Shown: one piece after another, positions 1-64,000 of the stretch
Position numbering within the stretch: the stretch's first letter is position 1
Layout of the letters: each line of letters opens with the position of its first letter
Origin: Saprospiraceae bacterium
Lineage (GTDB): Bacteria; Bacteroidota; Bacteroidia; Chitinophagales; Saprospiraceae
Direction of reading: 5' to 3'
Length of the DNA stretch: 64,000 nt
Assembly (NCBI GenBank): GCA_020630495.1
Contig: JAHDBH010000001.1
Span: 17,889-81,888, forward strand
Position numbers and translations under genes: made by a program
Notes under the pieces: model-generated
The model's database searches: none
The model's input: the letters and a program-made list of their open reading frames with translations, nothing else
Told to the model about the DNA's origin: nothing

Positions 1-2
1 CC

Positions 3-224
3 GCAGGTCACCGTACACTCGTGCCTCAGACCATAGCCGCACTAGCTGATCATGGAGCCTCGCATATCAGAGTCATTGCGGGTGGGGTGATCCCTGAGCA
101 GGATTATGAGCAACTCTATCAGGATGGTGTAGATTTTATCTTTGGTCCAGGTACAGTTATTTCTCGAGCTGCCATAGAAATCCTAGAGCGCATGATCGAC
201 TCTCACGAATCCTCATCTACATAG
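3..224 (+). CDS. C-terminal fragment of cobalamin-binding domain protein (methylmalonyl-CoA mutase large-subunit type); 5' end outside window
   Basis: Frame is open to the window start (AGHRTLVPQTIAALADHGASHIRVIAGGVIPEQDYEQLYQDGVDFIFGPGT); matches the B12-binding C-terminal signature GGVIPxQDYxxLxxxGVxxIFGPGT. Confidence 0.85.
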   Translation, partial: AGHRTLVPQTIAALADHGASHIRVIAGGVIPEQDYEQLYQDGVDFIFGPGTVISRAAIEILERMIDSHESSST

Positions 225-1351
225 AAGAGTTGACTTGCAGCTCCATCAGCAAATAATCTTCCAGTAGATGTGAGCTTGTAGCCCTGTGCAGTGCTACTTA
301 TCCACTCGGTAGGAATTGTATTTATTTCTTGTAAAAAATGATTAACATAGGCGGTATGATGTGTGCTGACATGATGCATAGAAATTCCATCTATGTGCCG
401 CAGTGCGGTCATGACGTATTCATTGTACCTATCTGAATCGGTCAGAATCTCCTGAGAGATAATTACTTCTGGGTGCCTTATATTTTTGATGTATAGAGGG
501 TTATTGGAAATATTCCAGTAGCGCGAAGCCCCATCATACGAGTGCGCTCCAGGGCCTATACCTAAGTATGAGCGGCCTGTCCAGTAGGCGCTATTGTGTC
601 TGGAACGATGAGATCGGCCATTGTCTCTACGTCTGGCGAAATTGGAAATTTCGTAGTGCTCATAATCGTGAAGAGACATCTGTTCCATGAGATATGCAAA
701 GTCACTTTGCTGTCTTTGATCAAGTGGCGCAGGCTGGCCGAGAGCAGCAATCTGATGAGAGAGGACTGTGCGTGGTTCTACCGTAAGGGCGTAGCAAGAG
801 TAGTGCGGAAGATTATATGCAAGGGCTTGCTCAAGGTCTTTTTCCCAGTGACCTGCCAGGTGCTCTGGTAGTCCATAGATGAGATCCATGCTGATATCGC
901 AGAATCCAGCTTGCAGAGCGTCGTCGATTACAGCTTCTGATTGTGCAGCTGTGTGGCTACGATTCATCCACTGGAGCGCCTCTTCGGAGAAACTTTGCAC
1001 TCCGATGCTCAAGCGATTTACGCCTGCTTGACGTATGGTGTCTAGATATTCTCGACTAAGGTCGTCAGGATTTCCTTCTAGTGTGATCTCGGCCGTCTGC
1101 GACAAGTCATAGTTCTGACTTGTCTCGTCCAGCAAGGCCTCGATCGTAGCAGCGGAAAGCACACTCGGTGTTCCACCGCCTAGATATACGGTCTCTACCG
1201 TGTCGCCATGGAGAAATGAGGCGCGTTCCCTCAGTTCGTAGCCAATGGCTTTGACCATATCTTCCAGGAGATCAAGCTGTGTGCTAAAGTGGAAGTTACA
1301 GTAGTGACATGCCTTTCGGCAAAATGGTATGTGAATGTAAATACCCGCCAT
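203..1351 (-). CDS. hemW: Radical SAM family heme chaperone HemW (coproporphyrinogen III oxidase-like)
   Basis: MAGIYIHIPFCRKACHYCNFHFST CxxxCxxC motif, GGGTPS, RLSIGVQSF; start moved to the MAGIYIHIPF methionine. Confidence 0.92.
   Translation of the reverse strand: MAGIYIHIPFCRKACHYCNFHFSTQLDLLEDMVKAIGYELRERASFLHGDTVETVYLGGGTPSVLSAATIEALLDETSQNYDLSQTAEITLEGNPDDLSREYLDTIRQAGVNRLSIGVQSFSEEALQWMNRSHTAAQSEAVIDDALQAGFCDISMDLIYGLPEHLAGHWEKDLEQALAYNLPHYSCYALTVEPRTVLSHQIAALGQPAPLDQRQQSDFAYLMEQMSLHDYEHYEISNFARRRDNGRSHRSRHNSAYWTGRSYLGIGPGAHSYDGASRYWNISNNPLYIKNIRHPEVIISQEILTDSDRYNEYVMTALRHIDGISMHHVSTHHTAYVNHFLQEINTIPTEWISSTAQGYKLTSTGRLFADGAASQLFYVDEDS
1310..1327 (-). repeat. Dispersed hairpin element copy 1
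   Basis: CCATTT TGCC-GAAA-GGCA; may be coincidence with the conserved HemW FCRKAC codons. Confidence 0.45.
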
Positions 1352-1444
1352 ATAGGCAAAGCTATAGCAAAGTGCAAGGTAGGGTAGGATAATCGCGCAT
1401 ACACTTGTCCAAAGGTTCAGAGCTGAGATGTTTACATTCACAGC

Positions 1445-2410
1445 ATGGGCTTATCATCACTTTGGCATCCTGAGCGCTATCATGGCTGGAGAAAATCTCG
1501 GAGTTACTTTGAAGGATGGTACTATAAGGTGGTAAGCGCTGACGAGAAATTTGCTATGGCGTTTATTCCTGGAATTGCCATGGATGCAGAGGGGAATCAA
1601 CAGGCATTCATTCAAGTCCTAGATGGTAGAGCTCGTACGGCGGCATATCACAAGTTTCCTGCTGAGGCATTCCAGATGTCACGTGATGATTTTAATCTTC
1701 GCATCGGCGGTAATCACTTTACTAGTGACAGTCTCGAGATCGACGTTGCTGGTACCAGGGCGTCTTTGACGTTTAGCGATATGGTGCCATGGCCATCCTC
1801 GTGGTATAGTCCTGGCATCATGGGGCCATTTTCATTTGTGCCGATGATGCAATGTTATCATGGAATACTAAGTATGGATCACCGTGTGAGCGGAACTATA
1901 GAGCACCATGGTCACAAGATCGATATGGATGGTGGGCGTGGCTATATGGAGAAAGACTGGGGGAGATCATTCCCTGAGGCGTACATATGGATGCAGAGTA
2001 ATCATTTTAGTGAATCGGGCATTTCTCTGAAGGCGTCTGTAGCCAAAATCCCCTGGATGGGTACTTCGTTCGTAGGTTTTATTGGTGGATTGTGGCTTGG
2101 TGATAGGTTGATACAATTTACGACGTACAATTTCAGTAGGCTGGTCCATTGCAAAGTAGATCAGGGGGAGGTGCAGTTGGAGCTAAGGAGTCCTAGGTTT
2201 ATTTTAGAGATCCAAGCTTTACGAGCTGCGAGTACGGAGCTAGCCTCGCCGATAATGGGTTTCATGGACGGTCGGATCGAGGAGAGCATGGAAGCCGAGT
2301 TGAGAGTGCTGCTGCGCGAACGGCGAGGGGGCGGTGTGGTGCTGGATGGAGTTGGTCGAAGTGGTGGGCTTGAGGTTGCGGGGGTGGTGCGGGAGCTTGA
2401 TACTTTATGA
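1445..2410 (+). CDS. Tocopherol cyclase-like family protein
   Basis: WHPERYHGWRKSRSYFEGWYYKVV...MEKDWGRSFPEAYIWMQSNHF resembles the tocopherol cyclase family. Confidence 0.7.
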   Translation: MGLSSLWHPERYHGWRKSRSYFEGWYYKVVSADEKFAMAFIPGIAMDAEGNQQAFIQVLDGRARTAAYHKFPAEAFQMSRDDFNLRIGGNHFTSDSLEIDVAGTRASLTFSDMVPWPSSWYSPGIMGPFSFVPMMQCYHGILSMDHRVSGTIEHHGHKIDMDGGRGYMEKDWGRSFPEAYIWMQSNHFSESGISLKASVAKIPWMGTSFVGFIGGLWLGDRLIQFTTYNFSRLVHCKVDQGEVQLELRSPRFILEIQALRAASTELASPIMGFMDGRIEESMEAELRVLLRERRGGGVVLDGVGRSGGLEVAGVVRELDTL

Positions 2411-2419
2411 ACTATCAAA

Positions 2420-2458
2420 AATTTAACATACATTTGACTGTAAAATGTATGTTAAATT
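2420..2458. promoter_or_regulatory. Perfect 16-bp inverted repeat, candidate operator of the downstream wHTH-PRTase gene
   Basis: AATTTAACATACATTT-gactgta-AAATGTATGTTAAATT immediately upstream of the ATG at 2474; no T-tract after it. Confidence 0.65.
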
Positions 2459-2473
2459 AATACCCTTCTTGCC

Positions 2474-3472
2474 ATGCCAACCATCAAAACTCTACCACAC
2501 ATCCTCGCCCTACTACACTCCTACCATACCCTGCGCCCTGTCCAAATTCACAAAATGACTGGAATCTCAAGACAGCAAATACACAACGTGCTCCGGTCGC
2601 TACTCCAACAAAACAAAATCATACGCCGAGGTAAAGCACCGCTCTCGTACTACTCTTTGAAAACAGCAGAGGTCAAAAACAACGATACAATCTTGGATAT
2701 CTCGCCGCAGCAGGCAGAACAGCTTGATAAAGACTTTGTGATTATCAAGAGAGAAGGTCGTCAAGTACACGGCGCCAGAGCGGTCTGCGACTACGCGCAG
2801 GAGCACAATGTTGATCCACAATCTGTAGCTGAGCAATTTTTAAAAGAACGCTCCGCCCTATCTCATTCCCTTTCCACCGCAGACAGCGGCGCAGCCGATC
2901 AGATAGAACTACTTGAGACTAAGACAGAGGTGGAAGAAGGGGTCATATCACGGTACAATTTTGCCGACTTTGTATCTGCAGGCAATTTTGGTATGACAGC
3001 CACCGCAAAGAAACTACGTGCCGCTAAGGCTAGTGATGACGGAGTGTTGCAGATGGAGTTATTTCAAAGCATAGAGAAGCAAGTTCACGAGTACATCATG
3101 GATTATGCGATTGATGCTGTCGCATTCATGCCAGGGTCATCCGCATGGGGGAAGCGATTTATGACACGCTGGAAAGAACACCTTGACTTACCACTTCCAC
3201 ATGTAGATCTAGTGCGTGCTGTGACGGATGTGTCCACTCCGCAGGACGCTATTTCTCTCAGAGAAGATCGTGCGGAGCATGCGGATTGTACGCTGATAGT
3301 CGCTGACCACAGGAGATTTGAGCATGTATTGATTCTAGATGATGAGTTGCTCACAGGTCGGAGTATGATGCATGCCAGCAGACGGATATTGGATGCAGAG
3401 GTGAGTGAGCGTGTATCGGCTTATACGATCACCTATGAGCATAGATCAGAAGATAATCCAGTACCAAACTGA
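2474..3472 (+). CDS. Winged-HTH protein with C-terminal phosphoribosyltransferase-like domain, probable transcriptional regulator
   Basis: N-terminus LRPVQIHKMTGISRQQIHNVLRSLLQQNKIIRRG (HTH); C-terminus VLILDDELLTGRSMMHA resembles a PRPP-binding loop. Confidence 0.65.
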   Translation: MPTIKTLPHILALLHSYHTLRPVQIHKMTGISRQQIHNVLRSLLQQNKIIRRGKAPLSYYSLKTAEVKNNDTILDISPQQAEQLDKDFVIIKREGRQVHGARAVCDYAQEHNVDPQSVAEQFLKERSALSHSLSTADSGAADQIELLETKTEVEEGVISRYNFADFVSAGNFGMTATAKKLRAAKASDDGVLQMELFQSIEKQVHEYIMDYAIDAVAFMPGSSAWGKRFMTRWKEHLDLPLPHVDLVRAVTDVSTPQDAISLREDRAEHADCTLIVADHRRFEHVLILDDELLTGRSMMHASRRILDAEVSERVSAYTITYEHRSEDNPVPN

Positions 3473-3552
3473 TAAAATAACGCTCCACCCAATCTCAAAC
3501 CCACTCCAGTGCAGACAGTGAAGCGGCACATTAACAAGACGCCAGCTGCCGT

Positions 3553-5154
3553 CTAGCTGAGCTTGTCGTAGTACTCTTTGTACTGCTCAAAACTAGTTTC
3601 AAATAGCTCCTTAAGTTCCTTTGCTTGCTTATCATATTCTTCCTCATTACGCCAAGTATCTCTGGGGTTCAAGATGGCATTGGGTACATCAGGACAGCGT
3701 GTCGGTATCTCTAGACCAAAAAATGGCTCCTTCGTAAATTCCACATCAGTCAATTTGCCCGAAAGGGCCGCCTTGATCATAGCCCTTGTAAATGTCAGCT
3801 CCAGTCGGCTTCCAGTGCCATAAGGACCACCGCTCCATCCTGTATTGATGAGCCATACGTCTATTCGCTTGTCTTTACGGCTACTTCCTTTATCCAGTTT
3901 TTCTCCGAGGAGACTAGCATATTTAGTGGGATGTAGCGGCAGGAAGGGTAAGCCAAAGCAAGCTGAGAAAGTAGCTTGAGGCTCATTGATACCAGCTTCT
4001 GTGCCTGCGATTTTAGCCGTATAGCCTAGCAGGAAATAATACATGGCCTGATCGCGATCCAGACGAGAGATAGGAGGTAGTACGCCAAAGGCATCACAGG
4101 TAAGGAAGAATATATTTTGTGGAGCATCTCCACGACTATTGTATACGATATTATCGATGTGATCTATAGGATAGCTGACACGAGTATTTTGAGTCTTACT
4201 ATCATCCTCATAGTCTACAAGTCGTAAGGACTTATCCTTAAATCCTACATTTTCTACCATGGCGCCAAACTTGATCGCGCGATAGATTTCTGGCTCTTTA
4301 TTTTCTGAAAGATCTATAGTCTTCGCATAGCATCCACCTTCAAAGTTGAATACATTCGCCTTAGACCAGCCGTGCTCATCATCTCCTATAAGTTTCCTAT
4401 CAGGATCTGTAGAGAGCGTAGTCTTTCCCGTTCCGCTGAGGCCAAAAAATAGGGCCGTGTCACCTTTTTTTCCCACATTAGCAGAGCAGTGCATACTGAG
4501 CACATTGTGCTCCGTAGGAAGGGTGCAATTCAATACAGAAAATATTCCTTTTTTAATTTCACCTGTGTAGGCCGTGCCACCTATGATGATCGTCTTTTCT
4601 GTAAAATTTATTACAGCAAAATTATCCTGACGAGTACCATCTGTATCAGGATCAGCCTTACAGCCAGGAGCTCCTAGTATGAGCCACTCATGGTCAAAGT
4701 CGCTGATCATGCGATCATCAGGCCGGAGAAACATATTATAGGCAAATAGATTTTGCCAGGGGAGCTCCGTGACTACACGTATATTGAGCTGATACTTGGC
4801 ATAGGCGCAGGCATATGCGTCTCGTACGTATATTTCTTTTTGATTATTAAGATGCGCAAGGACTTTATCCTTCAGTTTTTCATAGTGATCTTGACTGATG
4901 GGCTTATTTACATCACTCCAGTACACGTGCTCATCTGTGTAAGCGTCTTGGACTATAAATCGATCTTGTGGTGACCTGCCAGTAAATTTTCCCGTATCTA
5001 TAGATAGGGCTCCCGTAGAGGTCAGCTTGCCTTGATCGAGACTTATCGTCTTTTCAGCCAGTGCGGCAGGCGAGAGATTCCAGAAGCACTTAGGTGTGGT
5101 GATACCTACCGTGCTCAGATCAAAATTGGGGTTCTTAGTGCCTATGGATTTCAT
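3553..5154 (-). CDS. pckA: Phosphoenolpyruvate carboxykinase (ATP)
   Basis: FFGLSGTGKTTLSTDPDRKLIGDDEHGW, TGRSPQDRFIV, NTGWSGGPYGTGSR; start at MKSIGTKNPNF. Confidence 0.96.
   Translation of the reverse strand: MKSIGTKNPNFDLSTVGITTPKCFWNLSPAALAEKTISLDQGKLTSTGALSIDTGKFTGRSPQDRFIVQDAYTDEHVYWSDVNKPISQDHYEKLKDKVLAHLNNQKEIYVRDAYACAYAKYQLNIRVVTELPWQNLFAYNMFLRPDDRMISDFDHEWLILGAPGCKADPDTDGTRQDNFAVINFTEKTIIIGGTAYTGEIKKGIFSVLNCTLPTEHNVLSMHCSANVGKKGDTALFFGLSGTGKTTLSTDPDRKLIGDDEHGWSKANVFNFEGGCYAKTIDLSENKEPEIYRAIKFGAMVENVGFKDKSLRLVDYEDDSKTQNTRVSYPIDHIDNIVYNSRGDAPQNIFFLTCDAFGVLPPISRLDRDQAMYYFLLGYTAKIAGTEAGINEPQATFSACFGLPFLPLHPTKYASLLGEKLDKGSSRKDKRIDVWLINTGWSGGPYGTGSRLELTFTRAMIKAALSGKLTDVEFTKEPFFGLEIPTRCPDVPNAILNPRDTWRNEEEYDKQAKELKELFETSFEQYKEYYDKLS
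3751..3768 (+). repeat. Dispersed hairpin element copy 2
   Basis: CAATTT GCCC-GAAA-GGGC. Confidence 0.6.
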
Positions 5155-5272
5155 ACGATTTTTCTGATTATACGACAAAGGTACAAGTGTGACACAGCTC
5201 ATTCAGTGTCAGTACGACACCTTCATCAAGTCCCCAAGTAAAATCTATCTTTATCGTATACAATCTGCTCTC

Positions 5273-5569
5273 ATGTACATAGATATGATATCTTATCGCC
5301 TCGCTGATGGCATCTCACAAGCCCACCTTATGGAAGTTGCAGAAAAGGTCGTGAAGCATTGGATGGCAGATCTACCTGGCTTCATCAGCTGGACCATACA
5401 TCAGGATCAAGAAGGTAATTACACAGATATTGTCAGGTGGCAGTCAGCAGAAGCAGCTGCTGACGCTCACAAGGGCATGGCTGATATCCCTGATGCTGGT
5501 GACTGGTACGCCTGCTATATGCCTGGGACTATCACGTCAAAGAATCTTACCGAGCTTAAGAGTTTTTGA
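5273..5569 (+). CDS. Small ABM-like (dimeric alpha/beta barrel) hypothetical protein
   Basis: MISYRLADGISQAHLMEVAEKVVKHWMADLPGFISWTIHQDQEGNYTDIVRWQSAEAA; fold guess only. Confidence 0.55.
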   Translation: MYIDMISYRLADGISQAHLMEVAEKVVKHWMADLPGFISWTIHQDQEGNYTDIVRWQSAEAAADAHKGMADIPDAGDWYACYMPGTITSKNLTELKSF

Positions 5570-5582
5570 TCGCAAGACTCAT

Positions 5583-6242
5583 CTACTTCTTTGGCAATCG
5601 ATAGTCCAGAGTCACTACAAAGATGTCAAAGAAATCAAAGCGACTATTCACAAAGTCCTCGTACCAGTATGCCAGCTGCACCTTCCACTGAGGTGATAGC
5701 ACCACATCCAGACCCAGCTGATTCCGCCATCGCTGAGCCTGCTGTATGCCATCTACTCGGAAAAACAATTCTGTGGCGATATACGGCCTCAGTTCCAAGT
5801 TATCAGGATCACTATCTCGCGGTATCTGTGGTCTGAGTTGCAGTCCGTATCGCAGGAAGTCACCGTCTACGCGATCTTTGATATCCTGGGCCCAGTGCAC
5901 ACGCAGCCGCTGATTGATGGTCAAGCGAGGAATGAGATTTTTTTCTTGGAAGTTGACGTCTATGAAGATGAAGTTGCGATTAGTCGATTCCCATACGATC
6001 CAGTAGCGCTCCAGAAGATTTACACTCCACTTATCCGACAGTTTATACCTCGCATTGATATCCCAACTCAGATCCTGAGCATTTCGCAGACCTTGATTAT
6101 ATCTCGCGATAGGTCTCAGCCCATAGCTCCATTTATCGCCATCGCTGTAGCTGACTCGTGCAGAGGACCACAGCACCTGATCAGTCTGTGCAGTGGCGCT
6201 GTGCATACTCAGTGACAGATACAGTAGGATCAGCAAGCGCAT
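5583..6242 (-). CDS. DUF2490-like outer-membrane beta-barrel protein
   Basis: Signal peptide MRLLILLYLSLSMHSATAQ followed by WSSARVSYSDGDKWSYGLRPIARYN...LLERYWIV beta-barrel pattern. Confidence 0.7.
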   Translation of the reverse strand: MRLLILLYLSLSMHSATAQTDQVLWSSARVSYSDGDKWSYGLRPIARYNQGLRNAQDLSWDINARYKLSDKWSVNLLERYWIVWESTNRNFIFIDVNFQEKNLIPRLTINQRLRVHWAQDIKDRVDGDFLRYGLQLRPQIPRDSDPDNLELRPYIATELFFRVDGIQQAQRWRNQLGLDVVLSPQWKVQLAYWYEDFVNSRFDFFDIFVVTLDYRLPKK

Positions 6243-6246
6243 GAGA

Positions 6247-6264
6247 GGTCTTTCGACCAAAGAT
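6247..6264 (-). repeat. Dispersed hairpin element copy 3
   Basis: ATCTTT GGTC-GAAA-GACC; overlaps TATCTTTG promoter. Confidence 0.45.
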
Positions 6265-6265
6265 A
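6258..6265 (-). promoter_or_regulatory. Bacteroidota -7 element TATCTTTG upstream of the DUF2490-like gene
   Basis: Minus strand TATCTTTG matches TAnnTTTG. Confidence 0.55.
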
Positions 6266-6303
6266 CTGTACTCGATCATCTACACGAGTGCACCTGCTCC
6301 TAG

Positions 6304-6975
6304 TCACGACAGCATTTGAGGTGCCAGTACTATGACAAATTCGCCCTTGAGGTTCATATCCTCCGATTGCTCTATCAGTTCAGCCAGACTGCCGCGATAC
6401 ACGGTCTCGTACATCTTAGAAATCTCCTTGACTACTGCCGCAGGCGTAGCTGGATCAAAGTGCTCGCTGAGCTGCTGCAGACACTTCACGACTCGGTAAG
6501 GACTTTCATACAGCGCTATAGTGCAGTCTAGTGAGGCGAGATATTGTAGTCGCGTCTGACGCCCCTTCTTCTGCGGTAAAAACCCTTCAAAATAAAATCG
6601 ATTACAAGGCAGTCCACTCATCACCAGAGCTGGCAATATCGCGCTAGCACCGGGTAAGCATGTCAGCTGTATATCATGCTCGTGGCACGCAGCTGCCAGG
6701 AGATATCCAGGATCGCTGATGCCTGGCGTGCCAGCATCTGAAATGAGGGCAATTTTTTCACCATTTTGTAATTTTTCGATGACACCACTGAGTTTCTTGT
6801 GCTCCGAGTGACTATGAAATGACTGGAGAGCCGTCCCGATATCATATTTCTGCAGTAGACGGCGCGATACCCTCGTATCCTCGCAGAGGATCAGATCTAC
6901 CTCGCGCAGCACATCTAGTGCGCGCAGAGTGATATCTTGTAGATTACCTACTGGCGTAGGCACCAGGTAGAGCAT
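6304..6975 (-). CDS. rsmI: 16S rRNA (cytidine(1402)-2'-O)-methyltransferase
   Basis: LYLVPTPVGNLQDITLRALDVLREVDLILCEDTR; LISDAGTPGISDPGYLL. Confidence 0.95.
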   Translation of the reverse strand: MLYLVPTPVGNLQDITLRALDVLREVDLILCEDTRVSRRLLQKYDIGTALQSFHSHSEHKKLSGVIEKLQNGEKIALISDAGTPGISDPGYLLAAACHEHDIQLTCLPGASAILPALVMSGLPCNRFYFEGFLPQKKGRQTRLQYLASLDCTIALYESPYRVVKCLQQLSEHFDPATPAAVVKEISKMYETVYRGSLAELIEQSEDMNLKGEFVIVLAPQMLS

Positions 6976-6976
6976 A

Positions 6977-7231
6977 TTATTGGAGCTCTGCGATCTCGTA
7001 GGTATAGGACTCCATGATGGGATTCACGAGAAGCTGAGAGCAAGCTTGTTCTACCTCCTTGACAGCGTCATCCTTACTACTACTTGAGAGATACAGCTCT
7101 ATATGCTTTCCCACACGTACATCCGTGACAGAGCTGACGTCGATCTGCGATAGATTATTGGCTATGGTTTTACCTTGAGGGTCTAGGAGATCCTTGAGCG
7201 GAAGTATGTCGATTTTAGCCAGATATTTCAT
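6977..7231 (-). CDS. purS: Phosphoribosylformylglycinamidine synthase subunit PurS
   Basis: LLDPQGKTIANNL...VTDVRVGKHIELYL...LVNPIMESYTYEI typical PurS. Confidence 0.9.
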   Translation of the reverse strand: MKYLAKIDILPLKDLLDPQGKTIANNLSQIDVSSVTDVRVGKHIELYLSSSSKDDAVKEVEQACSQLLVNPIMESYTYEIAELQ

Positions 7232-7961
7232 GCGTGGGTGGATTAAAGTTTGACTCGTATGGCAGTATGCCTAGATCTGTGAGCAAAGATAAGAGCAAGT
7301 ACACACCTATCGCAGGCAGCAGGGCGGCCTCTTTAAAGATCACGATGAGTGGAATACAGAGCAGGAGCGTCAGGTACTTTAACTGATTTCCCTGCCAGCC
7401 CCATCCAGCAAATTTGAAGCTAAATACTCTGAAATTCATATTCATAAACGCACCGAGCAGCACAGTCAACATCGTGAGCCAGATAGCACTACTGCTTATC
7501 ACCTGGAACCAAGGCAGAGCAAGCCACTCTATGATCAGTAGGCCAAATACCGCAGCAGCAGTCGCAGGAGTAGGCAATCCTCTGAAGCTGTAGGACTGAT
7601 CCTCATCTACATTGAACCGTGCAAGTCTCAGACCTGCCATCACAGTATAGAAGAAACCCACATACGGTAGCCAGTCTGGCGCAGATCCCACCATCACCTC
7701 GTGCGAGTGTCCGATCATCATATACAGCATCGCTCCAGGGACAAAACCAAAACTGATCATATCCGCCAGACTATCCAGCTCAGCCCCCACATCGCTGCTC
7801 GTATCCATCAGCCGTGCAATTGTCCCATCCAGAAAATCTGCCACAAAGCATATCAGCAGACACACAAAGGCATTGCCATAGGCCCCTGACAGCACAAACA
7901 CCGCCGCAAGGGATCCAAAAAACAGATTGGTCAGTGTCACGATATTGGGTAGATGGCTCAT
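7215..7961 (-). CDS. pssA: CDP-diacylglycerol--serine O-phosphatidyltransferase
   Basis: FVADFLDGTIARLMDTSSDVGAELDSLADMISFGFVPG CDP-alcohol phosphatidyltransferase motif. Confidence 0.93.
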   Translation of the reverse strand: MSHLPNIVTLTNLFFGSLAAVFVLSGAYGNAFVCLLICFVADFLDGTIARLMDTSSDVGAELDSLADMISFGFVPGAMLYMMIGHSHEVMVGSAPDWLPYVGFFYTVMAGLRLARFNVDEDQSYSFRGLPTPATAAAVFGLLIIEWLALPWFQVISSSAIWLTMLTVLLGAFMNMNFRVFSFKFAGWGWQGNQLKYLTLLLCIPLIVIFKEAALLPAIGVYLLLSLLTDLGILPYESNFNPPTHEISG

Positions 7962-8106
7962 GGACTCAGAGTTTAAGACAAATATAGGACGCTCGGTGTA
8001 GTCGCATTTCTCTAGCAGATTGGCTCGCTCGTCAGTACTTATAGACTTGAGTCGATAGGAGCATTATTCCTTCCTTTGGACCGTCGTGTTTCTTAGCAGC
8101 ATGCTG

Positions 8107-8124
8107 GCACTTTCGTGCAAATGC
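8107..8124 (-). repeat. Dispersed hairpin element copy 4
   Basis: GCATTT GCAC-GAAA-GTGC. Confidence 0.8.
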
Positions 8125-8461
8125 CATCTGTGCATAAAGTTTCAGTAGACCAGAGTAGCATGAGGTAGGATCAGATTGGCGTCTTCCGCCCACATGATTC
8201 ACGGACTGATGATAGCGGGCTATGGATTGTATAGCACGCCTAGACTTAGCCAGACGTCCGAGAAGCAACGCTTACTGCGAGAACAGCTCGCGATGAGAAT
8301 GGGCATAGTCAATAGGCTCAGTCCATGAGTGTATCGATTGAGGTGCTCCTATGTCATGGACATCCCAAGACCCATACCAGAGATACACTCCAGTGGCAAT
8401 CGTCCTCACGCTCGCTCGAGATGCAATGGCCTCACCAGATAGCAGCCCGCCCACCATACAC

Positions 8462-8469
8462 TATTTTTG
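8462..8469 (+). promoter_or_regulatory. -7 promoter element TATTTTTG
   Basis: TAnnTTTG match shortly upstream of the 8479/8494 starts. Confidence 0.5.
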
Positions 8470-8478
8470 TAGACCTAT

Positions 8479-10536
8479 ATGTTATCTATATCCATGATGC
8501 GATTTACTATACCCCTTGTATTCATTTGCGCGACAGCGCTCTACGCCTACGCCCAGCCAGCTAATGACGTCTGCGACAATGCCATCATCATAGACGACCT
8601 CACACTATTTTGCTCTGAGCCAGCGCAGTTTACCACAGCAGGAGCGACTAATAGTGGCTACGGTCCTGCCACCTGCTTCAGAGCATCAGAGACGGATGTG
8701 TGGTTTAGCTTCACGGCATTTGCTACCACGGTGGTGACTTCTGTCCTGGGCCAAGGCAATGGAGCCAATACTCTTGCGATGCCTCAGATAGCGCTCTATG
8801 GTGGTGTCTGCGGCGGTACGATCAATGAGCTGAGGTGCGACAGTGACATCACATTTTCTGGAGTGGCAGAAGTGGTACGTGGAGGACTCACCATCGGTGA
8901 AGAATACCTCATCCGTGTCAGCGGAGCCAATGATGCCGAAGGCACCTTCCAGCTCTGCCTCAACAATTTTAATCCGCCTGTAGCCCCGGGTCAAGATTGT
9001 ATCACAGGATCAGTACTCTGCGACAAGAGCCCATTCAGCGTAGAAGCGCTCACTGGTACTGGACTGGATAATGACGAGGCTGCTGGCTCCTGCCTGGGTG
9101 AAATAGGATCAAGCGAGCAGCAGTCCACGTGGTTTAAGTGGACAGCCGCTACGGCAGGATCACTCACCTTCTCTATCAGCCCAAATAATCCTACAGACGA
9201 TCTTGACTTCGCCCTCTATGAATTACCTAATGGCATAGACGACTGCTCTGGCAAGATCCTCCTGAGATGCAACGCCACTGCTACAGGATGCGCGACCGTC
9301 ACAGGAATAGACCTTACCAGTACGGATGACACAGAAAACTTTAATTGCGATCCTGGCGAAGACGGATTTGTAAGATTTATAGACATGGTGGAGGGCGCCA
9401 GCTATGGACTCATCATCAACAATTTCTCCACATCAGGTCAGGGGTTTGCGATAGAGTGGGGCGGCGAAGGCACATTCCTAGGACCCGAAGCTGACTTCCT
9501 TATCACGCCAGACGAGGGACTCCGCTGCGAGGAAGACTTCATCGTAGAGGATCAGTCCACATTTGCTAATGGTACCATCCTCAGCTGGACATGGAACTTT
9601 GGAGAAGATGCTAGACCCGAGACCGCTACGGGCCCTGGTCCGCACAATGTCATCTACGGAAGTATCGGTACCAAGTTTGTAGTACTCACACTTGAGACCA
9701 GCCAAGGCTGTCAAGTGAGCGAAGTACGATCTTTAGAAGCTCTTCCCTGCTGCGAAGACCTAGAAGCCCTAGTGGCGGAGGTGGAGATCACGGATAATCC
9801 ATGTCCTGGTGATGAAGAAGGTGTGATCTTGCTGGGAGCTTCTGGTGGTACGCCAGAGTATGAGTTTAGGCGTAGCGATCAGGACAGATTCCGAGAGCTC
9901 GTACGATTTGTAGATTTAGCGTCTGGCGAGTACGAGATCATTGCAAGAGATGCGCGTGGATGTCTAGATACGATCATCGCTGAGGTCACTGAGCCAGAGC
10001 GCATCGTAGTGAATGCAGGTGCAGACAGATCTCTTGATCTCGGTGGGAGTCTAGAGGTGCAGGCCTTTGTCACACCGCCTGGAGACTATGAGATCCGCTG
10101 GTGTCCACCTGAGGGTGTAAGCGATAGCTCGGCTTTATCGGTGACTATCACACCTCCAGGTACCACAGAGTACATTCTCAAGGCTACGAGCCCTGGCGGA
10201 TGCGGCGCTGCTGACACTGTGCTGTATACTGTGAGCGACGAGCGACCCTTCTATATGCCCAATGTCTTTTCACCCAATGGTGATGGTGTCAATGACACAT
10301 TCGTAGGATATGCAGGGGTGGCGGTAGATCGCATACAGAATCTTGCAGTCTATGACAGATGGGGCAATCAAGTCTATGAGGCTGAGGAGCTTCCAGTAGG
10401 TAGTGAGGCCAATGGCTGGGATGGATTCTTCAAGGGTCAGCCTGCGCCCATAGGTGTCTACGTGGCAGTAGCTCAGGTCCGCTTTATCAATGATCAGGTG
10501 ATCACATTCTCCACGGATCTTACACTCATACGATGA
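8479..10536 (+). CDS. PKD-domain secreted protein with gliding motility-associated C-terminal (T9SS type B sorting) domain
   Basis: Signal peptide; PKD-like WTWNFGEDA; C-terminus FYMPNVFSPNGDGVNDTF...VYDRWGNQVYE...GWDGFFKGQPAPIGVYV. Start may be 8494. Confidence 0.88.
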   Translation: MLSISMMRFTIPLVFICATALYAYAQPANDVCDNAIIIDDLTLFCSEPAQFTTAGATNSGYGPATCFRASETDVWFSFTAFATTVVTSVLGQGNGANTLAMPQIALYGGVCGGTINELRCDSDITFSGVAEVVRGGLTIGEEYLIRVSGANDAEGTFQLCLNNFNPPVAPGQDCITGSVLCDKSPFSVEALTGTGLDNDEAAGSCLGEIGSSEQQSTWFKWTAATAGSLTFSISPNNPTDDLDFALYELPNGIDDCSGKILLRCNATATGCATVTGIDLTSTDDTENFNCDPGEDGFVRFIDMVEGASYGLIINNFSTSGQGFAIEWGGEGTFLGPEADFLITPDEGLRCEEDFIVEDQSTFANGTILSWTWNFGEDARPETATGPGPHNVIYGSIGTKFVVLTLETSQGCQVSEVRSLEALPCCEDLEALVAEVEITDNPCPGDEEGVILLGASGGTPEYEFRRSDQDRFRELVRFVDLASGEYEIIARDARGCLDTIIAEVTEPERIVVNAGADRSLDLGGSLEVQAFVTPPGDYEIRWCPPEGVSDSSALSVTITPPGTTEYILKATSPGGCGAADTVLYTVSDERPFYMPNVFSPNGDGVNDTFVGYAGVAVDRIQNLAVYDRWGNQVYEAEELPVGSEANGWDGFFKGQPAPIGVYVAVAQVRFINDQVITFSTDLTLIR
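8522..8539 (+). repeat. Dispersed hairpin element copy 5
   Basis: TCATTT GCGC-GACA-GCGC. Confidence 0.6.
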
Positions 10537-11063
10537 GAGCGCTATCGGCTCTGTTGCTCGTGCTTGCTCTGCTGAGCTGTAAGAATGATCTGGCAGAAGT
10601 CCAAGAGATCTTTGATCCCAGAGCCACAGAGGTGGAGCGACTGGAAGATATCGATATCACTTACAGCGATAGTGCTGTCGTCAAGCTCCGGATCCGCGCA
10701 GCGGTCCATCTGCGATATGAGGAAGGCGGAAGCATGATGGATGAATTCTCTGATGGTGTACAGCTAGACTTTCTGGATGGAGATAAGGTCACAGGATGGC
10801 TCACTGCCGACTGGGCTAAGCGGGACAATAAGCGTCGAGAAACCACCATGCGAGGGAGGGTCACTTTGTACAATGCTGACGGCCAGAAGCTCCAGACTAC
10901 GCAGATGATATGGACAGAAAAAGACGGTAAGCTGAGCTCAGACCAGTTTGTGCGTGTCACGCAAGAGGACCAAGTGCTGCAGGGCTATGGTTTTGTGACA
11001 GATGAGGAGTTTTCGAGTTTTGAGATTACCTCGCTAGAAGGGCAATTTGACGTGGTGGAGTAG
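10533..11063 (+). CDS. lptC: LPS export ABC transporter periplasmic protein LptC
   Basis: Lipoprotein leader LALLSCKND; LRIRAAVHLRYEEGGSMMDEFSDGVQLDFLDGDKVTGWLTADWAKRD; ATGA overlap with upstream gene. Confidence 0.8.
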   Translation: MRALSALLLVLALLSCKNDLAEVQEIFDPRATEVERLEDIDITYSDSAVVKLRIRAAVHLRYEEGGSMMDEFSDGVQLDFLDGDKVTGWLTADWAKRDNKRRETTMRGRVTLYNADGQKLQTTQMIWTEKDGKLSSDQFVRVTQEDQVLQGYGFVTDEEFSSFEITSLEGQFDVVE

Positions 11064-11094
11064 CATGAGGCGACGGTCTCAGGGTGCAGTGTAG

Positions 11095-11102
11095 TAAATT
11101 TG
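11095..11102 (+). promoter_or_regulatory. -7 promoter element TAAATTTG directly before the 11107 ATG
   Basis: TAnnTTTG match ending 4 nt before the start codon. Confidence 0.45.
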
Positions 11103-11106
11103 TAGC

Positions 11107-12378
11107 ATGATCATCTGGATTATCTTATTTCTGATCTTATCGGCACTCTTTTCTGGTTCTGAAATAGCCTTCGTATCGGCCAATCGACTGAGCATACAGG
11201 TGCGCGATGATGCTCAGTCGAGAAGTGGTCGGATCTTATCATCATTCTACAATGATCCTAGCGATTTCCTAGGGACCATGCTTGTGGGGAATAATATCGC
11301 TCTGGTAGCATTTACCACTTTACTGGCGAGTGTCCTTACGCCAGCTCTGGAGCGCAGTATTGGTTCTTCCTTTCTCTTGCTGATGGTGCTTACTTTGATC
11401 ACTACTGTTATTGTGCTGATTTTCGGTGAGTATCTACCCAAGACAATTTTCAGAAATTATTCCACATCGATATTATACGCGCTGGCCATTCCACTAGCAG
11501 TATTGCGCTTTCTACTGTTGATTCCTACAAGGATTACTACACGCTTATCGAGCTGGATTATTACTAAGGTGCTGCGGGTAGAGATGGATGAGTCGCAGGA
11601 TGATTTTACCAGGACAGATCTAGAATTGTTCATAGATGAGAGCATCAGCGATGAGGATGGCGCTGTCAACTCAGAACTCCTCAAGAAGGCTATCCACTTT
11701 GAGCAAGTCAAGGTGCGCGACTGTATGGTGCCACGCACAGAGATCTGCTATGTGGATATGGAAGATTCTATAGAGGATCTTATTGCCACATTTGAAAAGA
11801 CAAAAAAGTCGAGACTCCTCGTAGTCGATGAAGACATAGATGACGTCAAAGGATATATCCACCACCTCAAGATCCTCAGACAGCCCAAGTCTCTGCGCCG
11901 CCAGATCATAGACTTGCCGATAGTCACAGAGTACATGCCTGTAAATGATCTGCTCGTCACCTTCATCAAGGATCGTACAGGTATCGCCTGTGTCGTTGAC
12001 GAATTTGGCAGCACATCTGGAATCATTACCATGGAGGATATTCTAGAAGAGATATTTGGTGAGATCGAGGACGAGCACGATGTAGAGGATCTACTGGAGA
12101 TGCACATCAGTGACATGGAGTATCTCCTGAGCGGCCGTCATGAGCTGGATTATCTCCAGGAAAAGTATGAGAATCTGCGGTTCACCGAGGGTGATTTTCA
12201 TACCCTCAGTGGCTACCTTGTCATGACTTCTGGCACCATACCTGATCAAGGAGATGAGATAGAGCTAGATGGCTACAAATTTATCATAGAGGAAGTCACA
12301 GAGAAGAAAATCGACAGGATCAGAGTGATAGTCTCCAGCGAGACTGACGCGATGAATAGCGACGGATCTGTGAATTAG
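11107..12378 (+). CDS. CNNM/CBS-domain hemolysin family protein (HlyC/CorC, GldE-like)
   Basis: LFSGSEIAFVSANRL, VRDCMVPRTEICYVD, GTSGIITMEDILEEIFGEIEDEHD. Confidence 0.9.
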   Translation: MIIWIILFLILSALFSGSEIAFVSANRLSIQVRDDAQSRSGRILSSFYNDPSDFLGTMLVGNNIALVAFTTLLASVLTPALERSIGSSFLLLMVLTLITTVIVLIFGEYLPKTIFRNYSTSILYALAIPLAVLRFLLLIPTRITTRLSSWIITKVLRVEMDESQDDFTRTDLELFIDESISDEDGAVNSELLKKAIHFEQVKVRDCMVPRTEICYVDMEDSIEDLIATFEKTKKSRLLVVDEDIDDVKGYIHHLKILRQPKSLRRQIIDLPIVTEYMPVNDLLVTFIKDRTGIACVVDEFGSTSGIITMEDILEEIFGEIEDEHDVEDLLEMHISDMEYLLSGRHELDYLQEKYENLRFTEGDFHTLSGYLVMTSGTIPDQGDEIELDGYKFIIEEVTEKKIDRIRVIVSSETDAMNSDGSVN

Positions 12379-12477
12379 TTTACATCTTTTAGCATTTGTA
12401 CAACTTCCCACTTGAGAGTACAGTTTTATAGGATGTGTAATGTCGTGACTGCTTACACTATATCAATTACATCATAC

Positions 12478-12999
12478 ATGGAACATACAGATAAGACCTC
12501 ACCAGTCCATATACCCAAGCGCATAGAAGAATCTCTACTTCTGAGATTTATCCTCATCGGCGACAGACTCAAGAAACGCCGAGATGATATCAGTAAAGAG
12601 CTGGGAATATCCACTCAGCAGTGGCTTCTGCTTCTGCAAGTAGCCAAGGATCCCAACATCCCATTCTTTGATGCCAGTGAGCACGAGAAGGATCTACTGC
12701 CGACGGAGATCGCCTACACATTTGGCACCACGAGATCCAATATTACTGCCTTGATTAATGTCCTTTCGGACAAAGGCCTCATAGCTCTCACACCTGATGA
12801 AGGAGATCGACGCCGTAAGCGAATCTCCCTCACCGCAGAGGGAGGGGCCCTGGTAGAAGACCTCCAGCGCTATCGACAAGAGAAGAATGACGCACTCTTT
12901 GATGGATTCCAACAGGAAGAGCTTGTAGAGGCGCTTGACTTTGTAGAGAGGTTTATCGTCGCTAATCAGATTGAGCGTAAGTCTACCGTCACTCAGTAA
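12478..12999 (+). CDS. MarR-family transcriptional regulator
   Basis: LGISTQQWLLLLQVAKDP...RSNITALINVLSDKGLIALTPDEGDRRRKRISLTAEG. Confidence 0.88.
   Translation: MEHTDKTSPVHIPKRIEESLLLRFILIGDRLKKRRDDISKELGISTQQWLLLLQVAKDPNIPFFDASEHEKDLLPTEIAYTFGTTRSNITALINVLSDKGLIALTPDEGDRRRKRISLTAEGGALVEDLQRYRQEKNDALFDGFQQEELVEALDFVERFIVANQIERKSTVTQ
12760..12777 (-). repeat. Dispersed hairpin element copy 6
   Basis: GCCTTT GTCC-GAAA-GGAC. Confidence 0.65.
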
Positions 13000-13655
13000 G
13001 TGACCATCACTTGATCCAGCGCCTTGCGCTGGATATCTGGTACCATAGCATCATCTGCAGGATGTCCCACTGGCAAGAGCAAGAAGGGTCGTTCATTGCT
13101 AGGTCGATCTAGGATCTTCTGGAGAAAATTCATCGGACTTGGAGTGTGGGTCAGCGTCACTAGCCCAGCGTGATGGATCGCAGAGATGAGAAAGCCGCAC
13201 GCCAGACCTACAGATTCATTGACGTAGTAGTTTTTTTGTTTTTCACCATCCACCAGGTCATAGGCTTTCTTGAATACGATGATCAGATAGGGCGCTATGG
13301 TCAGGAAGTCTTTGTGCCAGTCTGTACCAAATTGCTTTAAGTCCTCTAGCCAGTCGTCGCTCATACGTCCGTGATAGTTCTCGTATTCTTCTTTCTCTGC
13401 GGCCTCACGGATCTTTGCTTTTATCTCAGGGTCAGACACCACACAGAATGTCCATGGCTGCTTGTGTGCTCCACTAGGAGCTGTACTAGCAGAGCGCACG
13501 AGATTATCTATGACAGATGAGGCCACTGGCTTATCAGAGAACATCCGCACGCTACGTCGCTGGTCTATCGCATGGTAATAGTCCTCACTTCGTTGCTGTA
13601 TCTCGGCTTCTGTGTACTGCGCGGTGCTATAAGGTATAAATGATTCTGTCTTCAT
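12993..13655 (-). CDS. Nitroreductase family protein
   Basis: RRSVRMFSDKPVASSVIDNLVRSASTAPSGAHKQPWTFCVV; PVGHPADDA. Confidence 0.92.
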   Translation of the reverse strand: MKTESFIPYSTAQYTEAEIQQRSEDYYHAIDQRRSVRMFSDKPVASSVIDNLVRSASTAPSGAHKQPWTFCVVSDPEIKAKIREAAEKEEYENYHGRMSDDWLEDLKQFGTDWHKDFLTIAPYLIIVFKKAYDLVDGEKQKNYYVNESVGLACGFLISAIHHAGLVTLTHTPSPMNFLQKILDRPSNERPFLLLPVGHPADDAMVPDIQRKALDQVMVTY

Positions 13656-14221
13656 GATTTCTGTCTATGTAGTATGTACCACTGGATAGCGATGATGCTC
13701 TTAGCATCTACTAGCTCTCCCACTATCTGAGAGGCATGAGCTGCTGGATATGTCACGATCTGTACGTCCTCTTGCTCTTCTGCAAGCCCACCTCCAGCAT
13801 GCTTACGATCTGTGGACACCACTTCTGCATAGTATATATGTATGCGCTCTGTGGTGATACCTGGTGATACATATGGGCTAGCGATCAGTCTCAGATCACT
13901 CACAGTATAGCCAGCTTCTTCTAGGCACTCTCGCTGTGCTGATTTTCTGGGAGACTCACCATAGTCTATCCCGCCAGCGACGATCTCGTCTATCCAGGGA
14001 TCTTCTGCATCTATGGTTGCAGGTCTGAACTGTCTTACGAGAATCAGTGAGTCTGTGTCTTTTTCATAGAGCAGTACAGCGCTGGCATCACGCTTTCTGA
14101 GGATTTCGTACTCGCGCCGTAGTGTAGACTTTCCATCACTATGAGAGTGCTCTACATCCAGACCTACGAGCTCAAAAACCTCCTTAGATTTTTGGCGAAA
14201 GCCATGTACCGTATACTTCAT
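13652..14221 (-). CDS. NUDIX hydrolase (ADP-ribose/GDP-mannose pyrophosphatase type)
   Basis: GGIDYGESPRKSAQRECLEEAGY NUDIX box. Confidence 0.88.
   Translation of the reverse strand: MKYTVHGFRQKSKEVFELVGLDVEHSHSDGKSTLRREYEILRKRDASAVLLYEKDTDSLILVRQFRPATIDAEDPWIDEIVAGGIDYGESPRKSAQRECLEEAGYTVSDLRLIASPYVSPGITTERIHIYYAEVVSTDRKHAGGGLAEEQEDVQIVTYPAAHASQIVGELVDAKSIIAIQWYILHRQKS
14187..14204 (+). repeat. Dispersed hairpin element copy 7
   Basis: GATTTT TGGC-GAAA-GCCA. Confidence 0.55.
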
Positions 14222-14307
14222 AGACGCTGAGCTAGATCATCCCAAAGATGCTACCAATACATCATACTCGGCTCATCAGATCATCATATCTCCTATGTAC
14301 GTCGCTC

Positions 14308-15690
14308 TCAATACCTATAGCGGACGGTCAATTGCGAGCTGCTCTGCATCAGTAGCTGTCCTCCATTCTCTACCGTGAGTAGACTACCGTAGCCTTGTTT
14401 GCCAGATAGAAGAGCTACATTCTTACCCGCTGGTATGATCACGTGATCACAAGCTTCTGGGAACCGAGCTTGACTCCAGTTGCTCGGACTGTCATTCCAC
14501 TCTCCGTCCGCAGGTCCTATCCAGACATTGCTCGGGTAACTGTCGCAGCTTTTGGTCTCTAGGAGAAATAAGCCTCTGGACCGATCAGAGCCGAGAATTC
14601 TTCCTGATGGCAGATAAGGATAGCAGCCCCACGCTCCCTGAAATCCATTGTAACTGGTATTCTCTGGATAGGTATCATAGTAGGCCGCCAGAGTGACATC
14701 AGTGGGATCAGATATATCAAATACCACTATGCCGTCATGGTAATAACTGATGTAAACGCTATCGCCCTTGATGTATGGATTGTGAGCGATGCTCGTGGTG
14801 TCCCCAGTCGTAGCTTCCAGCAGCTTACTGCGGAATAGGTGCGGAGTACCGATCTGTATGCGCTCATCTGGGTCCTCCGTAGGATCTACTGTCAGGCTCG
14901 CCATCTTGAGGCTCCGATTGCGAGATTCATCAGCCCAGATCACATGGCTGCCATCATCGGTCACCCAGCTGCTGTGATTGTAGCCCTCTTGCGCATAGCT
15001 GGTCTTCAGCCCTATCTGGTCGCAGTCAGTACCAGATGTGCAGTCGTATATCACGAACTCATTCAGAGTAGTATTGAAATCACCGTGGCTGGCATACACA
15101 GTATCATTGCGCACGTAGGCGTCATGGATGTAGTCATATGGGAGATTGAGCGAAGCAAGCTCCGTGATAGAGGTAGGATCTGAGATGTCAAGGATCTTGA
15201 GATCTGTACCAGTACCTCCGAGACTGCCTATGCCGTAGAGCCTTGCAGTGGCTGTATCTACAAAGATATTGTGCGATCGTGGCCAGAACTGGGTAGTCCG
15301 CGTCACTTGTACTACGCTATCTGGGAGGTATTGCAGATCAAACACAAAGAGGCCCTCACCACTGCGCTCACTCCCTGCAAATGCATAGTGATCATACGTC
15401 TTGAAATCTCTCCACGTGGTAGATCCAGTTCCCGCAAAGGAGTTCACTCTGCGCAGCTGATATGGCTCAGTAACATCTATGAAGTGGATGGAATCTCGAC
15501 TGCCTATGATGCCATATTCGCGGCCGTCCGCCGCATAGCCCCATACATCGCTGTATCTCGATATGCCAGGATTGTCAGTAGGATTCTCTGAGTTCCACCG
15601 TCCCACACATCGCATCCGCAGCGAATCAAACTGAGCCTGACCGATCAGTGGTAGTGCAAGCAGGAGGGCGAGGAAAGTAATTGACTTCAT
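14308..15690 (-). CDS. Choice-of-anchor B family secreted protein
   Basis: Signal peptide; SDVWGYAADGREYGIIGSRDSIHFIDVTEP...HNIFVDTATARLYGIGS...GYNHSSWVTDDGSHVIWADE. Confidence 0.8.
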   Translation of the reverse strand: MKSITFLALLLALPLIGQAQFDSLRMRCVGRWNSENPTDNPGISRYSDVWGYAADGREYGIIGSRDSIHFIDVTEPYQLRRVNSFAGTGSTTWRDFKTYDHYAFAGSERSGEGLFVFDLQYLPDSVVQVTRTTQFWPRSHNIFVDTATARLYGIGSLGGTGTDLKILDISDPTSITELASLNLPYDYIHDAYVRNDTVYASHGDFNTTLNEFVIYDCTSGTDCDQIGLKTSYAQEGYNHSSWVTDDGSHVIWADESRNRSLKMASLTVDPTEDPDERIQIGTPHLFRSKLLEATTGDTTSIAHNPYIKGDSVYISYYHDGIVVFDISDPTDVTLAAYYDTYPENTSYNGFQGAWGCYPYLPSGRILGSDRSRGLFLLETKSCDSYPSNVWIGPADGEWNDSPSNWSQARFPEACDHVIIPAGKNVALLSGKQGYGSLLTVENGGQLLMQSSSQLTVRYRY

Positions 15691-15948
15691 ACAACTAATG
15701 TAGGCACTTCTGCTATCACAGACTAGCTCAGCTCTAGCAATCAGCCCATCTGTCAGCAGATGCGCACTGAGGACGAGGCGCGATAGGGACTCCGAGATGA
15801 ATGTAAGCGATGCTAAGATAGGCCGTGAGCCTTAGAATCTTGCGCGTCCATATGACGTACGCTTGCTATCAGCTACAGGGCCTAGACAGATGTGGCCATG
15901 CCTGGACAGGAGTGAAATCAAGCGACCATAAGTGATAAGCTCGACTCG

Positions 15949-16692
15949 CTACTTATCTACACAAAAACTATAGCCAAAGGACGCAAAGTTTGACTCCTCA
16001 TTAAATCCCGTGCCAAAAGAAAAGTCTAGCTGACCACGGTCGCTGGTCTTGTACGTCCATCCAGCATTGATACGATGAAAGCTAGTATCAGCCTCGCCGA
16101 CTTCGCCATAGGGCTCTATGTATAGGGTCAATTTATCATTCCAGCCATAGGCGAGAGCAAGCGTGTAGATGCCCTGTAGGTCACTTCCGTGAAAATGCTG
16201 GTAACCAAGATTGTAACCTATGCTCCAGCCCTTGTCCAGATCATGTGAAATCAAGACGCGCGCTAGGCTGCCCCAGTCACGATCTGCAAATAAGCTGCGA
16301 GATGCTGTGGGTACTACTAGGTGGCCCATCACAGCAATTTGTGTAGCACTTTCTTCGCGCTGAAGGAGCTGTATTTTAGTACCTATCTGGATGTCGTCAA
16401 AGCGTGTGAGGTAATCCTCATCAAATGTCCTACTACTCAATACCTGCGTCTGGAGTCGTAATTCTACACCACGCAGAAGGTTGATTCTATAGAGCTGTGT
16501 AGGTACGGTCCAAGTTCGCTCTATAGCTTGCGTCTGATTCTGTGTGCTGAAGCCTATCCCAGCTTCCACTTGGATACGACCCACGGGTAACACAGCACTA
16601 CTTTCCGTCTGATCCGGTCTGTCAGTATCTATGATCTGTGCAGATGCTACAAGCGAAAAAAGGCATAGTGCTATAAGGATAAATAATTTCAT
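15949..16692 (-). CDS. Outer-membrane transporter-like protein (phenol degradation MetA-like)
   Basis: Signal peptide; IDTDRPDQTESSAVLPVGRIQVEAGIGFS; beta-barrel alternation. Confidence 0.65.
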   Translation of the reverse strand: MKLFILIALCLFSLVASAQIIDTDRPDQTESSAVLPVGRIQVEAGIGFSTQNQTQAIERTWTVPTQLYRINLLRGVELRLQTQVLSSRTFDEDYLTRFDDIQIGTKIQLLQREESATQIAVMGHLVVPTASRSLFADRDWGSLARVLISHDLDKGWSIGYNLGYQHFHGSDLQGIYTLALAYGWNDKLTLYIEPYGEVGEADTSFHRINAGWTYKTSDRGQLDFSFGTGFNEESNFASFGYSFCVDK

Positions 16693-16721
16693 ACTGTAAA
16701 CTTACGCCACAGCTCAAGAGC

Positions 16722-18347
16722 CTACTCAAAAGACAGCGTCAGGAATCTCTCCTTCCTGAGCAGCTCACAGTATATGACCATCAGGTCTTCGCTAATCTGC
16801 CTGTGGATCTTGGGGCGAGCGATGACTTTGGCATCCTGGAGACTATACAGTAGGTGCCTGCTTTGTGCGCCTGATTTGGTGAGGTGTACCATATTGATGA
16901 CATCATTATTCTGGCGACCATATCTGAACACTTTCCCTTTTCCATCATATTCCAGATTTCTTGGGTCATCATTAAAGACAAAGTAGAGTTCATCATTCAC
17001 GAGCTGCACCGCATAGGAAAGGTAATGACCATTATCGTTTGTGCTCTGTTGTCTTTTGGCAATTTTCTGCCTCCACTCCACCTCGCCTTTGGCAGTCATG
17101 CTGATCACCACGATATCATTGTGAATATACTGGATGTCTCTCGCTCCCAGATTATTATTTAAAGCGCCGTTGTTAGCCCCATATCTCCAAAATGCATTTT
17201 CGGCCACGAGATATAGGCCACCATCTTTGCGCTGTATGATGTCATAGAGCTCGTAGTCCGTGAGCTCATTATCCTTGCCAGCATCATCGCGCCGCGCTAT
17301 GCGCTTCTTCTTGCGGCGATTGAGATTCTGACCTAGGAACTCTACGTCAAACTTGCTAAACTCTCTACTTACCGTCTTGCGAGTCTCTTTGTCAATCTGC
17401 AAGTGAAAACTCCCTTGGATGTCATCCAAGTCACGGTCACCATAGAAACCTACGCATATGATATCTCCACTGGCAAGTACGGAAGTCACCATCTGAGTGA
17501 GAAAGTATCCACCATCTTCTATTTCGTAAGTTCTTACATCCTTACCTCCATTCCAGTAGCTCGTGAGCTCATACTTGTAATTGGGCTCGCCATTTCTGCT
17601 GTCTCTGAGTGTCCTATCGTAGATCTTGGAGAGGACGTAAAGATTGCCGTCATTATCCATGTCATAGGAGGTCGGTATGGTGATTTCATCCTGCTGAGCA
17701 CGCGGACCACCGATTCTATATAGCTCCTCAAAGTCAGAATCTAGCACTTGAGTACTCTGCGATCTGAGTCCATCTCTTCCTAGAGGTCCATAGCTCGTCA
17801 GCAACAAGAGGCGCCCGTCTGGCGATAGACCATAGCCGAAGTTGCCGCTATTGGCTCTGCTCGTGCCAGCGTAGCTGAGTCTTGCTACGAGACGAGGCTG
17901 GCCTAGAGCAGCTAGATCGTAGGAGTCAAGTTTCTGAGCATAGAGCTTTCTCGATTTGTCATCTGTGTCTATGACATTGTGGAAGAGGTAAAGCTGCCCA
18001 TCCAGCATCAGTACCACTTCGCTAAACGATCTGGTGGCTCTGCCGCTATCGTCCATGAGTTCTAGTACTTGTGATGCTAGGAGGCGAGAGGAGTAGTCAT
18101 ATTTTTCTAAGCTATATTGTACTTTATTACCCACGATCCCTGCTACCCTGCTTTTAAGCGCAAAGTATCCTTCGTCATCCTGTCCTACGATGTAGACGAG
18201 CGTCTCCTGGGGATCTTTCTTGTGGACGGCGCTGAGATGCGTACGGAGGGTTTTGGTCTGAGCATTGACGCTGCTAGGTATGCCTGCCAGCAGCACCACG
18301 AGCAAGAGATAAATTGCTGTGATATGATTCTGAGTGTATAATTTCAT
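16722..18347 (-). CDS. Secreted hypothetical protein, probable beta-propeller-like
   Basis: 541-aa ORF with signal peptide (LLVVLLAGIPSSVNAQ); family not recognised. Confidence 0.6.
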   Translation of the reverse strand: MKLYTQNHITAIYLLLVVLLAGIPSSVNAQTKTLRTHLSAVHKKDPQETLVYIVGQDDEGYFALKSRVAGIVGNKVQYSLEKYDYSSRLLASQVLELMDDSGRATRSFSEVVLMLDGQLYLFHNVIDTDDKSRKLYAQKLDSYDLAALGQPRLVARLSYAGTSRANSGNFGYGLSPDGRLLLLTSYGPLGRDGLRSQSTQVLDSDFEELYRIGGPRAQQDEITIPTSYDMDNDGNLYVLSKIYDRTLRDSRNGEPNYKYELTSYWNGGKDVRTYEIEDGGYFLTQMVTSVLASGDIICVGFYGDRDLDDIQGSFHLQIDKETRKTVSREFSKFDVEFLGQNLNRRKKKRIARRDDAGKDNELTDYELYDIIQRKDGGLYLVAENAFWRYGANNGALNNNLGARDIQYIHNDIVVISMTAKGEVEWRQKIAKRQQSTNDNGHYLSYAVQLVNDELYFVFNDDPRNLEYDGKGKVFRYGRQNNDVINMVHLTKSGAQSRHLLYSLQDAKVIARPKIHRQISEDLMVIYCELLRKERFLTLSFE

Positions 18348-18367
18348 TAACTAAATAACGCAAGATC

Positions 18368-18877
18368 ATGGCTGAAAATTTCTACATGTACTTTCTCATC
18401 GCTCTGGTGCCACTTCTCATAGGCTCGATTTATTATAGTCCTGCTGTCATGGGAAAGAGCTGGATGAGTGCTAACGGTTTCACAGCTGAGAGCCTAGAGG
18501 GCGGACGGATGATTGTCATCTTTGGACTTACCTATGTATTCAGCTTGCTATTGACCGTGGGATTGCAAGCGATGTGCATCCATGAGATGGGTGTAGTACA
18601 GCTCGCTATGCCCGCTGCCATAGAACCGGGAAGTCAAGCACAAGCAGATGTGAATGCCTTCCTGAGTTCCTATGCGGGCAATTTCAGGACTTTCGGCCAT
18701 GGAGCCGTCCACGGGGCTTTATCCTGTATTCTTTTTGTACTTCCTATACTCGGTATAGTCGCACTCTTTGAGAGGCGTGGAGCTAAGTATATGGGAATCC
18801 ATTTCCTCTACTGGCTACTGTGCTTTATACTTATGTCTGGACTATTGGCTTCTACTCTGGTCTTTGGCGCGCTATGA
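18368..18877 (+). CDS. DUF1761-like integral membrane protein
   Basis: LIGSIYYSPAVMGKSWMSANGF; multiple TM segments. Confidence 0.65.
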   Translation: MAENFYMYFLIALVPLLIGSIYYSPAVMGKSWMSANGFTAESLEGGRMIVIFGLTYVFSLLLTVGLQAMCIHEMGVVQLAMPAAIEPGSQAQADVNAFLSSYAGNFRTFGHGAVHGALSCILFVLPILGIVALFERRGAKYMGIHFLYWLLCFILMSGLLASTLVFGAL

Positions 18878-18949
18878 GCGAACCAGTGATATGATCCAAA
18901 TATCGTTTTGACAACAGCACGGTCTGGAGCTTAGTGTAGTACTAGAAGG

Positions 18950-19861
18950 ATGTTAACAAGTAGTCTTTCTCGTGGCGGTGTGCGTAGAAATGTAGATATT
19001 CGCACTGTGAATCGACTCAGGACATTCTTTGGCATAGCCATACTTGTATGTGGCTTCTCGACGACTCAGGCTCAGCTGGATGAGATATCGCTATCCCTAG
19101 GAGGGGCTACCTACTTCGGGGACCTTACTCCTACGACGAGCATCTTTAGTACAGGTAGAGAAAGCTACTCAGTCAGTGCTGGAGCGAGTTATGCACTCAA
19201 TGATTATCTCTCCCTACGCGGGCAGATCAGTTTAGCGAAGTTTAGCGGTGATGATCAGTTTCAGCAAGATGAGAATCGGCGCTTACGCAATCTATCTTTT
19301 CGCAATCAGCTGATAGAGGGTGCCGTATTGCTGGATTTCAATATCACGGATGCCTTCTCGAGGACTTACCAAGACCTCCAGATCCATGCTTTACTGGGCC
19401 TCGGTGTATACAGACACAATCCTCAAGCACAGCTAGATGGCACATGGTATGATCTTCAGCCGCTGGGCACCGAGGGGCAGATCCCGCGCGATAGTCTGAG
19501 TCTTCTCAGAGGACCCTACAATCTCGTACAGATGGCCGTCCCTCTGGGATTCTATCTAGAGTATGAGATCAATCGGAACTTCAGTATAGGTCTGGAATAC
19601 ATGCATCGTATCACCTTCACTGACTTTATAGACGATGTCAGTACACGCTATCCTGATCTAGATGCGCTGGAAACGCGCAACGGTTCCATAGCACGACAGC
19701 TCGCCTTCAGGACTGTGGAGCTCGAGGGTATGGAGGATGCGACGCCACTAGGTATCAGAGGCAATAGTGAAGAGACAGATGCCTTCGCTACTCTGCAGCT
19801 GCGACTCATCTACAAATGGTCTGGCTCCAAGGTGCGCTACTACAATCGTCGCAATCGCTAA
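18950..19861 (+). CDS. DUF6089-like outer-membrane beta-barrel protein
   Basis: LDEISLSLGGATYFGDLTP...LSLRGQISLAKFSGDD...YHRITFTDFIDDVSTRYPD pattern. Confidence 0.65.
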   Translation: MLTSSLSRGGVRRNVDIRTVNRLRTFFGIAILVCGFSTTQAQLDEISLSLGGATYFGDLTPTTSIFSTGRESYSVSAGASYALNDYLSLRGQISLAKFSGDDQFQQDENRRLRNLSFRNQLIEGAVLLDFNITDAFSRTYQDLQIHALLGLGVYRHNPQAQLDGTWYDLQPLGTEGQIPRDSLSLLRGPYNLVQMAVPLGFYLEYEINRNFSIGLEYMHRITFTDFIDDVSTRYPDLDALETRNGSIARQLAFRTVELEGMEDATPLGIRGNSEETDAFATLQLRLIYKWSGSKVRYYNRRNR

Positions 19862-20043
19862 TATCCGCAGACTGTCTCCTAGAGAGATTTATTCTGAATG
19901 TCAAGGCTAATCCAGTCCGCTCTGTGGCTGCACATGTCTAGACATTGTAGTCATCGTACTCCTGGATAGCTCCTCCTTCCAGGCACCCTATATATCTAAG
20001 CTAGCTATCCCCAGGTCACTGTAGATCATGATTCATAAGAGGG

Positions 20044-20070
20044 AAAATGCACCGCAGAGGGTGCATTTTT
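20044..20070 (+). terminator. Rho-independent terminator-like hairpin
   Basis: AAAATGCACC-gcaga-GGGTGCATTTTT. Confidence 0.6.
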
Positions 20071-20264
20071 CGCGGCTCCGCAAGAATACTCACATAATTA
20101 TCGCTCATCTATGTTAAAATACCTTATTCGTAGATGACTCATATACAGATTTTTACATAGTTGATATTTATATATATCTTTGAAATACGATTTTTCATCT
20201 ATGTGTTAATCTTATATGTGTTAATTACGGATATAAATCCTTGATTCACAGGTGTATAGCATGA

Positions 20265-20272
20265 TATCTTTG
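20265..20272 (+). promoter_or_regulatory. -7 element TATCTTTG with an upstream TTG ~21 bp before it
   Basis: TAnnTTTG consensus; TTG at 20241-20243. Confidence 0.6.
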
Positions 20273-20292
20273 TAAGTGAAACACCTACGTCC

Positions 20293-20376
20293 ATGATTCT
20301 TTCCATCCTCGCCGTGAGTACTGTGATCGCCCTGTGTGTGTACATCATAGTATCCTTATCTAGCAGTTCGCATTGA
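20293..20376 (+). CDS. Putative 27-aa single-pass membrane microprotein
   Basis: ATG...TGA encodes MILSILAVSTVIALCVYIIVSLSSSSH; starts ~20 nt downstream of TATCTTTG. Confidence 0.4.
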   Translation: MILSILAVSTVIALCVYIIVSLSSSSH

Positions 20377-20430
20377 TCTCGTCGGTCTCATGAACTCTCA
20401 GCCCTCGCTGGGGTTCTATCCGTTGCAGAG

Positions 20431-21021
20431 ATGATTCACAAACTTCAGACCATAAGTATGCCCACACAGTGGGGTAAATTTGATATGAGTGCCTATGCGC
20501 ACTCTGATCAAGAACCCATGCCGCACATCATACTTACGCCCCAGGGTAGACCACCTGGAACGGAGTCCATCGTGCGTATACATTCTGAGTGTTTCACAGG
20601 TGATCTCCTGGGAAGCTTTCGCTGTGACTGCGGTGAACAGTTGCACGAGTCCATGAGAGTCATACAAGAGCACGGCGGCGTACTCATCTATCTGAGACAG
20701 GAGGGCAGGGGAATAGGCCTTATCAATAAGATGAAGGCGTATCAGCTACAGGATGACGGATATAACACTGTGGATGCCAATGTGCACCTCGGCTTTGAAG
20801 CCGATCAAAGGACCTATGAGGATGCTCTAGCCATACTGCGCGATCTGAATGTAAAAGACATCATCCTGCTGACCAACAATCCTGAAAAGCTCAAGGCAAT
20901 CGATGACTCTTCTGATCTGACTGTGGTGAAGCGTATGCCACTTATCATCCCTAGTCGTGATGAAAATAAAGCTTATCTTGACACTAAGCGGGAGGTATTT
21001 GGCCATTTGCTAGATAAATAG
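20431..21021 (+). CDS. ribA: GTP cyclohydrolase II
   Basis: VRIHSECFTGDLLGSFRCDCGEQL; IYLRQEGRGIGLINKMKAYQLQDDGYNTVDAN. Confidence 0.95.
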   Translation: MIHKLQTISMPTQWGKFDMSAYAHSDQEPMPHIILTPQGRPPGTESIVRIHSECFTGDLLGSFRCDCGEQLHESMRVIQEHGGVLIYLRQEGRGIGLINKMKAYQLQDDGYNTVDANVHLGFEADQRTYEDALAILRDLNVKDIILLTNNPEKLKAIDDSSDLTVVKRMPLIIPSRDENKAYLDTKREVFGHLLDK

Positions 21022-21089
21022 ATGTAGATCGTCGAGATATGCGATGATCTTACGATATAGTTCTTTATCTTACTTGTAAATCTTTCATC

Positions 21090-22037
21090 ATGATACCAGC
21101 TACTATTGTTCCTTTTGCGATTCTGGGGTTTCTCTTGTTGATACTTCTACTATCGGGCATTTTTACTGTGAAGCAGCAGCGCGCCTATCTCGTGGAGCGA
21201 TTCGGTAAGTTTCACAGTGTGAAGACTTCTGGCTTACAATTCAAGATTCCAGGGGTAGACAAAATCGCTGGCAAAGTATCGCTTAAGATCCAGCAACTTG
21301 ATGTGATGGTAGAGACTAAGACCAAGGATGATGTATTCGTCAAGCTCAAGGTATCCGTACAGTACAAGGTGCTATCTGAAAAGATCTACGATGCTTTCTA
21401 CAAGCTGGATAATCCTCATGGACAGATCACCGCATTTGTATTTGACGTAATCCGGGCGGAGGTGCCTAAGATGAAGCTCGATGAGGTATTTGAGCGAAAG
21501 GATGATATCGCCATCGCCATCCGTAGAGAGCTAGAAGGAGCGATGAATACCTATGGCTATGGCATCATCAAAGCTCTGGTCACAGATATAGATCCAGACG
21601 TAGAAGTGAAGAAGGCGATGAATCGTATCAATGCCGCAGAAAGAGAAAAAGTGGCTGCAGAGTACGAAGCAGAAGCGGAGCGTATACGCATCGTAGCCAA
21701 GGCCAAAGCCGAGGCCGAAAGCAAGCGCCTCCAAGGGCAAGGTATCGCCGATCAGCGCCGCGAGATCGCCAGAGGCCTTGAAGATAGCGTAGAAGTACTC
21801 AATAAAGTGGGCATCAATAGCACAGAGGCCTCAGCCCTCATCGTTGTCACCCAGCACTATGACACGCTTCAGTCACTCGGAGAGAACAGTGCAAGTAATC
21901 TTGTCCTCATGCCCAATGCTCCATCCGCTGGCAGCGAAATGCTCAATCAGATGGTAGGTGCCTTCAGCACCTCGCACATGATCGGTGAGCAGATGAAAGA
22001 GATAAGAGAAAAGGGCAAGGCGAAGGTGCTTAAGTGA
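21090..22037 (+). CDS. SPFH domain / band 7 (stomatin-like) membrane protein
   Basis: FTVKQQRAYLVERFGKFHSVKTSGLQFKIPGVDKIAGKVSLKIQQLDV. Confidence 0.9.
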   Translation: MIPATIVPFAILGFLLLILLLSGIFTVKQQRAYLVERFGKFHSVKTSGLQFKIPGVDKIAGKVSLKIQQLDVMVETKTKDDVFVKLKVSVQYKVLSEKIYDAFYKLDNPHGQITAFVFDVIRAEVPKMKLDEVFERKDDIAIAIRRELEGAMNTYGYGIIKALVTDIDPDVEVKKAMNRINAAEREKVAAEYEAEAERIRIVAKAKAEAESKRLQGQGIADQRREIARGLEDSVEVLNKVGINSTEASALIVVTQHYDTLQSLGENSASNLVLMPNAPSAGSEMLNQMVGAFSTSHMIGEQMKEIREKGKAKVLK

Positions 22038-22133
22038 AGCACTGCGTGGACTCCATCCAGTAGGACTGATTGACTCGATGGTAGATATGGCCGTAGAGTC
22101 TATAAGAGGCCAGTTATAGCTAGCAAAGCGGAG

Positions 22134-22151
22134 ACATTTGCACGTAAGTGC
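22134..22151 (+). repeat. Dispersed hairpin element copy 8
   Basis: ACATTT GCAC-GTAA-GTGC. Confidence 0.7.
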
Positions 22152-22445
22152 CAGGTCCCAGTACATTGCAGTGGTCGAGCATTTATTGTTAAAGGCCTGA
22201 TTGTTGCTGAGCGATGATGATCTGCTCCACTCGATCTAAAGCTAATCATGGTAGGTGTATAGGAGCTTGTATCAGGTCAGCGGACTCGAGTGTCATGGAA
22301 TCAACAGTGAGCATGATTACATTGCGCGGTTTCGTATCCGAGCTAGCACATGCACTCCGCTAGTCTCGTTGACTTGGAAGATTCTGCGTACGCAAGCGCC
22401 CAGATGTATGAGGCCTTGATACACCTACGAGGAAATATACAACCT

Positions 22446-22661
22446 CTAGGCCGCGGCATCCTTGAGCTCAGGCATCTTGCATGCTTCGTCTGCAGTCTTA
22501 CCGCAGACGGTACAGTCACCCATATTATTTTTGATCATAGGATTATTAGACGCGCACGAGCCTCTGAACTCCTGTCCAGTCACTATGTGCCGGATATTGA
22601 TCATGACAAAGCTGAGTATCACGATCCCTCCTATGATTCCAAAAACGACTAAAAATTCCAT
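22446..22661 (-). CDS. Small Cys-rich membrane protein, NqrM/DUF539-like
   Basis: MEFLVVFGIIGGIVILSFVMINIRHIVTGQEFRGSCASNN...CTVCGKTADEACKMPE: N-terminal TM plus GSC and CxxC. Confidence 0.55.
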   Translation of the reverse strand: MEFLVVFGIIGGIVILSFVMINIRHIVTGQEFRGSCASNNPMIKNNMGDCTVCGKTADEACKMPELKDAAA

Positions 22662-22740
22662 CTAGTAAAGATACAGTCGCACTCGCTCAATTGTTCTTCC
22701 CTTATGAGAACATTGCGATTTACATATCCTGTAATAAATG

Positions 22741-22775
22741 AAAAGGGGAACAGCCACTGGCCGTCCCCCTCTTCG
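22741..22775 (-). terminator. Terminator of the Kazal-like repeat gene
   Basis: Minus strand GGGGacGGCCagtGGCtgttCCCCTTTT. Confidence 0.55.
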
Positions 22776-22797
22776 CTTTCTAAACCCCTGATTCTAT

Positions 22798-24297
22798 CTA
22801 TTGCTTCACGATTCTGTGTTCTATAACTTCCTGATCAGTGATGATCAGTACGCTGTAGTGTCCAGAAGTCAATCCAGTGAGATCAAAGCTCAGTGTATTC
22901 TTTCCGCTAGAGAGGTCTGTATCAAAAGTCTGACTGATATGACCTGATAGGGATCGCACTTGCACACGCGCCTCTGAGTCGTAGTCAGTATCCAGCACGA
23001 TGACTACACGGTCAGTAGCAGGATTGGGATAGCTAGTAAGAGCGCTATGCTGCTCGAGGCTTTCGCCATCCAGGATCTGCATCACAGGGACGTCCTCGCG
23101 GATACCTTCTTCACAGTCTACTATAGTGAGGCCAAGGCATTCGGCGATGCAGGCATTGGGTACAGCCAGGATCTCGTCCTCAGTGATCTGCACGCATACT
23201 ACGTCTTCTGCATCCCAGTCGGTGCTATCAACACACTCCACGAGACACATAAACATCATCGTATCTATATCTATCCATGGCTCATCGTCTGACGGGAATT
23301 CAGTGCAGTCGACTACGTCATCAGCAGTATATCCTTCACACTCAGCAAAGCAGAGATTAGGGAATGTACAGATGATACCTGTCTCAGCATCTGTAAGTAT
23401 GCAGATCCATTCTTCGTCTGGATCTATGTCGCAGTCGCACTCGCTTCCCCATGGATTGTCACCTAGATCGCATGAGACTACCTCATATCCCAGACACTCA
23501 GCTACACATAGGCTCATAGGAATTTGTAGGCCAAAGGAATCGACTACACAGACGATACTATCAGTCTCTGTACTAGCTTCACACTCGAGGATACATTCGA
23601 TCAATGTAGAGTCCACACCCCAGTCAAAGTCGCACTCGACAATGTCTTCAGCCGTGAAACCAGCGCACTCTGCAAAGCACAGATTAGAGAAGGAAATCAT
23701 ATCTCCATACTCTGGATCCACTACGCAGACAGGCTCATCAGCTGGGTCATATGGGCAATCACAGTCGCTTCCACCAGGATTGTCTCCACACTCTATCACC
23801 ACGAGACCGAGACATTCTGCCACACATACTGGGACCACAAACTCTTCTCCTGTAGAGTCTATGGCACAGACAAGTTCTGGTCCTTCGCCATTACCTATGC
23901 ATTCTATGATGCAATCCTCTATCTCCGTGGTTTCGCCGCTGCCACCTTCTTCGCATTCTGCTACATCATTCTCAGTATATCCAAAGCATTCTGCAACGCA
24001 GAGATTAGGGAAGAACAGTTGATCGCCTGTGGAAGGATCCTCTACGCACACTACCTCATCTGCAGGGTCGAGTTCGCAGTCACAGTCCTCTGGTAGGTCG
24101 ATATCTACTTCGTCACAGTCGACAACTTCGAAGCCGATGCATTCTGCGATGCAAGCATTGGGTACAGTGATGACTGTGCCAGAGCTGTCTTGAGCGCACA
24201 CAGGATCTATCGGTTCGTCTAGACAATGATCGCAATCCGTCTGCGCCGACAGCGCCAGCGTACAGAGCGAGAAGAATAGTAAAAAGAGCTTTTTCAT
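22798..24297 (-). CDS. Secreted Kazal-like Cys-rich repeat protein with T9SS type A C-terminal sorting domain
   Basis: Start MKKLFLLFFSLCTLALSAQ; seven xVCxxDxxG...xPNxCxAECxGxxxxxC repeats; C-terminus SYPNPATDRVVIVLD...GHYSVLIITDQEVIEHRIVKQ. Confidence 0.82.
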   Translation of the reverse strand: MKKLFLLFFSLCTLALSAQTDCDHCLDEPIDPVCAQDSSGTVITVPNACIAECIGFEVVDCDEVDIDLPEDCDCELDPADEVVCVEDPSTGDQLFFPNLCVAECFGYTENDVAECEEGGSGETTEIEDCIIECIGNGEGPELVCAIDSTGEEFVVPVCVAECLGLVVIECGDNPGGSDCDCPYDPADEPVCVVDPEYGDMISFSNLCFAECAGFTAEDIVECDFDWGVDSTLIECILECEASTETDSIVCVVDSFGLQIPMSLCVAECLGYEVVSCDLGDNPWGSECDCDIDPDEEWICILTDAETGIICTFPNLCFAECEGYTADDVVDCTEFPSDDEPWIDIDTMMFMCLVECVDSTDWDAEDVVCVQITEDEILAVPNACIAECLGLTIVDCEEGIREDVPVMQILDGESLEQHSALTSYPNPATDRVVIVLDTDYDSEARVQVRSLSGHISQTFDTDLSSGKNTLSFDLTGLTSGHYSVLIITDQEVIEHRIVKQ

Positions 24298-24369
24298 ATG
24301 GATGGTATTTTTTCTGTGGCAAAGGCGACTTGAGTTGACCTTTGCACGGTGAGTAAAAGATAAGTTGAT

Positions 24370-25143
24370 ATGAGTGATCACAGTACTAGTATGCAAGCCT
24401 TTGGGAAACTGTTACAAATTATGGACGAGCTCCGTGAAAAATGTCCCTGGGACAAGAAGCAGACCATGCTCACCCTGCGCAATCTCACGATCGAGGAGAC
24501 CTATGAGCTTGCAGATGCCATCATGGACGGCGACATGCAAGGAGTCAAGGAGGAGCTGGGTGATCTCATGCTGCACCTATGCTTCTACGCCAAGATCGGG
24601 TCCGAGCAGGGGGCTTTTACTATGACGGAGGCTCTTCATAGTATCTCAGAGAAGCTGATAGCTCGTCATCCTCATATATACGGGGACCTTTCGGTCAAAA
24701 GCGAGGAGGAAGTCAAGAAAAATTGGGAGCAAATCAAACTCAGTGAAGGAAAGAAATCTGTGCTCAGCGGCGTACCCAAGTCCTTGCCAGCCATGGTAAA
24801 GGCCTATCGGATGCAAGACAAGACCGCGCAAGTAGGATTCCAGTGGGACGATAGAGCAGGTGTCTGGGACAAGCTGCAAGAGGAGATGACAGAGCTAGAA
24901 GAAAGTGTCGCAAAGGGTAGCGCAGACGAGGTAGAAGAAGAGCTAGGAGACGTGCTATTTTCACTGATCAACTATGCTCGCTACCTCGGAGTAGACCCTG
25001 AGACCGCCCTAGAAAAATCCAATCGCAAGTTTAAGAGACGCTTCGAATATATCGAAGCACAAGCGCCCAGATCACTGACGGATATGACCCTACCAGAGAT
25101 GGATGGGCTATGGGATGAGGCCAAAGCTAAGGAGTCCAGCTAG
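24370..25143 (+). CDS. mazG: Nucleoside triphosphate pyrophosphohydrolase MazG
   Basis: CPWDKKQTMLTLRNLTIEETYELADAI; EELGDLMLHLCFYAKI; tandem MazG domains. Confidence 0.95.
   Translation: MSDHSTSMQAFGKLLQIMDELREKCPWDKKQTMLTLRNLTIEETYELADAIMDGDMQGVKEELGDLMLHLCFYAKIGSEQGAFTMTEALHSISEKLIARHPHIYGDLSVKSEEEVKKNWEQIKLSEGKKSVLSGVPKSLPAMVKAYRMQDKTAQVGFQWDDRAGVWDKLQEEMTELEESVAKGSADEVEEELGDVLFSLINYARYLGVDPETALEKSNRKFKRRFEYIEAQAPRSLTDMTLPEMDGLWDEAKAKESS
24685..24702 (-). repeat. Dispersed hairpin element copy 9
   Basis: GCTTTT GACC-GAAA-GGTC. Confidence 0.7.
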
Positions 25144-25194
25144 GGCAAATAAGTAGGAAGTCAATACGGTGATGCAAGAGAAGATATATAGATG

Positions 25195-25202
25195 TATCTT
25201 TG
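25195..25202 (+). promoter_or_regulatory. -7 promoter element TATCTTTG of rpsO
   Basis: TAnnTTTG 30 bp upstream of the rpsO ATG. Confidence 0.65.
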
Positions 25203-25232
25203 CACCCGAAAATAAGAAGGTAAAACACGCAC

Positions 25233-25508
25233 ATGGCTAGTTATCTGACAGCTGACAAGAAAGACGAAATCTTCCAGACTTATGGAGGAGACAAGAGCAA
25301 CACTGGATCCACAGAGGGTCAGGTAGCACTCTTTACATTTAGGATCAAGGCCCTCTCTGATCATCTCAGGGAGCACCCAAAAGATCACTCCTGCCGCCGG
25401 CAGCTGCTCACGCTCGTGGGTAAGAGAAGGCGCCTACTGGCTTATCTCAGTAGTAAAGACATCGTCAAGTATAGAGAACTCATAGAGAAGCTAGGCATCA
25501 GAAGATAA
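25233..25508 (+). CDS. rpsO: 30S ribosomal protein S15
   Basis: [54 protein letters not shown]. Confidence 0.97.
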
Positions 25509-25550
25509 TCTGATGTCCTCCAGATCTCTATAAGTCTGACTCATCTGACA

Positions 25551-25569
25551 GTTACCGCCTGGCGGTGAC
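25551..25569 (+). promoter_or_regulatory. rpsO-pnp intergenic hairpin
   Basis: GTTACCGCC-T-GGCGGTGAC near-perfect palindrome between rpsO and pnp. Confidence 0.5.
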
Positions 25570-25640
25570 CCCTTCTTTCTATTACAACACATCACCCGCA
25601 CGGAGCGAGATCATAAGTGTGGGTACAAGTACTCTTACTT

Positions 25641-27809
25641 ATGAACAGACAAGCACACACGCAATCCTTTCAGCTTCCTGACGGCCAAGAGGTCATCATA
25701 GAAACTGGAAAACTCGCCACGCAGGCCCATGGCTCTGTGGTAGTGACTGTGGGCAACATGATGCTATTTGCCTCAGTGGTGAGCGCACATGAGGCACGCG
25801 AAGGCCAGCCTTTCTTTCCACTCTCTGTAGATTACCAAGAAAAGTTTGCTGCTGCAGGCCGTATCCCAGGTAATTTCTTCAGAAGAGAGACCAGACTATC
25901 CAACTATGAGATCCTCATCAGTAGACTAGTCGACCGTGCTATCCGCCCTCTCTTCCCCGATGGATATATGAATGACACGCAGGTGATCGTCAATCTGATC
26001 AGTGGTGATCCTGAGATCCTTCCAGATGCCTATGCAGCTCTAGCAGTGTCAGCAGCTCTAAGCGTAAGCGACATCCCATGGGCCGGACCACTCTCAGAAG
26101 TCCGTGTGGCTAAGATTGACGGCCAGTACAAGGTCAACCCGCATCGCACAGAACTGGAGTCAGCAACCCTCGATATCATCGTAGCCGCTACGCTGGACAA
26201 TGTCATGATGGTGGAGGGCGAAGCAGACGAGTGCTCTGAGCAGGAGCTCATAGACGCGATCAAAGTAGCTCATGAGGCTATCAAGACGCAGTGTAGCGCT
26301 CAGCTTGACCTAGCGCAGAAGGTAGGTGAGAAAGCCACTGTGAAGCGCGTCCTAGAAGAGGCACCTTCTAGTGATGAAGTCATGGGCATCGTTGCAGAGC
26401 ATTGTACAGATGATATATGGAAGGTCTGCCGAGGCGCTATGGCCAAGCACGACCGCAAAGAAGCTTTCACGCAACTCTACACTGACCTCATAGAGAAACT
26501 CACAGAGAGCAAAGGAGAAGAGTGGATGACTGAGAATAAAGACTTCCTGAAGAAGTACTTTGAAAAGAAGAAAAAAGAAATCATCCGCGCACAGATCCTC
26601 CAAGACGGTAAGCGACTAGATGGTCGAGCTACCGATGAGATACGCAACATATGGTGCGAGGTGGACTACCTCAAGTCTACGCACGGCTCGGCGATCTTCA
26701 CTCGCGGAGAGACGCAGGCACTGACTTCTCTCACTCTCGGTAGTAAGAGAGACGAACAGATGATTGATAATGCACTCGGTCAATACAATGAGCCATTTAT
26801 CTTGCACTATAATTTCCCTGCTTTATCAGTAGGTGAAATCAAGCCAATGAGAGGTCCTGGTCGCCGTGAGGTGGGCCACGCCAATCTAGCTCAGCGATCT
26901 CTCAAGCAGGTCATGCCTGATGACTACGCGTATACTGTACGCCTCGTATCAGACATCCTAGAATCTAACGGATCATCATCCATGGCTACTGTCTGTGCAG
27001 GCGCCCTAGCGATGATGGATGGCGGTGTTCCGCTCAAAGCGCCTGTATCAGGTATCGCCATGGGTCTAGTGAAAGAGGGAGAGCAATCAGCCGTATTATC
27101 TGATATCCTTGGCGATGAAGATGCGGTAGGAGACATGGACTTTAAGGTCACGGGCACGGCCAAGGGTATCTGCGCTTGCCAGATGGATATAAAGATCGAC
27201 GGTCTGCCATACGATCTTCTCACAGACGCGCTAGAGCAAGCGCGCAAAGGACGACTTCATATCTTGGGCGAAATGGCCAAGACTCTTGAGACACCTCGTG
27301 AGGACTACAAGCCGCATGTGCCACGTATAGAAGTGATTAGAATCGATAAGACATTCATAGGTGCGATCATAGGACCTGGAGGTAAGAATATCCAGGAACT
27401 ACAAGCAAGAACTAATACGACTATCGCCATTGACGAGGACGAGACTAATGGTATCGTACAGATCATGAGTGAAGATGCCGCTGGTATGAAGGAGGCAATC
27501 GATCACGTGAAGATGGTCACATACATGCCGTCAGTAGGTGATGTAGTAGATGCCAAGGTGGCGAGCGTGATGCCTTATGGAGTCTTTGTTGACTTTGGAG
27601 GTCGTAGCGGTCTGCTCCATGTATCAGAGTTTGATTGGAAGCGCGTGGAAAATGTAAGCGAGTATTTCAAAGAAGGTGATGAAGTCACCGTAAAGATTGT
27701 AGACATCGATCAGAAGTCTGGTAAGTTCAGACTGAGTCGCAAGGTTCTGCTAGAGCGACCAGAGAGATCAGGTGGAGGAGATCGCAACGGCAGAGATCGT
27801 AGATCCTAG
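25641..27809 (+). CDS. pnp: Polyribonucleotide nucleotidyltransferase
   Basis: RNase PH repeats, KH (IGAIIGPGGKNIQELQ) and S1 (GVFVDFGGRSGLLHVSEF) domains. Confidence 0.97.
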   Translation: MNRQAHTQSFQLPDGQEVIIETGKLATQAHGSVVVTVGNMMLFASVVSAHEAREGQPFFPLSVDYQEKFAAAGRIPGNFFRRETRLSNYEILISRLVDRAIRPLFPDGYMNDTQVIVNLISGDPEILPDAYAALAVSAALSVSDIPWAGPLSEVRVAKIDGQYKVNPHRTELESATLDIIVAATLDNVMMVEGEADECSEQELIDAIKVAHEAIKTQCSAQLDLAQKVGEKATVKRVLEEAPSSDEVMGIVAEHCTDDIWKVCRGAMAKHDRKEAFTQLYTDLIEKLTESKGEEWMTENKDFLKKYFEKKKKEIIRAQILQDGKRLDGRATDEIRNIWCEVDYLKSTHGSAIFTRGETQALTSLTLGSKRDEQMIDNALGQYNEPFILHYNFPALSVGEIKPMRGPGRREVGHANLAQRSLKQVMPDDYAYTVRLVSDILESNGSSSMATVCAGALAMMDGGVPLKAPVSGIAMGLVKEGEQSAVLSDILGDEDAVGDMDFKVTGTAKGICACQMDIKIDGLPYDLLTDALEQARKGRLHILGEMAKTLETPREDYKPHVPRIEVIRIDKTFIGAIIGPGGKNIQELQARTNTTIAIDEDETNGIVQIMSEDAAGMKEAIDHVKMVTYMPSVGDVVDAKVASVMPYGVFVDFGGRSGLLHVSEFDWKRVENVSEYFKEGDEVTVKIVDIDQKSGKFRLSRKVLLERPERSGGGDRNGRDRRS

Positions 27810-27861
27810 ACATAGACAATCATCAGTGGCCTCCGCAGATGGATTCCGCTGAGGATATAGG

Positions 27862-27898
27862 AAGCTCCGTTTCTCGATAGGAAATGGAGCTTTTTTTT
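27862..27898 (+). terminator. Rho-independent terminator of pnp
   Basis: AAGCTCCgTTTC-tcgatag-GAAAtGGAGCTT followed by T-tract. Confidence 0.85.
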
Positions 27899-27900
27899 AT

Positions 27901-27918
27901 GCATTTGCTCGACAGAGC
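27901..27918 (+). repeat. Dispersed hairpin element copy 10
   Basis: GCATTT GCTC-GACA-GAGC. Confidence 0.75.
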
Positions 27919-27966
27919 ACGCCCTCAGCAGATGTGCATCTCAGAGCGTCCAGACGAGGCGTGAAG

Positions 27967-28590
27967 CTAATCCAAGATCGGATTGCGATCTGGTTTGTGT
28001 ACGTAGAGCTTCCATCCCATTTCCTCGGCCATGAAATTCATCACCTCTATCATCTGATCAGATTCTTCCCGAGCAGCGTCGAGTAATTGGTCTTCGTAGA
28101 CTCGGTCTCGTATCACGTTTTTGGCATTGGTCGCTAGCTGGGTGTAGTCTTCTGGCGTCCATTTGTTGAACCAACTGTGATCTATATCCCGATACTTGAT
28201 CTCATGGTCGATAGCTAGAATCTCAGGCTCTGGGACATCACTCAGCGTGATAGTCCTGGCTGCGCTGTCGATATCCATAGAGATCTGCGACATATCAAAT
28301 CCCACTAGAACCTTTCCAGTGATCTGGATCTGAGCGGTCTTGCTAAATTGCAGTTTGCTGGGAAAGGGCAAGTAGAGCGTCACTTCGCGGATGTTTTCTT
28401 CGTCATAGGTCTCACTATAGTTGGCTTCTATAGTAATCAGCTTCTGTACCTTCTCCATCTTCTCCAGGATCACTACTGCGTCGCTTTGCGTGTGGCGGGT
28501 CTGATTATTCTTGGTTATCAAGTAAGATATAGCGCCACCAAGACCCAGAAGCCCTAGAATCAGTACGGTGTAGAGTAAGAATCTTCTCAT
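27967..28590 (-). CDS. DUF4230-like domain protein
   Basis: N-terminal TM; LEKMEKVQKLITIEANYSETYD...GKVLVGFDMSQISMDIDSAARTITLSDVPEPEIL. Confidence 0.75.
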   Translation of the reverse strand: MRRFLLYTVLILGLLGLGGAISYLITKNNQTRHTQSDAVVILEKMEKVQKLITIEANYSETYDEENIREVTLYLPFPSKLQFSKTAQIQITGKVLVGFDMSQISMDIDSAARTITLSDVPEPEILAIDHEIKYRDIDHSWFNKWTPEDYTQLATNAKNVIRDRVYEDQLLDAAREESDQMIEVMNFMAEEMGWKLYVHKPDRNPILD

Positions 28591-29033
28591 AGGTCTGTAC
28601 TGTCGCGGCCGCTGAGTGAGCCTGATTTGGTCTCATAGTGAAATAGACGCCACTCCTCACCACGCTTCATCCAGTGCCGGACGATTGCAAAGGGCGCCTG
28701 CTTGTGCTGATGTACTTCTATGACCATCCTATCGCTTACAGCTTCGAGCTCGTGGTGATAGTGCTCTTCCTTGAAGTATTCTAGTCTGTGCATACTCCAG
28801 TCATCGAGAGTCCAAAAGCCGCTTCCAGTACTGTCTATCTTAGCAGGTAGCGGAAACATAGTGTGGTCTATCTGATAGAGACTATCGGAGTGGTATCTTG
28901 TGTAAAACGTAAGGAAGTCTGAAGGTACAGACGCAGTCTGACCCTCCATGCGATGATCTCCATCTGCTCGACTCTGTCTATCGCAACTCACCAGACTGAG
29001 CAGCATCATCGCGAGTATAAGCGAGCACAGCAT
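28587..29033 (-). CDS. Lipoprotein, DUF4348-like
   Basis: Start MLCSLILAMMLLSLVSC lipobox; FLTFYTRYHSDSLYQIDHTMFPLP. Confidence 0.6.
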   Translation of the reverse strand: MLCSLILAMMLLSLVSCDRQSRADGDHRMEGQTASVPSDFLTFYTRYHSDSLYQIDHTMFPLPAKIDSTGSGFWTLDDWSMHRLEYFKEEHYHHELEAVSDRMVIEVHQHKQAPFAIVRHWMKRGEEWRLFHYETKSGSLSGRDSTDL

Positions 29034-29664
29034 AGGTGCCTGGCAGGGAGAAGTAGCGGATCGTAAATTGCCAGTTGATCTCATTCTTTCTGAGGTGAGC
29101 GATGGCTGTGCCACCTTGTGGGACATAACGGAAGGGCTCCACCTGCAAGTGTCTGATGAAGTCGATTTCTCTACGGCCCCAGGCTTTGTACATAGATTCC
29201 TTGATACCCCAGAGTATGTGGAGAGACTCTGCGCTGCCATCGTTGTATTGCAATTCTTCGGGGCTGCAATATTTCTCGCGGATCCTTGTGATCTTGTCTA
29301 CATGTCTCTGGACATCTATACCATGGCGTACGTCACTTTGACTCGCCGCGATCAGAGGATAGCTATGTGAGAAAGAAATATGCTTGTCATAGGACTGATA
29401 ATGTGGCTTGCCATGCTCGTCCTTGAGGATGATCCTACGTCCAGGATCTGTCTCGATGGCCTGTAGACAGGATCTAGCACCCAGCCACTCGAGCCTCCGT
29501 CTTCCTCGCAGCCTATTCAGATCGTCCAGCTCGCTGGGTATCAGTTCTAGTTGCTCGAGCAGCTTCTCCTCAGTCTCTGTGAGATTCCACAGACCTAGTG
29601 AGATCTCGTCTATTGTGATACGTAGATGCAGCGCCATGTTGCAAAGGTGCTTCATAGCTATCAT
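28978..29664 (-). CDS. 4'-phosphopantetheinyl transferase superfamily protein
   Basis: HISFSHSYPLIAASQSDVRHGIDVQ ... ILWGIKESMYKAWG. Confidence 0.88.
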   Translation of the reverse strand: MIAMKHLCNMALHLRITIDEISLGLWNLTETEEKLLEQLELIPSELDDLNRLRGRRRLEWLGARSCLQAIETDPGRRIILKDEHGKPHYQSYDKHISFSHSYPLIAASQSDVRHGIDVQRHVDKITRIREKYCSPEELQYNDGSAESLHILWGIKESMYKAWGRREIDFIRHLQVEPFRYVPQGGTAIAHLRKNEINWQFTIRYFSLPGTYAVLAYTRDDAAQSGELR

Positions 29665-29859
29665 ATGGTCTCACCTCGGATGCCAGATGCTACTCTGGCG
29701 GGATCAATCTAGATTATCGAGCTATCTTTATACTCCACTCTATACTATCATAGCTGAGGCATCGATAAGCGTTGTACAAGTTTTGCGCTTCCATGTCCAT
29801 CAGCCATGCGTCGATAGATATCTACTTACTCCATCCTATCGCCATATCGCGTCACACAT

Positions 29860-30396
29860 ATGATACTCACGGATACACAGATCTTACAGGCTATACAGAA
29901 GGGCGAGATCCTCATAGAGCCTTACTCTATAGACTGCCTAGGCACTAATAGCTATGATGTGCACCTCAGCGAAAATCTCGCCGTCTACAAAGACAAAGAG
30001 CTGGATGCGCGCAAGCACAATGAGATAGAGCATATCCAGATAGGGCCAGAGGGCTTTCTTCTCATGCCTGGGACACTCTATCTCGGAGCCACGGTAGAGT
30101 ATACAGAGACACACCAGACCGTACCTTTCCTTGAGGGCAAGTCAAGTGTGGGACGGCTAGGCATAGATATCCATGCCACAGCTGGTAAAGGTGATGTAGG
30201 ATTTTGTAATCATTGGACTCTTGAGATCAGCTGCGTGCACCCTGTAAGGGTATATGCTGGTATGCCTATAGGTCAGCTCATCTATTTCACGGTAGATGGT
30301 CAGATCAATAATTACTATCACAGCAAGAAAGGTGCTAAATACAATCAGAAGACTCCTCAGCCAATGGAGTCTATGATGTACAAGAACAAGTGGTAG
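29860..30396 (+). CDS. dcd: dCTP deaminase
   Basis: LIEPYSIDCLGTNSYDVHLSENL; VPFLEGKSSVGRLGIDIHATAGKGDVGF. Confidence 0.93.
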   Translation: MILTDTQILQAIQKGEILIEPYSIDCLGTNSYDVHLSENLAVYKDKELDARKHNEIEHIQIGPEGFLLMPGTLYLGATVEYTETHQTVPFLEGKSSVGRLGIDIHATAGKGDVGFCNHWTLEISCVHPVRVYAGMPIGQLIYFTVDGQINNYYHSKKGAKYNQKTPQPMESMMYKNKW

Positions 30397-30447
30397 TCGC
30401 CTATCCCGTGCGCAGCTATTTGCCTGCCTGTGATGTGATGTATACAT

Positions 30448-31218
30448 TTGTCACTGATTATCCTTGCAGTGCCACTCTCTTATACTTCCAAGACAGAAAA
30501 TTCTCAGGCTGAGAATATCAATATCCAGCTCTCAGGAGTAGAGGATAGCTACCGCTTTGCCGTATCTGTGGATTGTGTAATCTTTGGATATTCTGAGAAA
30601 CAAAGCCTTCAAGTGCTCTTACTGGCCTGCAATATGGCTCCGTATGATGGACTGTGGGGCTTGCTGGGTGACTTACTGCATCCTGACGAAAACCTCGACG
30701 AGGCACCATTACGAATACTCAGAGAACGGGCGGGACTTACAGACGTGTACTACGAGCAGGTGCAGACATTTGGTAGGGTGGACAGACATCCTATAGGAAG
30801 GGTAGTCAGTACGGCATTCTACAGCTTAGTGCAGATCTCATCCATCCCACTTTCATCCTCCAGCAAGAATCGTGTGCGATGGTTTAATATAGATGAGCTG
30901 CATCAGCTTGCCTTTGATCATCAAGAGATTATAGAGACCTGTCTTGCCCGTCTCAGACGTAGACTGCGAGAGTCTCCGCTCGGCTTCAATCTGCTGCCGC
31001 AGAAATTTTCTTTACCTCAGTTACAGACTCTCTATGAGGTCGCTCTAGACATCACTGTGGATAAGAGAAACTTTCGTCGAAAAATCAAAAGTCTCGAGAT
31101 CCTCGAAGAACTCGACGAATACCAGAGTGACGTAGGCCACAGGCCTGGACGCCTCTACAGATTCAGACAAGATCGCTATGAGAAGCTGCGTCGCAGAGGA
31201 CTGAAGTTTGAGCTGTAG
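30448..31218 (+). CDS. NUDIX-domain transcriptional regulator (NrtR-like, C-terminal wHTH)
   Basis: NUDIX-like N-terminus (WGLLGDLLHPDENLDEAPLRILRERAGL) and C-terminal VALDITVDKRNFRRKIKSLEILEELDEYQSDVGHRPGRLYRF. Confidence 0.75.
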   Translation: MSLIILAVPLSYTSKTENSQAENINIQLSGVEDSYRFAVSVDCVIFGYSEKQSLQVLLLACNMAPYDGLWGLLGDLLHPDENLDEAPLRILRERAGLTDVYYEQVQTFGRVDRHPIGRVVSTAFYSLVQISSIPLSSSSKNRVRWFNIDELHQLAFDHQEIIETCLARLRRRLRESPLGFNLLPQKFSLPQLQTLYEVALDITVDKRNFRRKIKSLEILEELDEYQSDVGHRPGRLYRFRQDRYEKLRRRGLKFEL

Positions 31219-31255
31219 CTCAGACTAGTCGATTCTAGCCTCTCAGATCGCTGTA

Positions 31256-34081
31256 CTATCGCATCACCTGAAATGCCTGCACCAAGATACTGTCCGCTGT
31301 CTCCACTCTGAGATAGTAGATGCCCACGGGCAGATCGTCAGTCGGAATACCTAGAGGCAATGGCAAGTCAACTCGCTGCACTCTGCTGATGTGATGACCT
31401 TTGCTATCGTATATGTCGTATGAACTGACAGATAGGTCGGTGGAAGCATCTACGTAGATGATGTCTGTGGTAGGATTTGGATAGATGCGTATCTCGGAAG
31501 CCCTAGCAGAAGTTGGATGGTAGGTACTGGTGGTAATATCGCCCTCTGTGAGCCGCTGATTGCTCCATAGTCGGTATTCGCCCGGTCGCATATCAATCAC
31601 GTCAAATCTCGACGCCACTAATATGCTATCACCTGTCATCAGATCATACCAGGTCCCAGGACCTGAAAAGCGAGGCGAGACTGCAAGGTCCTTGGTATCC
31701 ATATTGGCTGCAAGCACTATCTCTAGGGTATCAGAGCGCAACTGCATAGTCTTGATAGCACCGAATACTTGCATCTCAAAGTCACCCTCATGATAGACTG
31801 CATGGCTTGATCTGAGCTCGAGCATACGACTGATCTGGCGCTGCATGCTCGCTCGATTTTCGTCTTGTAAAGCTTCCCAGTAGGTCGGCTTGCGCGATAG
31901 TCGGCAGTCATTGGATATGGTGCCGTCTGTACATCGATTGATACTATACGGAAATCCGAGCTCGCCAAACTGCCAGATCATCTTGGGACCTGGGATCGTG
32001 AGCATGAGCGCATGTGCAGCCGTAAGCCTCTCTAGGGCGATATCTTCATCACGTGTATTGTGACCATCGGCCGTACTGCCAAACTGTACATTACGATAGT
32101 ACAGTCGCTCTTCGTCATGGCTCTCTATGTATCCTACGATGCCAGGAAGACTCCACTCTCGCGAGTCATCCTCATGATAGATATAGCTGAAGTCTGACTC
32201 ACCATTAAAGTTGAAACCCATGGTAGCTTGGTTCATGGTATGGTTAGCATTACCCCAGAGCATCATACCGTAGTCTGCAAGTTCCTGCTCTTCTCTGTTG
32301 TCTCCAAAGTGCTCAAGTATGATGTAATTATCGGGATCTATACTCCAGATGTGATCTGCATAGTCCTTGAGTATGGCGATACGACTCTCATCATAGGCGG
32401 ACCAGGCTCCTATATCAGTATTGATTCGCTGTGTAAATCCCTTGCTGAGATCAAATCTGAAACCGTCTATGCGGTACTCTTCGATCCAGTATTGTACCAC
32501 GTTTTTGACGAAAGTCTGCGTCGCCTCACTCTCATGATTGAGGTCATAGCCTACATTGAAGGGATGCGTGGCTTCTACGTTGACCCAGGGATTATCCTCT
32601 GTGGGCCTGAAATTCTGAGCGTCCCAGTATAGTTGACACAGTGGACTCTGCGAGAATGCATGATTGTATACCACGTCGAGGATGATGGCTATATCGAGTG
32701 CATGAGCGCTATCTACGAGCTGCTTGAATGTCTCTGGCGATCCATAGTATTTATCTAGCGCGGTGTGAAAGGAAGGATTATAACCCCAGCTGTCATTGCC
32801 TTCATACTCCTGGATGGGCATGAGCTGGATGGCATTGATCCCTAGATCGGCCAGATACGTCAATGAGTCTAGCAGTGTAGCATAGTTCTCCACATCTAGG
32901 AAATCTCTCAGCAGTAGCTCATAGATCACGAGCTCCTGAGATGGAATCGCTGGCGGAGGGCTCTGCCAAGCAAATGTATCAGGAGCTGTAGTCACCCAAC
33001 TCAGTATGCCGCGTCCTCCCTGCGGATAGTCTCGCAGATCTGGCCAGTGAGAATCTGGGATAAATCGATCATTGGACGGATCGAGAACGAGGCGAGAGTA
33101 GGGGTCAGCGATCCTGATCTGTCCGTCTACGAGGTACTGCATGCCGTAGTCAGCATCAGGGTCCAGTCCCTTTATCTCTACCCACCATCTCTGACCATCA
33201 GGCGTGATGTGCATGTACTGCTCGCTCGTGAGGATAAAGTCATTCCACTCTCCCAGTACGTAGATAAATTCCTTATCAGGCGCAAAGAGTACACAGCGTA
33301 TCGTGCTATCATTGAGTATCGTGATACCGTCTTCACTCCCTAGTGGAAGCGCCTCTACCAGAGGAGCACTGATCACAGCGACGCTGATAGAATCACGCAC
33401 TATAGCACCACTTGTAGCTTGCGACAGGAAGTGAAGGCTATAGTCACCTGCTTCCTGGATGCTGAGCTGATACTCTAGTGAGCGACCCGTGCTCGTGACG
33501 AGTAGGCTGTCATCAAGGTAGAGTGTGGTCTCCGCGATCCGATTACTCGCTATCTCAACTGCGATGGATTCATCAGACGTACTGATGATCTGAGACTCAG
33601 AGGGAGTGATAAACGTGCTGATAAAACCCTGTGATGCGTCATATACTGGGGTGAAGATATCTTGAAAATCAGCAGTCTTGCCCTCGCGACTACCGTCCAC
33701 ATTGCGAAATACAAATGCAAGCTCAAAAACCTCGGTATCCTCTGGAAAATCATAGAAAGTAGGGATGTGGAACTTGATCTGGTGCTGATTGTCACCTATA
33801 CGAGTCATCTTCACTCGTGGATCATCCGTACCCCAATTACCCTGTACATATTGCCAATTACCTGATCCAGGGGCATCTACGATGACACCCGTGTGAGCAT
33901 AGACTTGATCGACTCCTATGAGCCCACCGCTGCCCTGAGTAGCATCATAAGTGATGGTGACGGTATCATCCTGGGTAGGGAATCTCGGCTCTACGGTGAT
34001 GATCTGGGCACTTACGTGCAAATGCGTCAGCGTGAGAAAAAGCAGACAAACGATGAAGCGTATGGGGCTGGAGTGGGTCAT
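31256..34081 (-). CDS. Secreted GH13 alpha-amylase family protein with T9SS type A sorting domain
   Basis: VILDVVYNHAFSQSPLC, IDGFRFDLSKGF, YIESHDEERL; C-terminus IRIYPNPTTDIIYVDA. Confidence 0.92.
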   Translation of the reverse strand: MTHSSPIRFIVCLLFLTLTHLHVSAQIITVEPRFPTQDDTVTITYDATQGSGGLIGVDQVYAHTGVIVDAPGSGNWQYVQGNWGTDDPRVKMTRIGDNQHQIKFHIPTFYDFPEDTEVFELAFVFRNVDGSREGKTADFQDIFTPVYDASQGFISTFITPSESQIISTSDESIAVEIASNRIAETTLYLDDSLLVTSTGRSLEYQLSIQEAGDYSLHFLSQATSGAIVRDSISVAVISAPLVEALPLGSEDGITILNDSTIRCVLFAPDKEFIYVLGEWNDFILTSEQYMHITPDGQRWWVEIKGLDPDADYGMQYLVDGQIRIADPYSRLVLDPSNDRFIPDSHWPDLRDYPQGGRGILSWVTTAPDTFAWQSPPPAIPSQELVIYELLLRDFLDVENYATLLDSLTYLADLGINAIQLMPIQEYEGNDSWGYNPSFHTALDKYYGSPETFKQLVDSAHALDIAIILDVVYNHAFSQSPLCQLYWDAQNFRPTEDNPWVNVEATHPFNVGYDLNHESEATQTFVKNVVQYWIEEYRIDGFRFDLSKGFTQRINTDIGAWSAYDESRIAILKDYADHIWSIDPDNYIILEHFGDNREEQELADYGMMLWGNANHTMNQATMGFNFNGESDFSYIYHEDDSREWSLPGIVGYIESHDEERLYYRNVQFGSTADGHNTRDEDIALERLTAAHALMLTIPGPKMIWQFGELGFPYSINRCTDGTISNDCRLSRKPTYWEALQDENRASMQRQISRMLELRSSHAVYHEGDFEMQVFGAIKTMQLRSDTLEIVLAANMDTKDLAVSPRFSGPGTWYDLMTGDSILVASRFDVIDMRPGEYRLWSNQRLTEGDITTSTYHPTSARASEIRIYPNPTTDIIYVDASTDLSVSSYDIYDSKGHHISRVQRVDLPLPLGIPTDDLPVGIYYLRVETADSILVQAFQVMR
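34008..34025 (-). repeat. Dispersed hairpin element copy 11
   Basis: GCATTT GCAC-GTAA-GTGC. Confidence 0.75.
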
Positions 34082-34091
34082 AGAGTAATAG

Positions 34092-35468
34092 TTACTGTGC
34101 AAGGATGATATATTGCCATGGAGCCAAGGCATAGTTGCCATCAGCGATCGTGAGGTCTTGGTTGCTTAGACTTGACTGGCTTTTGATCGAAAGATCCGCT
34201 ACAGGGAAACTCTGATCCTGATCTGTCAGATTGAAGATGCCATAGACTTTACTATCGCCAAGACTGCGCTGGATGATGAGCACCTTCTCCGTAGTTCCAT
34301 CAAAGGATATATCGCCGCCCTCCTCGCCATGACGCAAGGCAGGATGCTTGTGCTTGAGCTCGGCTAGATCCGTGTAGAAGCCTTGCCATGCATAGTCGTT
34401 CCAGTCGATAGGATCCCGCTGAAAAAACTCGAGTCGCTTGGTGATAGGTGCTTCCATCCCACTATAGATCAGCGGCATGCCATCCATGAGAAATGTCACC
34501 GCTGCAAAGGTCTGTGCACCGTCTCCATATCGTTCTTCTACTGTGCCATTCCAGCTATTTTCGTCGTGATTGCTGGTGAAGTACATGTGAAAACCTTTAG
34601 ATATCTTCTCTTGATCCTCGGCATGATAAGCTGGGATGTCGAGAGCTGTCTTTTTACCTGCGGCGACTTCATTGGACAGGTGCATGTAAGTCCATGCATA
34701 GCTAGCATGGAAGCCTGCGCTATCTCTGTGCTCGGGTATTTCTGCCTCTGCGAGTAGGAAGCACCGCTTAGTCTCCATGAGGGCTCGATTACAGTCTATC
34801 CAGAAGTCAGTAGGCACGCCATGCGCTACGTCCATACGAAAACCGTCAATATCCTTCTCCGTGAGCCACCACTTCATATCGTCGATCATAGCGGCGCGCA
34901 TCTCAGCATTGTCATAGTCCAGATCGGCTACATCTGTCCATCCCCAGGGAGTACCATCATCCTGTAGTGGATCGGTGATCTCGCCTTCAGCATTCTTTGT
35001 GTAGTATTCTGGATGATCAGTAATCCAGGCGTGATCCCATCCTGTATGATTGGGCACCCAGTCGAGGATAATATACATGCCTAGGTCATGGATCTTCTGG
35101 ATCATAGCGTCTACATCTTCCATGCTGCCGTACTCAGGGTTAGCACCACGGAAATCACTGGCCGCATAGTAGCTGCCGAGCTCGCCCTTGCGCTTTTTCT
35201 CGCTGATAGGGAATATGGGCATGAACCACAGGATGTCCACACCCATATCACGGATGCGCTCCAGATCATCGGTAAATGATTGGAAATCGCCTGCTTCGCT
35301 GTATTGTCGTAGATTGACTTCATAGATCACAGCATCATGCACCCAAGCTGGTGGATCCATGAGAGAGAGTTCGCTCTCAGATGTGGCATCACTATGTGTA
35401 GAGGAATCTTGCGTCTCTGGATCACAGGACCAGAGAAGGAGTAGGGCGAGTAAGGGTAGGTATTTCAT
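34092..35468 (-). CDS. GH13 alpha-amylase family lipoprotein
   Basis: Lipobox LLLLWSCDP; VDILWFMPIFPISEKKRKGELGSYYAASDF, IDGFRMDVAHGVP, FTSNHDENSW. Confidence 0.92.
   Translation of the reverse strand: MKYLPLLALLLLWSCDPETQDSSTHSDATSESELSLMDPPAWVHDAVIYEVNLRQYSEAGDFQSFTDDLERIRDMGVDILWFMPIFPISEKKRKGELGSYYAASDFRGANPEYGSMEDVDAMIQKIHDLGMYIILDWVPNHTGWDHAWITDHPEYYTKNAEGEITDPLQDDGTPWGWTDVADLDYDNAEMRAAMIDDMKWWLTEKDIDGFRMDVAHGVPTDFWIDCNRALMETKRCFLLAEAEIPEHRDSAGFHASYAWTYMHLSNEVAAGKKTALDIPAYHAEDQEKISKGFHMYFTSNHDENSWNGTVEERYGDGAQTFAAVTFLMDGMPLIYSGMEAPITKRLEFFQRDPIDWNDYAWQGFYTDLAELKHKHPALRHGEEGGDISFDGTTEKVLIIQRSLGDSKVYGIFNLTDQDQSFPVADLSIKSQSSLSNQDLTIADGNYALAPWQYIILAQ
34179..34196 (+). repeat. Dispersed hairpin element copy 12
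   Basis: GCTTTT GATC-GAAA-GATC. Confidence 0.7.
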
Positions 35469-37798
35469 GATGGCTCAGATTGTGTAAGTGTGGTGATGGA
35501 GTGGCTATGGGATGTACCGCTTGCGACGGTGATCATCTCGTCATAGATATATACGTCATGGGATGTGTCGCTGTCATGGGATATAATCATTTCTGCTGGA
35601 GTGAGCTTCACGTGATATCCTACGCCTCTGTGGTGTAGTGAGAAGCTGAGTGTGTCCCACATCTCAGGCATATGCGGTGCGAGTGCAGGTCTTCCGTCTC
35701 GCAGATCATAGCCCGCTATACCTTCTACTAGTGCTATCCATACCCCAGCCATGCTCGTAATGTGACATCCTTCCCGGGTGTTGTTATTGTAGTCATCTAG
35801 GTCAAGTCTACAAGATCTGCGCAGGTGTAGTAGCGTCTGGTCCAGATCTCCAAGTCTCGCGGCTAGCATGCTGTGGATACATGGCGACAGCGATGACTCG
35901 TGCACCGTCAGCGGCTCATAGAAGTCATAGTTTTCACGTATGGTCTCTTCGTCATACTTATCACGCAGCATGTACAAGCCCTGTAGTACATCCGCTTGCT
36001 TGATATAGCATGAGCGCAGTATACGATCCCAGCTCTGGTGCTGGTATAGAGGTATCTGGTCCTCTGGTATAGATGATGCGGGCAAGATTTCCTTGTCGAG
36101 AAATCCATCTTGCTGTAGGAAGACCTTGCTTCCTTCCATGATGGGGTAGTACATCTGCTTCTCTACATCTCTCCAGTGTGCCTGCTCATCGTCTTGCCAT
36201 CTTACCTTGTCACTGATATCCTTCCAGCTCTCAGGGTCGGCATCTTTCAAGTAGTTGATGCACTCATCAGTGTATGATAAGCACCAAGCGGCCATGCGAT
36301 TCGTATACCAGTTGTTGTTGATGTTGTTCTCATATTCATTGGGTCCTGTGACACCTAGGATGACATAGGCTTCCTTGTCACGAGACCAGTGAGATCTCTG
36401 AGACCAAAATCGAGAGATGGCGATGAGCACCTCGAGCCCTCCCTGTGCGAGATAGTGCTTATCATCTGTGTACTGGATATAATTATAGATCGCGTAGGCG
36501 ATAGCGCTGTTTCTATGAATTTCTTCAAAGGTGATTTCCCATTCATTGTGACACTCTTCGCCATTCATGGTGACCATGGGATAGAGTGCCGCTCCATCAG
36601 AGAAGCCGAGTTTCTCGGCATTGGCTATGGCCTGGGGCAGATGTCGATAGCGGTAGAAGATCAACTTCTTGACCTTATCCTGCTCCTTGGTATGCAGGTA
36701 AAATGGTAAGCAATAGGCCTCTGTATCCCAGTAGGTCGTGCCACCATATTTCTCACCCGTAAATCCTTTGGGGCCAATATTGAGCCGGCCGTCCTCACAG
36801 TTGTATGTCTGTAATAGCTGGAATATGCAGAAGCGGATCCCTTGCTGTAGAGACGGATCACCATCTAGCTGCACGTCATGCTGCGTCCAGAGTTTGTCCC
36901 AGCTCTCAGCATGGGCGCTCATGAGCTCAGGAATGGTAGCATCCGCGATCATTCTAGGCATACGTAGCTCCTCTGAGAGCAGCTCTGACTGCGTATAGAA
37001 GAGAGGAGACTGTACGCGCACTTTCTTGTGAAGGGTAAATCGCTGACCTGCCTTTACTGTATCGAGGCTATAGTTGTGAATGACCACTTTGTCGCGCACG
37101 TCTATGCTGCCGGGTGGTATCAGCTCTCCATCAGAGCTAAGGCTGTTATCTGATGATACACGTACGGTAAACCCTGTCTTGAGCGTCTGGGCGGCTATGC
37201 AGGCCATGCGCTCATCTCCGTGACTGAAGAGGGGTTCCCAGAACTGGTCATCGTAGTTGGCATCCTCATTTCTCACATCAAAGTCAAGGACGGACTCGAT
37301 CTGTAGATCAGCCATGTCATCATGAAACTCAATCGTATAATCGAGTAGAGCGATTTCCTTGTGTGTCTGACTGATGCAGCGCTTACTATAGATAGTGAGT
37401 GTACTGCCATCATCCAGCTTAAGAGTGCACTTGCGTGATAGGACACCGCGCTTCATATCCAGCTCACGTGTAAAGCTGAGAATCTCGCAGCGATGTAGAT
37501 CTATGATCTGCTGATTGACCTGGACCTTGACGCTGGCCCAGTTGGCAGCATTGAGTACCTTGGCAAAGTACTCTGGGTAGCCATTTTTCCACCAGCCGAC
37601 CTTGGTCTTGTCGGGATAGTAGATTCCTGCGACATAGTTGCCTATGAGGGAGTCGCCTGTATACTCTTCTTCGAGATATCCTCTCTGCCCAAATCTCCCA
37701 TTACCTAGACTGAATGTCGCCTCGCTGATGCGATTGTACTCTGGGTGAAACTCGTCTTCTATGAGCTTCCATGGATCTATCTTGAGATATTGCTTCAT
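35465..37798 (-). CDS. Glycoside hydrolase family 65 (maltose phosphorylase-like)
   Basis: IRFCIFQLLQTYNCEDGRLNIGPKGFTGEKYGGTTYWDTEAYCLPFYLHT; VTGPNEYENNINNNWYTNRMA. Confidence 0.94.
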   Translation of the reverse strand: MKQYLKIDPWKLIEDEFHPEYNRISEATFSLGNGRFGQRGYLEEEYTGDSLIGNYVAGIYYPDKTKVGWWKNGYPEYFAKVLNAANWASVKVQVNQQIIDLHRCEILSFTRELDMKRGVLSRKCTLKLDDGSTLTIYSKRCISQTHKEIALLDYTIEFHDDMADLQIESVLDFDVRNEDANYDDQFWEPLFSHGDERMACIAAQTLKTGFTVRVSSDNSLSSDGELIPPGSIDVRDKVVIHNYSLDTVKAGQRFTLHKKVRVQSPLFYTQSELLSEELRMPRMIADATIPELMSAHAESWDKLWTQHDVQLDGDPSLQQGIRFCIFQLLQTYNCEDGRLNIGPKGFTGEKYGGTTYWDTEAYCLPFYLHTKEQDKVKKLIFYRYRHLPQAIANAEKLGFSDGAALYPMVTMNGEECHNEWEITFEEIHRNSAIAYAIYNYIQYTDDKHYLAQGGLEVLIAISRFWSQRSHWSRDKEAYVILGVTGPNEYENNINNNWYTNRMAAWCLSYTDECINYLKDADPESWKDISDKVRWQDDEQAHWRDVEKQMYYPIMEGSKVFLQQDGFLDKEILPASSIPEDQIPLYQHQSWDRILRSCYIKQADVLQGLYMLRDKYDEETIRENYDFYEPLTVHESSLSPCIHSMLAARLGDLDQTLLHLRRSCRLDLDDYNNNTREGCHITSMAGVWIALVEGIAGYDLRDGRPALAPHMPEMWDTLSFSLHHRGVGYHVKLTPAEMIISHDSDTSHDVYIYDEMITVASGTSHSHSITTLTQSEPS

Positions 37799-38460
37799 GA
37801 ATATAATTGCTTGATAAACTGTGCTAGACCCTGGGTATCAGCTACCAGATGGTCTGCATGACTCAGATGCTCCGCCGATCCTATACCTACTGAGAGCATA
37901 TGGACACTATTAGCCGCAGATACTCCGCTAGCGCTATCTTCTATGACTACACAGTCGGTAGGCTGTACTCCCAGTCGCTCTGCTGCTATCAGAAATACTT
38001 GGGGATCTGGCTTGCTACGCTGGATGTCTGTACCATCGCTGATGACTTCCATCCATCTATCCAGTGATGTAAGCCTTGCGATGTAGCGAGCATTTTTGCT
38101 AGAGGATCCTATGGCAAGTCGCTTACCCTCATCTTTGAGGATGGTGAGCACCTCGGCAATGCCAGGAAGCAAAGAGTGCTGATCCATGGTCTTGATGGAT
38201 TCGAGGTAGATTTCATTTTTTTCTACGAGGAGCGCGGTCTTTTCGTGAGTTGTGAGCTCAAGGCTTGGCTTCAGGCTCAGAATATAGTCCAGCGACTCGG
38301 CACGCGATATGCCTTTGAGATTCTCATTGTGCTCTGGTGTGAAGTCTACCCCCAGACGCTCGGCGATGCCACACCAGGACTGGTAGTGATAGGTGGCAGA
38401 GTCCACCAGGACTCCATCCATGTCAAATATGTAAGTAGATCGATCGGAGTAGTTCTTCAT
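37795..38460 (-). CDS. pgmB: Beta-phosphoglucomutase
   Basis: FDMDGVLVDSATYHYQSW; GSSSKNARYI; KPDPQVFLIAAERLGVQPTDCVVIEDSASGVSAA. Confidence 0.92.
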   Translation of the reverse strand: MKNYSDRSTYIFDMDGVLVDSATYHYQSWCGIAERLGVDFTPEHNENLKGISRAESLDYILSLKPSLELTTHEKTALLVEKNEIYLESIKTMDQHSLLPGIAEVLTILKDEGKRLAIGSSSKNARYIARLTSLDRWMEVISDGTDIQRSKPDPQVFLIAAERLGVQPTDCVVIEDSASGVSAANSVHMLSVGIGSAEHLSHADHLVADTQGLAQFIKQLYS

Positions 38461-38528
38461 CTGAGTGAGCTTCGTGTAAAAATAACACTTTGGCCCTTTC
38501 TCAGATCACATGGATCTAGGCCTCTGAT

Positions 38529-38831
38529 CTAAGTGTAGAGCTCTTGCCATCGCATGACTCCTCCTATGACATTTCTCACATTTTTAAATCCGCACTGGAC
38601 CAGAAAATCCTTAGCTTGGCCGCTTCTCGCTCCACTGCGGCAATGGATGATGATCTCCTCATCTTGCTGTGTCATCAGCTCTTCCATGTGATCTGGAAGG
38701 CTACCGAGAGGAATCAGATCTGCGCCTAGATTAAACTCGTCATACTCATGCTGTTCGCGCACGTCGATGAAGAGAAAGTCACGCTCACCGTCGAGCTTTG
38801 CTTTGAGTTCTGGAATTTCTATATCTGTCAT
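38529..38831 (-). CDS. Rhodanese-like domain protein
   Basis: FLFIDVREQHEYDEFNLGADLIPL; IIIHCRSGARSGQA. Confidence 0.92.
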   Translation of the reverse strand: MTDIEIPELKAKLDGERDFLFIDVREQHEYDEFNLGADLIPLGSLPDHMEELMTQQDEEIIIHCRSGARSGQAKDFLVQCGFKNVRNVIGGVMRWQELYT

Positions 38832-38844
38832 TTGTATAAGATGT

Positions 38845-39630
38845 TTATTGGCACTGAGGTGGTATCACTCCAGTGAGTACCACATGTATAGTGTCGCCCT
38901 GCTTGATGTCTCCACCCTCGATATAGCTCGGAGTCTGGGAGCTGACGTAGGACTGCGCAAGGTCTGTCACACTACCGTCTGTGCTGCGCTCGCCGAGTGT
39001 AAGAAGATTATTGTCCAGCAGAAACTTGGCTTCTTCATAGCTAAGGCAGACCAGATTGGGAATAGGGAAGTAGCCACCGCTTTTTTTGCTGAGGACAAAC
39101 TGGAGCGTGCCGCCCTTAGGTATCTCAAAGTCATCTTTGCGGCCTTGATTATCTACAATGGTCTTGCCTTTGTATCTTACTTCCATGATCATATCTGGAA
39201 GGCCTGAGTCGTAGACGTAGTCGACGGTTTCTGATTTGATCTCGTAAGCTTTGAGGAGTTCGCGCTCTTTGATAGAGTATTTTTCTCCATAGAGTCTTGG
39301 TAGATCAGCTACCTTGAGTAGATCGGCATTGTTCTTAGAGACTACGGCGTAGATCTTGCGATTGCGCTTCACTTGTGATCCTGGCTTGGGATTTTGATCT
39401 TGGATGATACCACCAGCCTTGCCTACGATAAATACACTATCGGTCACTACAATTTCAAAATCACGCTCATGGGCATCCTGTCTCGACTGTGAGAGCGGTT
39501 TATCTATATAGTCCGGTAGTGTGAGTTTCTCACCGTGATGCGTGTAAGCTCGCAACCACATGAATACTAGTACAAGCAGTACCAAGGTAGTGATAGCGAT
39601 GAGGATGAGATGCTTGAGCAGATACTTCAT
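38845..39630 (-). CDS. PASTA domain-containing protein
   Basis: N-terminal TM then three PASTA-like repeats (KLTLPDYIDKPLSQ..., IPNLVCLSYEEAKFLLDNNLL). Confidence 0.88.
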   Translation of the reverse strand: MKYLLKHLILIAITTLVLLVLVFMWLRAYTHHGEKLTLPDYIDKPLSQSRQDAHERDFEIVVTDSVFIVGKAGGIIQDQNPKPGSQVKRNRKIYAVVSKNNADLLKVADLPRLYGEKYSIKERELLKAYEIKSETVDYVYDSGLPDMIMEVRYKGKTIVDNQGRKDDFEIPKGGTLQFVLSKKSGGYFPIPNLVCLSYEEAKFLLDNNLLTLGERSTDGSVTDLAQSYVSSQTPSYIEGGDIKQGDTIHVVLTGVIPPQCQ

Positions 39631-42308
39631 GATGTAGTGCTGACGGAGCTCGATCTGAGCATTCCATGCTGGATGATTCTGTCGATAAATCCTAGCGGGG
39701 ACAGATCCTCTAGCGCTGCTTGGTGGAAGATGCAGGTAGCTGGGGTCATGCCTGGTAGGCTATTGATTTCTATGATGATAGTTTCTATCTTTTCTGATTG
39801 GTTGTACACCCGCACAAAAGCATCTATCCGAGCATATCCTTCTACCTTCATCGTCTTAGCTGCGTGCAGGATGTCTGACTGCACTTTCGTGCAAATGCGC
39901 TCGTAGGAGATACTTTCTGTACCGAAACGCGCTGGAGTGAGATTTTGTCCCTCTCCAGCGAGAAACTTTTCTTCTAGACTGAGGATAGCTCCACTAGATA
40001 GGGCTTCTGACGGTGTCAAGGAGATCATATCACCGTCTGGCTGAGTGAGTACGCCTACCGTCACTTCCATGAACTGGTCCGCTCCCGAGGCAGTGATAAG
40101 AGATTCTATGAGTACTTGATCTTTCTGAGGAAATTCCTCCTTCGGATCAATTGACAAGCTCTCTCTATGTGCTGAGTGATCTGGATGACTTGTGGCCACA
40201 TCACCAAACATGATGGCCAGATAGGCAGCTAGCTCCTCGCTGTTGGTGATCTTCAAGACAGCGCTACTGCAGCCATCATCAACTGGCTTGAGGATCATGG
40301 GGTAGCCTATGCTCTTCTCGATTTCTCGTTGAGCAGCGCTCGGGTCACGGAGATAATCGCTGCGCTGATAGAGCAGCTGCTGTGTTACGGGAAATCCAGC
40401 GGCGCGGAGATGCTGGAGCGTCTGATATTTATTGATTGTCGTAGCTGATGACTCAGCGTCTGATCCATTGTACGCTATGTGATGGTCCTCCAGATCTCGC
40501 TGGATCTTGCCATCTTCTCCAGGTCGTCCGTGTAGAGCTATGAAGGCGAAGTCGATTTTACTCTGGAGCTGATCCAGGCTGATTTGTACTGGATGCTCTA
40601 CGGCATCTCGGTCGATATAATCTGCGAGGAGGTGAGCCGACCTTTGCCTCAGCTTAGCTGCAATGGGATGATGCTGGCTACGATGTACGCTGGCAGCTAT
40701 GTCATCTGCATTGTCCTTGAGAAGCAGATTGATGGGGAGTTGATGGAGTGTGTATTGTGATTCGTCTCCTGTGAGAAAGATGGGTATGGCGTGATATTGA
40801 TCGCTGCTATTGAGCTTTTCATAGATATTGCGTCCAGACTCTACCGAGATATGTCTTTCTGTGCTGTATCCTCCAAATATGACTCCTACTTTGATGCGAT
40901 GATCATATTGTTGGCTTTTGCGCGAAAGCGCCTCCTGCATCATCTCTATCATGCCTTGCAATCGCATATCCGCAGGTCGATTACTAGACCTTGCGAGCAG
41001 TGATATCTGGATGATATAGGAAATAAATTGGCTTGGACTGAGCCCTATCTCGGCCGCTTGATGAAAGAAAAATGAACTCGGTAGCATGCCCGAGGTCGTG
41101 TTGGGATCATTGAGGTATATCTGGCCGTCCTGCTGAATGAATCCGTCGATTCTCGCATACACCTCAAATCCAAAAAATGCGTAGAGCTCTTTGCACGCCG
41201 CTTGTATCTTTTCTATCTCTGAGACACTCATGTCTATCGGAGTGCGCTTCCTGGCTAGACCAGGTAGATACTTGGACTTGTAATCATAGAGTGCCTCGGA
41301 TTTCACGATTTCTGTAGGTGGGAGACTTATAGGATCTCCATCTGTTGTGTCGAGGACAATGCAAGAAAATTCACGACCTTCTATAAATTCCTCGAGTAGC
41401 ACAGTATGCTCGTCATTACTGCTGGTGATGACGATTTCTGTCTTGTCACTCGATCTGAGATACTGTAGCAAGTCTGCTGGATGATCTATGCGCTGGCCGT
41501 GTATCCAGACGGGCATGCCTATACCCTCGCGGATATCGGCTATAGTCTGCACGTAGCTGATCTGCTCCTCATCCGTCATGTCATTCCAGTCTATCTGTGA
41601 GAGACGCTGTCTGAAGAATGCATGCTCGCAGGCATGCTGCAAATCACTGGATGAGCTGCTGGGATCTAGGATGGAAACCCCTAGAGACGAGCCCTGAGAC
41701 GCAGGCCGCACTACGAGTGGAAATCCTACTTCATCTGCTAATCTATCCCGATAGCTCGGCCAGTCTGTATGATCCAACTCGGATCTATCAAGCATCATCA
41801 CCCTGGGACAGTCATACCCAGCTGCTTGCATGAGCTGCTTCTGGTACTTCTTATCTATACCTATGGCTGATGATCTGATACCGGCTCCACTATACGGTAT
41901 GTCAAGACTCTCTAGAAGTCCCTGCAGCTGGCCGTCTTCACCCCAGCTTCCATGCAGGCACAGGAAAGCAAAGTCAATGTGATCTGCAAGGTCGCTCCAG
42001 GTGATAGGCGTGCCGATCGTCGCTCGCATGGCGTGGAAGTCCGTGTCATGTGGCAGGGACTCTTCATAGATCTGAAAGTCTACGTCATGCTGAGGCTGAT
42101 AACTTACTGGAGGATAAAAATCTCGGATACTCCCTTTGTAGATATAGGGCCACTCCATGATGATCAGCTGCTTGTGCGCATCTACAAAAAGCGGAACAGG
42201 GTCGTAGAGTGTCTTGTCAAGATTATCATAGACAGTACGCCCGCCCGCAAAGGAAATCTCGCGCTCGCGCGAGGGACCTCCCATGAGTATACCTATGCGA
42301 AGTTTCAT
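39627..42308 (-). CDS. ddl: Tandem-fused D-alanine--D-alanine ligase (two ATP-grasp Ddl modules)
   Basis: Module 1 RIGILMGGPSREREISFAGGR...LCLHGSWGEDGQLQG; module 2 KVGVIFGGYSTERHISVESGR...IALHGRPGEDGKIQ...IEINSLPGMTPA. Confidence 0.9.
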   Translation of the reverse strand: MKLRIGILMGGPSREREISFAGGRTVYDNLDKTLYDPVPLFVDAHKQLIIMEWPYIYKGSIRDFYPPVSYQPQHDVDFQIYEESLPHDTDFHAMRATIGTPITWSDLADHIDFAFLCLHGSWGEDGQLQGLLESLDIPYSGAGIRSSAIGIDKKYQKQLMQAAGYDCPRVMMLDRSELDHTDWPSYRDRLADEVGFPLVVRPASQGSSLGVSILDPSSSSSDLQHACEHAFFRQRLSQIDWNDMTDEEQISYVQTIADIREGIGMPVWIHGQRIDHPADLLQYLRSSDKTEIVITSSNDEHTVLLEEFIEGREFSCIVLDTTDGDPISLPPTEIVKSEALYDYKSKYLPGLARKRTPIDMSVSEIEKIQAACKELYAFFGFEVYARIDGFIQQDGQIYLNDPNTTSGMLPSSFFFHQAAEIGLSPSQFISYIIQISLLARSSNRPADMRLQGMIEMMQEALSRKSQQYDHRIKVGVIFGGYSTERHISVESGRNIYEKLNSSDQYHAIPIFLTGDESQYTLHQLPINLLLKDNADDIAASVHRSQHHPIAAKLRQRSAHLLADYIDRDAVEHPVQISLDQLQSKIDFAFIALHGRPGEDGKIQRDLEDHHIAYNGSDAESSATTINKYQTLQHLRAAGFPVTQQLLYQRSDYLRDPSAAQREIEKSIGYPMILKPVDDGCSSAVLKITNSEELAAYLAIMFGDVATSHPDHSAHRESLSIDPKEEFPQKDQVLIESLITASGADQFMEVTVGVLTQPDGDMISLTPSEALSSGAILSLEEKFLAGEGQNLTPARFGTESISYERICTKVQSDILHAAKTMKVEGYARIDAFVRVYNQSEKIETIIIEINSLPGMTPATCIFHQAALEDLSPLGFIDRIIQHGMLRSSSVSTTS
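39881..39898 (-). repeat. Dispersed hairpin element copy 13
   Basis: GCATTT GCAC-GAAA-GTGC. Confidence 0.8.
40914..40931 (+). repeat. Dispersed hairpin element copy 14
   Basis: GCTTTT GCGC-GAAA-GCGC. Confidence 0.8.
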
Positions 42309-42389
42309 GACAGAGTGGGATGTATAGGATTGATCATCTTTGTGCAAAGATCATATGTATGATTCATATCATGCGTATAGCTCGAGATA

Positions 42390-43700
42390 GTGATCAAACG
42401 AAGCATACATAAGGAGATATTTCAGCTGACGATTCCCAATATTGTCAGTAATATCTCTGTCCCGCTCATAGGCTCAGTGGATACGATTCTCATGGGCCAT
42501 ATATCCACGGCACATCTAGGAGCTGTAGGTCTGGGCAGCATGATATTTAGCTTCCTCTATTGGAACATGGGATTTCTGCGTATGAGCACCACGGGTCTCA
42601 CTGCTCAGGCTTACGGTAGATCTGATAGGCGAGAGCAGTATCGCATACTAGTCCGAGCTCTACTGGTGGCAGCTGCTGCAGGATTGCTACTGATAGCGCT
42701 GAGGATTCCTTTGGCTAGTGGAGGTCTTGAGGTATTCAGCGTAGAGGCTGCGCAGCGAGATCTGGTGCGTGGCTATGTGCAGATCAGAATGCTAGCAGCG
42801 CCTGCTTCTCTAGTCCTCATGGTACTTCTAGGATGGTATCTCGGAATGCAGAATGCTAAGATTCCACTTCTGGTCACAGTCTTGATCAATCTGAGCAATA
42901 TCCTTCTGAGCTATGTGCTTGTAGTCCGATATGACTATGATATGGCTGGTGTGGCTTGGGGGACAGTGATAGCACAGTATCTGGGTGCTACGATTGCCAT
43001 CCTCATTTGGCTAGGGAAATACCGCGACGTCGCAGGTGAGAAAGTCGTTGATATCTTAAGAGGGCTTGATGCATATCGAGAGTTTTTTAGGGTTAACAGT
43101 GATATCATCATACGCACTCTGGTGCTCACACTTGTGTTTGGATTCATGTACAGAGAATCATCGCGACTAGGTGTGGAATTACTTGCTGTGCACATGGTGC
43201 TTTTCCAATTTCTTAATTGGATGAGTTACATCATCGATGGTCTCGCGTATGCAGCAGAGAGTCTGGTGGGAAAGTACTTTGGTGCTGAGAGCGAGTCGGG
43301 AGTGAAGCGAGCGGTGAAGTGGACTATGATATGGTCGCTGGTAGGGGCCAGCGCGATTGCTGTAGTTTATTCGCTATTTTATGAAGAGCTTTTCTGGCTA
43401 TTCACGGATGATCGGTCATTGACTGCGGAGATGCAGAGATATTATCTGTGGGTAGTTATCTTACCTCTCGCAGGATTTGCCAGTTATATATGGGATGGCA
43501 TCTTCATAGGATTGGTCGCGAGTAAAGCGATGAGAATATGTATGCTGCTCGCAGGAGCGATATTCGTCTCTAGCTATGCGGTACTGCGAGGGCTGATGCC
43601 TGCTCATGCCCTCTGGGCAGCCTTTACCCTGTTCCTTATAGCTCGTGCGGCGGCACAGGCGATTTACTACCAGCGATACCGCTTGTATGCGCCTTCATGA
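42390..43700 (+). CDS. MATE family efflux transporter
   Basis: LTIPNIVSNISVPLIGSVDTILMGHISTAHLGAVGLGSMIF; 12-TM pattern. Confidence 0.93.
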   Translation: MIKRSIHKEIFQLTIPNIVSNISVPLIGSVDTILMGHISTAHLGAVGLGSMIFSFLYWNMGFLRMSTTGLTAQAYGRSDRREQYRILVRALLVAAAAGLLLIALRIPLASGGLEVFSVEAAQRDLVRGYVQIRMLAAPASLVLMVLLGWYLGMQNAKIPLLVTVLINLSNILLSYVLVVRYDYDMAGVAWGTVIAQYLGATIAILIWLGKYRDVAGEKVVDILRGLDAYREFFRVNSDIIIRTLVLTLVFGFMYRESSRLGVELLAVHMVLFQFLNWMSYIIDGLAYAAESLVGKYFGAESESGVKRAVKWTMIWSLVGASAIAVVYSLFYEELFWLFTDDRSLTAEMQRYYLWVVILPLAGFASYIWDGIFIGLVASKAMRICMLLAGAIFVSSYAVLRGLMPAHALWAAFTLFLIARAAAQAIYYQRYRLYAPS

Positions 43701-43704
43701 AGCA

Positions 43705-43742
43705 TAAAAAAAGCCACTCCAGTACATGTACTGAAGTGGCTT
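43705..43742 (-). terminator. Terminator in the convergent intergenic region, T-tract on minus strand
   Basis: AAGCCACTtCAGTACATGTACTGgAGTGGCTT then TTTTT on minus strand. Confidence 0.8.
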
Positions 43743-43765
43743 GTATAGGATATTTAGATACCAGA

Positions 43766-46700
43766 CTAGTGCTGGATTACTACTTTTTCGATTTGGATAG
43801 CGCTCGCCGTACGGGCTATGACTAGGTAGACGCCTGATGGCGCATCCGATAGATCGATACGCTGCGTATCGCGCACATCCGTATACTGAGCGATTTCCAG
43901 ACCTGTGATATCTGTGATACTGACCTCAAGTCCTTGCTGATTATCAATTTCTGTCTGTAGAAGTATCAGGCCAGTGCTGGGATTGGGTGATACGCGTACG
44001 AGGTCATCTGCCGAATCCAGATCTCTTGTAGAAATCAGATTGTCCATAGCGATATTAAATTGCTCACCACCGATATAGCCGCCTTCACCATCAGTGATGA
44101 CGAAGTCAAAAGAATCAAATTCACGTCCGCCCTCAAGAGATAGATACTTGACATTGCCATTGTCTACATCCGCTTGGGTAAATGTGTCACCCGTACCAAG
44201 ATCCACTCCTGATCGCTTGATACGACCATACTGGACATCATTGACGATGGTATAAATGAGTTCGTCAGCGCCATTGTTGGCATCTTCTGCAGAGAGTATG
44301 TCTGAGAGGATATCTTCCTCGCCGCGTGCTTGTAGAAATAGGGTGTCATTGAGCAGAAGACTTGGTCCTTGTAGGCTTATGCTAGCGCACAGTTCGAGGC
44401 TCCATTCATTGAGTCTTCCACCAGATCCAGAGTTGTTGTCCTCTACTCTCAGCGTCCACAGACCCATGGCATCCTCTCCTAAGAAAGTCGCTAGTGGTTC
44501 TAGTGGTGGATAAAGCCTACCCGTAGTCATATCACAGGCAAATGCTTCTCCCGACTCATCATCATATCCCAGATCCATATTGCTGCGATTTCCACATATC
44601 TGATCAAACAGCACCACTTCTGTACCTGCAGGTGAAATGGCGGTCACCTTGATATCACTGATAAATTCGTGCAGCATATTGATATTGGCGATGTTGATAT
44701 CATTCACTGGGCTATTAGTCGATACTGCGATGCGTGACTCAATAGACGGACGACCACTTGCCGATATATTGATAGGCCCATCATTGCTCTTGAAGTCCGC
44801 GCAGCTCAGAGATACCGTGTGAAATGAGTAGGCTGCTGTAGGTCCACCTGTGAGACATCTATTTTCACCTAGGACTCTCCAGTAATAGAGTGTATTTTCT
44901 TCTAGATTATCTCTAGGTACGTATGACGCTTCAGTGATTCCACTTTCCGTCCTTACTATATCCTCTGGACGGAATCTCGGAGAAGTGGCTATCTCCACCG
45001 TGTAGCTCTCTGCAAAGGGAGAGGGATCCCAGCTGAAAGTAGGAAGGATCGACTGACCTGCAGTGCCATCGGTTGGCCCCTGGAGCGCTATATCGCTAAA
45101 GTCAGTATTGACTGTATTCACAGTGACTGATCTCATGATGGTATCGCTTCCATCGGCCGTAGCTCTGACGGTAAGTTCTAGATCACCCTCTAGCGTGTAA
45201 TCTCTAAAGTCGAGGCTGAGCTGAGCAAGTTCACCTACGGGAACAGGATTGGTCAGCCATGTAGCCGTCACGCCGCTGGGCAGCCCATCTACTACCTCTA
45301 GAGTCACCTCAGAGCTAAATCCTAGCAATCCAGTAGTCTCAAAATTGAAACTTGCATCACCAGGCAAGCACACATTTTCCCGTATCGATAAGGGGGCAAT
45401 GTCAAAGCTTGCAACACTGGGTTCTACCGCTGATACCGCATCGGTTACATTATAAAAGATATTATCAGCAGCTTCTACCATGATGCGGGCGCTTGTATTA
45501 GCACCTTCTGGTATCTTGACATATGCAGCACCAGTGTTGAGCACATCCGTTTTGAGGGTTTCGCTAAAGTTGCGAGCATCTGATGCCCATAGGATATTTA
45601 CTGTCTGGCAGTTTACGATAGAGTTATCCGTATTAGCTACGTCCCATTCTACCAGATAGAAACCTCCTGCCGTCAAGTCTTCTGATGCTCGAGGGGCAGT
45701 CACTTCAAATGGCCCTGCAGATGCAGTGGCATTGAAAGCTACTTCTGTGAAGTCCACCAGAGGTACATCAGCATTATTATCTCGCACGGTCAATCTCATC
45801 GTGATATCACGAGTAGATGTAGGCAGCGTCTCGTTGACATCACGCACCCCAGTGAGGACTGTATTGAGAGCGGGAAAGTATCTCGTGGGATCATCAGTAG
45901 GTGGTAGTGATCGGAAGAGAGGAGCATTTCCGATCGGTGCACCCAGCTGCGATAGAGGTCCCAGATCATACTGCTCCCATGTATATGTCACAGGATCGTC
46001 TTCCTCGTCAGAGTGATCAGCTGTGAGCTTAAATGGCGTGCTGATAGGTATGTGAAATCCATCAGCATAGTTGGCAATAGCTACCGGAGCCGTGTTATCG
46101 TGGGACTGATTCGTGCCGCAATTATTGCCATTTCCTTCTCGCATAAATACAATGGCACGCTGTATAGAATTTGTATGAAAATACGCATCAGACATATCCT
46201 GTATGTAGCGATTTTCACAGTTGCTAGCACCCGCATAGCTCATGATGGTCGATCCACTGCCAGGCTCATAAGCGGTAGACCCTGTCTCGTTTTCGCCTTC
46301 ACACCAGTTGAATGTATGCGTAGCTGTGAGCTGATGGCCCATCTCGTGCGCTACGATGTGGAAGAAGCCCACACCACGATAAGCGCCAAATGTACTTGAG
46401 CTAGCTGCTCCACGATTATTACCGCAGACACTTCCTAGACTCGCTAGACCACCAGCATTGGTGCCAAACACATGGCCGATATCATACGCTGTAGGGCCGA
46501 CCGCTTGATTGAGCGTCGCTGTTCCTTTAGATAGTAGATCCCCTGGGTCGCCATTGGCATACGGGTCATCATTACCATCGAGGAATATCGCATCATCCAA
46601 GCCATCTACAAGCACCAGGCGGAGGGTCATATCACGTTCCATCACGCCATTGAGCTGATTGACTACCGTCATGATGGCGCTGATAGTACCTTCTAGCGTA

Positions 46701-47377
46701 CCACCACCTTTAAAGACTGACCATTCCCCCGTGGTAGAGACACCCAGACGGTAGATACGTAGGGGGTAGCTCGGCAGCAATTGCTGATGATGGTGGTCAT
46801 GATCGTGTTCTTCCATATAAGCTGCAGCTGTTGCATCATCGAGCTCGCATTTCAGAGCATCGGCTGGGTCCTGATCGCCCCATAGCTCACTTCCGTAGTA
46901 GCTGACGTAGTAGTCGTCATTCTGATCATAATATCTCTCGACATACACATCACCGTCAGCGGACATGATGTAGGCGTTAAAGCCCATGTAGCCATAGTCA
47001 AATCTGATTTCATCCCCCGTAGTCGTGCTCACACCTTTGTAGGCTTGCAAGCGCGGCATCCTGCGCAGAGCGCTAGGCTCTATGGCATCATAAGCCACAT
47101 AGCTAAATTCTTGCATAGTCCCGTCAGGCATAGGTATTGAGATGACTGCGGTGCTCCGATTGCTACTCATCTCGCGCTCATGAGGAGCATCATGGAGCAG
47201 CTTGAGCAGTTCCTTACCCTCTAGGCTGAGTGTGAGGTACTTGGCAGGTTTCAATCGACTGTTGTCGTCGATGGAGTTAGCTGCAGGTTCGGGGACTTTC
47301 GTCCAAATGTCTGACTGAGCAAAGAGTCCCGTACTTAGACAGAGGATCATTGCGATAGATGCTAATCGTAATTGCAT
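43766..47377 (-). CDS. Secreted reprolysin-like (M12B) metallopeptidase with P-domain and T9SS type A sorting domain
   Basis: HIVAHEMGHQLTATHTFNWC zinc motif; P-domain LHEFISDIKVTAISPAGTEVVLF; C-terminus VSPNPSTGLILLQTEI. Start MQLRLASIAMIL. Confidence 0.9.
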   Translation of the reverse strand: MQLRLASIAMILCLSTGLFAQSDIWTKVPEPAANSIDDNSRLKPAKYLTLSLEGKELLKLLHDAPHEREMSSNRSTAVISIPMPDGTMQEFSYVAYDAIEPSALRRMPRLQAYKGVSTTTGDEIRFDYGYMGFNAYIMSADGDVYVERYYDQNDDYYVSYYGSELWGDQDPADALKCELDDATAAAYMEEHDHDHHHQQLLPSYPLRIYRLGVSTTGEWSVFKGGGTLEGTISAIMTVVNQLNGVMERDMTLRLVLVDGLDDAIFLDGNDDPYANGDPGDLLSKGTATLNQAVGPTAYDIGHVFGTNAGGLASLGSVCGNNRGAASSSTFGAYRGVGFFHIVAHEMGHQLTATHTFNWCEGENETGSTAYEPGSGSTIMSYAGASNCENRYIQDMSDAYFHTNSIQRAIVFMREGNGNNCGTNQSHDNTAPVAIANYADGFHIPISTPFKLTADHSDEEDDPVTYTWEQYDLGPLSQLGAPIGNAPLFRSLPPTDDPTRYFPALNTVLTGVRDVNETLPTSTRDITMRLTVRDNNADVPLVDFTEVAFNATASAGPFEVTAPRASEDLTAGGFYLVEWDVANTDNSIVNCQTVNILWASDARNFSETLKTDVLNTGAAYVKIPEGANTSARIMVEAADNIFYNVTDAVSAVEPSVASFDIAPLSIRENVCLPGDASFNFETTGLLGFSSEVTLEVVDGLPSGVTATWLTNPVPVGELAQLSLDFRDYTLEGDLELTVRATADGSDTIMRSVTVNTVNTDFSDIALQGPTDGTAGQSILPTFSWDPSPFAESYTVEIATSPRFRPEDIVRTESGITEASYVPRDNLEENTLYYWRVLGENRCLTGGPTAAYSFHTVSLSCADFKSNDGPINISASGRPSIESRIAVSTNSPVNDINIANINMLHEFISDIKVTAISPAGTEVVLFDQICGNRSNMDLGYDDESGEAFACDMTTGRLYPPLEPLATFLGEDAMGLWTLRVEDNNSGSGGRLNEWSLELCASISLQGPSLLLNDTLFLQARGEEDILSDILSAEDANNGADELIYTIVNDVQYGRIKRSGVDLGTGDTFTQADVDNGNVKYLSLEGGREFDSFDFVITDGEGGYIGGEQFNIAMDNLISTRDLDSADDLVRVSPNPSTGLILLQTEIDNQQGLEVSITDITGLEIAQYTDVRDTQRIDLSDAPSGVYLVIARTASAIQIEKVVIQH
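47293..47310 (-). repeat. Dispersed hairpin element copy 15
   Basis: ACATTT GGAC-GAAA-GTCC. Confidence 0.75.
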
Positions 47378-47573
47378 AGGTGCGAATTGATAATTTTCTC
47401 GATAAATAGTGGGTCGGTAAAGATAACGGTCACGTGGCAGAAAGGATGTCACACTCACTGCAAAGGGTCGTAGAGTGTACACCCGGCATTTGCACAGCTC
47501 TCTGCTGCTCTATGGAGTCTTAGCGAGAAATAGCCTTGCATCATCGTCATAGAATCTATATTTGAACTGACTA

Positions 47574-49727
47574 ATGTGTATGCGAAACGTGAAACGCCCT
47601 TACTCTACAGTATTCATATTGATGATCATCAGTTGCCTCGCGACTCATGTATCAGCACAGAATTTTACGGATCGTGCAGTTCCGCTTGGCATCAATGTGG
47701 ATCATCAGCTTGGAGACATCATCGATGACCAGTGGGGTACTGGAGCTGCTTGGATAGATTATGATCAAGATGGAGATCTAGACCTCTATGTGAGCAATAG
47801 AGGGGCTGAGAATAAGTTTTACGAAAATCAAACTGTGGAGACAGGCACTCTGAGCTTCACGGATGTCACAGCGACGGTCAATCTTGCCTGTGTCATCAAT
47901 CCTGCTGCTAATACCACTTGCGATGGTGCAGGAATCTCTGTAGGTGATTACAATAATGATGGCTATCCAGATATCTATCTGGCGACAGCTCAGGAAGACG
48001 TATTCTATCAGAATAATGGTGGCTTTACATTCAGCGATGTAACCGCCTCGGTGCTTGGTACAGGTGATTCACATCTCACTGGTCTAAGCCGAGGAACTTC
48101 AGTGACTTGGTTGGATTTTGATAATGATGGATATCTTGATCTCTACGTGTCCCATCATGTGCCAGCTAAGTACTATCCTCCAGGTCACCCCAATGTAGAT
48201 ACGAGCGACTATCTTTTGCATAATCATGAGGGCCAGTACTTTGAGGATGCGAGCTTCCTTATTGATCAGTTTAATCGCAGGTGGGGGAGTGGATTCATAT
48301 CCTGCTGGACGGATATGGACCAGGATGGTGATTATGATCTCATAGCGTCCAATGATTGTGTGCCTTCTGGAGGCTGGCCATTGCAGAATATCGTCTACGA
48401 GAATCTAGGACCATCAGGAAACGACTGGTCTACTTGGCAGTTTGATACAGTACAGCTGGACGTAGGCATGATAGAGTGTGATAATGTCATGGGTATCGCA
48501 TCTGGTGACGTAAATCACGATGGATATATTGACTTGGCTACCACAAATATTGGTCCTGTAAGACTCTGGAAAAATAACAATGGCTTCTACCAGAATATCG
48601 CCATCTCAGGAGGTGTAGCCGTACAGGATTCGTCGCACTATAGCTGGGGTATAAATTTTGGAGATATGGATCTTGACGGATGGCTCGATCTTCTCGTGAC
48701 ATCAGGAAATCTTGATGAAGAGCCCAGTCCTATGGAGGAAGATCTAGATCAGAATAATTATTATCTGCACAATGACGGTATCATGGGCAATGGTGAATCT
48801 TATACGGATTTCTCAGATGCTCACAATTACAATGATATCACGAGAGGTCGTACAAGTATCACGGCAGACGCTGATAATGATGGAGATCTTGATGTATATA
48901 TAGTCAACTACAATTCTCGTGCACAATACAAGCAAAACAATCTAGCCAATGGCAATCATTGGCTCAAAATCAATCTTGACGGCGTCATCAGTAATAGGGA
49001 CGGAGTGGGTGCTAGGGTCAAAGTGGTGACACCCAGTTTTGACCAGTACGCTGAGGCTAAAAGTGGCAGCTCACTAGGTGGCGGCGATAGTCCTTACTTA
49101 CACTTTGGCTTAGGGGCTAATGCGGTCATCTCGGAGATAGAGGTCACATGGCCATCAGGGATCATACAGTCTCTGAGCAATATCCCTTCAGACACTCTCA
49201 TCACCATCCTCGAAGATGTAGGCCTTCCGAGTAATAGAGTATTTCTCACGTCGCGGCAGATTGATGATGGCGTGAAACTAGATTGGGATTATAGTGGTGA
49301 GATACCATCAGATTTTCTCGTGCTGAAAAGAGATAGATCGGGTCGTAAAATAGCGGAATACATTGTTCCAAAAAATGACAATGGCCAGTACTCATTTTAT
49401 GATCCGTCTCCTGTGGTAGGTGTAAACTATTATCAGGTGACTGCTGGAGTAGTCTCATCCAATATCGTCAAAGAGCGATACGCAGCTACACAGAGCAGAT
49501 ACATCACTCCTACTCTTAGCTCAGGATTATTTCACGTGAGAGAATTACCTGCTGATCTTGTAAAACTAGAAGTCATCAGCCAATCTGGTGTCATTTGCTA
49601 TACGGCAGAAATAGAGAATGCTGCAGATGTATCGATCGACCTTTCCCACCTGGCCAGCGGTGCTTATCACATCCGGCTCCGTGCACAAGAATTGTATATC
49701 GTAGAGCAGATTTATCTCATGCACTAG
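47574..49727 (+). CDS. CRTAC1/VCBS (FG-GAP) repeat secreted protein with ASPIC/UnbV domain
   Basis: Repeated DxDxDGDLDLYVSN, DYNNDGYPDIYLAT; C-terminal SSLGGGDSPYLHFGLGANAVISEIEVTWPSG. Confidence 0.92.
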   Translation: MCMRNVKRPYSTVFILMIISCLATHVSAQNFTDRAVPLGINVDHQLGDIIDDQWGTGAAWIDYDQDGDLDLYVSNRGAENKFYENQTVETGTLSFTDVTATVNLACVINPAANTTCDGAGISVGDYNNDGYPDIYLATAQEDVFYQNNGGFTFSDVTASVLGTGDSHLTGLSRGTSVTWLDFDNDGYLDLYVSHHVPAKYYPPGHPNVDTSDYLLHNHEGQYFEDASFLIDQFNRRWGSGFISCWTDMDQDGDYDLIASNDCVPSGGWPLQNIVYENLGPSGNDWSTWQFDTVQLDVGMIECDNVMGIASGDVNHDGYIDLATTNIGPVRLWKNNNGFYQNIAISGGVAVQDSSHYSWGINFGDMDLDGWLDLLVTSGNLDEEPSPMEEDLDQNNYYLHNDGIMGNGESYTDFSDAHNYNDITRGRTSITADADNDGDLDVYIVNYNSRAQYKQNNLANGNHWLKINLDGVISNRDGVGARVKVVTPSFDQYAEAKSGSSLGGGDSPYLHFGLGANAVISEIEVTWPSGIIQSLSNIPSDTLITILEDVGLPSNRVFLTSRQIDDGVKLDWDYSGEIPSDFLVLKRDRSGRKIAEYIVPKNDNGQYSFYDPSPVVGVNYYQVTAGVVSSNIVKERYAATQSRYITPTLSSGLFHVRELPADLVKLEVISQSGVICYTAEIENAADVSIDLSHLASGAYHIRLRAQELYIVEQIYLMH

Positions 49728-50810
49728 TGGGCTTATCTTATTGTCCTGGCCGATTAGCTGACGTGCTCAATTACTTAGGTGTAGCCTATCTCTGCATGGT
49801 GCTTTACTGGATTAGCATTCGCCTATTGATCTATATGTCCTTGTATTCTCTATCGTATGGTTGATTTATTGATCTCATCTGGTGTCAATGGGTTGTTTTT
49901 CTGGTGTAGATGCAATAAACCTTGTAAATATGGGTGGTCTCTACCGCTATTTTCAGCCATTGACTCCGTGGTGATGTAAGCTGTAGGCTGCAGGAAGACG
50001 TCTCAGAGATAGATGCAAATATGCGGTACAGGAAATTTGCTGGCGAGTATATAATCTAGGCTTGATTTTTCGTGTAGAAAAGCAGTTTATAGTCATTAAT
50101 GCGTATACCAATTAATTGCTAATCTCTCGACGTCTCACAAAAACGTAAATTAGCTGTGCGCATGCATCAGTCAAAAGTCTAGGAATATTTTTACTAGGCA
50201 AAATTGCACAGAATATGATCTATGTATTTTATTGATGATTAATGAGACTTGAGTATTCTGTTACTCTATTCTCCATTATTCACAAGCTCACTGAAGACTA
50301 CCTGCCAGTAGGCTGGCAGAAAGACACTAGTCGCGATGCCCCTTGACAGAATTAATCACAATGCAATTAGGTTTGAATATATCCAGTATCTGTCCGTAGC
50401 AAAATTTGCGCACACAGAAGCTAGGTCCATTCATATAAGCCATGAACTTCCCGTTACTTATCATAAGAAATAATCCCGTCAAAAATTCTCAATGCACCAA
50501 TTGGGGTGAATGAGATAATGTGAATAAATGATCGACTTGCCTACAGAGAAGAGGTGGGTAAATTATTAAGTATTTATGGATAGGCTTGGTATAAGCCATG
50601 ATTAGTATATCGTAGAGCGAGATTTAGTTTCAAAAGATAAATGACATTACGATTTATCAATATTCGCGATGACTTGTGAGCATACCGTAACTGAGACTGG
50701 TGTGCGAGCGAATAAATTGGATGTAGCAGAGCGAACTATTATTGGAGTTTAGTCTCGCGATCTCATAGGCTTCCCTTTCCTGTGAAGAATGGTAAGGTTT
50801 TTGAAATATC

Positions 50811-50828
50811 ACATTTGGGCGAAAGCCC
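50811..50828 (+). repeat. Dispersed hairpin element copy 16
   Basis: ACATTT GGGC-GAAA-GCCC. Confidence 0.75.
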
Positions 50829-51029
50829 CAAGAACACAACAACATCTGTAGCTCTGTGTAATCATAGTCAGGAGATGATCTGACGCCGAGATCATATGTT
50901 GAATAGGTCTTATATGTTATAAAAAAATGTATCAGATGCCGTGACACTTTGATGATCTCGACGTCTATTAATGAACAGACCCAAATAGGTCTGGCGATGT
51001 ATATTTGTGCTCCCATAAGTCTGACCTAC

Positions 51030-52946
51030 ATGAACACTTTCAATTCCATCCTAGCCGCCTTTCTGGTAGTGAGCTGCGCTACCGGGCTTTCAGCCCAGGA
51101 ATACAGAAGCCTTGACGGCTACGGTAATAATTTTGCCAATCCTCGCTGGGGATCGGCAGGGGCCGAGATGCCTCGATTTGCGCCAGCTGACTACAGTGAC
51201 GGTGTGAGTGCTCCTACGGGCATCAATCGTCCCAATCCTAGAGACATATCCAATCACATATTTGATCAGAAGGAGCTCAAGTTTGATCTGGTAGGCTTGA
51301 GTGATTATGTCTGGGTATTTGGTCAGTTTATAGATCATGACTTCGCACTGGTATTTGACGATCATGAGGAGTCAGCAGTGGTGCGGGTACCCATGGGTGA
51401 TGAGCATTTTGATCCAGAGTCCCTGGGTATGGCGATCATACCTATGTTCAGATCTCAGGCGAGTGCTGGTACGGGTATCTCCCGCCAGAGTCCTAGAGAG
51501 CATGATAATGCCATATCCGCGTTTATAGATGCAAGCGGTGTCTACGGATCGGACGAGGCTAGAGCTCATTGGCTCAGAAGCTTTGAAGATGGGAAGTTGA
51601 AGGTCAGCGAGGGCAATATGCTTCCATGGAATACCACGACGGGAGAGTATGACGCGCCAGTAGACCCTGCAGCGCCCCTCATGGCAGATGACACAAGAGC
51701 TAATGAAAAGCTCTACGTAGCTGGTGATCTACGAGCTAATGAAAACGTACTCCTACTGAGCATGCATGCGCTACTCGTCCGCGAGCACAATCGCATATGT
51801 GATGTCAAGAAAGCAGAACACCCTGAGTATACAGATGAAGAACTCTATCAGGAGGCTCGCAGATGGGTAGCAGCATATCTACAGGCAATTGTCTACAATG
51901 AATGGTTACCTACCATGGGAATCGAGTTGCCTGCTTACGAGGGTTACGATCCATTTGTGCGTCCAGATCTCTTCAATGAGTTTTCTGGAGCGGCTTTCCG
52001 GCTTGGACATACGATGATTAATAGCGAGATTCCGCGCCTAGACGCGGATGGTCTGTCTATACCCGAAGGGCCCATCAGTCTCAAGGATGCATTCTTTGCT
52101 CCGCAGCAGGTAAAAGAGTTAGGCTCACTTGATCCCATGCTACGAGGCATGTCTGTGCAGATCCAGCAGGATATGGATGATAAGCTCATTGATGATCTGA
52201 GAAATTTTTTGTTTGGTCTTCCAGGCTTTGGAGGCTTAGATCTAGCGAGTATCAATATTCAGCGAGGTAGAGAGAGAGGCCTCGTAGACTTCAATAATAT
52301 GCGCCTTGCGCTTGGCTATGCGCCCTACAGTAGCTTCGATCAGATTCACAGCGATCCTGCGGTGTACCAAGGACTGGAGCACATGTACGGCAATGTCAAT
52401 GACATAGACCTTTGGGTAGGACTCTTGGCCGAGCAGCACATCCCAGGAACCATGCTCGGTGAGACGATTACAGAGATTATACGTCGTCAATTCACCGTAT
52501 TGAGAGATGGTGACCGGTTTTTCTATCTCAATGATGATGCTTTCACCTCAGAAGAACAAGAGAGGATATCGTCTACTACTTTGGCGGATATCATCAAGAG
52601 AAACTCTGGAGTAGAGAAGCTACCTACTAATGTCTTCAAGGCGCGCGAGTTCAAGGACATTGACTTTGAGAGAGTTGATCTGGAGCCAGTAGATATGGAC
52701 GTTGTTGCCTTCCCCAATCCGACTGTGGACATATTGGCGTTTTCTACTTATTCCCTCACAGAGGCTGATATGGATGTCATAATTTACAATCCTCTCGGTA
52801 CGATAGTCTATCAGGACAAGGTACAGATCGCGGAAGGTGTAAATAATTTTACTCTAGACGCATTTGCCGATTATCCTGCGGGAGCCTATCTGCTTGTCCT
52901 TCAGCGTGGTGAAGAATCGACTTCTCGCACGATCATCAAGAAGTAA
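51030..52946 (+). CDS. Secreted animal-type heme peroxidase with T9SS type A sorting domain
   Basis: YVWVFGQFIDHDFAL; SAFIDASGVYGSDEARAHWLRSF; LLSMHALLVREHNRICD; FRLGHTMI; INIQRGRERGL; C-terminus AFPNPTVDILAFSTY. Confidence 0.92.
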   Translation: MNTFNSILAAFLVVSCATGLSAQEYRSLDGYGNNFANPRWGSAGAEMPRFAPADYSDGVSAPTGINRPNPRDISNHIFDQKELKFDLVGLSDYVWVFGQFIDHDFALVFDDHEESAVVRVPMGDEHFDPESLGMAIIPMFRSQASAGTGISRQSPREHDNAISAFIDASGVYGSDEARAHWLRSFEDGKLKVSEGNMLPWNTTTGEYDAPVDPAAPLMADDTRANEKLYVAGDLRANENVLLLSMHALLVREHNRICDVKKAEHPEYTDEELYQEARRWVAAYLQAIVYNEWLPTMGIELPAYEGYDPFVRPDLFNEFSGAAFRLGHTMINSEIPRLDADGLSIPEGPISLKDAFFAPQQVKELGSLDPMLRGMSVQIQQDMDDKLIDDLRNFLFGLPGFGGLDLASINIQRGRERGLVDFNNMRLALGYAPYSSFDQIHSDPAVYQGLEHMYGNVNDIDLWVGLLAEQHIPGTMLGETITEIIRRQFTVLRDGDRFFYLNDDAFTSEEQERISSTTLADIIKRNSGVEKLPTNVFKAREFKDIDFERVDLEPVDMDVVAFPNPTVDILAFSTYSLTEADMDVIIYNPLGTIVYQDKVQIAEGVNNFTLDAFADYPAGAYLLVLQRGEESTSRTIIKK

Positions 52947-52955
52947 CTTGGCTGC

Positions 52956-53891
52956 GTGAATCGACGTGATTTCATAGTAAGTAGTCCTGCTCTCGTCTCT
53001 GCACTGCCACTGCTCAGTGCCCGTGCTGTGAAAGGTCGCACTGCGCAGGTCATCTGTACGTGGAATAATCCTCGAGCAGCAGAAGCGGCTATGGCGAAGT
53101 ATGCAGGCGATGGTAGCGCATTAGATATGGTAGAGGCGGGAGCTAAAGTGCCTGAGTCCGACGCTGGAGATACATCCGTAGGCTACGGTGGACTTCCAGA
53201 TCAGTCAGGCAGGGTGACGCTAGATGCATGCATCATGGATCATGAGATGAACTGCGGAGCCGTATGCTATGTCCAAGGATATGCACATCCTATAAGTATC
53301 GCCAGAGCTGTGATGGAGCGTACAGATCATGTGATGCTTGCAGGTGCTGGGGCTGAGGCTTTCGCCAAAAAGCATGCATTTGCGCGAAAGCGCCTGATCA
53401 CTAAGAATGCCAAGCAAGCACTCAAGGAATGGAAAAGAAATCAAGTACAAGGAAATAATCATGATACGATAGGAGTGCTTGGTAGGGATATGAACGGCAG
53501 GATAGCGGGAGCATGCAGCACATCTGGTCGAGCTTATAAACTGCCAGGTCGCGTAGGGGACTCGCCTATCATAGGAGCTGGGCTCTATGTAGATGGAGCT
53601 GTAGGTGCTGCCGCAGCTACAGGCATGGGCGAGCACATACAGACGGTACTAGGGAGCTTTGTGGTGGTGGAGATGATGCGACAGGGAAAGAGCCCAGATG
53701 AGGCCTGCGCCATGGCCGTGGATAGAGTCATATCCGCATTTCCTGACAGCCCAGAGCAAGCAGCATTTGTGGCCCTATCACGCGATGGTGTGTATGGTGC
53801 ACACGCACGGCTTGCTGGCTTCACAGTTTGTATAGCAGGAGATGAGGGTATAGAGGTATATGACGCAAACTATACGGAAGCAAACAGATAA
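52956..53891 (+). CDS. N4-(beta-N-acetylglucosaminyl)-L-asparaginase / isoaspartyl peptidase family (Ntn hydrolase)
   Basis: GGLPDQSGRVTLDACIMD; NNHDTIGVLGRDMNGRIAGACSTSGRAYKLPGRVGDSPIIGAGLYVDG; GTG start, MNRRDF leader. Confidence 0.92.
   Translation: MNRRDFIVSSPALVSALPLLSARAVKGRTAQVICTWNNPRAAEAAMAKYAGDGSALDMVEAGAKVPESDAGDTSVGYGGLPDQSGRVTLDACIMDHEMNCGAVCYVQGYAHPISIARAVMERTDHVMLAGAGAEAFAKKHAFARKRLITKNAKQALKEWKRNQVQGNNHDTIGVLGRDMNGRIAGACSTSGRAYKLPGRVGDSPIIGAGLYVDGAVGAAAATGMGEHIQTVLGSFVVVEMMRQGKSPDEACAMAVDRVISAFPDSPEQAAFVALSRDGVYGAHARLAGFTVCIAGDEGIEVYDANYTEANR
53376..53393 (+). repeat. Dispersed hairpin element copy 17
   Basis: GCATTT GCGC-GAAA-GCGC; adjacent inverted imperfect copy at 53356-53373. 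Confidence 0.8.
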
Positions 53892-53925
53892 TTATCCTAG
53901 ATTTGATCCAAATCACGGCAGAGAC

Positions 53926-54591
53926 ATGACCAAGTTTTTTATAGCAGATGATCACCAGCTCTTTATAGATGGACTCAAGTGTCTTGTGGAGCAAATGCAG
54001 GGATACAGCTGCTGTGGCTCTTGTCTATCGGGCAACGAGCTGATCAAGCAACTCGGAGGGGTGGTGCCAGATCTACTGCTTCTAGATCTCAATATGCCTG
54101 ATGGAGATGGCATGAGCGTGATCCCAGACATCAAGAAGATGTATCCTGACATGAAGATCCTGGTCATCACAAGTTACAAGAATCAAGGACTGATGACGGA
54201 CGCCTACAAGATGGGTGTTGACGGCATGTTCTTTAAGCAAGACTCCTCAGAGAAATTGCTTAGTGCCATCGCTGAAGTAGTGTCTGGAGAGGTCTACATG
54301 CCTCAGGGGCGGTCCATATTTCCTAAAAAAAAGGTCGAGACTCCTACGGTAAATCCCAAGTACGGAGATAGATATATGCTTGTAAAGAGTCTGACACCCA
54401 GAGAGTTAGAAGTGCTTAATCTATTGTCTGAGGCTAAGGGTGTGAAAGATATTGCTGGAGAACTTTACATCAGTCAGGAAACTGTCGCAGTGCATAAAAA
54501 GAATATCATGAAAAAGCTACAAGTCAATAATGTAGCGGGCATGGTGAAGTTTGCGATAGAGCAAGATCTCGGCTCTGATATCATGCTCTGA
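53926..54591 (+). CDS. LuxR-family response regulator
   Basis: REC domain FFIADDHQLFIDGLKCL...LLLDLNMPDGDGMSV; HTH LTPRELEVLNLLSEAKGVKDIAGELYISQETVAVHKKNIMKKLQV. Confidence 0.95.
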   Translation: MTKFFIADDHQLFIDGLKCLVEQMQGYSCCGSCLSGNELIKQLGGVVPDLLLLDLNMPDGDGMSVIPDIKKMYPDMKILVITSYKNQGLMTDAYKMGVDGMFFKQDSSEKLLSAIAEVVSGEVYMPQGRSIFPKKKVETPTVNPKYGDRYMLVKSLTPRELEVLNLLSEAKGVKDIAGELYISQETVAVHKKNIMKKLQVNNVAGMVKFAIEQDLGSDIML

Positions 54592-54611
54592 GCTTGCAGA
54601 GCTTTCTTTTT
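54585..54611 (+). terminator. Terminator of the response regulator gene
   Basis: GCTCTG-agcttg-CAGAGC followed by TTTCTTTTT. Confidence 0.65.
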
Positions 54612-54715
54612 CCTCATTCCTACGTCTACTAAGTAGCTGGTACCGTTTTTGGTATCATAGGTGTCATCTTGGTAATTTTTGGCTCTAGGTGCCCTAGAGA
54701 GTTGTACGTATTATG

Positions 54716-54723
54716 TACTTTTG
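54716..54723 (+). promoter_or_regulatory. -7 promoter element TACTTTTG
   Basis: TAnnTTTG match upstream of the cohesin/SprB-like gene. Confidence 0.5.
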
Positions 54724-54747
54724 TCATTAGATTTCTAGCTAAACCTG

Positions 54748-57609
54748 TTGAAAATCATAGGATTTATGAATTATAAAGGATTGTTATTTACTTTATCCTT
54801 TCTCCTTTGCCTCACTACCACCTACGCCCAATTGCAATTGAGCGCTGCAGGCGGGTCAGGAGATCCAGGGACGAGCTTTCAGACTGACATCGTGGTCAGC
54901 AATTTTGATGATCTGGTAAGTGCTCAGTGGACGATAGTATGGGATCCTACTGTTCTTAGATTTGAGGAGTCCACTAATATCATTACGACTCTACCAGATT
55001 TTTCATCAGGTGCTATAGGAGACTTCGCCGCCAACACAGACGCAGGACGCATCACCGTATCATGGAATGAAAGCAGCTTTACTCCCGTAAGTCTTCCAGA
55101 TAACTCTGTATTGTTTTCTATAGAGTTTACGGCTATAGGCGCACCTTGTGATACGACATCTATAGCCTTTGCCAATGCTCCTCTCAGCATAGAGGTGATC
55201 GATGAGAATGAGGACGAAGTAGACGTGGACATATCCAATGGCCCATTTATGATTCCAGGCACTGACTGTGAGAATACTGGCGGTGGGGACTTAGGGTTTT
55301 CCATAGATCCAATCAATGCTGGCGCTGGAGATGAAGTATGTGTACCGATCGTGGTCACTGGATTTGAGTGTATCAATACCATTCAGTTCTCTATCACTTT
55401 TGATGAAGACGTACTAGAATATGATCGATTGGGTGAAGTGAATCTCGCAGGATTTGGATCTGCTAATTTAGGGACCCTTAATGCGGACAACGGTGTCCTT
55501 ACCGTGGTATGGTCTGACAGTGGCACTGATGGCGAGACTCTTCCAGATGGTTCTACCATATTTGAGCTATGCTTCAACGTCATAGGCGCTGAAGGGTCTA
55601 CAGGCATGATAGAATTTGGCGGTGCGCCCCTTGGTATCGATATCACCAATAAAGACGGCGAGACAGTCCCCGCCACATTTGGTGATGGGGTGGTCACTAT
55701 AGTCAATGCAAGTAGCGTAGTTACATTTAATGTCGGCAGTGTCACAGGATGTATGGGAGATCTGGTTACAGTCCCCATGACAGTAGAGGGCTTTGATTGC
55801 ATCGAAGCAGCACAGTTCTCTCTTGCTTATGATAGCGACGATCTAGAATTTGTAGAAATCATCATACCGACTGATGGACTCCCTGGCCTCAACAGTGGCA
55901 CATTCAATGGACCACCGAGCCTTCCAGAAGGTCAGATAGCCATGGCCTGGACGATTCCTGGCGTAGACTGTGAATCTCTGGATGATGGTGCTGTACTGTT
56001 TGAGGTAGTATTCAGACTTATCGGCGCTGATGGATCTTCCAGCTCCATTACCATCGGAGACGTGCCTCTCCCCAAAGAAATAGGTGGAGACGGTGGTACC
56101 TTACCGGCCAATTGTAATCCAGGATCTGTGTCCATCGACTGCTCCTCTGGCTGCACCCTCGACATGCTTGAGAATATAGAGTGTGACGGCGATGATCTCG
56201 GTAGTATCTTCATCAGCGTCAATGGTGGCTCCGGTAACTTCACATATCTATGGAGCAACGGTAGCACAGACGAAGACCTCATAGGAGTACCAGCTGGAAT
56301 GTATAGTGTAGTCGTCACAGATACGGATAACGGTAGCACGAGCAATTGCGGACCCTATGAGATAGTCGAAGAATTCGGTATATCGGATGATACAGAGGTC
56401 ACAGGCGTAGCATGCGGGACCACTGGCACAGGCGCTATCGATCTAGTCATCTGCGGAGTAGCAGATAATATAGAGTGGACTATGGACGGTAATTTCTTCA
56501 GCGTGCAAGAAGACTTGACGGCTCTGGATGAGGGAGTCTATGTAGTCATCATTACAGACGCCGCAGGCGTACAATTTACTGAGACATACACAGTCGCAGA
56601 GAGTAGTGATATTACCTTGGATAATACGGTGATCATGAATGAGACTTCTGCCGGCAGTGATGGTTCCATCGATATCACAGTGAGCGGTAGCGCTACACCA
56701 TTCACCTATCTATGGTCTAATGGCGCTACGACTGAAGATATAGCTAATCTACCCGCAGCTTGCTACAGTGTCACGATTACGGATGCAGATGATTGCATGG
56801 TGGTATTTGATGATATCTGTGTGACGAGTGATGGCCTCCAGGTAGATGTACAAGTATCAGGAAATGGAGAATTTGCCATCAGCTGTGACGGTGAGGCAGA
56901 TGGATCTATCACACTCACACCACAGAATGGCATGGCGCCATACACTTACGAGTGGTCTAATCCTGCATTCAATGGTATGAGCAGTATAGATAGTCTGCGA
57001 GAAGGTGCCTACACGGTGACAGTGACTGATGACAATGGCTTGACATTCATGAGGACCATCATGATTATAGCACCTGACCCTATTGACATCATTATTGAGC
57101 GCGAATGCGCTAGCTCAGATACAGAGGCAGATGGAGTGTTTGTGGCAGCACCCGAGGGTGGCGTAGGGCCATACTCGTACGTCTGGAATGCTGATCCCTC
57201 AGAGACATCAAATCGATTGTCAGGGATCATGGCAGGAGAGACTGCTAGTGTAGTAGTCACAGATGCCAATGGTTGTGTAGAAGCGTTGGGTCAGGAAGAT
57301 TTTCCTGCGATGTGTATCGATGGAGGAGAGTGCTTCACAGGTCGCGAAGTCATAACTCCCAATGGAGATAATCTCAATGATGAGCTCCGTATAGCCTGTC
57401 TGCCCAGTAATAATAGACTTGAGATATTTAATCGCGTAGGAGAGCGCGTATGGCGAGCTGATAACTATCGCAATGACTGGAGAGGAACTAGTCAGGCGGG
57501 CGATGATCTAGAAGATGGCACGTATTACTGGGTCATGACAGTCATCACTGATGATAATCGAGAAGTCTTTTACAGAGGTCATGTGACCCTGTTGAGAAGA
57601 TTAAATTAA
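54748..57609 (+). CDS. Cohesin-like and SprB-repeat secreted protein with gliding motility C-terminal (T9SS type B) domain
   Basis: Three cohesin-like modules (e.g. AQWTIVWDPTVLRFEES), SprB-type GSGNFTYLWSNGSTDEDLIGVPAGMYSVVVTD repeats, C-terminus REVITPNGDNLNDELRIACLP...EIFNRVGERVWRADNYRNDWRG. Confidence 0.88.
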   Translation: MKIIGFMNYKGLLFTLSFLLCLTTTYAQLQLSAAGGSGDPGTSFQTDIVVSNFDDLVSAQWTIVWDPTVLRFEESTNIITTLPDFSSGAIGDFAANTDAGRITVSWNESSFTPVSLPDNSVLFSIEFTAIGAPCDTTSIAFANAPLSIEVIDENEDEVDVDISNGPFMIPGTDCENTGGGDLGFSIDPINAGAGDEVCVPIVVTGFECINTIQFSITFDEDVLEYDRLGEVNLAGFGSANLGTLNADNGVLTVVWSDSGTDGETLPDGSTIFELCFNVIGAEGSTGMIEFGGAPLGIDITNKDGETVPATFGDGVVTIVNASSVVTFNVGSVTGCMGDLVTVPMTVEGFDCIEAAQFSLAYDSDDLEFVEIIIPTDGLPGLNSGTFNGPPSLPEGQIAMAWTIPGVDCESLDDGAVLFEVVFRLIGADGSSSSITIGDVPLPKEIGGDGGTLPANCNPGSVSIDCSSGCTLDMLENIECDGDDLGSIFISVNGGSGNFTYLWSNGSTDEDLIGVPAGMYSVVVTDTDNGSTSNCGPYEIVEEFGISDDTEVTGVACGTTGTGAIDLVICGVADNIEWTMDGNFFSVQEDLTALDEGVYVVIITDAAGVQFTETYTVAESSDITLDNTVIMNETSAGSDGSIDITVSGSATPFTYLWSNGATTEDIANLPAACYSVTITDADDCMVVFDDICVTSDGLQVDVQVSGNGEFAISCDGEADGSITLTPQNGMAPYTYEWSNPAFNGMSSIDSLREGAYTVTVTDDNGLTFMRTIMIIAPDPIDIIIERECASSDTEADGVFVAAPEGGVGPYSYVWNADPSETSNRLSGIMAGETASVVVTDANGCVEALGQEDFPAMCIDGGECFTGREVITPNGDNLNDELRIACLPSNNRLEIFNRVGERVWRADNYRNDWRGTSQAGDDLEDGTYYWVMTVITDDNREVFYRGHVTLLRRLN

Positions 57610-57631
57610 TCTAAGCGAGAAGAAATCTATC

Positions 57632-58585
57632 ATGAAGAATATTCTAGTTGTTGCGCTATTATTGCTTTTAGGCCTTTCGGCCAAATGCCAAGATCGTGGT
57701 CTCTACACTCAGTATTATATGAATTTAGAGCTGGTCAATCCAGCCTACACAGGTACCGATGGAGAGCATGAGATCCTATTCAACTATAGAAATCGCTGGG
57801 CTGGCTTTCCTGGAAATCCTAAAATGATCAGTGTCGCATACGATGGACTGATCACAGATCGAGTCGGTCTTGGAGCACAGTTGCACAGCGAAAGCATCGG
57901 AGCCCTCAATAGATTGAGATTACAGCTTCAATATGCATACCATTTTGGTGGTGAAGATCTAGATATGTCTCTTGGACTCACCACTGAGTACCATCAGTAT
58001 AGTTTGGACAATGACGTCCTCACTAGTGACTTCTATGACGCCAATGATGCTATCATCATGGCAGCGGTAGATAATGTGAGCTTTTTTGATATGACTCTCG
58101 GCTTTCATGGAAAGTATCGAGAAGATCTATTCTTTGGGGCAGCCCTGCCTAGCCTTATCCGCACGCGAATAAGTAGCATTGACATCGAGGATTTTGATGA
58201 TACGCTAGAGGAGTCACCACTGGACTACTACTTCGTATACGCTGGCTACAGATGGGACATGAAGGGTGGGGATTACTACCTAGAGCCATCCATAGCCGTG
58301 AAGAAGGTCAGACGCATAGACACGACGATAGACTTTAATCTGAAAGCAGGATTTCTCGATGACCGCCTCGTGGGTGGTCTGAGCTATAGTACAGGAGCTG
58401 GCAACAGATTTGGCTTTCTGGTAGGTACGAACATTGATAATTTTCAATTTATATACAGTTATGATGCATCATTTCTTGATTTTCAAGAATTTAATGCAGG
58501 AGGACACGAGATTACGATTGGACTGACCCTAGGTCAAATGACGAACAACACCGACCGAGCTACAGACGCGACGAATAAGTTCTGA
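57632..58585 (+). CDS. PorP/SprF family type IX secretion membrane protein
   Basis: GLYTQYYMNLELVNPAYTGTDGEHEILFNYRNRWAGFPGNPKMISVAYDG. Confidence 0.95.
   Translation: MKNILVVALLLLLGLSAKCQDRGLYTQYYMNLELVNPAYTGTDGEHEILFNYRNRWAGFPGNPKMISVAYDGLITDRVGLGAQLHSESIGALNRLRLQLQYAYHFGGEDLDMSLGLTTEYHQYSLDNDVLTSDFYDANDAIIMAAVDNVSFFDMTLGFHGKYREDLFFGAALPSLIRTRISSIDIEDFDDTLEESPLDYYFVYAGYRWDMKGGDYYLEPSIAVKKVRRIDTTIDFNLKAGFLDDRLVGGLSYSTGAGNRFGFLVGTNIDNFQFIYSYDASFLDFQEFNAGGHEITIGLTLGQMTNNTDRATDATNKF
57671..57688 (-). repeat. Dispersed hairpin element copy 18
   Basis: GCATTT GGCC-GAAA-GGCC. Confidence 0.75.
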
Positions 58586-58705
58586 GGCTTTGGTACGATT
58601 TCTGCAAGAGATGAGATGATATCACCATCCTTTAGGTAGATATTACGATTTTGGGTAATATGAAATATACCCAATTTTTGTAGTATGGTGGCTTGAGCGA
58701 TGCTG

Positions 58706-58713
58706 TATCTTTG
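58706..58713 (+). promoter_or_regulatory. -7 promoter element TATCTTTG
   Basis: TAnnTTTG match ~145 bp upstream of the 58857 ATG. Confidence 0.5.
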
Positions 58714-58856
58714 CGCAGTTGGAAGAGGTATGTGCCTTTTTCACCATACGTGTATATGGGATTTTGACGAAGCCTGTGTACGCATGACGACGACACGATG
58801 ACGAACAGACGAACACTTTTTAATCAATCATTTTATTTCTTAAAAACCGTAATCTC

Positions 58857-59300
58857 ATGAAGAAGACGAACGTAGGAACTGCGTGGTCAGGATTCACGGC
58901 TTTGATTTTGACAGCCCTGTTATTTGTGGTATGTAGCACTAGCGCTACAGCTCAGACTGTAACGGTTGACGAAGCCTTAGACCTTGTGAATGCTGAGAAG
59001 CGCGAGATTGTACAATACTTCGAGGATAAGTTTCCCACTTTCCCCGATGTAAAGCCTATGGATCTGACTTCTGTGGACTGGGATCAGGTAAACCGAGTAA
59101 ATGCTTTGAACAGTCTCACCAGACAACTCACAGATGGCAATGCGCTATCTATGGAGGAAGAGGTGCGAGCTGCAGCACAGATCGATTATCCTGACTCTGG
59201 AAGCCCGCTTGGGCTCATAGCACAGAGGGAAAAGCATCCCAAGAGCGCTGACAATCCTGTTGTACTTGAGTCATACCTAAGGAATCTACTTGATCTCTAA
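58857..59300 (+). CDS. Small secreted hypothetical protein
   Basis: 147 aa with signal peptide (FTALILTALLFVVCSTSATAQ); no recognised family. Confidence 0.7.
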   Translation: MKKTNVGTAWSGFTALILTALLFVVCSTSATAQTVTVDEALDLVNAEKREIVQYFEDKFPTFPDVKPMDLTSVDWDQVNRVNALNSLTRQLTDGNALSMEEEVRAAAQIDYPDSGSPLGLIAQREKHPKSADNPVVLESYLRNLLDL

Positions 59301-59390
59301 GGGTATAGACAGATAGAACAAGAGAAAACCAATTATTTATCTAATTGACTTTTTAGTTAAAGTCACATGACGCGAAAAAAAACTAAAATT

Positions 59391-62300
59391 ATGACGACGA
59401 AAAAATTACGTATTTTTTCACTGTTGTTGTTGGCGTGTTGCTCCCTTTGGGTGACGCAGTCTTTCGCTCAGCAACAATGGTCGCCAGACCGCACTTTGAC
59501 GGAGTGTCCTGGCGCTACGATCTCTAGCACCCAGTCGGTTGTACTAGAGTTCGAATACCCTGTAGACGGTGTCTATGGTGTAGATTTTCGTTTGGATTTC
59601 GTAAGTCTTGATATCGATCATGCGCACGTAGCTGATCTTGATATCACACTTACAAGCCCAAGCGGTGTCGTAATCGACCTTACCTCTGATAATGGGGGTG
59701 CAGGAAACGCTTATGACAATACTAAGCTTGATGATGATGCTATGACTAGCGTTGTCACCGGCTCAGCTCCCTTTGATGGTGAGTTCAAGCCAGAGCAGCC
59801 GCTATCCACTCTGAACGGTGGAAGCACTGTAGGTACTTGGACAGTAACTATTGCAGATGATTTCTCACTTGACAATGGCGTTGCTAACTGTCTCACTCTA
59901 CAGTGGGAGAGAGCTACTGTTGCTCCATTTGAGTGTCCTGCAGATACTGTTATGGTTCCTATTACCAATGGCTCATGCGAGGCTTTCGTTGATTACTCTT
60001 CACTTTTCCCTACCACGGAAATTGATACAGTAGTAGTTAATGCTGGTCCTGCTGATGGTTCTGGTCTTGTACAAGGTATGTTCCTTGACGCTGACATCAC
60101 AGCTACTGACGTAGATGGTAACTCACTTGATTGCCAGTTTGTCATCACAGCTGTTGATATCACAGCACCTATCCTAGTATGTCCTGGAGATTTCACCGTT
60201 GGAGTTAATTCTGACGACTGTGATAGCTATACTCCAGCTGACAAGACGGAATTTGCTCCAGTTCAAGCTTTTGATAACTGTGCTGCCGCACTCACTTATG
60301 TAGTGATGAACGGTGGTGAGGAAATCGATGCAGGTGCTGGTGCTCCTCAGGGACCTCTCCCAACTGGTGTAAATGAGATTTGCTATACTCTCACTGAGTC
60401 TAGTGATGACGATGGTAACGGAGTATGGGCATCTAGCTGCTGTTTCAACGTTACTGTTGATATGCAGGAGATTCAACTTACGTGCCCTGACGATGTTGTA
60501 ATCGACCTAGCAGAGGGTGAGTGTGAGTATGTATCTGATGATGCAATCTTCCTTGCAGACGTAATGTCTGAGTGCATGGTAGATCTATCCTACATTGTGT
60601 TAGGACCATCAGGAGATACACTTAGCATGGATGACGGTACTGAGGCTGCCGCTACTTTCCCAGTAGGTACTTCTACAGTATGCTACATGGTTCCTGGTGA
60701 AGCAATGCCTATCATGGGTGGTGATTTCACTAGCGCGACTGGAGCTTTCATTACATCAGCTGATCCTACTCCATCTGTCCGTGAGGAAGTGGATGTAGAC
60801 ATCTTTGGTGTGATAGGAGTAGATGTTGCGGTAACTCAGTTAGAGCTCAATATCACTCATACTTGGACAAGTGACCTTGACATCTTCCTTGAAGCTCCAG
60901 ATGGTACTCGCCTAGAGTTGAGTACTGATAATGGTGGCCTAGGTGATAACTACACTGGAACCGTCTTCACAGATGAAGCTACTGCAAGTATCACTACAGG
61001 TTCTGCTCCATTTACTGGAATGTTCTTGCCTGAAGGTGGTACGTTCGCAGATGCTTTTGATGGTGTCGAAATCAATGGTACTTGGGTACTAGAAGTGGAT
61101 GATGATGCAGGAGGAGACGATGGAACACTAGATTCTTGGACTCTTTCATTTGGAGCTGCTGGTGCTGATCTAGCATCTTGTTGCTTCTCTGTTACTGTGA
61201 ACGATGTGTCAGCTGCATCTGTAGTTTGCCCACCAGAGACAGTAACTTTTGATGATGAGGATGATGGTGAAGAGAACTGTGGACACACTATGGGCAGTAC
61301 TGCTCTAGATGTAACCGCTACAGATGATTGTGGTGCAGCTACTGCAACTCACGATTATGCTGATGCTCCTTCTGATACTACTCTTGTCGGTGCTGTTTTC
61401 CCACTTGGTGAGACTACAATTACTTGGACCATATCAGATGAGTCTGGTAATACGTCAGAGTGTGTAATCAACATTACTGTTGAGAATACTACCCCTCCAG
61501 TTCTAGACTGTCCTAAAGATTGGACAATCACACTAGATCCTGGTGCTTGTGAGTATATCTTCAATTTCGAGGTTTCTGCTACTGATCCTTGTCAGTCTGT
61601 TTCAGGTAGTGCTACTCAGAATGCTTCTGCAAGCTGTGATGAGTTTGACACTGGAGGTAACCAAGGTCTAGTATGCGGTTTCGCTCCTACTCCTCTTGGA
61701 TACGGACGTATGTTTAGCCTTTCAGAGCTAGGTGTTTCTACTAATGCTCCTACATTCACTGTAGAAAGTCTGGATTTCATCGCTCGTGGATCTAATGGAT
61801 TTACAGATGTTGTACTATATGTATATGGATCTAATGATCCTGTACCGTCGTTCTCATCTATGACTTTGATCAACACACAGAGTTATGTACCACCAGCTGG
61901 TGCTGCTGATAAGTGTGTCACAGCTGTTACAGCTGTTGAGGTGCCTACAACTTTCTCACATGTGTTTATCGTGGTTGAAACTGATGCAACGGTATTTACA
62001 GGTGTACTTCCAGTACTATCTGATGATGATGCTCAGACTGCTCCTACATATGTTGATCTTACTAACTGTGCAGGTCTTGCATCTGATTGGATAGATCTTG
62101 CAGATGCTGTAGGTGGTGCTTTCCCATGGAGCCTTGCTCTTTGGGTGAACTTCTCTCAGATTTCAGATCAGGCTCCTGTGGAGCAAGATACTACTGGAGA
62201 CTTTGCGGATTTCGGTATGGGAGACGCTATTCCAGTTGGAGATTACACTTTCAGATTTACTTCTGATGATGGATTCGGTAATATAGCTGAGTGTACTTTC

Positions 62301-64000
62301 GACCTTACTGTCGAAGAGTTCCCATCAACTGTTACTGAACTAGCATGTAACGATCATATCAACCTTTCTCTTAATGAGAATTGTGAAGCGACTGTAACTG
62401 CTGACATCTTCCTAAAAGGTGACAGATACGGATGCTTTGATGACTATGTCGTCACTATTACTGATGAAGACGGAAACGTCTATGATAATACACTTGATGC
62501 AAGTGTTGTAGGAATTGAGCTTACTGTTATGGTAATGGATCCTGAGACAGGTAATGTCTGCTGGGGTACTCTAACTGTTGAAGATAAGCTAGGACCTGCG
62601 GTGATTTGTGCTGATCTTACCGTTGAATGCGATGACGAGATTCCAGTAGCGATAGCTCCTGAGCTTGATAGCGCAACTGTTACTTTCGAGGCAGGAAGCG
62701 GTGAAGAAATTAATAATACACTTGATCCAGTTGTAATTACTTGGGATGTAGACTTCGGTCGTCCTGGTGTTACAGTTGCGGATGTCAACGTAGCGCTCAA
62801 CATTACTCACACTTGGGTAGGAGATCTTACGATTGAGCTAGAAAGCCCAGCCGGAACTTCTACAACTATCTGGGGTGGTTTCTGTGGTGCAACTGATAAT
62901 CTCAATTTCATCGCTGATGATGAAGGAGATGAAGAAGGTGCATGTGCAGAATACAATGAGTCTAATCGTAGACTACAGTTCCCAGGTCTTGTTCCTGATC
63001 CTATGTTCAGTGAGTTTGATGGTGAGGATGCAAACGGTACTTGGACCCTGACTATCGCCGACGGTGTAGGTGGAGACAACGGTACTGTTGATTTTGTAGC
63101 ACTTGAGCTGTCTGTTGACGCTGATGAGGTTATGCCATCTGATGCTTGTGGTGATGTTGACGTCACTTTCGAGGATATTTCTGATACAGATATGATCTGT
63201 AGCGGTCCTTTCATCCGCATCATTGAGCGTGAGTTCACAGCTACAGATGCACAAGGTGCTTCTCAGTCATGTGTACAAACGATTTTCGTAAGACGTCCTG
63301 CTCTTGAAGAGATCAGCCGTCCACGTAACTTCGATGACCTAGATCTAGAATCTCTAGATTGTGGTGATTGTACGACTCCTGATTGTACTGGAATGCCTGG
63401 TGGCGATCTATGTACTAATTTCCAGATGACTTTCAAAGATCACGAACTACCGATTTGTGCTGGTTCATTCACGATCTTGAGAAAATGGAAGGTCATTGAT
63501 ATGTGTACAAGTGAGGTACTTGAGTTTGATCAAATTATCAAGGTACTTGATAAAGACGGTCCTACACTCATCTGCCCATTCAATGATGATATCGCTGATC
63601 CTAGCGATGCTGATTCTACTGACAATGTAACTACTGTACTTGCAAGCGTATTCGAGTGTACTGGTACTGTATCTGTTGATCTACCTGAAATCGTTGACGC
63701 ATGTGGTGCTTCTACCATTGCTGATTTCACTGTAGAGCTTGAAGGTCCTGCTGGTGTTGAGATTCGTTTCGTTGGTGTTGGTTACCAAATCATCGGAATG
63801 CCTCTAGGCTTCCACCAGTTCACTTACACAGTGACTGACGGTTGTGGTAATGCTACGTCTTGTGACTTCTTTATCGATGTCATTGACAAAGTACCTCCTA
63901 CACCTATCTGTGATGAAAACACAGAAGTAAGCCTTACATCTGATGGAACAGCAAGAGTATTTGCTGAGACATTTGACGATGGATCGCATGACAACTGTGT
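59391..64000 (+). CDS. Giant secreted protein with at least three proprotein convertase P-domain-like modules and HYR-like repeats; 3' end beyond window
   Basis: Open frame from ATG 59391 (MTTKKLRIFSLLLLACCSLWVTQSFAQQQ) to window end (absent from ORF track because there is no stop); P-domain motifs DLDITLTSPSGVVIDL, DLDIFLEAPDGTRLEL, DLTIELESPAGTSTTI. Confidence 0.9.
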   Translation, partial: MTTKKLRIFSLLLLACCSLWVTQSFAQQQWSPDRTLTECPGATISSTQSVVLEFEYPVDGVYGVDFRLDFVSLDIDHAHVADLDITLTSPSGVVIDLTSDNGGAGNAYDNTKLDDDAMTSVVTGSAPFDGEFKPEQPLSTLNGGSTVGTWTVTIADDFSLDNGVANCLTLQWERATVAPFECPADTVMVPITNGSCEAFVDYSSLFPTTEIDTVVVNAGPADGSGLVQGMFLDADITATDVDGNSLDCQFVITAVDITAPILVCPGDFTVGVNSDDCDSYTPADKTEFAPVQAFDNCAAALTYVVMNGGEEIDAGAGAPQGPLPTGVNEICYTLTESSDDDGNGVWASSCCFNVTVDMQEIQLTCPDDVVIDLAEGECEYVSDDAIFLADVMSECMVDLSYIVLGPSGDTLSMDDGTEAAATFPVGTSTVCYMVPGEAMPIMGGDFTSATGAFITSADPTPSVREEVDVDIFGVIGVDVAVTQLELNITHTWTSDLDIFLEAPDGTRLELSTDNGGLGDNYTGTVFTDEATASITTGSAPFTGMFLPEGGTFADAFDGVEINGTWVLEVDDDAGGDDGTLDSWTLSFGAAGADLASCCFSVTVNDVSAASVVCPPETVTFDDEDDGEENCGHTMGSTALDVTATDDCGAATATHDYADAPSDTTLVGAVFPLGETTITWTISDESGNTSECVINITVENTTPPVLDCPKDWTITLDPGACEYIFNFEVSATDPCQSVSGSATQNASASCDEFDTGGNQGLVCGFAPTPLGYGRMFSLSELGVSTNAPTFTVESLDFIARGSNGFTDVVLYVYGSNDPVPSFSSMTLINTQSYVPPAGAADKCVTAVTAVEVPTTFSHVFIVVETDATVFTGVLPVLSDDDAQTAPTYVDLTNCAGLASDWIDLADAVGGAFPWSLALWVNFSQISDQAPVEQDTTGDFADFGMGDAIPVGDYTFRFTSDDGFGNIAECTFDLTVEEFPSTVTELACNDHINLSLNENCEATVTADIFLKGDRYGCFDDYVVTITDEDGNVYDNTLDASVVGIELTVMVMDPETGNVCWGTLTVEDKLGPAVICADLTVECDDEIPVAIAPELDSATVTFEAGSGEEINNTLDPVVITWDVDFGRPGVTVADVNVALNITHTWVGDLTIELESPAGTSTTIWGGFCGATDNLNFIADDEGDEEGACAEYNESNRRLQFPGLVPDPMFSEFDGEDANGTWTLTIADGVGGDNGTVDFVALELSVDADEVMPSDACGDVDVTFEDISDTDMICSGPFIRIIEREFTATDAQGASQSCVQTIFVRRPALEEISRPRNFDDLDLESLDCGDCTTPDCTGMPGGDLCTNFQMTFKDHELPICAGSFTILRKWKVIDMCTSEVLEFDQIIKVLDKDGPTLICPFNDDIADPSDADSTDNVTTVLASVFECTGTVSVDLPEIVDACGASTIADFTVELEGPAGVEIRFVGVGYQIIGMPLGFHQFTYTVTDGCGNATSCDFFIDVIDKVPPTPICDENTEVSLTSDGTARVFAETFDDGSHDNC

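What the first reader, a model, noticed from the sequence alone, without database searches (positions are those of the whole stretch)
2420..3472. wHTH-PRTase regulator with a perfect 16-bp palindromic operator candidate
A predicted winged-HTH fused to a PRPP-loop-containing domain (VLILDDELLTGRSM) is preceded by AATTTAACATACATTT-N7-AAATGTATGTTAAATT, ending 15 bp before the ATG. The layout recalls PurR of Bacillus (wHTH plus PRTase fold) or archaeal GfcR, which sense PRPP/nucleotides, but the sequence looks unrelated. No purine operon adjoins, so the regulon is unknown.
Basis: partly seen in the sequence, partly recalled or inferred. Interest (0 to 1): 0.6.

Follow-up and report, generated by a model that had tools for sequence, protein, structure and literature searches.

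The report
Multiplied regulator gene with scattered palindromes
A DNA-binding protein fused to a nucleotide-enzyme-like domain very probably switches its own gene through a palindromic DNA site; this bacterium carries nine diverged copies of it and has the same kind of palindrome scattered in gene-free clusters, an arrangement none of 119 searched relatives shows.

Summary
In detail: window 2420-2458 is a 39-bp near-perfect palindrome, 15 bp before a 332-aa ORF (2474-3472) with an N-terminal winged HTH and a C-terminal ComF-like PRTase with PRPP loop. The protein is neither PurR nor GfcR. Its best relative is the C-terminal half of the RecQ-PRTase toxin PsyrT/RqlH (PADLOC E 5e-11 to 4e-22), without the helicase and without an antitoxin neighbour. 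I compared 18 members. Nine are single copies in other genomes (eight Bacteroidota, one Patescibacteria); all nine, and at least seven of the nine copies in this genome, have a palindrome within about 80 bp of the ATG. The nine paralogues of this genome are intact and monophyletic. Their operators share TTTAC-W-GTAAA and vary in flavour. That 11-mer occurs 18 times here against 0 for the reversed control. A longer form occurs 32 times against 0, with no excess in 119 relatives. About 28 copies lie away from family promoters, in gene-free clusters spaced 81-383 bp, and several match one paralogue's operator flavour. I read this as an expanded family of self-repressing, probably PRPP- or nucleotide-responsive regulators with dispersed extra binding sites. 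Binding and effector are untested; the clusters' job is unknown.

The parts
2420..2435 (.). Left arm of the palindromic operator candidate (AATTTAACATACATTT)
   Evidence: dyad extends inward through GAC|T|GTA to a 39-bp palindrome with one mismatched pair
2436..2442 (.). Centre GACTGTA; with the inner arms it forms the family core TTKAC-W-GTAAA
   Evidence: TTTAC-W-GTAAA shared by paralogue operators and dispersed sites
2443..2458 (.). Right arm of the palindromic operator candidate (AAATGTATGTTAAATT)
   Evidence: no terminator match here
2461..2468 (+). Position of a Bacteroidota-type -7 box (TAnnTTTG), degenerate here (TACCCTTC); most paralogues have TATCTTTG or TATATTTG at the same place, 12-15 bp before the ATG, so the transcript would be nearly leaderless
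   Evidence: for paralogues; the -7 consensus is general knowledge of Bacteroidota promoters
2474..3472 (+). wHTH-PRTase gene, 332 aa, the putative autoregulator
2489..2659 (+). Winged HTH (residues 6-62); recognition helix about residues 33-45 (SRQQIHNVLRSLL)
   Evidence: secondary structure; weak Pfam TrmB/HTH_29/MarR hits; AspA and MarR wHTH matches
2999..3433 (+). ComF-like PRTase-fold domain (about residues 176-320)
3326..3367 (+). PRPP loop VLILDDELLTGRSM (D289, D290 and G295 invariant in all 18 members)

Best explanation
The gene encodes a transcription factor of a hitherto unnamed family: winged HTH plus ComF-type PRTase fold, the same module that forms the C-terminal half of PsyrT/RqlH. 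Dimers (perhaps paired dimers, since many operators hold two TTTACNN heptads per arm) bind the palindrome at or beside the promoter and repress the gene's own near-leaderless transcript. The PRTase pocket most likely senses PRPP or a nucleotide and changes DNA affinity, as in PurR. In this genome the gene was duplicated to nine kept copies. Each has its own operator flavour, and related flavours occur as extra binding sites in gene-free intergenic clusters, where they may titrate the repressor, allow looping or act on neighbouring genes. Shown: the anatomy, the palindrome beside nearly every member, the expansion, the clusters and their intergenic position, and purifying selection on the proteins. 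Inferred: binding, repression, ligand, and the role of the clusters.
For: A palindrome lies upstream of the family genes, with 0-1 of 300 shuffles as good for ten of the fifteen tested and weaker support for the rest, and likewise a palindrome for L101, L103 and L104 (no shuffle test). In a survey of 135 upstream regions all five scores of 11 or more belong to the family. Where checked, the site is nearly confined to its gene: the exact 15-mer occurs once in G339, at the gene. Operator type follows the recognition helix: S/TKQ proteins have ACTATT/AATAGT in the operator (5 of 5), S/TRQ proteins do not (0 of 12). TTTACWGTAAA occurs 18 times against 0 reversed; all 18 are complementary at the next position out (+-6), using three different pairs (A-T 6, C-G 7, T-A 5; sequences). 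ACANTTTACWGTAAANTGT with up to 2 mismatches occurs 32 times against 0 here and shows no excess in 119 relatives. Flavour matches between a gene operator and dispersed sites are beyond shuffles for five of seven operators. D289, D290 and G295 of the PRPP loop are invariant. Precedent: PurR, wHTH plus enzymatically inactive PRTase fold, has PRPP as inducer (PMC8789054).
Against: No binding data exist. Operators of paralogues C275 and C234 are poor palindromes. Palindrome position differs: upstream of the -7 box in this genome, between -7 box and ATG in G045, G548 and L104, so one repression geometry does not fit all. The dispersed clusters mostly lie 100-640 bp from the next start codon or between convergent genes, which is unusual for operators. 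No target pathway is evident. The K/R rule follows phylogeny, so it is not independent evidence. Fold models are of moderate confidence. The flavour test uses sites found because they resemble the operators.
Confidence: 0.66

Rival explanations
1. REP/RAYT-like dispersal: the protein, or the palindrome itself, promotes spread and tandem copying of palindromic units, so the clusters are selfish or structural repeats and the upstream palindrome is one end of the unit rather than an operator.
For: Similarity between paralogues starts at the palindrome and ends about at the stop codon. Clusters are spaced 81-383 bp, sometimes tandem copies (C54, C303). In G265 near-identical 38-bp palindromes flank the gene on both sides. 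A gene fragment with a site remains at C70.
Against: The protein has no nuclease or transposase domain. Other carriers have one gene and few or no further sites. Sites are A+T-rich and symmetric, unlike GTAG/CGTC-tagged REPs. In C201, palindromes stay 61-81% alike while most spacers are no more alike than shuffled sequence, which suggests constraint on the sites. At 65-68% DNA identity, neutral flanks would look unrelated anyway, so the unit borders prove little.
Confidence: 0.12
2. Toxin-like effector: a stand-alone PsyrT/RqlH-type PRTase that is genotoxic when derepressed, kept off by its own operator or by an antitoxin elsewhere, perhaps as phage defence.
For: Best database match is PsyrT over nearly the full length of the query. 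In RqlH the C-terminal PRTase domain causes the genotoxicity (PMC4670107).
Against: No RecQ domain. Neighbours tested are unrelated and give no PADLOC hit, so no DprA-like antitoxin is linked. Nine co-resident toxins with no partner are hard to explain. No relative was found in viral contigs, plasmids or phages.
Confidence: 0.11
3. The palindromes are sites of an unrelated regulator, such as a Bacteroidota LexA, that controls the gene.
For: LexA-like regulators of Bacteroidota bind short palindromes, one being TTAC-N5-GTAA (PMC8565304).
Against: Main motifs there are CTAA-N5-TTAG and GGA-N5-TCC. Here the motif travels with the gene across families and even into Patescibacteria, varies with its HTH, and is not enriched in relatives lacking the gene.
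Confidence: 0.07
4. The palindrome acts as RNA: a terminator of the upstream gene or a leader hairpin.
For: The transcript would fold well (-15.9 kcal/mol, z -6).
Against: Only A-U-rich stem, no T-tract, no terminator match. Several family palindromes have a one-base centre, poor as hairpins. Position relative to the -7 box varies. No Rfam match in the dispersed clusters.
Confidence: 0.04

Closest known systems
PsyrT / RqlH (RecQ helicase with C-terminal PRTase; PsyrTA phage-defence toxin)
   Same: The whole protein aligns to profile positions 362-685 of 689 of PsyrT, i.e. wHTH-like segment plus PRTase
   Different: No helicase half; no linked PsyrA/RqlI antitoxin; has its own palindromic operator and, here, nine paralogues
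PurR of Bacillus
   Same: wHTH plus PRTase-fold regulator; inverted-repeat operators; PRPP sensed in the PRTase pocket (PMC8789054)
   Different: No sequence membership; no pur operon; operators TTTAC-W-GTAAA rather than CGAA-centred paired PurBoxes; likely autoregulation of a single gene
ComF/GntX PRTases
   Same: Best PRTase subfamily by profile (TIGR00201, E 3.5e-8 for relative L024) and by fold coverage (H. pylori ComF 7p0h); single-copy members have a conserved PQKxLSKxxERxxNA segment that recalls the ComF hood (from memory)
   Different: wHTH instead of the zinc ribbon; score far below the ComF cut-off
GfcR (archaeal wHTH-PRTase)
   Same: Domain layout
   Different: No significant profile match (best E 0.041 in a relative)
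REP/BIME palindromes with RAYT transposases
   Same: Clustered intergenic palindromes linked to one protein family
   Different: No HuH transposase; A+T-rich symmetric sites; about 40 sites rather than hundreds; sites vary with paralogue

Membership tests
PurR (Bacillus) | Match to PurR profile models (PurR N-terminal domain, purR family) | tested here: not met
   no PurR model among hits up to E 1
PurR (Bacillus) | PRPP-binding loop DDxxxT/SGxS/T | tested here: met
   D289, D290, G295 invariant in 18 members; binding itself not tested
PurR (Bacillus) | Regulates purine synthesis genes | tested here: inconclusive
   no purine gene beside the gene or the clusters examined; distant or indirect targets not excluded
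GfcR | Match to GfcR model NF045507 above cut-off | tested here: not met
   only L024, E 0.041, 13.4 bits against cut-off 300
PsyrT/RqlH (PsyrTA) | C-terminal wHTH-PRTase module | tested here: met
   E 5.5e-11 (window), up to 4.1e-22 (L024), aligned end to end with the C-terminal half
PsyrT/RqlH (PsyrTA) | N-terminal RecQ helicase | tested here: not met
   332-aa ORF begins at the wHTH; no helicase domain
PsyrT/RqlH (PsyrTA) | Adjacent DprA-like antitoxin | tested here: not met
   neighbours tested of the window gene and several relatives are unrelated; unlinked antitoxin not excluded
PsyrT/RqlH (PsyrTA) | Toxic or genotoxic on expression | not testable with these tools
   needs expression in a laboratory strain
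REP/RAYT system | Y1-HuH transposase encoded with the palindromes | tested here: not met
   no transposase or HuH domain in the family protein
REP/RAYT system | Palindromes dispersed in extragenic positions | tested here: met
   clusters examined all lie in gene-free intervals
Autoregulatory operator of a wHTH repressor | Dyad-symmetric site at the gene's own promoter, conserved with the gene | tested here: met
   exceptions C275 and C234 imperfect
Autoregulatory operator of a wHTH repressor | Protein binds the site and represses | not testable with these tools
   needs EMSA or reporter assay

The most novel reading that the evidence does not exclude
A protein-palindrome system new in kind: a PRTase-fold DNA-binding protein family that has multiplied together with its palindromic sites into chromosomal clusters, each paralogue with its own site flavour, so that the clusters serve as cognate non-promoter binding platforms (titration, looping or chromosome organisation) or spread in a REP-like way without any transposase.
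Probability: 0.25. Interest if true: 0.82.

Novelty: new variant of a known kind. Interest (0 to 1): 0.62.

Why it matters
It gives the wHTH-PRTase module of PsyrT/RqlH, known mainly as a genotoxic defence part, a likely stand-alone life as a DNA-binding regulator with defined target sites, which makes its DNA specificity and ligand directly testable. The nine paralogues and their matching site flavours in one genome are a natural series for studying how a repressor and its operator diverge together. The gene-free clusters pose a clear question: why does a cell keep dozens of operator-like sites away from promoters?

Tried and rejected
Terminator reading rejected. PurR and GfcR membership rejected. 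Bacteroidota LexA sites considered and judged unlikely. Spread on plasmids, phages or viral contigs sought and not found. Linked toxin-antitoxin partner sought and not found. Dispersed clusters as known RNA: only tRNAs matched. CRISPR-like regular spacing considered: spacing 81, 81 in C198 and 92, 92, 99 in C201 looks regular, but some spacers are diverged copies of each other (C201 first pair, C54), so tandem duplication with decay is simpler. The pair-count is biased because sites were chosen for dyad symmetry; the unbiased form is the 18 exact core sites, all complementary at +-6. First related-loci query (single protein) found nothing. PADLOC and model calls with wrong coordinates or structure length failed and were repeated.

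Full report
Observation. Window 2420-2458 reads AATTTAACATACATTT-GACTGTA-AAATGTATGTTAAATT, ending 15 bp before the ATG at 2474. The dyad extends inward around a central T (18 of 19 pairs). No dinucleotide shuffle of the upstream 100 bp scored as high (0 of 300). The ORF 2474-3472 encodes 332 aa. The exact palindrome occurs once in the genome.

Protein. Single-protein Pfam hits are weak but point to a winged HTH (residues 9-60) and a PRTase (236-327). PADLOC aligns residues 2-323 with positions 362-685 of the 689-position PsyrT model, E 5.5e-11, and E 4.1e-22 for relative L024. ComF is the best PRTase subfamily for the relatives. The models (pLDDT 66 and 71) show H-H-H-beta-beta, a small middle part and an alpha/beta PRTase-like domain; Foldseek finds PyrR, other PRTases, ComF, and MarR/AspA wHTHs with modest scores. 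In 18 members D289, D290 and G295 of the PRPP loop are invariant. Catalysis and ligand are untested.

Distribution. The own genome has nine intact paralogues and one 59-aa fragment at C70. In 399 genomes of the order and 396 of the phylum, only a handful carry a single full-length copy. A second member of the same genus (G001) has none, and there pckA and hemW are neighbours without the tocopherol-cyclase-like gene and the wHTH-PRTase gene that lie between them in the window. Loci L103 (Bacteroidetes MAG) and L104 (Patescibacteria MAG) extend the family. The nine paralogues form one clade with 100/100 support; dN is 0.24-0.53 with dS saturated, so they are old and kept by selection.

Operators. 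The nine single-copy relatives carry palindromes close to their ATG, often overlapping or next to a TAnnTTTG-type -7 box: for example AAATTTAGTTTACAGTAAA-TTG-TTTACTGTAAACTAAATTT (L074), GTTTACAGTTTAC-A-GTAAACTGTAAAC (L073), ATTTGACTATTGA-TAG-TCAATAGTCAAAT (L101), ATAGTATATAGTACAC-A-GTATACTATATACTAT (L104). Seven of nine paralogues here have a clear palindrome; C275 and C234 are imperfect. In a mixed background of 135 upstream regions the five strongest inverted repeats all belong to the family. Many operators hold TTTACNN or TTGACNN units 7 bp apart, facing each other. Proteins with S/TKQ at the start of the recognition helix have ACTATT/AATAGT in the operator (5 of 5); those with S/TRQ do not (0 of 12). 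This follows the tree, so it is supportive rather than independent.

Dispersed sites. TTTACWGTAAA occurs 18 times in this genome against 0 for the pattern read backwards. All 18 are complementary one position further out, with three kinds of pair (6 A-T, 7 C-G, 5 T-A; sequences). ACANTTTACWGTAAANTGT with up to two mismatches occurs 32 times against 0; in 119 relatives the counts are about the same as the control. A covariance model finds further sites. Away from the promoters of the family they form clusters in gene-free intervals: C201 (5 sites), C54 (6), C198 (3), C111 near 34 kb (3), C126, C151, C256, C205 and C303 (2 each), and single or contig-end sites at C301 and C33. Spacings are 81-383 bp. 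The C303 array follows pyk and its contig overlaps C301, so that junction is one locus cut by the assembly. C205 ends in the tRNA gene with which C307 begins, so its two sites probably lie close upstream of paralogue C307, whose TACTTTAGTATAAAG flavour they share. The window operator's flavour is shared by the C303/C301 sites (34 bp, 94% identity). For five of seven gene operators the best dispersed match beats shuffled arms (conditional on how sites were found). In C201, palindromes are 61-81% alike while most spacers are no more alike than shuffled sequence. In G265 a second 38-bp palindrome lies 43 bp behind the gene, between convergent genes.

Mechanism. The simplest reading is negative autoregulation: the wHTH dimer covers the promoter, and the PRTase pocket adjusts binding in response to PRPP or a nucleotide, as PurR does with PRPP and ppGpp (PMC8789054). 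The extra sites would bind the same proteins and could titrate them, support looping, or touch neighbouring genes (smc, ruvB, pyk and others lie next to clusters, without a common theme). Steps shown here: anatomy, association of palindrome with gene, expansion, clustered intergenic sites. Steps inferred: binding, repression, ligand, role of clusters.

Alternatives and limits. A REP-like dispersal, a stand-alone PsyrT-type toxin, a foreign regulator, and an RNA element were weighed (see rivals). The genome is a draft of 331 contigs, one genome per species was searchable, and some clusters sit at contig ends. Fold models come from three sequences only. No binding or expression data were available.

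Verdict. The likeness to PurR is one of design, not shown to be one of descent. I rate it as a new variant of a known kind.

Noticed in passing
L036 (G000:C303) 1-601 and L037 (C301) 1-120: 383-bp tandem repeat behind pyk that includes the window-type palindrome; the first 170 bp of the two copies are nearly identical while the rest has diverged, as if gene conversion were centred near the palindrome.
   Followed up: partly
L074:1445-1482 and 2519-2556 (G265): Single-copy family gene flanked on both sides by near-identical 38-bp palindromes, the downstream one between convergent genes.
   Followed up: partly
L064:2350-3000 (G000:C54): Array of about 90-bp tandem units, several with a palindrome ACARTTTACAGTAAGCTGT, between two convergent genes.
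   Followed up: partly
window 1445-2410: Tocopherol-cyclase-like gene (Pfam PF14249, E 2.7e-23) next to the regulator; not in this interval in the same-genus genome G001.
   Followed up: partly
L104:4998-5993: A Patescibacteria MAG encodes a full-length member of the same family with its own palindrome at the ATG; horizontal transfer or binning error not checked.
   Followed up: no
L042 (G000:C70) near 2750-3000: 5' fragment of a family gene next to rlmN with its CTTTACTGTAAAG site still intact, a decaying copy.
   Followed up: partly
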